From: a virus
Strand: one strand, 5' to 3'
Virus record (IMG/VR): IMGVR_UViG_3300010391_000221
Location: 1-34,828 of that record
Length of the DNA stretch: 34,828 nucleotides
Each line of letters begins with the position of its first letter. The stretch's first letter is position 1. Made by a program: the position numbers and the translations under genes. Below the pieces are notes generated by a model. It did not search any database. It had not been told where the DNA came from and saw nothing but the letters and a program-made list of their open reading frames with translations. Below are positions 1 through 34,828 of the stretch, piece after piece.

Positions 1-3000
1 TCCCTGTCGCCGTTGGTGCGCTGGTCGCTGTGACTGTCGGGGTGATTGTCGGCGTCCGAGTCGGCGTCTGGGTCACCGTCGGCGTTTGCGTGGCAGTCGG
101 CGTGGGCGTGACCGTGCCCGTCAGCGTGGGCGTCCAGGTGTGGGTTGGGGTTGGAACCTCGGTTTCCGTCGGTGTCGGGGTGTGCGTCGCGCCAGAGAAA
201 GTTGGCGTTGGCGTATACAACGCGCAGCCACACGCACTTTGACAATAGGGTGCGCCCAGCGACGCTTCGTCAGCGCAAATCTGATCCCAGTGCGCTGTGC
301 AACATCCCGTATCCCCCAATCCGAGACAGACGCAATCACGACAACTAGGATCGGTACAGCTTGGTGACTCATGGGCAGTGCAACAATCTTCTGCGCTCGT
401 GGGTGTTGGCGTTGCGGTTGCCGTCTGCGTCGGCGTAGCAGTTCGTGTCGGCGTGCTCGTCGGTGTGTCCGTTGGGGTCTCCGTCGGCGTGCGTGTCGGG
501 GTGCTCGTTGGCGTCTCGGTTGCAGTTGGCGTGTCGGTTGGCGTGCTTGTAGCCGTTGCGGTCGGCGTATTGGTTGGCGTCGCAGTAGGCGTCGCGGTAG
601 GCGTTGCAGTGAACGTCAGGGTGGGAGTTGCCGTCGGCGTGGGAGTAGCCGTCGCCGTCGGTGTGTTCGTGGACTGAAATAGCACCAGAGGAGCAGGCAC
701 GTCTGTTGCCGTCGGCGTGCTGGTGGGCGTCGGCGTAGGCGTCCTAGTCGGAGTGTTCGTGGGCGTGTCCGTCGCAGTCGGGGTGTTCGTAGCTGTGGGC
801 GTACGGGTAGGCGTATCTGTCGGCGTACGGGTAGGTGTGTCCGTCGAGGTCGACGTGGCGGTATGAGTCGGGGTGTTCGTGTTCACCGGCGTCCGGGTCG
901 GAGTCCGCGTGGGGGTGCTCGTCGGCGTCGCCGTAGGTGTCTCGGTAGGAGTTGCCGTATTCGTTGGTGTGTCCGTCGTAGTCGGCGTCTGTGTCGGCGT
1001 GTTCGTGACGGTGTGTGTTGCTGTGGGCGTCGGAGTGCGTGTCGGGGTCTGCGTGGGAGTGTGCGTTGGGGTATCCGTGGCCGTCGGCGTTGGTGTCCGC
1101 GTCGGAGTGTTCGTCGGCGTGTCTGTGGGTGTTGCCGTAGCTGTTGGAGTCCGCGTCGGGGTGTTCGTCGGCGTCGGTGTCGGCGTGAAGGTCGCACACA
1201 CGCCGGACTCCAAACACGCTGCGTTGAGCACCAGCGTCCCATCGGGGCACGAGCCGACGCCGCATCCCCCGTAAGGTGCTGCGCAATCACAGCACGCGTT
1301 TGCAGGCAGCGGCGTCCACGTCGATGTAGGCGTCGGCGTCGCCGTCGGTGTATTCGTCGGCGTGTGGGTTGCGGTGGACCGGAACAGCACTGGTGGCCCC
1401 GGAACGTCCGTTGCTGTAGGCGTCGGCGTGCTGGTCGGTGTAGGGGTGTTAGTGGGTGTCGATGTATTCGTCGGTGTCGCCGTTGGGGGCGCACACAGCA
1501 CCGTGTCGTTCATCACCGTCGTCACGTCAGCGGCGGAGAGGGCATGATCGTAGATGCGGAAGTCGTCGACGACGCCCACAAACTGCTCAGTACAATTATC
1601 ACCAGCAACAGCATAGCCGGTTGTCCCAGATGAGGCAGTAGAAAAAAATCCCTGCGTACTGGAGGAACCGACATTATAGTTAAGAGTCTGAAGTGAACCA
1701 TCAATGTAGAGTCGATTACCAGCAGAATCAGACTCATACACATAATGATGCCAACCTGTTTGTGAAGAAGGTACGACTATGGTCGCGTTGAGGATTGTCG
1801 TGGACGAACTGACAACCACGATGTTGAAGTCGTAGCTTGATACGGGAACAGTAAAATAGCCAATAAAGTAAGTGGCAAAACCGCACGAAGCGATGCCATC
1901 TTCTGCCACAAACACGACATAATTGGTGCCAGTTTGTAGTCCCGAATCCGCTTTTGCCCAGAAGGCGATAGAGCCTGCGGCGAGTACATCAAAACTGTCG
2001 TCCGACACAATGCTCAGCCACCTGTCCGTCGCATCCAGTGGTCTGCACGTGAGACCAGCACCTTGGTGTCCGGTGTCCCAGCTACAGGAGTGCAAAGTGC
2101 CCGTGTGCCCGTAGGCTGAGGCATCCGCTGTGCTCGTCCCGGTGTTCTCGGAGAAGCAGTAGCCGAGCTGGAGCACCGGCGGTGGTTGCAATGCGAGCAG
2201 CTCCGCCGTCCCGACTCCGCTCACACCTACCGTCGCCGTCTTCACGCCCGTCGCCCCAGCAGCAGACTGATTCACCTCGTCACCGGCAACAGAGATTCCC
2301 GTCACGTTCGTATCCCACCGTTCCGTCATGCCACTCGGCGCCGTCCACCCTCCAGCCGATGCCGCCGAGTACATCGCCACCAGCATCTCGTTCGGGCCGG
2401 TGGTCGTGATGTTCGGAGAGTCGTGAGTCGTGCCAACAGATGTGCTCTGCCCGTTCTCGACGTCAATCGGATTGTCCAGGTACGTGCCGCTGTACGTTGC
2501 GATGGCGCCCGTCGAGGCGACCGAGGTGCCGAAGGTCCAGCTATGCGTTGTCGCTGCGCAGTTCGCCTTGTAGTAGTACGCCGTGCGGAGCAGCACACCA
2601 TTGCTGACCTGCCGAATCAGCGTCCAGCCCGAGGGCGCGGTGATCGTCGTGCAACTCACGACGCAGACGATACTGATCTGCGCAAGGCAGAGGTCACCGC
2701 TCGTCACATCGCCGGCCCCCACGACAATGCCCAGGCTCGATGCCGCTGCGTTGCCCGCGGTGACCGATGAATGGAACACGATCACCGGTACTGGGGTATT
2801 CGTGGGCGTCGAGGTTTGCGTCGGCGTGGCCGTGAACGTCGGCGTTGGCGTATTGGTGGATCGAAACAGCACGCCCGGGACAGGCACGTCCGTCGCTGTG
2901 AAGGTCGGCGTAGCGGTGGGTGTCTGGGTTGGCGTCAGCGTTGGCGTAGTCGTCGGTGTAGACTGAAAGAGCGCCGGGGGCAGTGGAACATCAGTCGCCG

Positions 3001-4996
3001 TGAAGGTGGCAGTGGGAGTATTCGTGTTCGTTGGCGTCTGGGTCGGGGTGGGCGTCTTGGTGAACTGATCCACCAACTCAATCGCCGCCGCGCACGCCTT
3101 CGTCGAATCTGTCGAGCCTTGCGTGGTCGAACTCGCATTGAAATAGTCGCCGAGACCGAGGTCGACAACCGTCCCGTTACTGCACGTCGTGCCGCTCACC
3201 GTACACGCCATGGAGGAATCAGACAACGTGCTCGTGGTACTCGTGCGCAAAGTCCACGTCGCGGTGTTGCTCGCGGAGCAACTCACCACCAGATTGCGTG
3301 CGGTGGCTGCCGATGAAGATCGCAGCATGTAGGTATCGCTAGAGACTGCATAGTAAGGCGTGTTGTAGTCGGTATTTCCATGGAACTGATGCTCAAGCGG
3401 CACCCAAGCACCGGAGCCCGTCGTCTCGAACCAGATCTCTCTGATCTTCGCCTCGGCCGCACCTGCACGATTGAAACGAACCGTCAAGGCGTCACCCTTC
3501 GTCACCGCACAGCCCGTGGTGCAATTTGCGCGGCACGTAGTGCCTGTCGAGTCGATGGTACACGCCGCATTACTATCCGTGGTTGTCGTGGAGTTCCGCA
3601 GCGTGAACGTTTCTGTCTTGCCGCTGGACGGCGCTGAACTGAGACGTACGGCAATCCCGGCGAGCGTGGCATCATGTGGCGCAACAATCATTGCCAAGGC
3701 TTCTGTCGATTGCGTGCACTTCGCCGCTACTTCAGTGAACGTGCCGGAGCCGCAGAATTGCCCGTCCGTCGGTGATGGAGCGCTGGAATCGTCACCCAGA
3801 ATCACGATGTTATTGTGCGGCAGCGTACTGCTCCCGTTCGCGGTCACCGTGAACGTGGCGAAGCAATCCGTCGCATTGGTTGGACTGTTCGAGGGCACCA
3901 TTTGGAGAGTGAACAGTGCCATCTGGGCGGTATCGACAGTATGCGTCACATCGGAGCAGACCGTGGATGTCCCGACGAGCGCGCAAGTTAAAGCACTGGC
4001 TGAGCCATCGACGTTCAGCGATATGTCGTACTGCATACTGCCAGTACCCGGTGCAGCTGTGCACTGGGCGTGCATGCTGGAGAGCCGCCCGCTCGTGAAC
4101 GCCGCCACCTGGGCATTTCCCACCGTAGTCGATGGGCCTTGCTGTACACCGTAGCGGGTGCCCGCCGTTGCTGATCGCATACGTAGGTATAGTTCCGCGT
4201 GCTCGATGTAGGTCGGCGTGTTGGTTGGGGTTGGCGTGGGCGTTAGGGTCGGCGTCGGCGTATTGGTCGGGGTATTCGTGGGCGTCGGGGTTCCCATCGA
4301 GAATGTCTGCGAGAACTCAAACCAGCCTGGATGCGTCGTATCGGTATCGGTGTTGCTCTGGTCGGTGGCGCTCGTTCCACCATATCCCAACGTCATGGTA
4401 CGCGAGGTCGCGTTGCTGTTATCGTTGAAGCCCACCTCGATCACGATGTAGTCACCCGCCACCGGCGACGTGCCGCCAGAGTCGCATTTGCCGGAACCAG
4501 TCTCCAGATTTATCGCTGTACCACCAGACGCTCCGGCACCGGCGAGCGTCGTAGTCCATTCGTCCGAACCCGAGCCATTGTTGGTGTCCGTAATGAGTGT
4601 GCAGCGCACCAGCGTCGTGCTCGTGCCCTGCGTTACGTAGGCATGAATCCTGTAAAATGCGTTCGCTGCGTTGTTCGACTCCTGGGCCATCGCCACCCAG
4701 TTGAGTGTGCCGGTGATGTTGGCGGTATTGGTCAGAGCGATCGTGGAGACGAAGGTCACGATGCGGCCGGTGGTCGCACCATTGGCAGTCTCGGAGACAG
4801 CAGTCGTCGCGGCAGCCCCTGACTTCGCCGTATCCAGGCCTATGTTTGTTGCAGCGCCAGTCTCAGAGGCCCAGGTTCCCTTGGTCGTGATGCTCGCGAT
4901 GCCCCCAGTTGAGTTCTGGAGGTAAAAACGAGTCACGCCTGAAGCTGAAGCAGGCAACAGCGCTACCACATACGCGCATAGAAACCAGCGACGCAT
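1..4996 (-). CDS. Giant secreted multidomain Thr-Pro-repeat protein with LamG-like domain (3' end outside window)
   Basis: The minus frame from ATG 4996 stays open to base 2, giving 1,665 codons with no stop; the gene runs off the left edge. An in-frame TTG at 5008, preceded by GGAGG, is an alternative start. The N-terminus [19 protein letters not shown] is a Sec-type signal peptide. Then: a beta-rich domain (about 25-230), a TPTxTPT linker (235-264), a second Ser/Thr/Cys domain (265-645), a linker (645-735), a third domain (735-938), a LamG/ConA-like domain (about 942-1165, containing [20 protein letters not shown] and a [11 protein letters not shown] end), Cys-rich domain 1 (1229-1269), long TP linkers, Cys-rich domain 2 (1535-1595, with [14 protein letters not shown]) and more TP repeats. 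DVPxPxxLF[QR]ST occurs four times. It is probably an exported adhesin or surface/appendage protein. Domain names are by eye; the reading frame is secure. Confidence 0.85.
400..1195 (-). repeat. Thr-Pro-encoding degenerate tandem repeat
   Basis: On the minus strand this is an imperfect array of ACN-CCN-ACN-xxN codons giving TPTxTPTxTPT. One non-repeat motif (667-708) interrupts it. Copies differ at most third positions, so the repeat is kept at protein level more than at DNA level. Similar arrays lie at about 1-200, 2790-3062, 4203-4300, 5730-6035, 6715-6825, 14620-15345 and, in the opposite orientation, 30420-30715. Confidence 0.85.
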
Positions 4997-5041
4997 CCAC
5001 CGCCACAAGCCTCACCTCCCCATGATTCACCGCCTTTGATG

Positions 5042-5656
5042 TTACGTGCAGGAGCAGTGCATCGCCTTGACGTGAGTCAGCACATAGGGCGACGAAGCTT
5101 CCGTCCCGCCGCTTTTATGCACAAGACGAAACTCGCAGGGCACTCCGGCCGCTAGGTTAGTATAGGCGTTGGGCGCCGCACCGGTTCCATTGCTTGCCTT
5201 GATGAGCGCCGTATTGATTGTTGCCGCCACGTTGGTCAACGTGAGGGTCTGCTCAGTCCCGAAGGTCTTGCTCGTGCAGTCGGCCGTCCCACCCACACAA
5301 CACCCGACCGCCAACGACCAGAACTGTGTGGTTGTCCCATTCACGTTATTCAGGGCCTCGACCTCGCACGTGCACGTTCCTGCACTGGTGCTCGCGGTTG
5401 GCGGCCAGAGAAATGCTGCGACGAGCGCTTGGCACGAAGCCGCCGTGGCATTCGCGACACAGGTCCGCGTGACAAACGGAGCTCCGTCTGTTGGCGCTGC
5501 AAACGTTGCCGTGTCCTTCACGCAGGCAGCGTAAGTGCCTGACGCGGTATAGCTGCGAAAGGTCCCGCCATCCGGGAAGTCGAGAACATCGGCACCCGCA
5601 GGCACTGCCATGCACAGCACCGCTGCGCACATCAGTCTGAAGATCCACTTGGTCAT
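5042..5656 (-). CDS. Secreted Cys-rich hypothetical protein, 204 aa
   Basis: I do not recognise the family. The ATG at 5656 follows AAAGGAGGA at 7-nt spacing, a strong ribosome site. The N-terminus (MTKWIFRLMCAAVLCMAVPAGA, cleavage near residue 22) is a clear signal peptide. The mature part has about a dozen cysteines, including CTCEVE and CCVGG and a final CSC, which suggests a disulfide-stabilised extracellular or periplasmic protein. It is Thr/Ala-rich but lacks the TP linker of its neighbours. It lies between the 150-aa TP-repeat protein and the giant TP-repeat gene on the same strand with short gaps, so it is probably co-expressed with them. Confidence 0.75.
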   Translation of the reverse strand: MTKWIFRLMCAAVLCMAVPAGADVLDFPDGGTFRSYTASGTYAACVKDTATFAAPTDGAPFVTRTCVANATAASCQALVAAFLWPPTASTSAGTCTCEVEALNNVNGTTTQFWSLAVGCCVGGTADCTSKTFGTEQTLTLTNVAATINTALIKASNGTGAAPNAYTNLAAGVPCEFRLVHKSGGTEASSPYVLTHVKAMHCSCT

Positions 5657-5677
5657 TTGATGTTTCCTCCTTTTTCG

Positions 5678-6130
5678 TTAGGGACATGCGCAGACACCAC
5701 CAGCGGGGCTTTTGCATGAGTAAGGACTGCACGTGGTGCAGGGCGTCTGCGCGGGCGTACTCGTGACCGTAGGCGTCTGCGTAATCGTTGGTGTGACCGT
5801 CGGCGTGTTGGTGATCGTCGGCGTGTTGGTCGGCGTGGGCGTATCCGTTGCTGTGGCCGTGCGCGTTGGGGTCACGGTCGGGGTCTGCGTAGGAGTATCG
5901 GTCACCGTCGGCGTCGCCGTAGGAGTATCGGTTACCGTGAATGTCGGCGTCGGGGTGAATGTTCGCGTCGGGGTGTTGGTGGGCGTATCCGTCGGGGTAT
6001 TCGTCGGCGTGTTGGTCACCGTCGGCGTGGGCGTGGAAGTCGCTTGCTGGAGCAGCGGCGCAAGTTTCGCTTCGCTGACCTGCACGCCCCACCACAACAG
6101 CAGCCCCACCACAAGGCAGAATCGTCGCAT
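5678..6130 (-). CDS. Secreted Thr-Pro-repeat protein with Cys-rich tail, 150 aa
   Basis: A signal peptide ([21 protein letters not shown]) is followed by about 100 residues of almost pure TPTxTPT repeat (residues 31-130). The tail is short and Cys-rich ([20 protein letters not shown]). There is no folded domain apart from the tail, so this is a stalk-like or mucin-like secreted peptide; the Thr-rich region could be O-glycosylated, which is inference. It starts 3 nt after the stop of the 506-aa secreted protein. The plus-strand reading of the same DNA gives VGVxVGV open frames that are artefacts of the repeat. Confidence 0.75.
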
Positions 6131-6133
6131 AGG

Positions 6134-7654
6134 TCACAACAGCATATCCATGCCGATGGGCGTCGCGGTAGGTGTCGGTGTCGATGTTGGAGTCGCCGTC
6201 GGAGTGCTGGTTGGCGTAAACGTCACACACCACGGCGGCTCGACGTTCTCGACGCTGAAGTCGTTGACGCGTAGTGTCACTGAGTGATTCACGGCACTTC
6301 CCGTGGTCCCCAACAACTGCACGGCAAGACGGTCCACGTCGGTGCCCACTGAAGAGATTCCAGAGAAGACCACAGTTTGAATGCCCGTGCCGGTAAGAGC
6401 GCTAGAAGTTGCCAAGATGGTACTGTTCGCTGCACAACTCCCCGGTAAGCGCATGAGCCGCAGCTTGTAGTTCGTCACATCGCTGCCGATGTCTGTCACG
6501 TCTACCCGTAATGTGTACGTCCCACTGAAGTCGGCGTGCAGGACCTGCGCAGAAACCCATCCGCCGTAGAAAGGACAGAGTTGATCGGTCACGCTGACCC
6601 CAAAATTGCACACCTGGGATTGCCCGCCGACAGGTGTCGTAGATAGAACAGCCTGCGAGCAGTTGGCGATCGTCAGGTCTTCGTTGTAGCACTTCCCAAC
6701 CATCGGCGTTCCTGTCGCACCCGGCGTTGGTGTATTCGTCGGAGTGACCGTTGGGGTCCGGGTCGGCGTATTGGTCGGCGTGGGCGTGCGCGTCGCCGTG
6801 TTCGTGGGCGTCGGTGTTGGTGGCGTCCCGAGGTACGTCACGAAGACGAACGCCCATCCGCGATCCGTTTGGGTACTGCCAGTCCAATTCCCCGCATCGC
6901 CATCGACACCGGTCGCACTGGCAACTCGATACATTGCGTTGATCTGTCGGTCCTGTCCCGTTCCCCCGGATGTACCGATCACGGGCGAGGTCGTCCACAC
7001 GGGAGCGAAAGTCACGCACGTACCGCTCGGACAATCACCCGCGACGGTACAACTCTGCTGGTCATTTGTGCCCCCCTGACAGGATCGCGTCGCATTGGTC
7101 CATGACCAGGTGGCGACCCGCGCATTTGCTCCGACCAGAGCGAAGAGCAATTCATCGCCCTGCACCCGTGTCGCACTCGGCCCAACCCATGCCGTCAACG
7201 TCTGGCCACGGCGCACAGCACTCGTATCAACACCGGTCACACTGGCCAGTTCCCACGCACCCATGACTCTCTTCACCGTCGATGGGAATGTGCAGGTGAT
7301 CGTTTGAGCATTGGTGAGTGCGGTAGTCACCGGGGCCGAGAGGATCGTGGTGCGAATCCCATTGCCCGCGCCGGGCACCTGCGGGAAAGCATAATCCTGA
7401 TCCATCGCATACGCATTGCTCCCGGAGTCCACACAAGAAATCGTGCAACTCGATGTGCAATCGACGGTGCCAAGTCCCACCACAACACGATTGCCCAAGG
7501 CGACCCCGCTCGCAGGCACCACAACGCTCAGCGTCGTGCCTGCTGATGTCGATTTATTCGTGCCGATCAATTTGACGAACGTGGCGGTCGCGTGGGCGAC
7601 ATCCACCCACGCGATGAGAAGCACAAGTGATCCTAGAACGTATACGCGACCCAC
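6134..7654 (-). CDS. Secreted two-domain protein with Thr-Pro linkers, 506 aa
   Basis: The start is GTG at 7654, overlapping the end of the fibre-like gene by 22 nt. A signal peptide ends at VDVAHA (about residue 22). The first domain (about 25-275) is beta-rich and includes [17 protein letters not shown], comparable in style to the third domain of the giant protein. It carries one Cys repeat, [20 protein letters not shown], of the kind found in the upstream 847-aa protein. A TP linker (about 278-315) leads to a second beta-sandwich-like domain (about 320-480), possibly carbohydrate-binding or pre-peptidase-like. A short TP tail ends in GMDMLL. It probably acts outside the cytoplasm; the function is unknown. 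Confidence 0.75.
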
Positions 7655-10176
7655 AACGTTACCGTCATCCCAGTTGGCGTGCTGGTAGGACTGGACAGCA
7701 CGATTTTCAGCCGATCTCTATCCGCCAACGAAATTGCGGAGGGTGTCGTACTGCCCTCGGTTTGCGTCACCGTGATCGGCCCAAAGCCCGTCAGGTTTGC
7801 ATAGGCCCCCCCGAAAGGTCGGCGCTGTACTGTGAAGGCGACAGAGGTCCCACTTTCGATCTGATAGTCCGCGCCAACGATCTGCGCCGTCTGGCCCGAT
7901 GGGACAGGGATGGAGAACGATAACGGCACGCGCGAGGTCACATCACCTTCGAGTGTGTACGCATGAGGTATCCGCACCGTTCGGACCCGGTTGTCGACGT
8001 ACTGCTTAGTCGAGACGCCCAAAGCTACAGTCGGGTCACCCGCCAAGGTGCACAGGCCTGGCGCGGTGTCCGTGCACGTCAACACCGAACGATTCGGTGT
8101 GGACAACCGCAGTTGGCTTCGCAAGGCCTGGACTCCGCCGATACCAAAGTTGGGGGCATCGAACAGTTGCACACCCGCTAGCCCATCGTAGCCTAGAAGT
8201 TGTCCCCCGGTCTGACCGGTTATGTCCGTTGCGGTGATCACCGATAGAAAGTCGCGGACTGCCCCGTTCGTGTAACGGCGAAAACGAGGGGGCGTCGTCG
8301 TGGTAGACGACCAGAGTTCGCCTTCCTGCGGGACAACTGGCTGTGCGCAGGCAAGCGGACCAAGATAGGCACCTGCCCCAGCGTTCCAGTTATTCGCTGA
8401 CACGTAACTCAACGTGCCATTGATGATTCGTTTGCAGGCATCGTAACTGTACAGTCCCTCGATAACCAACTTCGTGTTCGTGCCGATATCCAATGGCACA
8501 TCCACGCTGTGCCCACCCGGTGTTGGGTTGAGGGTTGTGCGCACATCGGCGACGTGGACGCCGAGTGAATTCGGATAGGGACTGGATGCCTCACAACTTG
8601 ACTGGCTCAGCCGTACGCCCTTCGTTGTCGTCTCAATACTACTGGTCTGCAACCGGAGATCGTCAATCGTCAGGTTGAAATCAATGCCGCACGCTACCGC
8701 CTCATACCACAACGCTCCATCGCCCGAGCCTACGGGAGATGTCTGGAAGAATGACCCACCACCGACCGTGAAATCGCTCGAGCCAGGCAACGTGCAGGTA
8801 CCGCCGCCGCCAGGCGTGCAATTCCCATCATTGAGGCAATTCCGTGTTGGGATTCCACTGCAGTGCGTCGTGCTGGCCTGAAAGTGGAGCAGGCGATCAT
8901 TCGTGACATTCCACGCCCACATGTTTTCAACGGAACTGTGTTGATTGCCGTCGCCCGTAAAGTTGAAATTCCAGCCCCCTGCGGTCAGCGTCGCCCCATC
9001 CTTGATGATGCCAGAGTTGTCATAGCCGGTCGAGCAAATTGCGTCTCCCGAGCCACCATTCACTATCTGCAAATTCGCCATCGTCACGTTTATGGTATTC
9101 GTGCGATTGAACGTGCACGGAGAGGAACTGCGAATGGCAGTTGATGTGCGTGTGCCCGAGCCGATGTACTGGACACTATCAATCGGCGCGGTCGTCCCAC
9201 GGAATGTGCATGTGCCACCGCCCGCGCAGTCGGTGGGAAATTCGCAGTAAGCGCCGTCGTTCGTCCCGTTCTCACACGTCGACGACACGGTTTCGTCGAA
9301 TCGTCCGATGCCGAGTGTAATGGCGTAGGTCTTTATTGGACCTGTGCAGGCCGCACCAGCACAGCGACTATTATTGTTCGTCGTGAGGCATGTGGTCGCG
9401 CCACCGCTCGGGCAGACTGCGTTGGTGAGGCAGGGCGTCGAGGGGCTGTCCCCACAGGACTTAGCCGTGCAACTACCACCGTCGTTGCAATCGGTATTCA
9501 GGTTGCAGATCGTACCGTTGTTACTTCCACCTGCACACCGACCGCACCCTTGGGTGTTATTGGTCGCGCAAGTCGCAAAACGGTTATCGTGCGCCGCCAA
9601 AATCTGTGCCTGGGCACCGTTCGCACTGGTTAGCGTCAAGCACGGACGGTTCAGGGGACCACAGCCAGAGAAGTCGGCGCCGTTCTTGTCAACGTGCACG
9701 GCAAACGCTGTCGTGATGGCGGGTGATACATCGGCGCACACCATCACTCCGCCCGAGGTGGTCAAGGGCTGATTGCTGCTGAGACAATCCGATGGCAGGC
9801 TGCCACCTGTACCGCCGTTAGCAAGACCGAGCGTGCCCGTGACATCGGTACTCATGTTGATCGCCGCGCAAGCCTCAGCATTCCCGCTCGCATCGGTGCC
9901 GAGCGGCCGCTGATTGCTGGCGCAGTTCGTCCCGTTGGCGGAGAGCGCCCGCGCCCGCCATGCCGTCGACGACTGCCCACCGATCATTTGTGCGTGCGCC
10001 GGTGGAGCGAACAGGCAAAGCAGCAACACGGCCAGCTCGCAGAACACGCGGATGAGGCTGACACAGGCGACCAACACGCAGGCCAGCAATCCCAGCTGCT
10101 CATGATGTGTCGCGAGGGCAGCAACGGCGATGGCGATGTTACCAACGAGAAATGAACCGATAAGGCGACGACGCAT
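7633..10176 (-). CDS. Exported fibre-like protein with Cys-rich repeats, 847 aa
   Basis: The ATG at 10176 follows AGGGTGAAGG, which overlaps the previous stop. The N-terminus has hydrophobic stretches and an APPAHA cleavage-like site at about 62/63. Right after it come phage fibre signatures: TLGLANGGTGG (about 115-125), of the 'LANGGTG' type common in tail fibres, and near the C-terminus GDPTVALGVSTKQYVDNR, the 'xxxSTKQYVD' motif of tail fibres and collars. The centre holds three Cys repeats of the form CxGGxxNGxxC...DCxxGGxC (about 210-240, 300-323, 425-450) and a right-handed-helix-like stretch rich in N, S and T. The likely role is receptor binding or surface display. A signal peptide on a virion fibre is unexpected, because virions assemble in the cytoplasm. 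Confidence 0.8.
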   Translation of the reverse strand: MRRRLIGSFLVGNIAIAVAALATHHEQLGLLACVLVACVSLIRVFCELAVLLLCLFAPPAHAQMIGGQSSTAWRARALSANGTNCASNQRPLGTDASGNAEACAAINMSTDVTGTLGLANGGTGGSLPSDCLSSNQPLTTSGGVMVCADVSPAITTAFAVHVDKNGADFSGCGPLNRPCLTLTSANGAQAQILAAHDNRFATCATNNTQGCGRCAGGSNNGTICNLNTDCNDGGSCTAKSCGDSPSTPCLTNAVCPSGGATTCLTTNNNSRCAGAACTGPIKTYAITLGIGRFDETVSSTCENGTNDGAYCEFPTDCAGGGTCTFRGTTAPIDSVQYIGSGTRTSTAIRSSSPCTFNRTNTINVTMANLQIVNGGSGDAICSTGYDNSGIIKDGATLTAGGWNFNFTGDGNQHSSVENMWAWNVTNDRLLHFQASTTHCSGIPTRNCLNDGNCTPGGGGTCTLPGSSDFTVGGGSFFQTSPVGSGDGALWYEAVACGIDFNLTIDDLRLQTSSIETTTKGVRLSQSSCEASSPYPNSLGVHVADVRTTLNPTPGGHSVDVPLDIGTNTKLVIEGLYSYDACKRIINGTLSYVSANNWNAGAGAYLGPLACAQPVVPQEGELWSSTTTTPPRFRRYTNGAVRDFLSVITATDITGQTGGQLLGYDGLAGVQLFDAPNFGIGGVQALRSQLRLSTPNRSVLTCTDTAPGLCTLAGDPTVALGVSTKQYVDNRVRTVRIPHAYTLEGDVTSRVPLSFSIPVPSGQTAQIVGADYQIESGTSVAFTVQRRPFGGAYANLTGFGPITVTQTEGSTTPSAISLADRDRLKIVLSSPTSTPTGMTVTLWVAYTF

Positions 10177-10187
10177 AGACCTTCACC

Positions 10188-10718
10188 CTACTGGCAGGTC
10201 GCACACAGCCGACAATTCGTCCCGCTGGTGCACCCCGTGCCCATGATGAATTCAATCGCGTTTCCGTTCAAATCGGCTGGCGCGTACACGGTCTCGTTGT
10301 CGCCCGGATAGAGCCACGGGGAGGTTGCCGCAGCCGCAGGACCGTAGTCCCAGTGCACAGGACCAGCGTTGTTCGGATCAGCCTTGAGGACCACGTAGTA
10401 GCAATTCTTGCTCGCGCCGAAGACGCCGGCCATTGTGCTGGTCGCATACGTGCACTTGTTGAAGCGGTCGGTCCACCCCGGAGGACGAATCACCACCGCC
10501 TCCGCGTTCACGGTCTGCGCCGCACCGTTCACGCGCGTGTCCGTTTCCAGAAACGCACCGGAGCCCGGCGTGGTTGCTAGTGATGAATCAGTACCGAACG
10601 CGCTCCGAATCGCGATGGCGAACAGCAGCAGGAACACCGCGAACAAGCCGAGGAATACGGCGAGCACGCTGCGCTCTTCGCGGGGCGTTGCGGGTCGATC
10701 GAAGCGTTGCACCACCAT
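10188..10718 (-). CDS. Single-pass membrane-anchored protein with Cys-rich C-terminus, 176 aa
   Basis: No family recognised. The ATG at 10718 follows GAAGGTGA. Residues 16-43 form one strong transmembrane helix after a short Arg-rich cytoplasmic segment (RPATPREER), which predicts an N-in anchor with the rest outside. The exposed part contains a TSTMAGVFGASKNCYYVV segment and ends in a Cys cluster (GCTSGTNCRLCATC). The stop overlaps the ribosome site of the 847-aa fibre-like gene, so the two are likely translated together. It could help localise the exported fibre-like protein; that is inference from position only. Confidence 0.7.
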   Translation of the reverse strand: MVVQRFDRPATPREERSVLAVFLGLFAVFLLLFAIAIRSAFGTDSSLATTPGSGAFLETDTRVNGAAQTVNAEAVVIRPPGWTDRFNKCTYATSTMAGVFGASKNCYYVVLKADPNNAGPVHWDYGPAAAATSPWLYPGDNETVYAPADLNGNAIEFIMGTGCTSGTNCRLCATCQ

Positions 10719-10855
10719 GGGTCACCTTCATGTCACTCCCCTGCCCGTGACCCATCTTCCCCTGCATCTGTTAGATCGCCGCGTCTACGGGGCCTAGGCC
10801 CGCGCTGGCAGGGGTCTGCAGCACGGTCCCCGTGGGGCGGCGAAGGTATGCTAGG
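10719..10855. other. Intergenic segment with 12-bp palindrome
   Basis: No convincing gene is visible in this 137-bp gap. It holds a perfect palindrome, GGGCCTAGGCCC (10790-10801), and GC-rich partial inverted repeats. There is no T-run typical of an intrinsic terminator. It separates the membrane-protein cluster from the exported-protein block and could hold a regulatory or processing site. Confidence 0.35.
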
Positions 10856-11047
10856 TCATCGAATCCGGATCGTTCCAGCGCTAAGCAAGCCAGTAACTTG
10901 TAGGAGCCACATGCAGAGAAATACCACGGCAAGCACGTAGATGGCTTGCTGAAATTTCGCCGGCATCGGGATCAGGGTCTGAACTGCCCACACCAACAAA
11001 CCCACGACGGCAATGACGACGATGATCTGAATAATCGGGATTTCCAT
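10856..11047 (-). CDS. Small two-TM membrane protein (Thivi_2564-like), 63 aa
   Basis: The sequence is two hydrophobic helices (residues 4-27 and 35-54) joined by the short loop IPMPAKFQQA, ending in a basic tail (GTIRIR). Layout and loop resemble the Thivi_2564 family of small membrane proteins often seen in phage and proteobacterial genomes; this comparison is from memory. GAGGTGA lies 5 nt before the ATG. It is the last of four membrane-protein genes in a row, so a holin or holin-accessory role is possible but unproven. Confidence 0.7.
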   Translation of the reverse strand: MEIPIIQIIVVIAVVGLLVWAVQTLIPMPAKFQQAIYVLAVVFLCMWLLQVTGLLSAGTIRIR

Positions 11048-11056
11048 GCTCTCACC

Positions 11057-11566
11057 TCACTTTCCGTTCGTCATCTCGGAGGCCACCACATCGAGATGTG
11101 CTGCGACTTCCGCACGCGCCTCGGGGGGCATCTTCTTGACTTGGCCCAACGTCGGCACGGCCTGCGACTCGGCGACCTTCTTGCCGAAGTAGACGCCCAG
11201 AATGAGCATGACTTGTCCGTTGATCTCGCCCGGCACCCACTGATACGCACAAAGAAACGCCGCGAATGCTGCCGCGTAGACAATGGACAGCAGCGCCTTC
11301 ATCGTGACACTAGCGTCACTCGTCAGGTAGAATCCGGTCACTACGCTCGCCGCGCTCACCAGCGCTGCGGGCACCGCACCATCCTTCGGGCTGTTCCATT
11401 GCATCCACAGATAGATTCCGACGAAGATGAACGTGATGGTCGCGCGTACGAGCGTCGATGGACCGCCGAATGCGGTCAGCGAAGTCGACAACGAACGCAG
11501 CCACTCCACGAAACGCGCGTTAGGCGCAGCGGGCACCACAGGGCTTGTCGTTGAATCATCAGGCAT
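11057..11566 (-). CDS. Multi-pass membrane protein, 169 aa (holin candidate)
   Basis: The ATG at 11566 is preceded by AAAGGAG. A polar N-terminal segment of about 38 residues is followed by hydrophobic helices near 39-57, 66-84 and 90-110, then a fourth weakly hydrophobic segment (GQVMLILGVYFG) and an amphipathic charged C-terminus (KKMPPEARAEVAAHLDVVASE). Size and layout suit a phage holin or a membrane regulator of lysis. No enzyme motif is visible. It sits between the 103-aa and 63-aa membrane proteins on the same strand. Confidence 0.65.
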   Translation of the reverse strand: MPDDSTTSPVVPAAPNARFVEWLRSLSTSLTAFGGPSTLVRATITFIFVGIYLWMQWNSPKDGAVPAALVSAASVVTGFYLTSDASVTMKALLSIVYAAAFAAFLCAYQWVPGEINGQVMLILGVYFGKKVAESQAVPTLGQVKKMPPEARAEVAAHLDVVASEMTNGK

Positions 11567-11592
11567 GGTTCTCTCCTTTCATCGTTCATCTC

Positions 11593-11904
11593 TTATCGTC
11601 GCCGCCCCTGGACGTATACCCAGAGCGCGAGCAACCACCCACTCCACATCAGCGAGGTCAGCACACTCACGTGCGCGTAATCGTCCACGAATACACGCGG
11701 CAACATCGCCGCGGTGCCGAAGACGCACGCTGACCACATCCCAACGATCGCACCCATCCGCGCTGCGTCGAATATGCCGCGGTCACGGCGATTGCGACGT
11801 GCGATGCCGTGCATGAAGATGGCCGTCACCAGCCCCCACAGGGCGGCAGCCACATGAATCGTTTGCCACTGATACAACGGGCCGGTGAACACACCATCAT
11901 TCAT
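11593..11904 (-). CDS. Three-TM membrane protein, 103 aa
   Basis: The ATG at 11904 overlaps the stop of the upstream gene (ATGA), which fixes this start over longer upstream options. Hydrophobic segments lie near residues 14-35, 49-68 and 79-98, with the basic loop ARRNRRDRG between the first two and a basic end (QGRRR). No family recognised. Its place directly after a holin-like gene, with translational coupling, suggests a lysis-cassette partner or antiholin; this is inference. Confidence 0.65.
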   Translation of the reverse strand: MNDGVFTGPLYQWQTIHVAAALWGLVTAIFMHGIARRNRRDRGIFDAARMGAIVGMWSACVFGTAAMLPRVFVDDYAHVSVLTSLMWSGWLLALWVYVQGRRR

Positions 11905-12230
11905 GTCTTGTCGTTGCCGTTCAGGCGCCGCAGCACCGTCCGCATTGCCCACCGGGCGAATTGGTCGATCAGCTCGGAGCCAAGCCAACTTGCGCACCCT
12001 GTCGTCATCAGGAGCAGGGCAGGTTGATCCGCCCAGTATTTCCACAGCGAGAGACCGACCAACCAGGCTGCGAAGACGCTGACCATGAGTGTCCCGACAA
12101 TTCTCGGCCAGCCGCGCTCTATGAGGGATTCCCACTGGTAGAGCAATCGCGCGCTACCCCCGAACAGCGCGAAGAGGCCGATGGCGATCAGAAAGAAGAT
12201 GATCTCTAAGCCGCGCCGATTATCATTCAT
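11901..12230 (-). CDS. Holin-like membrane protein, 109 aa
   Basis: Three hydrophobic helices (about residues 8-26, 43-63 and 71-91) with a short charged N-terminus (MNDNRRGLE) and a basic C-terminus (RTVLRRLNGNDKT). The third helix contains TTGCASWLGSELID, a layout seen in several phage holin families. Length and topology fit a class I holin, which makes timed holes in the inner membrane. The start overlaps the preceding stop (ATGA) and its own stop overlaps the next start. Best single holin candidate in the window; family membership unverified. Confidence 0.65.
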   Translation of the reverse strand: MNDNRRGLEIIFFLIAIGLFALFGGSARLLYQWESLIERGWPRIVGTLMVSVFAAWLVGLSLWKYWADQPALLLMTTGCASWLGSELIDQFARWAMRTVLRRLNGNDKT

Positions 12231-12421
12231 GCCGCCGCCTTCGTGCCGCGCCCCGCCTGATTATATCTGCGAAATCGTTCAGCCCGGCGCTGCCGTTCTT
12301 CAACGTTACAGCGATAGGAGCGACGGGCATACTTCGGGAGTTCAACCCACCAGCCATGTTTCAACCGGATTGCTACCACCATTTGGTGCCTCAGCATCCG
12401 TACCCACTTCGGAAAGGTCAT
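12227..12421 (-). CDS. Small basic protein, tandem paralogue copy 2, 64 aa
   Basis: The N-terminus MTFPKWVRMLRHQMVVAI matches the pattern of the next gene upstream (MTFAEWTRMLMEAWLVEM), and both proteins end in KAAA. The middle is very basic and Trp/Tyr/Arg-rich (LPKYARRSYRCNVEERQRRAERFRRYNQ), which suggests nucleic-acid or membrane-surface binding. Both ends overlap neighbouring genes by ATGA. It appears to be a shortened tandem duplicate; function unknown. Confidence 0.6.
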   Translation of the reverse strand: MTFPKWVRMLRHQMVVAIRLKHGWWVELPKYARRSYRCNVEERQRRAERFRRYNQAGRGTKAAA

Positions 12422-12711
12422 GCCGCCGCCTTGAACTTCTTGAATTTAGTGTACGTCCGCCGCCGCTCGTGCCTTCCGCGCCGCGCCCGGTTAAGTTTCG
12501 CTGCCTGTTTGCCCATGCGTTGCCGGTCTCTGAGGCTGAGACCGCGTTGTGTATTCGGTTTGCAGATATGCAATGGCGGCTCAGTAGGTGCCCAGCCGTA
12601 CCCCAGCCCATAGTGATGGAATGCACAAATATCGCATGAGTCTCTCATCGTCTCGGTCATCTCAACGAGCCATGCCTCCATCAGCATGCGAGTCCATTCA
12701 GCGAAGGTCAT
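12418..12711 (-). CDS. Small basic protein, tandem paralogue copy 1, 97 aa
   Basis: Start chosen at ATG 12711, where ATGA overlaps the preceding stop. The N-terminal MTFxxWxRML motif and the C-terminal KAAA are shared with the following gene. Between them this copy has an extra segment with DSCDICAFHHYGLGYGWAP and LHICKP, a Cys/His arrangement that could bind a metal, then a strongly basic tail (RARRGRHERRRTYTKFKKFK). No family recognised. Confidence 0.6.
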   Translation of the reverse strand: MTFAEWTRMLMEAWLVEMTETMRDSCDICAFHHYGLGYGWAPTEPPLHICKPNTQRGLSLRDRQRMGKQAAKLNRARRGRHERRRTYTKFKKFKAAA

Positions 12712-13148
12712 CGCGGAGGTTTGCATGCATAGTACCAGGGCACGAGCATATGCCACGCCTTGTCCTTGCGATGTTGCGTACAGCTACCAAGACGCTTCGC
12801 GAGCGAAGGTCCAGCAGACCCAGGCAACGACGTACACAGATTGCGATAGACCCGATAGCGGATACCATCCGTATCCGAGAACTCATAGGTGACGCCGGTC
12901 AGCCCTGCAGGCAGCGGCCACGTGCCAGGCTGCTCAGTCGTCAGATTGACTTCACCGCTCTGGCGCAGCACGCCCCACGCATCGGAGACTTGGCCCGAGG
13001 CGTAGAAGGTCTCTGGTCGCGTCTTGTCCACGACCACATCGAAGATGATTTCGTTAGCCCACCAACACTTCAGGTGATCGGCACGGGCCGTGGTGGCGAA
13101 CACCAACACAGTGAGCAGGCTCATTATGGCCCATAGACTGAAGTACAT
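12708..13148 (-). CDS. Secreted hypothetical protein, 146 aa
   Basis: From ATG 13148 the protein begins with a standard signal peptide (MYFSLWAIMSLLTVLVFATTARA, cleavage before DHLKC). The mature part is about 120 residues with five Cys, several Trp and an immunoglobulin-like look (SGEVNLTTEQPGTWPLPAGL, TGVTYEFSDTDGIRYRVY). The same frame extends to GTG 13301, which overlaps the previous stop as GTGA like the other junctions here; a 197-aa form with a cytoplasmic-looking extension is therefore possible. I favour the shorter form because the signal peptide is then N-terminal. Not recognisable as an endolysin. Confidence 0.6.
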   Translation of the reverse strand: MYFSLWAIMSLLTVLVFATTARADHLKCWWANEIIFDVVVDKTRPETFYASGQVSDAWGVLRQSGEVNLTTEQPGTWPLPAGLTGVTYEFSDTDGIRYRVYRNLCTSLPGSAGPSLAKRLGSCTQHRKDKAWHMLVPWYYACKPPR

Positions 13149-13297
13149 CGCACACTCTTTTCTCGTCACAAGCGATTCCATTTCACAGCCCGAGTCCCCA
13201 CAGCACATACTGCACGCACCGACATACCCATGCCGTAGTGCGCCAGCGATGCTGATGATGGACGAAATCCGAGCACGCCCAGCGCCGTGTCGCATGC

Positions 13298-13534
13298 TCA
13301 CGAGATGGCGCTTTCACGTGCAACGCGTCGGAGTTCGACATAATCGGCATCGTCGAGGATGAGCAGGCGCACGAGAGGCAATAGCGCAGGCAGCGCCGCT
13401 ACTGTGCGACGTGCAGCCAAGCGCCGATGGCGTGCGGTAGTCTGCGCCTTGCTGCGGGAGCTCTGGATGGACACTGCCGCGACATCACTCTGAAATATAT
13501 TCAGCGGCGTAATGATCATCTCTCTAAGCCTCAT
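13298..13534 (-). CDS. Small basic hypothetical protein, about 78 aa
   Basis: The start is uncertain: ATG 13534 overlaps the preceding gene by 11 nt, and ATG 13519 lies just after its stop. The protein is Arg/Ala/Leu-rich with a basic centre (SRSKAQTTARHRRLAARR), a hydrophobic stretch (LPALLPLVRLLIL) and an acidic/basic end (DDADYVELRRVARES). The hydrophobic stretch is too short and too close to charges for a confident membrane call. Its place in the coupled small-gene cluster is the main reason to believe it. Confidence 0.45.
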   Translation of the reverse strand: MRLREMIITPLNIFQSDVAAVSIQSSRSKAQTTARHRRLAARRTVAALPALLPLVRLLILDDADYVELRRVARESAIS

Positions 13535-13907
13535 CCCAGTCGGCGTGCTCCGAGTTCGGCGTCCGACGATGCCACCACAGCAGTTGGCCCGATTCGCTGA
13601 ACGCTTCGACGAGTCCGTCCGTGTGTCGTACCCAGAGTGCCTGACCATAGCCGTCGCGGTAGTCCGCGTCGCGGGTCATGTTCATGTGCCGTGCACCGCA
13701 GGTGCAGGGCGGCGTAGGCGGCTGTTGTGCTGGAACGTCGACAGCGAGATCCGGCTGGTCGTACCACTGCCGTGGTGATGACTCGCTGAGTTGCGGCAAA
13801 GTCTGCCCACCGTATGCACGGAGCAGGCGGCGCACGATGCGATGCGCGTCGCAGTCCGGCTCGGCGAGCGCAGTGCGGACGAGAGCTTCGAGGTCGGCGG
13901 TGGTCAT
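13524..13907 (-). CDS. Hypothetical protein with C-terminal Trp/His-rich domain, 127 aa
   Basis: Start set at ATG 13907: GGAGGAG precedes it at 5-nt spacing and ATGA overlaps the upstream stop. The first 45 residues look helical (TTADLEALVRTALAEPDCDAHR). A proline-rich hinge with PPTPPCTCGARHMNM, a CxC-x-H pattern that may bind metal, leads to a beta-rich end (GQALWVRHTDGLVEAFSESG). No family recognised. Probably a cytoplasmic accessory protein translated with its neighbours. Confidence 0.6.
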   Translation of the reverse strand: MTTADLEALVRTALAEPDCDAHRIVRRLLRAYGGQTLPQLSESSPRQWYDQPDLAVDVPAQQPPTPPCTCGARHMNMTRDADYRDGYGQALWVRHTDGLVEAFSESGQLLWWHRRTPNSEHADWDEA

Positions 13908-14278
13908 CGCGTCTCCTCCAACGTCCCGCAATTCTTGCATGGGCATTCTCGCGGCCACGCAGGCGTCCGCGCTGGTGCCAATAGCAGAGGCAGCGTCGGC
14001 GTCAGGGTGGGGTTACTGCCATCCCGCATCCGGGGCGCGTGCTCTCTGCATTCGTTTCCTACGTGCCAGCGCCTGTCTACACTGCAGCTACTAAAGGCCA
14101 GCGCTCCGAACGCAAGAATGCCTAGCACCCACAGCACGCTCAGGATGACTTTCGCGATCTTCATGCCAACACGAGGAGAAGGAACAGGCCCAGGACGCCC
14201 CACGCGCCCTGAGCCTGACCGCGCCGTATACACAGTTTCGGCGCGATGGGTCATCCCGTCAACGCCAGCGGCTGCCAT
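13904..14278 (-). CDS. Membrane or lipoprotein-like protein (possible spanin-like), 124 aa
   Basis: AGGGGG lies 8 nt before ATG 14278. An internal ATG at 14164 would give an 86-aa form starting MKIAKVILSVLWVLGILAFG, a typical export signal followed by LAFSSC, a loose lipobox. The remainder is short and Pro/Leu/Cys-rich (TPTLPLLLAPARTPAWP, CPCKNC). A small Pro-rich lipoprotein near holin-like genes recalls outer-membrane spanins (Rz1-like), but there is no clear inner-membrane partner, so this is only a suggestion. Its stop overlaps the next start. Confidence 0.55.
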   Translation of the reverse strand: MAAAGVDGMTHRAETVYTARSGSGRVGRPGPVPSPRVGMKIAKVILSVLWVLGILAFGALAFSSCSVDRRWHVGNECREHAPRMRDGSNPTLTPTLPLLLAPARTPAWPRECPCKNCGTLEETR

Positions 14279-14300
14279 GGTAGCGTCCCCCTACTTCTCC

Positions 14301-15446
14301 TCACTGCGTACAGCCTTGTCCTGGCACCGGCGTTCCACACCCAGGTGGGCACGCTCCGTTGACGGGTTGCGCGCACTGACTGCCGAGTTGATCGCAGTTG
14401 CAGCACCCCAGCGCGACCGGGCACCCGTGAAAGTGGTTGTTGACGATGGTCAGGATGTCCGTGTCGCTCATCGCGCCTTGCGACTGGCAGTCACAGGCAG
14501 AACAAACCGACAGGGTAAGCGCCCCACCACGAATGACGGCGCACGTATTCACTTCCGCAGTCGTCACGGTGCCATCGCCATTGCAATCGCCGCAGCAGGC
14601 CCGTGGGCCGGTCGGCGTGGGGATCGGCGTCTGACTCGGCGTTGGCGTGACCGTTGCTGTCGACACGGGCAGGGTCCGGGTAACGGTAGCGGAGGGCCGG
14701 AGTTGCATCACCTGTGCCGGCACGAATCGCGCGTGCATCGGGGCAGGCGTGACCGTGGCGGTTGGAATTGTCCCCGTTGGACTCGGCGGTGTTGCGGTCG
14801 GTGTTCGGGTCAGGGTTGGGGTCCACGTCAACGTCGGGGTCCGCGTCGGGGTCCGCGTCACACACCGGATCACCGACCCATTGCAGCCGGTCACCTCGCC
14901 GATCGGGACCGACCCGCTCCCATCGGCATCACAGGCCGGGCACAGCGAGACGGGTTGCCCCAAAAAAATCTGGACACAGAGGCCACATTCAGTCGAGGTG
15001 ACGGTGCCGTCGCCGTCGCAATCCCCATCGCAGACTCGTGGCGTCGGCGTCGAGTTCTGAAACACTTGCGGGAAGACAAGGCGAGGTCGAATCGTCGGAC
15101 TCAGCGTAGGCGTAGCGGTAAGCGGGATAGTTCCGGTGGGCGTCGCGGCAGTCGGCGTCCCAGTGAATGTCTGAGTCGGGGTGAGAGTCGGGAGGTTCGT
15201 TCTCGTGTTGGTTGGGGTCTGCGTGCGCGTCGGGGTGTTGGTACTTGGCAGCGTACCCGTAACCGTCGGTGTACGGGTCGGTGTGAACGTCGGGGTTGAC
15301 GTCCACGTGACGGTGCGCGTCGGCGTCGGGCTGGGAATGAAAATTACCTGTGCCGGGCGCCGACGACGCGGCGTCGGGCTCTGCGCCTGCACAGAGGCAG
15401 AGATCAGGATGAGCAGCGCAATGCTACACGACCGAAGAAGCCACAC
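14301..15446 (-). CDS. Secreted dockerin/EF-hand-like protein with Thr-Pro linkers, 381 aa
   Basis: The start is GTG 15446 with AAGGGAG 6 nt upstream, overlapping the previous stop. A signal peptide (to SVQA, residue 21) is followed by TP linkers and two Cys-rich calcium-loop modules. Module 1 (about 138-195) holds DGDCDGDGTVTSTE and DADGSGSVPIGE, both with the D-x-D-G-D/S-G-x-V pattern of dockerin type I or EF-hand loops. Module 2 (about 282-345) holds GDCNGDGTVTTAE and a degenerate second loop that has lost the acidic residues. The C-terminus is Cys/Gly-rich. This kind of module is common in secreted proteins of Binatia-like bacteria (from memory). It may bind calcium and a cohesin-like or surface partner outside the cell. 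Confidence 0.8.
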   Translation of the reverse strand: MWLLRSCSIALLILISASVQAQSPTPRRRRPAQVIFIPSPTPTRTVTWTSTPTFTPTRTPTVTGTLPSTNTPTRTQTPTNTRTNLPTLTPTQTFTGTPTAATPTGTIPLTATPTLSPTIRPRLVFPQVFQNSTPTPRVCDGDCDGDGTVTSTECGLCVQIFLGQPVSLCPACDADGSGSVPIGEVTGCNGSVIRCVTRTPTRTPTLTWTPTLTRTPTATPPSPTGTIPTATVTPAPMHARFVPAQVMQLRPSATVTRTLPVSTATVTPTPSQTPIPTPTGPRACCGDCNGDGTVTTAEVNTCAVIRGGALTLSVCSACDCQSQGAMSDTDILTIVNNHFHGCPVALGCCNCDQLGSQCAQPVNGACPPGCGTPVPGQGCTQ

Positions 15447-15456
15447 CGTGACTCCC

Positions 15457-16104
15457 TTAGAACAGGAAGCATGCGCTAATCAGCTCGGCCGCAGCTGGAT
15501 CTGGCGAAGTGCAGAAGATGCTCGTCCCACGTCCCACGAAAAAGACCGCGTGTTTATTCTGGCAGTTCGTGGCATCACACGACGCCCCCACTCCCAATCC
15601 AGAACCAAGAATCGGTATGGGCGCCCCGCTGAGAAATCCGCCGCTGTAGTTGACCTCCCCATACAATGTCTCCCAGGCCCCGGTCGGGTTCGGATGCACA
15701 AGAGGCCCGGCAGCCAACCGCTCGGCACCGGAGATGCTATCGACGGGCGGATTAGCAGTGCCTGCATCGTCCACAGTGATCCCGAAGATGGTACAGATCG
15801 AGTTGCCGCTCGTTGTGCTACTCGTGGCCCATTGCACGACCACCTTCGTGAAGAACCCAGGGAAGTCCGCAGGGAGCACCGCTTCGAAGGTCACCCCAGC
15901 GCGGGCCGAGTTCGGGCACGACCACGTGGTATGGGCATAGCCAGTGCCACTGTGGGGCACCTCCGTACAGGGGGTCAGTGACGCCGTGGGCGGCGCATTG
16001 TCCATCGCGCGCCCCACGGCACAGATTTCGCCTGCCTGTCCTTTCAGCGGTAGGCTCCACAACACAACGGCGCATCCCAGCGCACCCAACTTCCTCCAAT
16101 CCAT
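15457..16104 (-). CDS. Secreted hypothetical protein, 215 aa
   Basis: Start set at ATG 16104 because AAAGGAGGAGGAGA lies just upstream and the protein then begins with a signal peptide (MDWRKLGALGCAVVLWSLPLKGQAG). The mature part looks beta-rich, with Cys pairs near both ends (CPNSARAGVTFEAVLPADF, CDATNCQNKHAVFFVG, ending SACFLF). It lacks TP repeats. Its stop overlaps the ribosome site of the dockerin-like gene, so the two are probably made together. No family recognised; a periplasmic or surface beta-sandwich is my best guess. Confidence 0.7.
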   Translation of the reverse strand: MDWRKLGALGCAVVLWSLPLKGQAGEICAVGRAMDNAPPTASLTPCTEVPHSGTGYAHTTWSCPNSARAGVTFEAVLPADFPGFFTKVVVQWATSSTTSGNSICTIFGITVDDAGTANPPVDSISGAERLAAGPLVHPNPTGAWETLYGEVNYSGGFLSGAPIPILGSGLGVGASCDATNCQNKHAVFFVGRGTSIFCTSPDPAAAELISACFLF

Positions 16105-16185
16105 TCTCCTCCTCCTTTGTGCCGTGCCACGTGCACGCACCAGTGCCCTACTCCTACCACACGAAACGCGGGGGGCCAAACAACA

Positions 16186-16244
16186 GCGGCGGAAACAACC
16201 GATCGGGGGTACGCGACCACACCCCAATCGGTTGGATCCGCCGC
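16186..16244. terminator. Large imperfect hairpin between virion and exported-protein blocks
   Basis: The left arm (16186-16203) pairs with the right arm (16227-16244): 8 bp GCGGCGGA/TCCGCCGC, a 3x3 internal loop, then 7 bp AACCGAT/ATCGGTT, extended inward by GGGGT/ACCCC. It lies in a 159-bp gap with no visible gene, downstream of the last virion gene as transcribed. The minus strand after it reads TGTTGTTTGG, only moderately T-rich, so it may be a terminator, attenuator or RNA-processing site. Confidence 0.55.
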
Positions 16245-16263
16245 TTCTCGCTTGTGCTAGCGA

Positions 16264-16569
16264 CTAGATCAGATCGAAATCGACGCCGGCCAACGTGTCG
16301 ACTGGGGCCGCAATCGCATCAACCGTGTGCGAGCGGCTGTGTGTAAAACCGGCCTCCATCACGGTCAAGGTCACGGTCACGTCCATCACCGGCCCACTGG
16401 CCACAAGCTCCGGGCTCGCTGAAGCTGCATCACTCAGCTCCAGTGCGGGATCGCTGACGGTCCAAGCAAAAACAGAACCCTCGGGAAAGCCGATCGAGTT
16501 GCCGTTCGGATCCGTCGCCTTCGGCACCAGCGTCTTGTGGGTTCCTACGGTCAATTGGAAGTCTGCCAT
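16264..16569 (-). CDS. Ig-like small virion protein candidate, 101 aa
   Basis: Start chosen at the second of two adjacent ATGs (16569), which puts AAAGGAG at 6-nt spacing. The sequence looks like one beta-sandwich: TLVPKATDPNGNSI, GSVFAWTVSDPALELSD, VMDVTVTLTVMEAG. That is the style of bacterial Ig-like or cadherin-like domains, which phages use on capsids and fibres. There is no signal peptide, so a virion-surface role is more likely than export. It is the last gene before the large hairpin. Confidence 0.65.
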   Translation of the reverse strand: MADFQLTVGTHKTLVPKATDPNGNSIGFPEGSVFAWTVSDPALELSDAASASPELVASGPVMDVTVTLTVMEAGFTHSRSHTVDAIAAPVDTLAGVDFDLI

Positions 16570-16582
16570 CATGGTCTCCTTT

Positions 16583-16777
16583 CTACTCCAAGGTGAAATC
16601 TACACGCGCGATCGTATCAGGTCGCTTCCACAGAGCAAACCACGCTTTCAGCAACCCCTGCGTTTCGGCCCCTTGCGTAACCAACACGCGAAGCAGGTTC
16701 GCGATCACCCTCAACTCGCGACGCACCATCGGATCGGGTGGTTCGGAATGGATGAAAATGTCGAGTCGGTCTTTCAT
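16583..16777 (-). CDS. Small hypothetical protein, 64 aa
   Basis: No family recognised. The start overlaps the stop of the upstream basic micropeptide (ATGA). The protein is mostly helical (RRELRVIANLLRVLVTQGAE, GLLKAWFALWKRP) with a short polar start (MKDRLDIFIHSEPPDP). There is no export signal. It lies between the internal virion protein genes and the Ig-like gene and may be a small structural or assembly factor. Confidence 0.6.
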   Translation of the reverse strand: MKDRLDIFIHSEPPDPMVRRELRVIANLLRVLVTQGAETQGLLKAWFALWKRPDTIARVDFTLE

Positions 16778-16878
16778 CGGGAGGCTCTTCGGCTCCGCTT
16801 GCGCGCTTTGCGACGGCAGCGCCGTTCGTTCTCGAGGGCGGCGGCGACTGACTGCCGTTGCGGGTGACTCCGCTTCAT
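16774..16878 (-). CDS. Arg-rich micropeptide, 34 aa
   Basis: A short frame from ATG 16878 to a TGA that overlaps the next start by ATGA. Fourteen of 34 residues are Arg or Lys, concentrated in the second half (RRCRRKARKRSRR). AGGG lies close upstream, so the ribosome site is weak. The coupled overlap is the best support. It could be a DNA-binding or DNA-condensing virion peptide like the two other basic micropeptides in this window. Moderate to low certainty. Confidence 0.45.
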   Translation of the reverse strand: MKRSHPQRQSVAAALENERRCRRKARKRSRRASR

Positions 16879-16926
16879 TTCCCTAATGTTCGCACCGACA
16901 GTGGCATCACACCGCAAGGGCATGGG

Positions 16927-18516
16927 TTACTGTACCACGGGCTGGGCGTCCGGGGGAATCACGTGCTGGGGTTCGCCTTCATCCGGTTCCTCAAGGGCTG
17001 CACGCAGCGCGTCGCTGGCAGCAACTTGTCCGGCCAAGCGGCCGAGTTTCTTCATGGCGATGGCGCGCGTGCCAGGGTTCACGGCCCGGTTGAGTAGCCG
17101 CGTCACACGCGAGATGCCACCAACTTCCATGGACTTCAAGAGCCAATTGCGCACGCCGGTCACGCCCATCCGCGTCGCATCGACCGTCAGCGCACCGAGA
17201 ATGTAGGGACTGGTGATCGCACCGCGGAGACCCAACTCAGCAAGCGCTACACCGCCGACAAACTCTGAATGTCGGGTCCGGAACATCGGCTGGAAGGGCA
17301 CCCCAGCGCGGGCCACTTGCTTCAGCTCAGAGACGAACGACGGGCGACGCATGTCAGCAAGGTAAAAGCTGAGCGCTTCTTCTGGGCTCATTTTTGACAC
17401 CGCTTCAAGAATCGGGCGACCAGACGGGCCGAGCGAGCGAAACACGGAACGGAGTTGTTTCTTGATGTCGAGGCCCGCTGTGCGAAACGCTTTGCGTGAA
17501 CTGTCCCCAATAGCATCTGCGAGACTCGCGCTCGTCGCCTCGTCTTTGGCAATCAGATCGGCAACGTTACCGGCTGCCGACTCAAAGCCGAACCACATGG
17601 CGGCATCGTCGCCGCCCCTGCCGAACATCTCGCGTAGGATCTCTGGGGGAAACCGCCGCAAGATTTCGTCGCCCTTCATTGGTGAGTTGCGCAGCATGTC
17701 GACGGTCATGCTCTTGACTGCACGCTTCTCCGTATCCGTTGCTTTGTTCCAGAGGGGGGCAATCAAATCAGCGTCGAGCAACTTGGCAATCTGCTCCGGC
17801 CGACGAGCGCGCGAGAGCATGCGAATCTGCGGGTAGTCCCAGCGCTGGCGCCAGTTGCGATACTCCTTGTCGAGTTGAGGGTCACGTGGCAGTCCACCGT
17901 CACCATAGGCTTGCACGATGCTGCGATCGGTACTCTTCGCAAGGGTCCGGGTGGAGCCTTCCGGGTGGCCGGCATATCGCCGGAGTTCGCCACGGATTTG
18001 CTTCAGGCGACCCCATGTCGGAGGGACAGACGGTCCAGGTGGCGGCAATCCAGCCTGCACTGCAGCCAGAAGTTCAGCCTGCACCTCAGCTTCGGTCTTT
18101 CCCCACCCGGCCATCTCGTCGATGATCTTGCGCAACGGGGGAGGGGCACTCGCGTACTCCTTCTGCCGCTCGATGGCTTGCCGCGCCGCGGTTCCCAAGC
18201 CAGGCAACACACCCTCGGGCACGTCTTGAGCAACGAAAGGTTGATAGATAGCTTCGTAGCGGTCCCCGAGTCCGCGCTGAAACCGCCACTGCATGCGTTC
18301 GTAGCGTGCGATGGTCATATCGCGTAAGGCCGCACCAGCACCCAGCCCCTTCGCGCTGAGAGCGCGGGCGTTCAAGCCTTCCCATCCTTGGAAGACGCCA
18401 CGACCAAGTTCTCGTACACCAACCCGCGGCGCTGCGGTGCGAATGATCGCGTCCACGTTCTCGTGCAGGGGCGTCATCACTTCGTTCAGCTTGCCGGTGA
18501 CCTCCGCTTCCGCCAC
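16927..18516 (-). CDS. Internal virion/ejection-type protein, 529 aa (probable C-terminal part of a split gene)
   Basis: Predicted mostly alpha-helical, with stretches such as ELKQVARAGVPFQPM, SMEVGGISRVTRLLNRAV and AIAMKKLGRLAGQVAASDAL. There are no enzyme motifs. This fits the large helical internal proteins that podoviruses eject with DNA. The only start is a GTG at 18516 without a ribosome site, 31 nt inside the upstream gene. Upstream of it the frame remains open to 18576 and encodes a good helix (LARAENDRDRSTRKAQD) that would join smoothly to the upstream protein. I therefore read the two as one gene interrupted by a -1 (or 4-nt) frameshift. Function by analogy only. Confidence 0.7.
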   Translation of the reverse strand: MAEAEVTGKLNEVMTPLHENVDAIIRTAAPRVGVRELGRGVFQGWEGLNARALSAKGLGAGAALRDMTIARYERMQWRFQRGLGDRYEAIYQPFVAQDVPEGVLPGLGTAARQAIERQKEYASAPPPLRKIIDEMAGWGKTEAEVQAELLAAVQAGLPPPGPSVPPTWGRLKQIRGELRRYAGHPEGSTRTLAKSTDRSIVQAYGDGGLPRDPQLDKEYRNWRQRWDYPQIRMLSRARRPEQIAKLLDADLIAPLWNKATDTEKRAVKSMTVDMLRNSPMKGDEILRRFPPEILREMFGRGGDDAAMWFGFESAAGNVADLIAKDEATSASLADAIGDSSRKAFRTAGLDIKKQLRSVFRSLGPSGRPILEAVSKMSPEEALSFYLADMRRPSFVSELKQVARAGVPFQPMFRTRHSEFVGGVALAELGLRGAITSPYILGALTVDATRMGVTGVRNWLLKSMEVGGISRVTRLLNRAVNPGTRAIAMKKLGRLAGQVAASDALRAALEEPDEGEPQHVIPPDAQPVVQ

Positions 18517-19040
18517 ATCTTGCGCTTTGCGCGTGCTGCGATCCCGGTCGTTTTCCGCCCGAGCCAGCCAGCAACTTTACCGACATAGGGAGCCCCGAGG
18601 GTCCCGAGCCGTTCCCCGAGTGCATTCAAGCCAACCTCTTTCAGGGCACCGACTTGAGCAGCGCGCCCTTCCAGCGGTCGGCCCGCTCCTTCGCCGCCGT
18701 AGCCGAGCAATCGGTTCATGATGCGGAAACTCTCTTTGGCTCCTGCTGCGCCAACCCCAAAGCCTGCAGGAGCGGAGAGCCAAGGGGGCACGCCGGCGGC
18801 TGTACCAGCCGCCGTTGCACCGGCAGCAACACCGGCACCGGCCAATGGTACGCCAAGCCAGTCTTCCGCGAACTTCAACGCTGGCGGGACCGGCGCACGC
18901 AACTCGGTCTCGGATTGGCTCGCGCCACGACTCGCGATGAAGTTCTTGATCTCTGCTTGAACTTGGTCAGGCGATGCGCCTGTTGGCGGCGTCAGCTTGT
19001 ACTTCTTGCCGTCGGATGCGGTGACGATGAACCCAGGCAT
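18486..19040 (-). CDS. Ejection-type virion protein, N-terminal part, 184 aa
   Basis: Begins MPGFIVTASDGKKYKLTPP, a short beta-rich opening like those of several phage internal proteins, followed by SPDQVQAEIKNFI. A Gly/Ala-rich hydrophobic stretch (about 64-100, AGAGVAAGATAAGTAAG) could insert in membranes. It ends in a basic run (RAKRKMWRKRR) that looks like out-of-frame translation. The upstream gene's stop abuts its start. See the frameshift finding: restoring one GGCT unit at 18561-18573 would fuse it to the 529-aa product into a protein of about 700 aa. Confidence 0.7.
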   Translation of the reverse strand: MPGFIVTASDGKKYKLTPPTGASPDQVQAEIKNFIASRGASQSETELRAPVPPALKFAEDWLGVPLAGAGVAAGATAAGTAAGVPPWLSAPAGFGVGAAGAKESFRIMNRLLGYGGEGAGRPLEGRAAQVGALKEVGLNALGERLGTLGAPYVGKVAGWLGRKTTGIAARAKRKMWRKRRSPAS

Positions 19041-20243
19041 TTACTGAACCGGCTCAACTGTCCAGCCTGGGGGCGTCTGGTAGGAGGCGGGCGGTGCGGT
19101 TGGCGCCTGCAGCGCAGCGGGCGGTGCCCCGAGAAGCGGACTGCCTTCGCTCACACCCACTGGCTGCGATTGCAGAATCGAATTGCGTCGCAACCGCAAG
19201 TTCGTTCGAATGAGATCGAGCGACTTTTTAAACTGTGGCTCGGTGTAGTTCGCTTGAAGATTCTTCGCGGCTAATCGGAGCGTTTCGTTGGTCGATGCGA
19301 GACCGCCCTTGTAGACGGTTCCCAGTTCGCTCGTGAGGTCATTGATCTGCGCCTCCAAGGCTGTTGCCACCGTCCCTAACTCGCCGGGATGCTGCTTCGA
19401 AGCAATCAGATTCGCCTTGTTCAACATTCGGTAGCCGCCAGCACCGCCTAATTTTGTCCACTGGTTGAACAAATCATCAATCACGTCCAAGGAATCGTAG
19501 GTGAACGTCACGGCTTGCCGCAGCCGTTCCTGCTGCGGTCCGTTCAGCGTAGCGATGTGCTTCTGGATGGCTTGCCAGTCGCGTTGTGCGGTGGTCAGAT
19601 CGTATCTTTCCCGAGCCAACTCTGCCCGCACTGGCGCACTGAATCTGTATAAGCCGGTCAGGACGGGCGGTTGAATCCCGTCCATGATTGCATGCGCAAT
19701 GTCCTTTGGATCGGTCGGGCTCATGCCAGGTGGCAGGGACGGCGGTCGTTGGGGTCGGAACGGCGGCGTGTACGGTGTCCCTTCGGGGGTCAAGATGTAG
19801 CCCCATGACCCGTCAGGGTTCTGCTGCATCGCGGGCGTACCGGGAGAGGCAAGAGTTCTCCCGTGTTTCTCAGCAATGTGAAGTCCGGGCACCTCCGCAA
19901 CTTCCGGGCCACCACCGAAAATGCCTGGCAACTTGAGCAGTTGATTTCCGACCGGGGCATACTCCGGCGCAAGCTGCTTCAGGTCAGCAAGGCTCGTCGT
20001 TCCCTCCGGCAGCGATTCCTTCGCGCCGATCAGCCCGTGCTGGCGTGCCAGGTCGGTCAGTTGCGTGCGTGCATGGGCTCGACTGCGCGCATTCCAGTAA
20101 TCCGAGGTGTCCACCGGCCCCCCCGCAGCGCCTTGGGCCGCACCCAGAGCACCGCCCATGGCGAGTTCGAGAAGCCAAGGCGGGTTCTTTAGATAGTCCG
20201 CGATGCCCTTGAACACTCCGGTGATCTTGCTTTCGTCGGGCAC
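19041..20243 (-). CDS. Internal virion protein candidate, 400 aa
   Basis: No enzymatic motif. The N-terminus has a short Ala/Gly-rich hydrophobic stretch (LLELAMGGALGAAQGAAGG). The centre is Pro-rich (FRPQRPPSLPPGMSPTDP) and the second half helical (RAELARERYDLTTAQRDWQAIQKH, LNKANLIASKQHPGELGTVATAL). It directly abuts the Gly/Ala-rich protein upstream and the split ejection-type gene downstream. Size, composition and position match the internal core proteins of podoviruses. Assignment by context. Confidence 0.65.
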   Translation of the reverse strand: MPDESKITGVFKGIADYLKNPPWLLELAMGGALGAAQGAAGGPVDTSDYWNARSRAHARTQLTDLARQHGLIGAKESLPEGTTSLADLKQLAPEYAPVGNQLLKLPGIFGGGPEVAEVPGLHIAEKHGRTLASPGTPAMQQNPDGSWGYILTPEGTPYTPPFRPQRPPSLPPGMSPTDPKDIAHAIMDGIQPPVLTGLYRFSAPVRAELARERYDLTTAQRDWQAIQKHIATLNGPQQERLRQAVTFTYDSLDVIDDLFNQWTKLGGAGGYRMLNKANLIASKQHPGELGTVATALEAQINDLTSELGTVYKGGLASTNETLRLAAKNLQANYTEPQFKKSLDLIRTNLRLRRNSILQSQPVGVSEGSPLLGAPPAALQAPTAPPASYQTPPGWTVEPVQ

Positions 20244-20906
20244 TTAGGAACCTCCACCGAAGTTGCCTCCGAGAGCCATCAGTTGCGCCCGGGCGCGCCG
20301 TTGCTGGAGCAGTTGCGCGAGCCCGCTCATGCCCCCTTGCATCGGGAATTGCGGCAACACCAAAGCCTGCCGGTTTAGGGGCGGGAGCGCTGGCGGTGCC
20401 TGCTGACCCTTATCGCCCTTGTCGCGATCTCCACCCATGCTCGAACTGAGAAGTTGTCGCAAGTCTTTGCCCTGCGGGCTGTCATAAGCCTTCACGATCG
20501 GCGAATCCCGAATGTTCGCGTAATTCCCATGGTAGAGGTCCATGATGTGCGAAAACGCACTGGGCGCTGCAGGAGCCGTCAAGCCAGCGGAAACACCCGC
20601 AGTACCGGCTGCAGGCAATTGCGCGGCTGTGAGGCCGCCACCGCTCGCCAGACCTACCCCGGTGCCACCACTCGCCAACGTCCCGGCGCCGCCGACCGCG
20701 GCAAGTGAACCGCCACTGGCGGCACCAGCGCCGACTCCACCGCTGGCCAGCGTGCCGAGCCCAGCAGCGCCACCAGCGGCACCAGCGGCACCAGCGCCAC
20801 CAGCGGCACCAGCGCCGGCTGCTCCGCCGCCAATCCCAAGTGCACCACCGACAGCGCCAGCCGCTGACCACACAGTCGCCAACACCGCAGCGATCGTAAT
20901 GGCCAT
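20244..20906 (-). CDS. Gly/Ala-rich low-complexity virion protein, 220 aa
   Basis: Start set at ATG 20906 with GGAGGT upstream; TGATG overlaps the GNAT stop. The first 130 residues are a long Gly/Ala repeat (AGAGAAGGAGAAGAAGG, TLASGGVGAGAASGG) with glycine-zipper spacing, then a polar helical region (FSHIMDLYHGNYANIRD, GKDLRQLLSSS). Such Gly-zipper proteins can insert in membranes, and podovirus ejection proteins often have these stretches. Likely part of the DNA-ejection set, by inference. The repeat DNA has 9-bp tandem units. Confidence 0.65.
   Translation of the reverse strand: MAITIAAVLATVWSAAGAVGGALGIGGGAAGAGAAGGAGAAGAAGGAAGLGTLASGGVGAGAASGGSLAAVGGAGTLASGGTGVGLASGGGLTAAQLPAAGTAGVSAGLTAPAAPSAFSHIMDLYHGNYANIRDSPIVKAYDSPQGKDLRQLLSSSMGGDRDKGDKGQQAPPALPPLNRQALVLPQFPMQGGMSGLAQLLQQRRARAQLMALGGNFGGGS
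20770..20815. repeat. 9-bp tandem repeat inside the Gly/Ala-rich gene
   Basis: About five imperfect copies of gcaccagcg in a row encode the Ala-Gly-rich run on the minus strand. Slippage here would stay in frame and change the repeat length. Confidence 0.75.
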
Positions 20907-21370
20907 CAGAGCAGTACCTCCATCTGCACCGTCGTGGGCCACGCGCCTTGGGCGACGAACTCCTCGATCCCCCGTTGGTTCACGAGATGCACCGGTCCCA
21001 TGATGCGCTCGATGCCGGCTTCAAGGCACATCTCACGGCCACGGTCGCGCAACATCCGTGCCACACCCTGGTGACGCACTTCGGCAGCCACATAGGAACC
21101 CAGCGCGTGACACGTCCGCCACCGTAGATCGAATGCTGCGGGTATCCAGCCCCACTGGATGTAGCCAACAATCATGTCATAGGCGTGCGTCGCCACCAGC
21201 GTGGGCATACCGAGTATCGCCCACGAGACGCCGAGTTCGAACAGCATCTGGGCGTTTTTTTGGGTCGACAACAAGTCGCCCCCGCGGCGCACACTCGCAC
21301 TGAGAAAGTCGCGGATCATCGGGCTCAGGACTGGTGCATCCTCGATGCGCCACGGGCGTACGTCCATCAT
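20906..21370 (-). CDS. GNAT-family N-acetyltransferase, 154 aa
   Basis: The start at ATG 21370 overlaps the upstream stop as ATGA; the ATG at 21367 is the alternative. The N-terminus MDVRPWRIEDAPVLSPMI is the usual GNAT opening. The acetyl-CoA-binding motif A is readable at about residues 93-110 (VAAEVRHQGVARMLRDRG, the Q-x-x-G-x-A-type pyrophosphate loop), preceded by a beta-strand (IVGYIQWGW) and followed by motif-B-like HLVNQRGIEEFVAQGAW. The fold transfers an acetyl group from acetyl-CoA to an amine; the substrate is unknown. It lies between two internal-protein genes, so it may modify a virion or host protein during late infection. Confidence 0.75.
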   Translation of the reverse strand: MMDVRPWRIEDAPVLSPMIRDFLSASVRRGGDLLSTQKNAQMLFELGVSWAILGMPTLVATHAYDMIVGYIQWGWIPAAFDLRWRTCHALGSYVAAEVRHQGVARMLRDRGREMCLEAGIERIMGPVHLVNQRGIEEFVAQGAWPTTVQMEVLL

Positions 21371-22116
21371 TTGCCGCCGGCTCCAAACAGCCCGCTGGGG
21401 CTCAACCCCTGGCCGATGCCCGCAACAATGTCTGACCCGTACTGCGTGCTGTGCTGCTGCTGGGTGCGCGACAGCAATTGGCTCAACATCTGCAACGGGA
21501 ACGTCTGCAAACCCGACTCGATCCCAAGACGCTGTTGGGCCGCGTCGAAGGCGGCTTGCGCTTGCTCGAGCGCGACCTCGCGCGGCAATCCTGCGGCTTC
21601 GAACGCAGCGGCCAAACCCATCAATTGTTCCTGCCCAAGTTGGCCGTACTGACCCACAGCCTGTTGGCGGTTCTGGATCTCTTGCTGAATCAGCGGCACG
21701 GCCGCGGCGGTTGCACCTTGGCCCATCGCTTCGAGCGCGGCGCCACCACTGGCCGTCCCTTGCAACGCTTGCGTCTGCATGATGCTCGGCGCGACCAGTT
21801 GCTGGAAGGCTTGCATACCTGCTTGGGTTGCCGGCGATGAACCCACTGGACCGCTGGTGAGTTGCTGCAACTGCTGTCGCGCGGCCGCACGGTCCGGTGA
21901 GGCTGCCCCCGTCGCCATCATCTGCTGAATCAGTCGCTCCTGATCGGGCGTGAGTCCCGGTACGCCAAGAGTCGGCACTTCTCCGGGGAGCTCCGCCAGA
22001 CTTGGAAATTGCTGCTGTGCGGCGAACCATTGCGGGATCCACCCGGACGGCCCCGTGGTGCCCGGCGCGAGGTAGCCCGGAATGTCGGTCCATTCTTTAT
22101 TCCAGGTTGTCGCCAT
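21367..22116 (-). CDS. Gln/Ala-rich virion protein candidate, 249 aa
   Basis: Very rich in Gln, Ala and Leu with long predicted helices (PDQERLIQQMMATG, AAARQQLQQLTSGP, IQQEIQNRQQAVGQYGQL, LEQAQAAFDAAQQRLG). It starts MATTWNKEWTDIPGYLAPG. No signal or membrane segment. Such Gln/Ala-rich helical proteins occur among podovirus ejection and internal core proteins. It starts 1 nt after the fibre-like gene stops and overlaps the GNAT start by 4 nt. Confidence 0.65.
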   Translation of the reverse strand: MATTWNKEWTDIPGYLAPGTTGPSGWIPQWFAAQQQFPSLAELPGEVPTLGVPGLTPDQERLIQQMMATGAASPDRAAARQQLQQLTSGPVGSSPATQAGMQAFQQLVAPSIMQTQALQGTASGGAALEAMGQGATAAAVPLIQQEIQNRQQAVGQYGQLGQEQLMGLAAAFEAAGLPREVALEQAQAAFDAAQQRLGIESGLQTFPLQMLSQLLSRTQQQHSTQYGSDIVAGIGQGLSPSGLFGAGGK

Positions 22117-22117
22117 C

Positions 22118-23161
22118 TCAGATCCTCACCACCGTCGTCGTCATGTACGTGCCCGGCAATCCGGCAGGCCCGATGAACGCCGGGAGCACCACGGTCTCTG
22201 GGGCGTCATTGGTTGCCGCCTGTACTTTCAGGTTCACGGTTGTGTTCCCCGGATAGGATACCACCGAAAAGCCCGCACCGGAAAGAATGCCAACGCCCGG
22301 CACTTGGTCGTTCACGTTGCGCACATCCACGCGCTGTCCGCTCACCGCCCAGAACGCGGCCCCGTCTGTCACCCACGCGCTCGTGATGCTGCCGATGTTA
22401 GGATTGCCGTTCAGCACGTAGAGACAATACTCGACGAACAGGAGATGGTTCGAGCTGTCGTCCGGGAGGGCTACCGCTGCGGTGAGAATGTCCGTGTTGC
22501 CCGCGATCGGAACAGGGCCACCCGTCATCTGCGTCCGCACGGGCACACCCACCAAACTATCGACGTACTGTTTCGATGCCGCCTGCAAGGGCTGTGTGGG
22601 GTCCGCGGCCAGCGTGAGCGGTTCGGTCAGCGTCCCGCCGATGAACTGCATCAGGCGGAAGTTTGTGCCGTCGAACGCGAAGAGATACACCCCGTTTTGC
22701 AGGAGATCGTTCGCCTGCGCTGCGGCGCCATCGCGGCGGACAATGGGCGCTCCCGGCAGCCCACTCAGAGTCAGAATCGACGGACCGATGTTTGGCGGTC
22801 CCGCGTTCTCGACGATGTAGAGCGCGTTTTGTTGGTAGGCAGCCACCGCGGGCGCTGGCGTTCCCGAGTACAACACGGCGTCGGTCGAGTCCACCGTCGT
22901 GTAGATGGCTTTGCGATCGGCGTACTGCGCGGTCGCGCCACCGAGCGGGTCCGTTGGATCTCCGACGAACTTCACGAACCCGAGCAACGGATCGCCCACG
23001 AAACCAAAGGGCGCCCCGAACTGACCGCGCACGTTCGGGGCCAACCCGAAGGCGAGCAGGATGTTGGTCGGGATCGCTTGGATCCTGGACGGGCCAGTCT
23101 TCAAAGACTCATCGCCGTCCGGCACGGTCGGGTCAAAGGTAACGGTGACCGGATTCGCCAT
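22118..23161 (-). CDS. Tail fibre/appendage protein, 347 aa
   Basis: The diagnostic segment is PLTLAADPTQPLQAASKQYV followed by DSLVG (about residues 182-206), the 'L.AdPt.plqaatKqYVD' motif frequent in tail fibres and tail spikes. Upstream are two repeats of GDPxDPLGGATAQYADRKAIYT type. The C-terminal third is beta-rich (FVEYCLYVLNGNPNIG, SVVSYPGNTTVNLKVQAATN) and could form a receptor-binding tip. No signal peptide, unlike the 847-aa protein with the same KQYVD motif, so this is the more likely true virion fibre. Confidence 0.75.
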   Translation of the reverse strand: MANPVTVTFDPTVPDGDESLKTGPSRIQAIPTNILLAFGLAPNVRGQFGAPFGFVGDPLLGFVKFVGDPTDPLGGATAQYADRKAIYTTVDSTDAVLYSGTPAPAVAAYQQNALYIVENAGPPNIGPSILTLSGLPGAPIVRRDGAAAQANDLLQNGVYLFAFDGTNFRLMQFIGGTLTEPLTLAADPTQPLQAASKQYVDSLVGVPVRTQMTGGPVPIAGNTDILTAAVALPDDSSNHLLFVEYCLYVLNGNPNIGSITSAWVTDGAAFWAVSGQRVDVRNVNDQVPGVGILSGAGFSVVSYPGNTTVNLKVQAATNDAPETVVLPAFIGPAGLPGTYMTTTVVRI

Positions 23162-23176
23162 GTCAGTGTCGATGTA

Positions 23177-23623
23177 TCACGAACGCCGCGCGACGAGAAA
23201 TGCGAAGAACAAAATCGTGTTGAAGGGTGGCGATTGCCCGAGCACGACGGTTTGCCAGTCCGCGCTCTCCTCCAGCATCCACTGGCCTCCTGGTGGGGCT
23301 TTGTCTGTAGTCGCCGTAAGGATCATCCCCAACGCCCTGCCTGGACCGCTGAGACACAGCAGCGCCTTCGGCAATCCGCCGGCGTCAGTCTCGATCGTGT
23401 ACGGGCAGCGAAACACGTTGGTCGCGCCGGTCGGCGCCGGCGTCAATAGAACTTGACTGAACACTTGCGCCTGCAGCGCATCGCTTGTTTCAGCGGTCCA
23501 GTTGGTGAGCCGTGTATGCAATTGACGGAAATAGCGCAACAGCCGGTCAGCAACGACCAAGAGAGGCCCGACATTGCCGGCCAAGTCGGGAAGTTCGGGA
23601 ACCGGGAGTTGCCGGGGGGTCAT
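23177..23623 (-). CDS. Small tail-region protein, 148 aa
   Basis: Start set at ATG 23623, which overlaps the 571-aa gene's stop (ATGA). The N-terminal half is helical (LLVVADRLLRYFRQLHTRLT), the C-terminal half beta-rich (TNVFRCPYTIETDAGGL, GRALGMILTATTD). No family recognised. Lying between the gp10-like protein and the fibre, it may link the tail hub with fibres; context only. Confidence 0.65.
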   Translation of the reverse strand: MTPRQLPVPELPDLAGNVGPLLVVADRLLRYFRQLHTRLTNWTAETSDALQAQVFSQVLLTPAPTGATNVFRCPYTIETDAGGLPKALLCLSGPGRALGMILTATTDKAPPGGQWMLEESADWQTVVLGQSPPFNTILFFAFLVARRS

Positions 23624-25335
23624 GCCGAAGACGCCGAGCCACCCACGTCCGGCCGCCGCGTGATGAAGGCGTAGAGCACGCCGCCCGCATAGCCCGGTGC
23701 CTGGAGGTGGGTCATCCCCGAGAGCGAGAACTGAAAGTAGTTGGCAGCCCGAAACGCGGCCTTTGCCATCGTGGGGTCGAGACGCACGAGCCACGCCGCA
23801 GGGTCGACTTGGTCGATTCCCTGCGCAAACACGGTCAGAGGCACAGGATCAAACGGCGTTCGAAAGGTGTCGAGTTGGATCTGGAGCTGCTCGGCAGTCA
23901 ACCGACCCTTCAGCATCAACTCGAGCGTGTTCACCTCCAACCGTTCGCTCGGATCACCGGGGGCTCGCTGGCCCCACTTGGCCGAGTACGCAATGGCCTG
24001 GGCGGCGTCGCTGGCGGCCGAAAACAGACGGATCACCTTGCCAAGTTTCGTGCCACCATAGAGGGCTGGAGAAAAGTTCTCGGGAATGTCGTTCCAGGTT
24101 GGCCAGGGAGCAGTGTTCCACGTGAAATCGTTTCCGTCCACATCCTTGCCCGGATTGTTCCACGTCGGTCCCATGATTTCCAGGACGGGGAATGCGGACG
24201 TCATCGCCTCGGCAAACCGCCACGGCGGCAGCCAACACCGGTGGAAGATGTCGTAGACGATCGCCGAGAGGGCCTCCCCATCGTCCTGCTGAAAGGTCAG
24301 GAACCAGATGATCCGCTGGTGCATGGCATCGTAGAGTCCCACCGGTTTCTGCTTGGCTCCCACTGCTAGATTGACCAGCAAGCCCGCGTCGATCGGTTGG
24401 CTCACAATCTCTGTGCTCTGCCCGTCGCACTTCCAGATGTGCAGGTCGTTTCCAAGAAAGACGTGCTCCCCACCGCGGTTGATGATCGCGTTCGGGGACA
24501 GGGGGCCTGCCGGCAGCGCCTGAATGCGGTCGAAGACGAAGGCACCCGCATCGGTGCCGGGAATCGCGCTCATCAGCCATGCGCCGTTCTCCGCATACAG
24601 GACGGCCGAGGTCCGCGTCGTCGTCTGAATCGCAAGGAGGTTCCCGGCTGGACCTTCGAGGTCGTTGTAGGCCAATTGGGGCCACATGCCGCCATCGAGC
24701 ACAGAGGACCAGCGCACACGCCGCGGAAACGCGACCCCGCCCTCGTTGGTGCTGATGACCACGAGCCGGTCAGCCACCACAGCAAGATCCGCGGCGGGAA
24801 ATGGCGCGATGGGGGTCCCCCCGAGCGCTGGTGCGGGCACGACCACCTCGAACGAAGCGCCCCCGACCGCCCAGCGGTGCAGCGGGTCATGGAAAGACCC
24901 ATTCACGCCGTAGACGGCGGTCTTGCCCACGAGTTGCGTCGTGACCGCGCTCGGGGGCGAGGGTTGAATCAATCCGAACTGTACGAACCGCGAGGCGATG
25001 CTCTTGTCACTGTCCAGTTCCTGACCGACAGGTGTGAGGTTCAGCCATGCGCCGCCCACAAAAGCAAACCAGCGGCGCAGTCCCGCAACGACCAAGTTTT
25101 CCGCGAGCTGATCCTGCCACGCGATGCCTGCCACGATCCGCGGATCCAAGTCCGTGAGAAAATCGGGCTGGTCCGGTAAGAGTTCGAACCCGAGACGCGG
25201 CTTCAAGATGCCGTCTTGGTCGATCTGGATGTTCAGACCATCTTGCAGCGTCTCGGGGGCCAGTTTGTGAGGAGGGACATCGGTGCGCCACCCACCCGTC
25301 GGCACCGGAATCTCGATGGGCGTCAGGCCACGCAT
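23620..25335 (-). CDS. Tail hub / DNA-stabilisation (gp10/nozzle-like) protein, 571 aa
   Basis: The opening PTGGWRTDVPPHKLAPETLQ plus DGLNIQIDQDGILKPRLGFE is typical of the podovirus tail protein family that includes P22 gp10 and similar nozzle proteins. Repeated beta-strand blocks follow (VADRLVVISTNEG, TSAVLYAENGAWLMSAIPG, GGEHVFLGNDLHIWKCDG, QRIIWFLTFQQDDGEALSAI), consistent with a beta-propeller. It plugs and extends the portal to hold packaged DNA. It comes right after the adaptor candidate, the same order as in P22-like tails. Family call from memory; length fits. Confidence 0.75.
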   Translation of the reverse strand: MRGLTPIEIPVPTGGWRTDVPPHKLAPETLQDGLNIQIDQDGILKPRLGFELLPDQPDFLTDLDPRIVAGIAWQDQLAENLVVAGLRRWFAFVGGAWLNLTPVGQELDSDKSIASRFVQFGLIQPSPPSAVTTQLVGKTAVYGVNGSFHDPLHRWAVGGASFEVVVPAPALGGTPIAPFPAADLAVVADRLVVISTNEGGVAFPRRVRWSSVLDGGMWPQLAYNDLEGPAGNLLAIQTTTRTSAVLYAENGAWLMSAIPGTDAGAFVFDRIQALPAGPLSPNAIINRGGEHVFLGNDLHIWKCDGQSTEIVSQPIDAGLLVNLAVGAKQKPVGLYDAMHQRIIWFLTFQQDDGEALSAIVYDIFHRCWLPPWRFAEAMTSAFPVLEIMGPTWNNPGKDVDGNDFTWNTAPWPTWNDIPENFSPALYGGTKLGKVIRLFSAASDAAQAIAYSAKWGQRAPGDPSERLEVNTLELMLKGRLTAEQLQIQLDTFRTPFDPVPLTVFAQGIDQVDPAAWLVRLDPTMAKAAFRAANYFQFSLSGMTHLQAPGYAGGVLYAFITRRPDVGGSASSA

Positions 25336-25341
25336 GGGTGC

Positions 25342-26238
25342 CTAGAACATATCGTGGTTGCTGTCGAAGAGCGCGTCGAAGGCGTTGCTGATCTGGCGGC
25401 CCGGTGCCGTGACCTGATTCGCGTGCTGCGCAATCTTCCGATCCTGCGTCTGGGCGTGTTCCATCTCGTCGCGGTAGTCGACCAGATAGCGATCCGCGAG
25501 TTCCAACCAGGAGGACTGTGCCGTGCTGCCGTACATCGCCCGACAGGCGGCGATTGCGGCCTTTGCCTCGATGACCGATGACGGACACAACGGCAGATCC
25601 GTCTCGTTCTGGAGCGCTGGCGCTTTGCGCTTGAACTCGATCAAGTAGGGCCGCGTGTCCGTGGGAACAGGCCACAACTCGATTTGCAAACTCCCATCTG
25701 CCGACGCGGGCGCCATCGCCCAGGCGCTCGCGGGCGAGCCGCCCTGCGCGATGCGTGCGGGGTCGCGCTGGTTTAAGTATTCACGACTGACCTTGGCCAA
25801 GTCCTGGATCTGGCGCACCGCCTTCACTTCGAGGGAATCGGCAACCAAGTAGTACAGGGGCGCAATCACGTAGCCCGTCTTCACCATCGTCGGTCCCGCC
25901 CAGGGGTTGGACAAACTGAGACTCGCAGTCCCCTGCACGCTCGCGATGGGGATCGGCGGCACGCTCAACCCCCCGACCCACATGAATGCGTCGATGTCCT
26001 GGACACCGAAGCTGGTGCCCGTTCCCAACACGAGAGGGCTCCCTTGACTGACCGTGATGAGCCCGGTTGTCTTGGGAGCAGCGCTGTTGACAACGGTGTT
26101 GGTCAGCAGAAAGGACCAATCGTAGGCTTCGAGGATCTGTTCTTGCGCACGATTGAGCCAGCTCTTGATGTCGGCGGCCGCGGCGTTCCCGCTCAGGAGC
26201 AGCCGCAGATTTTCTTGCATCGAACCGAACGACGCCAT
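25342..26238 (-). CDS. Head-tail adaptor candidate, 298 aa
   Basis: Start set at ATG 26238, 14 nt after the previous gene, with AGGA upstream. The N-terminus has IKSWLNRAQEQILEAYDWSF, a pattern ('ln.A..ei...ydWsFl') common to podovirus adaptor or head-tail connector proteins. A beta-rich insertion (GLITVSQGSPLVLGTGTSFG) and a helical end (SSVIEAKAAIAACRAMYGS, SWLELADRYLVDYRDEM) follow. It would bind the portal ring beneath the head and attach the tail hub encoded next. Confidence 0.7.
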   Translation of the reverse strand: MASFGSMQENLRLLLSGNAAAADIKSWLNRAQEQILEAYDWSFLLTNTVVNSAAPKTTGLITVSQGSPLVLGTGTSFGVQDIDAFMWVGGLSVPPIPIASVQGTASLSLSNPWAGPTMVKTGYVIAPLYYLVADSLEVKAVRQIQDLAKVSREYLNQRDPARIAQGGSPASAWAMAPASADGSLQIELWPVPTDTRPYLIEFKRKAPALQNETDLPLCPSSVIEAKAAIAACRAMYGSTAQSSWLELADRYLVDYRDEMEHAQTQDRKIAQHANQVTAPGRQISNAFDALFDSNHDMF

Positions 26239-26252
26239 AGCGTCATCCTCAC

Positions 26253-26663
26253 TCACGACACATGGTACGGGAAATAGTGGACGGTGAAGAGCACCTGCGC
26301 ATTCGAGCGCTGCACAGCCGTCCAACTCGTGCTGGCAATGATTACGAGGCCCTTCCGATACCCGTGGATGCCCTCCCGGTTGAACGCCGTGCCGGGCGCC
26401 AGCGCAGTCCGCCAAAGACAATTGGGCGTTGGATCAGCGTTCCCAAACAGAGGTGTAGCATCGGCTGGGGCAGTCGTGGCGTCGTAAAACAGAAGGACGA
26501 CAGCATTTCCAGTCGGGTTTTGCGAGATTTCATAACTCGTCACAATCGCGGGCGCGACCACGCCCCCCGGTCGCGGCAGTTCGGGCAACAGGATGAAGCT
26601 GCTCGCCAACCCACCCGAGCTGCCCATCGACGTGTTCCCCGCAAAGTAGTCTTGGATGTTCAT
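26253..26663 (-). CDS. Small structural protein, 136 aa
   Basis: No family recognised. Starts MNIQDYFAGNTSMGSSGGL; a beta-rich body (GGVVAPAIVTSYEISQNPTG, NAVVLLFYDATTAPADATP, RKGLVIIASTSWTAVQRSN) ends AQVLFTVHYFPYHVS. No membrane or export signal. It resembles small single-domain beta proteins that decorate heads or form tail parts, and lies between capsid and adaptor genes. The ATG follows directly on the previous frame's TGA. Confidence 0.65.
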   Translation of the reverse strand: MNIQDYFAGNTSMGSSGGLASSFILLPELPRPGGVVAPAIVTSYEISQNPTGNAVVLLFYDATTAPADATPLFGNADPTPNCLWRTALAPGTAFNREGIHGYRKGLVIIASTSWTAVQRSNAQVLFTVHYFPYHVS

Positions 26664-26828
26664 TCACCGCAGTCCTGCGGGCAAGCCGGCACGTCCTGCG
26701 ATCCGTGGACCCCGACCGACACGGCGCCGGCCAATTTTCTTGAGGCCCTTGCGTCTGAGTTGATGGGTGTACTCTCGGGGCTTAATGATTGGATCATCGG
26801 TGAGTCTGACGTGAGAATCGGCACTCAC
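26664..26828 (-). CDS. Possible small basic protein, about 54 aa (start uncertain)
   Basis: The frame can start at ATG 26876 (no ribosome site) or GTG 26828 (AGGGAG 9 nt upstream). Its second half is basic (QLRRKGLKKIGRRRVGRGPR) and its TGA is directly followed by the next ATG. The GTG lies inside the arm of a hairpin. Low certainty, but composition and tight junction resemble the neighbouring basic micropeptides. Confidence 0.35.
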   Translation of the reverse strand: MSADSHVRLTDDPIIKPREYTHQLRRKGLKKIGRRRVGRGPRIAGRAGLPAGLR

Positions 26829-26858
26829 GGAAGGAGTCTCCCTACCCCCGTGAGTGCC
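26820..26858. promoter_or_regulatory. Inverted repeat covering a possible start codon
   Basis: GGCACTCACGG (26820-26830) and CCGTGAGTGCC (26848-26858) form a perfect 11-bp stem with a 17-nt loop. There is no T-run on either side, so RNA processing or translational control is more likely than termination. A second stem (7 bp, 26880-26900) is close by. Confidence 0.55.
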
Positions 26859-26879
26859 TCGGTTTGAGAGAGTCATGCC

Positions 26880-26900
26880 GCGAGGGACGTGCGCCCTCGC
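26880..26900. promoter_or_regulatory. Small GC-rich hairpin
   Basis: GCGAGGG and CCCTCGC form a 7-bp stem with the 7-nt loop acgtgcg, 12 nt past the stop of the 25-aa micropeptide. No T-run follows on the minus strand. Confidence 0.45.
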
Positions 26901-26912
26901 CGACTCACTGAC

Positions 26913-26990
26913 CTACATCTTGCGGTGGCGACCCCGCCGACCGCCACGATGCTTCCTCCGGCCTTTGTGGCCGCGTCGAGCGTAACGCAT
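26913..26990 (-). CDS. Arg-rich, protamine-like micropeptide, 25 aa
   Basis: AAAGGAGG lies 7 nt before ATG 26990, the best ribosome site in the region. The frame encodes 25 residues, of which 10 are Arg, 3 Lys and 3 His (MRYARRGHKGRRKHRGG at the start), ending in TAG. Its composition is that of DNA-condensing peptides such as adenovirus mu or microvirus J; homology is not implied. It lies between head genes, so packaging with DNA is a reasonable guess. Confidence 0.65.
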   Translation of the reverse strand: MRYARRGHKGRRKHRGGRRGRHRKM

Positions 26991-27030
26991 GGCGTGTCCT
27001 CCTTTCTTCTCAGAGTCACACGCCCAGCCT

Positions 27031-27411
27031 TCATCGTCCGATGGCTAGGAAGCGTGCGCAAAAGGTGCTCACGTTCGTCCCTGCCGTGATCTCTTGCAAC
27101 GCACTCTGCGCGCCCACATCCGCGTTCGGCGTCGTATCAACACCGTAGAGGGCGACGGTCCCGGCCGCCTCGCTCTGCGTAATGGGGCGGATCCGCGTGC
27201 ACACAGGGATAACGACTTTGTCGCTACTGCCAATGACAAACGACGGGGCGACGATCAGCAGCTCGAGAAGCTCGAAGCCAAGATCATTCGGCTCGAAGGT
27301 GTCCCCGCCCGTGGCGTAGGAATTTGAGAAGAACATCATACCCGTCACCATCCGGCGATTGCCAAACGCAATCGGGAGGTCCGGGTCCATGGCAAAGGTG
27401 AGGGCGCCCAC
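27031..27411 (-). CDS. Small head-region protein, 126 aa
   Basis: No family recognised. Begins MGALTFAMDPDLPIAFGNRR, then beta-rich stretches (LLELLIVAPSFVIGSSDKV, TVALYGVDTTPNADV). No signal or membrane segment. It lies right after another small head-region gene downstream of the capsid gene, where decoration and head-completion proteins are usual. Confidence 0.65.
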   Translation of the reverse strand: MGALTFAMDPDLPIAFGNRRMVTGMMFFSNSYATGGDTFEPNDLGFELLELLIVAPSFVIGSSDKVVIPVCTRIRPITQSEAAGTVALYGVDTTPNADVGAQSALQEITAGTNVSTFCARFLAIGR

Positions 27412-27422
27412 GGATGCGTCTC

Positions 27423-27743
27423 CTAGACCAACAGCACGCCAACTACGCTGGCACCGCCGGCGCCGGACTTGAGGTAAATGTCGATGTTCACTTTCGTCTT
27501 GTCCGTGGCGTCTTTGGCGAGTGTGGTCCGATCGTAGCTGGCGTATGCGCCTTGTGGCGTACCCGTGCCGATGGCGTTGACGAACAGATAGGCGCGATTG
27601 ACGACGAAGTCCGGTGTGAGGCCATCCATCACGCAGGTGTTCTTGGTCGTCCCGTCCTCGGTGAGACCGGTGAACTCGTAGTAGTAGCCGACCGTCGGCA
27701 GACTAACCGACAGCGGGATTCCAACAGCGGGGGCGATGGGCAT
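27423..27743 (-). CDS. Small head-region protein (decoration candidate), 106 aa
   Basis: A compact beta-rich protein (GIPLSVSLPTVGYYYEFTGL, FVVNRAYLFVNAIGTG, KVNIDIYLKSGAGGASVVGV). It starts 4 nt after the capsid gene ends. Decoration proteins are often of this size and position. No sequence motif proves it. Confidence 0.65.
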   Translation of the reverse strand: MPIAPAVGIPLSVSLPTVGYYYEFTGLTEDGTTKNTCVMDGLTPDFVVNRAYLFVNAIGTGTPQGAYASYDRTTLAKDATDKTKVNIDIYLKSGAGGASVVGVLLV

Positions 27744-27747
27744 AGGC

Positions 27748-28788
27748 TTACTCCAGGATTCCCGTGATGACCGACTGGTAGCGCGGCCCGGTCACGATCA
27801 AATCGCCGTAGACGATGAGTTGGTCGACAAACGCGTCTTGGTTCGGAATCGGAAAGCCTTCCTTCCCGTACTCCGCACCGCGCCGAATGAAGTCGACGCC
27901 ATCCATCAACCAGAGCTGGATGTATTCGGTGTTGAGCCAGTGGAAACTGCCAGCGAGTTGATGACTGTCGACGATGATTTCCGCGCCGTTCATGTTGATG
28001 GTTCGGAAACCCACATCGCGCAACGGTCCCGGTGGATTGCGATCTTGGGGCTGCACGCGGTTCCAAAGATCGTTCCACAACTTCTGCGTCGTGACGCCCA
28101 AATCCGGTGTGGTGTTGCCGAAGGTCGCAGCCCCGAAGCCTTGCTGCAGAAGCGAGAGGGACAGCGGCACGGCGACGGCAGCATTCACGTTCGCCTTGAT
28201 CGCAAAGCCAGGATCGCCGAGTGATCCGCCGCGGGTGATGCCCCCGTAGACTCCGGTATCGAGCACCCCGTTGTAGAGACCGTCAAAGATCGGGGCACCG
28301 GTGTCGGGGTCCACAGTCGGCGTCGTATTCGCAACGGCCACACCCGCCGTGTTCGGCTTGGTGCCGTAGATTTGGTACCCGAGCCGATCGAACAGCGAGT
28401 TGGAGGCGTTCTCCGCAAGCGTTTCAGCGTAGTCAATCAGCTGCACTTCGTCGCCCGCGTTTTTCCGGACGTCCATGTGATCTTTGTTGATTTCGACGGC
28501 GGCCCGTTTCCAGTCGAATTGCAGATCGGTCATGAACTCTTTTTGACCCGTCCCGAACGTGAAGCCGCGGCCGTAGCCGTAGGCGGGCATGCCCGCGTAG
28601 ATGAACGGCGTGCGAATCTCCGCACCGCCCCGGTAGCGCACCGTCCGTGCCCCGCCGCGTGCGCGCTGGTTGAGCCGCAGGAGCAGCGCATTGGTGTTGA
28701 AGAACAGATCGTAGACTTCGGGGAGTTTCGCGTCGAGCGTCGAGGACAGGATGTTGTTGATCGCTCTACCGTCAAGAGGCAATGCCAT
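27748..28788 (-). CDS. Major capsid protein, 346 aa
   Basis: Length, abundance-type composition and order (after scaffold, before small head proteins) identify it. Features include an N-terminal helical arm (INNILSSTLDAKLPEVYDLF), a segment rich in Gly/Tyr/Phe (AGMPAYGYGRGFTFGTG), a long helix (DWKRAAVEINKDHMDVRKNA, LIDYAETLAENASNSLFDRL) and a C-terminal beta region (VDSHQLAGSFHWLNTEYIQL). This matches phage coat proteins of the HK97 fold in tailed phages; the fold itself is inferred. It forms the icosahedral shell. Confidence 0.85.
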   Translation of the reverse strand: MALPLDGRAINNILSSTLDAKLPEVYDLFFNTNALLLRLNQRARGGARTVRYRGGAEIRTPFIYAGMPAYGYGRGFTFGTGQKEFMTDLQFDWKRAAVEINKDHMDVRKNAGDEVQLIDYAETLAENASNSLFDRLGYQIYGTKPNTAGVAVANTTPTVDPDTGAPIFDGLYNGVLDTGVYGGITRGGSLGDPGFAIKANVNAAVAVPLSLSLLQQGFGAATFGNTTPDLGVTTQKLWNDLWNRVQPQDRNPPGPLRDVGFRTINMNGAEIIVDSHQLAGSFHWLNTEYIQLWLMDGVDFIRRGAEYGKEGFPIPNQDAFVDQLIVYGDLIVTGPRYQSVITGILE

Positions 28789-28802
28789 CGGCTAGTCCCT
28801 TC

Positions 28803-29684
28803 TCACTCGCTGCCTGTCTTGCGTTGGCTGGTGTTGGCGACTTCGCGCTGGATGATGCTCAGCAGATTGGTACGCCGCTTCTGGGCGCGCTCGAGTGGAT
28901 CTTTGGGCTGTTCGGGCAACAGGCGTGGGCTGATACGCGCGGTGAGTCCAGCGACACGCTCTTTGTCGGCCTCCGCCTTCGCATCTGCCAGCGCACGCTG
29001 CACTGCCTGCTCGATCTCTTGCTTGTGCCTGCCGGGGCTCGCCTTCGCAGCGAGCGCCTGTTGCAAGAGCTGCTGGGGTGAGAGCGAGGCAAGTTCCGTC
29101 GCGCTGGCAATCAGTTCGTCGAACGGGACGCCAGATTCTTGCGAGAGCCGCATGGCCTGCATCGCCAACTGCAGTTGCCCGCCTTGGGTCGTCGTGAAGT
29201 TCTGCAGCAACGACTTTACGCTCTCGACCTCGGGTTTCAAACTGGTTTGCAAGTCCTCCGAGATCATTTTGCGGAGCCGCGCGGCTTGCTGGCGCGCATC
29301 GAGATCGTCCCAGCCATCGAACGGATCGGCGGGCGGCGCTGCGGTGTCTTTGGCGGTCGGCGGCTGGTCCCCGTAGCGCAACTTGCCCGATTGAATTTCT
29401 TGGGCCGCGCGCCGCGCCCACTCGATTGTCTCGCGGGTCTGCTCCGGCGTGAGGCCGAACGAGGCGAGGTGCTGCTTCCAGGGCGCGTGCTCTTTTTCGA
29501 GCGCGGCGTGCTTCGCCTGCCAGTCGTCGGCCGGCGGCGTTGTGGGTGGTGCAGTCGAGGGCGGTGTGGAAGCGGGCGGGGCTGCGGATGGTGGGGCCGT
29601 GGGGGAGTTCGGTGGGTCCGTATCCGGAGCGCCACCACGGATCAGCGCGATGTTGGTACCTGGATAACAGAGCCGCGTTGCCAT
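28803..29684 (-). CDS. Scaffold protein candidate, 293 aa
   Basis: Start taken at ATG 29684, 7 nt after the upstream micropeptide stops; a GTG at 29717 would add 11 residues. The N-terminus is Pro/Ala/Thr-rich, then charged helices dominate (WQAKHAALEKEHAPWKQHL, QQAARLRKMISEDLQTSLK, QEIEQAVQRALADAKAEADK), ending in a basic helix (LERAQKRRTNLLSIIQREV). Long charged helices with a basic C-terminus directly before the coat gene are the hallmark of scaffold proteins, whose C-terminus contacts coat during procapsid assembly. Confidence 0.75.
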   Translation of the reverse strand: MATRLCYPGTNIALIRGGAPDTDPPNSPTAPPSAAPPASTPPSTAPPTTPPADDWQAKHAALEKEHAPWKQHLASFGLTPEQTRETIEWARRAAQEIQSGKLRYGDQPPTAKDTAAPPADPFDGWDDLDARQQAARLRKMISEDLQTSLKPEVESVKSLLQNFTTTQGGQLQLAMQAMRLSQESGVPFDELIASATELASLSPQQLLQQALAAKASPGRHKQEIEQAVQRALADAKAEADKERVAGLTARISPRLLPEQPKDPLERAQKRRTNLLSIIQREVANTSQRKTGSE

Positions 29685-29691
29685 GACGGGA

Positions 29692-29775
29692 TTACCGACC
29701 GCGCCGCCGCTTGCCACGGCCCTTGCCGTAGATGGCTGACTTCACCTGTCCTCGTCCTCGTTTGCGTCGCGCCAT
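29692..29775 (-). CDS. Arg/Lys-rich micropeptide, 27 aa
   Basis: GAGGTG lies 6 nt before ATG 29775. The 27 residues (MARRKRGRGQVKSAIYGKGR then GKRRRGR) have 9 Arg and 4 Lys. The TAA is 7 nt before the scaffold ATG. Same style as the 25-aa peptide on the other side of the capsid gene. Possible DNA-condensing or nucleic-acid-binding virion peptide. Confidence 0.6.
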   Translation of the reverse strand: MARRKRGRGQVKSAIYGKGRGKRRRGR

Positions 29776-29856
29776 ATCGTTCACCTCACGTTCTGTTTGC
29801 TAGAACACTCCGTTCATATTTTACCGCAGAGGTCAAGCCCCGAAAGAAACACTGTC

Positions 29857-30237
29857 TCATCTCGCCATGCCTGGCGGCATCATCGGCATCGCAGGCATCC
29901 CACCTGCTTGCGGGCCGCCGCGCGCCGCCAAGAGTGCCGCCAACTGCTGTGGGATCGCTTGGCCGGGATTGCGCGCCGCATCGCCTTGCATGCCGGTCGC
30001 TTTGTGCGATGGGGCACCGCCGCCACGCATCGTTTGGAGGAATTTGCCGAACTTATCGGCCCCCATGCCGGCCAGAAACGTCAAGAGCATCATCGCCTGC
30101 GGCGGCAGACCGCCTTGCCCCCGCTGCGCGAGCATCTCGAGCGGATTGGGGGCGCCAGCACCGGGTGCGGGAGGTAGTGCACCCGGTACTGGCATTGCAG
30201 ATCCAGAGGTTGGAGCTGGCAACACTCCAAGAGGCAT
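29857..30237 (-). CDS. Pro/Met/Gly-rich small protein, 126 aa
   Basis: Low complexity, rich in Pro, Met, Gly and Ala (LPPAPGAGAPNPLEMLAQRG, GGMPAMPMMPPGMAR at the end), with one hydrophobic helix-like stretch (QAMMLLTFLAGMGADKFGKF). No family recognised. Between portal and scaffold genes, where small assembly or protease-type genes are usual, but no protease motif is seen. The ribosome site is weak. Confidence 0.55.
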   Translation of the reverse strand: MPLGVLPAPTSGSAMPVPGALPPAPGAGAPNPLEMLAQRGQGGLPPQAMMLLTFLAGMGADKFGKFLQTMRGGGAPSHKATGMQGDAARNPGQAIPQQLAALLAARGGPQAGGMPAMPMMPPGMAR

Positions 30238-30341
30238 ACTCGCGTTCTACTCTCGGGAACCAACTCTGTCAACGATCAGACGAACGTGATACAGGAAACA
30301 CAACAGCAGTGCGCAATGCAGAACGCACGGAGGGCTTAGCG
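30238..30341. promoter_or_regulatory. Divergent intergenic region with possible sigma70 promoter for the + strand gene
   Basis: This 104-bp gap separates a minus-strand gene from the only plus-strand gene. CTGTCA and GATACA are spaced by 16 bp (about 30268-30295) and could be -35/-10 boxes. GGAGGG at 30329-30334 is the ribosome site, 7 nt before ATG 30342. The promoter call is weak; the ribosome site is strong. Confidence 0.35.
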
Positions 30342-31040
30342 ATGACGCGATCAGCACGGTGGCTCAGTGGTCTCCTGATTCTTGTGGCGACATCTCGTGC
30401 CCATGCACAGGCAACGGCGACCCCCACACGCACCAACACGCGCACGCCCACCATCACCGCCACCCCAACCAAAACGATGCCAGCCACGTGGACCCCGGTG
30501 CCCACATGGACCCCGACGCGTACGCAGACGGGCACGCCCACGCCGACACTGACGGGCACGCCGACACTGACGGGCACGCCAACACTCACCTCCACACCGA
30601 CCCGCACTGGCACGCCAACCAATACCAGCACCGCCACGCCGACACGCACGCCCACCGCCACCCCGACGATCACACGCACACCAACGATCACCCCGACGGA
30701 CACACCGAACACGTCGGGGAACATCGCGCTCTCCATGGGCGGCGCCCCGACACCGGCGACCACGGCGTGCGCAACCGAAGTGACTGGCTACAAGACCGGC
30801 CACAAGTCGGTACACGTGGAAGTGACGGCGGGCGGCGGCGGCACACCGACACCGGCGATCAAAGTCATGTGCCGCGGGATCGCGGGGAACACCTCGCTCC
30901 TGCAGGAAGGCACGACGCTGAGCGCCTCCGGTGTCCGCGAATACGACACCTGGTGCGACGCGCACACGATCTGCGTCAACGACTGCGGCGGGTGTTCGAT
31001 TTCTGCGTGGGTGCGGGCGGATCCGATTCCGATGCCATAG
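30342..31040 (+). CDS. Secreted Thr-Pro-repeat protein on the opposite strand (moron-like), 232 aa
   Basis: Start chosen at ATG 30342 with GGAGGG 7 nt upstream, because the protein then opens with a signal peptide ([20 protein letters not shown], then HAQ). About 100 residues of TPTxTPT repeat follow (28-126), then a C-terminal domain of about 105 residues with paired Cys ([39 protein letters not shown]). The build is the same as that of the secreted proteins at the left end, but it lies on the other strand between portal and scaffold-region genes, with gaps on both sides. This is the usual pattern of a moron: an independently expressed cargo gene. Probably acts on or outside the host surface. 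Confidence 0.8.
30420..30715 (+). repeat. Thr-Pro-encoding degenerate repeat, plus orientation
   Basis: Plus-strand array of ACN-CCN-type codons encoding TPTxTPT. It is inverted relative to the arrays at 1-1500, 5.7-6.0, 6.7-6.8 and 14.6-15.3 kb, so it forms an inverted repeat pair with them at low to moderate identity. Confidence 0.75.
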
Positions 31041-31178
31041 GCCAGAGGCGTCGTTCAGCAACTCGCACCTCGATGCAATCATGCTGAACGCATCGGCAAT
31101 CGCCGTCGTGGTCCTTTGACCGCACGCAGCGATCAAGATGCGGCGGGCACAGAAAGCTACAGCGGAGAAAGTTAGGAA
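31041..31178. terminator. Convergent gap with inverted repeat
   Basis: In the 138 bp between two convergent gene ends, CGTTCAGCA (31052-31060) and TGCTGAACG (31082-31090) form a perfect 9-bp stem with a 21-nt loop, placed 12 nt after the + strand stop. There is no T-run, so a terminator is possible but not proven. No other gene is seen here. Confidence 0.4.
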
Positions 31179-33080
31179 TCACTTCGCCCCACCCTGCTTC
31201 CGCCCGGGCTTCTGTTGCTGCATCGGGCCGATGCCGAGCGCTTGGCGCTGCGCGGCTTCCTGCACGGCTTCTTGCAAGAGGTCCTTCGGGTTCTCGAAGC
31301 CGGCTTCTTCCAACACCATCCACGAGGGCAGGAGAGAGCCCTGCGCGAGTTGCATCTTGAGTTGAGACCGCGCGATCCGGTTCGCACCGAGAGACGAGAA
31401 CGGCTCGACCTTGAACCGGAACAAGCGCCACGCGCCCTTGATCGCCGCGAGAATTTGGTCCTGTCCTGCGGTGGGCAGCGCGACGATCCGACGCTGCAAC
31501 TGGACCACCCCGCCCTCGGCGGCCAGCGCTTTCACGTGCTCGTCGTCCTCGCTGTCTTGCTGGCGCTGCTGCTCGTCCTGCAGGCGCTTCACCGCGAGGT
31601 GCACGATCTCCTGCGTGAGTGTGTCGCGTTCGAACTTGTAGCTGTTGATCGTGTTGAGCGAGCCGATCACCGTCATCAACCGGTCCGCGGTGTAGAACTG
31701 GAAAATCCGACTGACCCACTTCTGCCCGAGCCGTTCGAGAAAACTTTCCAGTCGGCGCGCCTGGGCGCGAATGAGCACTTGTGAAGCCGACTGCAAGCCC
31801 TCGAGCAGCGCGGCCGATCTCACCTCTGCGCGGCCTCTCGTCGTACCGATGCCGCCGCCGGCATCCTGCAGCCCCGAGACGTACTCCATGAGTCCCTGCA
31901 GAAACTGCATGTACTGAATCAGCATGCCGGTCGGCACCGGGGATGGTTGGCGCTCGACGGTGCGCCCCGCCATTTTCTCGATCACGTAGTGGCCCGCGTC
32001 GCGGAGAGACTGCACGGCCTCGGGAGCCAGCGCGTTCTGGTCCGCAGTGACGAACGGCGGCGAGTTCACGAGCACGATGCGGGTGAGCAGGTTGCCGATC
32101 TGGTTGAAGCTCGACTGCACGCGGCGGATGGCTTCGAGTTCGTCCTTGCCCCAGGCGCTGTCGAAGTCGACCATGTTGTCGAGCCACTCGAAGGGCCAGC
32201 GCCCGTCGTAGTAGGGGTTCGGCGCCCCGGGCAACCATTTCCCGTTCACGTCGTGCCGATTACAGATCACGTTGTCGGCGCGAATGATGACCTTGCCGTT
32301 CGGATACACGGGTCCATCGTCGTCCGCCTCGGGATCGGCGATCCAGTATTCTTTCAGCTCGACGCGCGGGATCGCGCTCTTGTTGCTCTGCCCGGGCCCG
32401 CCCAGGGCTTCTTTCAGAAAGCCTTTCAAACGCGAGCTGCCCGTGCCGGTGCTCGCGTCTTTCTCCGTCGCCTTGATCTTGCCCGACGGTTTCAGTCGGT
32501 CGGCGACGTGCGCGAATTGGCGTTGCGCGGTCCACAGCGGCGCGACGGTGTTGACGCGGATGTACTGCGCGAAATCCAGATCGCGCGCACGCATCACGGC
32601 GGGATCGACGATGACTTGGCGCGGGTCGATGGTCGAGAGCGCAATGTTCCCGAGACCGTAATCGGCCTCGCTGTCCCATGTGAGATGCGCGAAGCACGAG
32701 GCAAACACTTGCGCGTACATCGCGAGATCTTCGAGAAACATCTGCCCATTCTGTTCGTCCCAGCCGGCCCTGATTGTTTGGCGCATCACGTGGGCGGTTT
32801 GCGTCACCCCCTCTTGGCGCGGCTGCACGTCGAAGATGGGTTTCGTTTCGGTGAGCAGCGCGTTTTTGCGGCGCACAAGGGGTGCGAGCAGGTTGGCGCG
32901 AAAGAGCGGGCCGGGTGCGTCGGGGTTCTTCAACGCGGAGGAGCCGGTCCCGTACAGCCGCACGGCGTTATCCCATTCGCTGCGGCGCGACTTGATCGCG
33001 TCTTCGCCTTCGGCGTCGAGGTCGTCGAGAAACCGGAGCAGGTCTTTCTCGTCTGTCGGGATTTCGAAGTGGTCAGCCAC
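31179..33080 (-). CDS. Portal protein, 633 aa
   Basis: Length, place after the terminase and general pattern identify it: an N-terminal acidic helix (DEKDLLRFLDDLDAEGEDA), the early 'RANLLAPLVRRKNALLTETK' region, an ALSTIDPRQVIVDPAV segment typical of portals, a long central wing and a helical barrel/stem region (TTRGRAEVRSAALLEGLQSA, ARRLESFLERLGQKWVSRIF). The Gln-rich C-terminus (GIGPMQQQKPGRKQ) is flexible. It forms the dodecameric DNA entry ring at one head vertex and docks the terminase. Slightly shorter than P22 portal; nearer T7-like sizes plus extension. Confidence 0.85.
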   Translation of the reverse strand: MADHFEIPTDEKDLLRFLDDLDAEGEDAIKSRRSEWDNAVRLYGTGSSALKNPDAPGPLFRANLLAPLVRRKNALLTETKPIFDVQPRQEGVTQTAHVMRQTIRAGWDEQNGQMFLEDLAMYAQVFASCFAHLTWDSEADYGLGNIALSTIDPRQVIVDPAVMRARDLDFAQYIRVNTVAPLWTAQRQFAHVADRLKPSGKIKATEKDASTGTGSSRLKGFLKEALGGPGQSNKSAIPRVELKEYWIADPEADDDGPVYPNGKVIIRADNVICNRHDVNGKWLPGAPNPYYDGRWPFEWLDNMVDFDSAWGKDELEAIRRVQSSFNQIGNLLTRIVLVNSPPFVTADQNALAPEAVQSLRDAGHYVIEKMAGRTVERQPSPVPTGMLIQYMQFLQGLMEYVSGLQDAGGGIGTTRGRAEVRSAALLEGLQSASQVLIRAQARRLESFLERLGQKWVSRIFQFYTADRLMTVIGSLNTINSYKFERDTLTQEIVHLAVKRLQDEQQRQQDSEDDEHVKALAAEGGVVQLQRRIVALPTAGQDQILAAIKGAWRLFRFKVEPFSSLGANRIARSQLKMQLAQGSLLPSWMVLEEAGFENPKDLLQEAVQEAAQRQALGIGPMQQQKPGRKQGGAK

Positions 33081-33083
33081 GCA

Positions 33084-33476
33084 CTAGACCTCGGCGAACT
33101 CATCGGGCTCAGTCACGGGCGGTGGGACCTCGATCACGGGCTTCTCTCCGCGCGCGCACTCGTTCGAGCAGAAGTGCTGACCCGCGTACTTCACCGCAAA
33201 AGGCTGCAAGCAGAAGTCGCAGTAGTTGGTGCCGGCGACCCCCTTCCAGCCGGTTTCGAACTCCGCCCGCCGTGGCACGACCATGTGCAAGTTGTTGTCG
33301 AGCACGTAGCCGACAAACGCGCCGAGCGCTTGGCGCGCCGACCAGCCGTGCTCGGTGATGGCAATCTCGATCGAGCGTTTCCAGTTCGGGTCGAGGGTCG
33401 CGATCCACTCCAGCAGTTGCTGCGCGGCCTCGTCGATCGCGTCGGTTTTGATTGGGGGCTTCTTGTCAGGTTTCAT
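33084..33476 (-). CDS. Small zinc-binding-type protein, 130 aa
   Basis: Start set at ATG 33476: AAAGGAG lies 7 nt upstream and ATGA overlaps the previous stop. The first half is helical (AIDEAAQQLLEWIATLDPNW). The second half holds CDFCLQPFAVKYAGQHFCSN then EC, a CxxC...CxxxC pattern typical of a treble-clef zinc knuckle. The tail is acidic and Pro-rich (EVPPPVTEPDEFAEV). It could be a small-terminase-like, adaptor or regulatory protein; no DNA-binding helix-turn-helix is visible. Ends 3 nt before the portal gene. Confidence 0.65.
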   Translation of the reverse strand: MKPDKKPPIKTDAIDEAAQQLLEWIATLDPNWKRSIEIAITEHGWSARQALGAFVGYVLDNNLHMVVPRRAEFETGWKGVAGTNYCDFCLQPFAVKYAGQHFCSNECARGEKPVIEVPPPVTEPDEFAEV

Positions 33477-33622
33477 CGTGCGGCTCCTTTCGCGTTGGAT
33501 ACCACGTTGGCGGGGGATTTCCCATCCACCCGCCGTCGATACTTCTTGAGCTTGGCAATCAACCACGCCAGCGCGTCGTGTTCCCGCTCCAGTTCCGCGA
33601 TCACGTCCTCAAGGCCCTGCAT
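33473..33622 (-). CDS. Small coiled-coil-like protein, 49 aa
   Basis: From ATG 33622 the product is a charged amphipathic helix (MQGLEDVIAELEREHDALAW, LIAKLKKYRRR) followed by a short basic tail. The frame can start earlier at GTG 33694, but this would overlap the upstream gene by 86 nt. The stop overlaps the next start (ATGA). Function unknown; the helix may dimerise. Confidence 0.5.
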   Translation of the reverse strand: MQGLEDVIAELEREHDALAWLIAKLKKYRRRVDGKSPANVVSNAKGAAR

Positions 33623-33842
33623 GGCCGTGTTTTGGACAGTAGTCGCGATTCGGGCCGACGTGCACAGCATGGCGCACACACATGGGCCGGTCACAGGTGC
33701 CCTGCGAGAACTCTAGGGGCCAATCACAGAGTTGGGTTCCCACTGCTGCGCAGTGCGGCACAGAACACTTCGGGCGGCGTGATCGCCGACTGCAGACGAT
33801 GACCATACCATCGGCAAACGGAATCGTTTCACATGGCATCAC
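33609..33842 (-). CDS. Small Cys/His zinc-ribbon-like protein, 77 aa
   Basis: The start is GTG 33842 or ATG 33839; the terminase stop shares a base with the ATG (TGATG). Cys and His fall in a regular order: KCSVPHC, QLCDW, GTCDRPMCVRHA, DYCPKHGHA. The CDxPxCxxHA...DYCPxH layout is common in small phage zinc proteins. Likely binds one or two Zn2+. It directly follows the terminase in the packaging operon. Confidence 0.65.
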   Translation of the reverse strand: MMPCETIPFADGMVIVCSRRSRRPKCSVPHCAAVGTQLCDWPLEFSQGTCDRPMCVRHAVHVGPNRDYCPKHGHAGP

Positions 33843-34828
33843 TCCCCTCCTCGCAGTTCACGAATCAAACTCTCCGCGAACCGATCTTTCTTGACCGTGA
33901 GATCCCGGTCGTCCCGATAGGCCGCGCTCATCGGCACGATGGGCTTCTGCTCGGGGGGCAGTTCCTTCGGGGCGCCGAAACTTTCATCGAGCATGATCTG
34001 CAGCGCAATCAGCCACGCCATCACGGCATCGTCGGCGCCCGTGCCGGCGCGATACACCCCGTCCCCCAGAGACGAGAACTCGTGCATCTCGTCCCACAGC
34101 ACGCGCGAGCGCACGAGAATCTGCTTGTGCAAAAACAGGTGCCGACCATTCGACACCATGAGTTGCTTGGAGTCGCGCTGGGTCTTCCACCCGGCGTAGC
34201 TCGACAGACTCGGCACGTCGCGTTCCCGATGCCGCCAGCGGTAGATGTACGGGTAGGCGAGCTGGGCTAAGCGGCCGCCGGTTGCGTATCCCGGCCCGTT
34301 CATCTCGACGCCGATCTGCGCGCTGTTGTAGTATTTGCCGAGCCAGTAGAGCTCGTCCCCGTAGTCGATGACGTCGATGCGCTTGTGGTACTCGGCGACT
34401 TGCGCGTGCGTGTCGCGCCGGATGATTTCGGCGACCGACCAGTCGCCGCCCTCGGTCCCCACGCTCACGTCGGCGCCCATATCGTAGGTCACGCCCAGCA
34501 CGGGCTCCTCCCAGATCGCGATGTAGTTTTCATCGTGCAACACCCGTCGGCCTAACTGAATCGACCGGGGTTCCTTCCGGCCCATGATGACCTCGACCAT
34601 GCGCAACGGATCGCGCAAATCCGGCGCCATGTCCTGCAGGACGCTCCGATCGAACACCGCCGTGTCAAGGGTGATCCACGCAGAATCCGGATCCCGCGGG
34701 TACTCCTGCTCGAACATATCCTCGCCCACATCCGCAATGCGCGCCCGGCGCCACCAGAACTGCGCGCGGGTGATCTCGTGGACCGGCACGTCGATCTCCG
34801 GCTGGCCACGCTGCGCGAGTTTGTGCAA
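33839..34828 (-). CDS. terL: Terminase large subunit, C-terminal 329 codons (5' end outside window)
   Basis: The frame is open to the right edge, so the N-terminal ATPase is mostly missing here. The fragment has the typical linker (EDMFEQEYPRDPDSAW) and the RNase H-like nuclease domain: GVTYDMGADVSVG with the first Asp at fragment residue 120, QIGVEMNGPG with Glu 175, and TGADDAVMAW with Asp 266/267, matching the acidic triad that binds metal. LAYPYIYRW is also typical. The protein pumps DNA into the head through the portal and cuts the concatemer. It is the first gene of the visible operon. Confidence 0.9.
   Translation of the reverse strand: MHKLAQRGQPEIDVPVHEITRAQFWWRRARIADVGEDMFEQEYPRDPDSAWITLDTAVFDRSVLQDMAPDLRDPLRMVEVIMGRKEPRSIQLGRRVLHDENYIAIWEEPVLGVTYDMGADVSVGTEGGDWSVAEIIRRDTHAQVAEYHKRIDVIDYGDELYWLGKYYNSAQIGVEMNGPGYATGGRLAQLAYPYIYRWRHRERDVPSLSSYAGWKTQRDSKQLMVSNGRHLFLHKQILVRSRVLWDEMHEFSSLGDGVYRAGTGADDAVMAWLIALQIMLDESFGAPKELPPEQKPIVPMSAAYRDDRDLTVKKDRFAESLIRELRGGE

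What the first reader, a model, noticed from the sequence alone, without database searches (positions are those of the whole stretch)
7633..10176. Fibre-type protein with a signal peptide and Cys-rich repeats
LANGGTGG and STKQYVD are tail-fibre signatures, yet the protein has an N-terminal export signal and many likely disulfides. A true virion fibre should stay in the cytoplasm. Either this is a fibre-derived protein displayed by the host, perhaps to block or bind related phages, or fibres mature in the periplasm.
Basis: partly seen in the sequence, partly recalled or inferred. Interest (0 to 1): 0.75.

Follow-up and report, generated by a model that had tools for sequence, protein, structure and literature searches.

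The report
Exported, disulfide-rich phage tail fibres
This virus of an uncultured bacterium encodes a tail-fibre-like protein that is built to be exported out of the cytoplasm and cross-linked by disulfides, and it belongs to a widespread, apparently undescribed class of such exported fibres, which suggests that some tailed phages make their cell-binding parts outside the compartment where they assemble.

Summary
P0001 has a hydrophobic N-terminus ending in an AHA|Q site, fibre motifs, a C-terminal domain homologous to a short fibre from another phage's structural operon, and 34 cysteines after the signal. It is not an isolated oddity. A paired-Cys module in P0001 (residues 77-104) occurs in 143 IMG/VR contigs. 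Of 77 such proteins with an intact 5' end, 70 score as signal-peptide positive and nearly all the rest do by eye, against 0 of 28 ordinary KQYVD fibres and 0 of 80 AGNPVV-type fibres. The two module cysteines are present or absent together. These genes tend to lie after tail genes and before endolysin, carry no lipobox, and in one clade keep the N-terminus while swapping C-terminal tips, as receptor-binding fibres do. In several of these phages the exported proteins are the only fibre-like ones. My best reading is that these are adsorption fibres or lectins matured in the periplasm that meet virions at lysis. Virion attachment is inferred, not shown. Free secreted glycan-binding proteins, or host display, remain possible. 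The probable host is Candidatus Binatia.

The parts
7633..10176 (-). Target gene, exported fibre-type protein P0001 (847 aa)
9988..10176 (-). Residues 1-63: export signal with two or three hydrophobic segments, predicted cleavage AHA|Q
9865..9948 (-). Residues 77-104: paired-Cys module ALSANGTNCASNQRPLGTDASGNAEACA, shared with the exported fibres of other phages
9802..9825 (-). Residues 118-125: LANGGTGG fibre motif
9205..9546 (-). Residues 211-324: Cys-rich repeats CxGGxNxGxxCxxxxDCxxGGxC, of a type found in secreted Candidatus Binatia proteins
7636..8109 (-). Residues 690-847: STKQYVD stalk motif plus C-terminal beta-sandwich (jelly-roll) domain, homologous to the 189-aa fibre of L002/L003
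10188..10718 (-). Upstream neighbour, 176 aa, N-terminal membrane segment, 6 Cys
6134..7654 (-). Exported neighbour, 506 aa, signal peptide, one Cys repeat, Thr-Pro linkers
5678..6130 (-). Exported neighbour, 150 aa, Thr-Pro repeats
5042..5656 (-). Exported neighbour, 204 aa, 13 Cys
2..5008 (-). Exported giant (at least 1669 aa, 46 Cys), Thr-Pro linkers; 220 aa related to the exported gene next to the fibre in L147 (E 2e-8); runs off the contig
14301..15446 (-). Exported protein, 381 aa, 24 Cys, two dockerin/EF-hand-like repeats, Thr-Pro linkers; relatives in Binatia MAGs
15457..16104 (-). Exported protein, about 215 aa
12708..13148 (-). Exported protein, 146 aa, MYFSLWAIMSLLTVLVFATTARA signal (by eye)
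22118..23161 (-). Conventional fibre-type protein of the virion module without a true N-terminal signal (SKQYVD motif, 1 Cys)

Best explanation
P0001 is a member of a widespread class of phage fibre-type proteins that are exported through Sec and oxidised outside the cytoplasm. It is a chimera. A signal sequence is followed by a paired-Cys fibre module, then Cys-rich repeats of a type used by secreted proteins of the probable host lineage (Candidatus Binatia), then a stalk motif and a beta-sandwich tip homologous to a protein encoded in another phage's structural operon. Proposed mechanism: late in infection the fibre and its co-exported lectin-like partners fold and form disulfides in the periplasm. 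Virions assemble in the cytoplasm, and the two meet when endolysin opens the cell, so that adsorption fibres attach at lysis. Export and disulfide bonding are supported by sequence. Fibre identity is supported by motifs, homology, gene position and tip swapping. Attachment to the virion is inferred only.
For: Module fibres: 70/77 SP-positive by rule, nearly all the rest by eye, versus 0/28 KQYVD fibres (Fisher 3e-19) and 0/80 AGNPVV fibres. Module Cys both present or both absent: 29 CC, 6 neither, 0 single and 62 CC, 5 neither, 1 apparent single that is an alignment shift. Position: next to endolysin and after tail or virion genes in unrelated phages, with tail families upstream and endolysins downstream across loci. 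Fibre identity: PHROG tail-fibre families and one S74 chaperone among members; P0001 C-terminus homologous to L002/L003 fibres. Tip swapping with conserved signal plus N-terminus. No lipobox. In G263, G266, G250, G255 and G253 the only proteins of fibre-like composition are exported ones. Exported neighbours include LamG (7 of 44), sialidase, esterase and beta-helix domains.
Against: No virion proteomics or microscopy. The window also has a conventional fibre-type protein (22118-23161), so P0001 need not be the phage's main adhesin. P0001 shares only the module (residues 71-112, 60% identity to L135) and general architecture with the rest of the class. Its signal is unusually long. How an exported protein would find the virion is unknown. 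Models of P0001 are weak. Signal calls rest on a home-made rule and by-eye inspection.
Confidence: 0.5

Rival explanations
1. Free exported glycan-binding or glycan-degrading proteins: fibre-derived lectins or depolymerases are released into the periplasm or medium, where they act in trans on host or neighbour polysaccharides (loosening the envelope, helping progeny escape or clearing a path), without joining the virion.
For: Exported neighbours carry LamG, sialidase, SASA esterase, polysaccharide-lyase-like and beta-helix domains. No anchor is seen. The window has a separate conventional fibre-type protein.
Against: C-terminal tip swapping with a strongly conserved N-terminus suggests the N-terminus docks to something. 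Several phages show no other fibre-like protein.
Confidence: 0.25
2. Host-surface display: the phage makes the infected cell or lysogen expose a fibre-derived protein that masks receptors or captures rival phages (superinfection exclusion or decoy).
For: Export signal, Cys-rich repeats like those of Binatia secreted proteins, adhesin-like composition; the P0001 C-terminus ends in F with alternating hydrophobics, which resembles an outer-membrane beta-signal.
Against: No lipobox in 77 fibres or 73 exported neighbours. The gene lies in the late structural-lysis region, where lysogenic conversion genes are less expected. The terminal F is not shared by the class.
Confidence: 0.14
3. The hydrophobic N-terminus is not an export signal: either it is untranslated upstream open frame (as in P0005, where the real start is the MAPRNGAG methionine), or it is a membrane-active part of a cytoplasmically assembled virion protein used during entry.
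For: P0005 shows that such artefacts occur. The P0001 signal is long and multi-segment, and M64 follows it directly.
Against: No Shine-Dalgarno match at M64 or M108, an 11-nt gap at ATG 10176, coding-like codon usage, a 34-Cys mature part, and consistent signal peptides across the class together with all-or-none Cys pairs.
Confidence: 0.07
4. The gene is a host-derived secreted protein captured by the phage (a moron) that happens to carry fibre-like motifs.
For: Cys repeats and dockerin-like neighbours match Binatia secreted proteins.
Against: The paired-Cys module is essentially absent from the phylum and from the Binatia genomes tested (1 weak hit in 244) and present in 143 viral contigs. 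The C-terminal domain is phage-type.
Confidence: 0.04

Closest known systems
Conventional phage tail fibres with ANGGTG and (S/A)TKQYVD motifs
   Same: Fibre motifs, beta-sandwich C-terminal tip, gene position near tail and lysis genes, swapped tips
   Different: Conventional fibres have no signal peptide (0/28 and 0/80 here) and almost no cysteine; P0001 and its class are exported and Cys-rich
S74 (endosialidase chaperone) tail fibres such as Pelagibacter phage HTVC112P gp48
   Same: The exported fibre L134 shares a repeat domain with gp48; one class member has an S74 domain
   Different: gp48 has no signal peptide
Phage surface-exclusion lipoproteins (T5 Llp, Cor of phi80/N15; from general knowledge)
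   Same: Phage-encoded and exported
   Different: Those are small lipoproteins; no lipobox was found here
Cys-rich secreted proteins of Candidatus Binatia (CxGGxNDGxxCxxxxDCPGGxC repeats)
   Same: Repeat sequence and export signal
   Different: The host proteins read here lack the fibre module and the stalk and tip; they are chromosomal exoproteins
Caudoviricetes sp. vir555 gene 00057 (BK063671.1, host written as Methanomicrobiales)
   Same: Signal peptide plus fibre motifs shortly after a tail gene, followed by an exported beta-helix protein
   Different: Annotated only as hypothetical; assigned to an archaeal host, which has no Gram-negative periplasm

Membership tests
Phage tail fibre or receptor-binding protein | Fibre sequence motifs (ANGGTG, STKQYVD) | tested here: met
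   Residues 118-125 and 722-728
Phage tail fibre or receptor-binding protein | Homology of a domain to a protein encoded in a phage structural operon | tested here: met
   C-terminus vs L002/L003 fibres, phmmer E 4e-9 over stalk and tip
Phage tail fibre or receptor-binding protein | Cytoplasmic synthesis (no export signal), as in known tailed-phage fibres | tested here: not met
   Export signal at residues 1-63
Phage tail fibre or receptor-binding protein | Presence in the virion | not testable with these tools
   Needs proteomics or microscopy
Phage tail fibre or receptor-binding protein | N-terminal domain that docks to the tail | tested here: inconclusive
   No known docking domain was recognised in P0001; docking itself could not be tested
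Exported paired-Cys fibres (class described here) | Signal peptide at the N-terminus | tested here: met
Exported paired-Cys fibres (class described here) | Module ANGxNC...GxDAxGxxExC with both Cys | tested here: met
   C85 and C103; 60% identity over 42 residues to L135
Exported paired-Cys fibres (class described here) | Neighbouring genes also exported | tested here: met
   Window cluster 16104-2; class: gene +1 SP-positive in 39 of 63 loci
Phage superinfection-exclusion lipoprotein | Lipobox at the end of the signal | tested here: not met
   P0001 ends its signal AHA|Q; 0 of 77 relatives have a lipobox
Autotransporter or YadA-type adhesin | C-terminal outer-membrane beta-barrel anchor | tested here: inconclusive
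   C-terminus predicted as beta-sandwich at pLDDT about 66; no Pfam match

The most novel reading that the evidence does not exclude
Some lineages of tailed phages make their receptor-binding fibres as Sec-exported, disulfide-bonded periplasmic proteins and complete the virion only at or after lysis, a two-compartment assembly pathway not described for tailed phages in the literature I could search.
Probability: 0.42. Interest if true: 0.9.

Novelty: new variant of a known kind. Interest (0 to 1): 0.74.

Why it matters
Tailed-phage assembly is taught as wholly cytoplasmic. If adsorption fibres are exported and oxidised, then virion completion, host-range determination and dependence on host Sec/Dsb work differently in these phages, and expression of such fibres in the cytoplasm would fail. 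It also gives a simple genomic marker (a signal peptide plus a paired-Cys module) for receptor-binding or glycan-binding proteins in uncultured phages, where these genes are mostly unannotated. If the proteins turn out to be free instead, they are a large unrecognised set of phage-secreted lectins and glycan enzymes.

Tried and rejected
Pfam, PHROGs and NCBIfam on P0001: no hit. tblastn of P0001, the portal and the phrog_3287-type protein in isolate phages: no hit; the module and L050 likewise. MCP and terminase relatives in IMG/VR: none. P0001 without its C-terminus in IMG/VR: none by exact peptide patterns. The STKQYVD relatives L002-L029 proved to be ordinary fibres and became the negative control. 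A signal peptide in the Binatia-associated phage contig G021 (P0005) was rejected: its real start is downstream, as the 80 AGNPVV fibres show. A conserved small gene upstream of the fibre was looked for and not found as one family. AF2 of residues 151-620 failed (pLDDT 31), so the trimeric beta-helix idea is untested. The structure comparison of the C-terminal model listed many unrelated jelly-rolls within 1 Z of the top, so only the fold type is claimed. Eight literature searches found nothing on Sec-exported tail fibres; absence from this library is weak evidence.

Full report
What is there. The window is an IMG/VR virus record of 34,828 bases. The named ORF is real but on the minus strand, 10176 to 7633, 847 aa. 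On the same strand, upstream, lie terminase, P22-type portal, major capsid and tail-module proteins. The gene follows them, after an intervening region that holds small membrane proteins, and is packed with its neighbours (gaps of 11, -22, 3, 21 and 33 nt).

Is the export signal real? Residues 1-63 are MRRR... followed by hydrophobic stretches and ...LCLFAPPAHA|Q. ATG 10176 has a Shine-Dalgarno-like AGGGTGAAGG, its codons look like coding sequence of this genome, and the in-frame ATGs after the hydrophobic region (residues 64, 108) have none. The segment is long and may contain two extra membrane spans before the cleaved one; this would not change the sidedness, because the mature part would still be outside (inference from charge pattern). 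About nine genes in the window have such N-termini, and they hold 160 of the 176 cysteines counted (3.72% against 0.32%, p about 1e-36). Cysteine enrichment restricted to signal-bearing genes is independent evidence that the signals work.

Is it a fibre? LANGGTGG and STKQYVD are present. The last about 150 residues are homologous to a 189-aa protein in a structural operon of another phage (L002: scaffold-like, capsid-like and connector-like genes, then this gene). They are predicted as a beta-sandwich, with jelly-roll proteins as structural neighbours. The 28 other KQYVD fibres fetched have no signal and almost no cysteine, so P0001 is an outlier among them.

A class. P0001 residues 77-104 contain a module, ANGTNC...GTDASGNAEAC. 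A degenerate DNA scan for part of it in IMG/VR hit 17 contigs; the ORFs with an intact N-terminus were fibre-like and began with a signal peptide. A relaxed scan that did not ask for cysteine gave the same result, with unrelated GVDAxGNAE proteins SP-negative apart from one short chance match, L077. A profile scan found 143 contigs. In the best 80, 70 of 77 intact N-termini are positive by a simple rule, and the rest are positive by eye except that L186 is only plausible and L157 has an in-frame stop at the cleavage site. The two cysteines are both present or both absent, which is expected of a disulfide and makes an oxidising compartment likely. The AGNPVV fibre family served as a second control: 0 of 80 have a signal, and median Cys is 0. 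That control also exposed one false positive of my own (P0005).

Where the genes lie. In G263, a phage with a tape measure, the exported fibre and an exported 1125-aa protein lie between a large tail-region protein and endolysin. In G257 it lies between a 1700-aa protein downstream of the head-module genes and endolysin, with one 497-aa gene in between. In G262 it lies among virion and lysis genes and itself hits a PHROG tail fibre. Over all loci, upstream neighbours hit tail, tail-fibre and tail-fibre-assembly families and downstream ones endolysins. The next gene downstream is also signal-bearing in 39 of 63 loci, against about 16% of distant genes. Exported neighbours carry LamG (7 of 44), sialidase, esterase, beta-helix and polysaccharide-lyase-like domains. 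The window's giant exported gene is related to one of these neighbours (L147, E 2e-8).

Behaviour of the class. In one clade (L131, L132, L136, L044, L139, L121) the signal-bearing N-terminal half is 72-97% identical, while the C-terminal end is either 96-100% or roughly 13-27% identical between pairs, with three tip types. This is how receptor-binding fibres evolve. Signal codons in this clade show more synonymous than non-synonymous change in most pairs (e.g. L136 vs L044: 5 synonymous, 0 non-synonymous). No member or exported neighbour has a lipobox. In five of the fourteen records read in full, the only large proteins of fibre-like composition are exported ones.

Host. The Cys-rich repeat of P0001 is found in 50 of 98 genomes of the class of G003 (a MAG named Candidatus Binatia), often many times, in long ORFs, but in only 4 of 118 genomes sampled across its phylum, all four of that class. 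The dockerin-like neighbour matches Binatia/Deltaproteobacteria MAGs. The paired-Cys module is essentially absent from those genomes. So the fibre combines a phage module with repeats of the host lineage's exoproteins. The host is inferred, not shown.

Mechanism. Export, oxidation and fibre ancestry are supported by sequence. Two steps are inferred: that the protein stays soluble in the periplasm until lysis, and that it then joins virions. Against exclusive use as the virion fibre, the window also encodes a conventional fibre-type protein at 22118-23161. Free exported lectins or depolymerases are the strongest rival, and surface display for exclusion is weaker. Statistics on related sequences are inflated by relatedness; the contrasts are nevertheless near-complete.

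Novelty. PHROGs label some members tail fibre, and one published virus, vir555, has a clear example annotated hypothetical. The held papers contain no description of signal-bearing tail fibres. I rate it as a new variant of a known kind, because the proteins are recognisably fibres; only the export route and its consequence for assembly would be new.

Noticed in passing
window 30342-31040 (+): A gene on the opposite strand inside the head module (between portal and the 28803-29717 gene) encodes a further exported Thr-Pro-repeat protein ([23 protein letters not shown]).
   Followed up: partly
window 2-5008 (-): A giant exported protein of at least 1669 aa with 46 Cys and long Thr-Pro linkers runs off the contig; about 220 aa are related to the exported neighbour of the fibre in L147.
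   Followed up: partly
window 14301-15446 (-): Exported protein with two dockerin/EF-hand-like repeats (CDGDCDGDGTVT, CCGDCNGDGTVT) separated by Thr-Pro linkers, matching Binatia proteins.
   Followed up: partly
window 20906-21400 (-), approximate: An acetyltransferase-like protein (MDVRPWRIEDAPVLSPMIRDFL...) sits among virion genes.
   Followed up: no
L157 near 4812-5053: In-frame stop exactly at the predicted signal cleavage site (GALALQA*QVT) of an otherwise intact exported fibre; sequencing error or inactivation.
   Followed up: no
L131, L132, L136, L044, L139, L121: Three alternative C-terminal tips on a conserved signal plus N-terminal half in one phage clade.
   Followed up: yes
L198 3652-8271 (BK063671.1, vir555): A tailed virus with host written as Methanomicrobiales carries an exported fibre-like gene and an exported beta-helix gene after its tail genes; if the archaeal host is right, export there is to outside, not to a periplasm.
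   Followed up: partly
L180 (residues about 290-315): A second paired-Cys module (NANPTDCSATQYATAIAASGNLTCAQP) in an exported fibre; probably another disulfide module of the same class.
   Followed up: no
L207/L208 (G021:C45): A 39.9-kb phage-like contig in a Binatia MAG with an MCP related to the window's (21% identity, E 3e-8); its fibre P0005 is the conventional AGNPVV/S74 type.
   Followed up: yes
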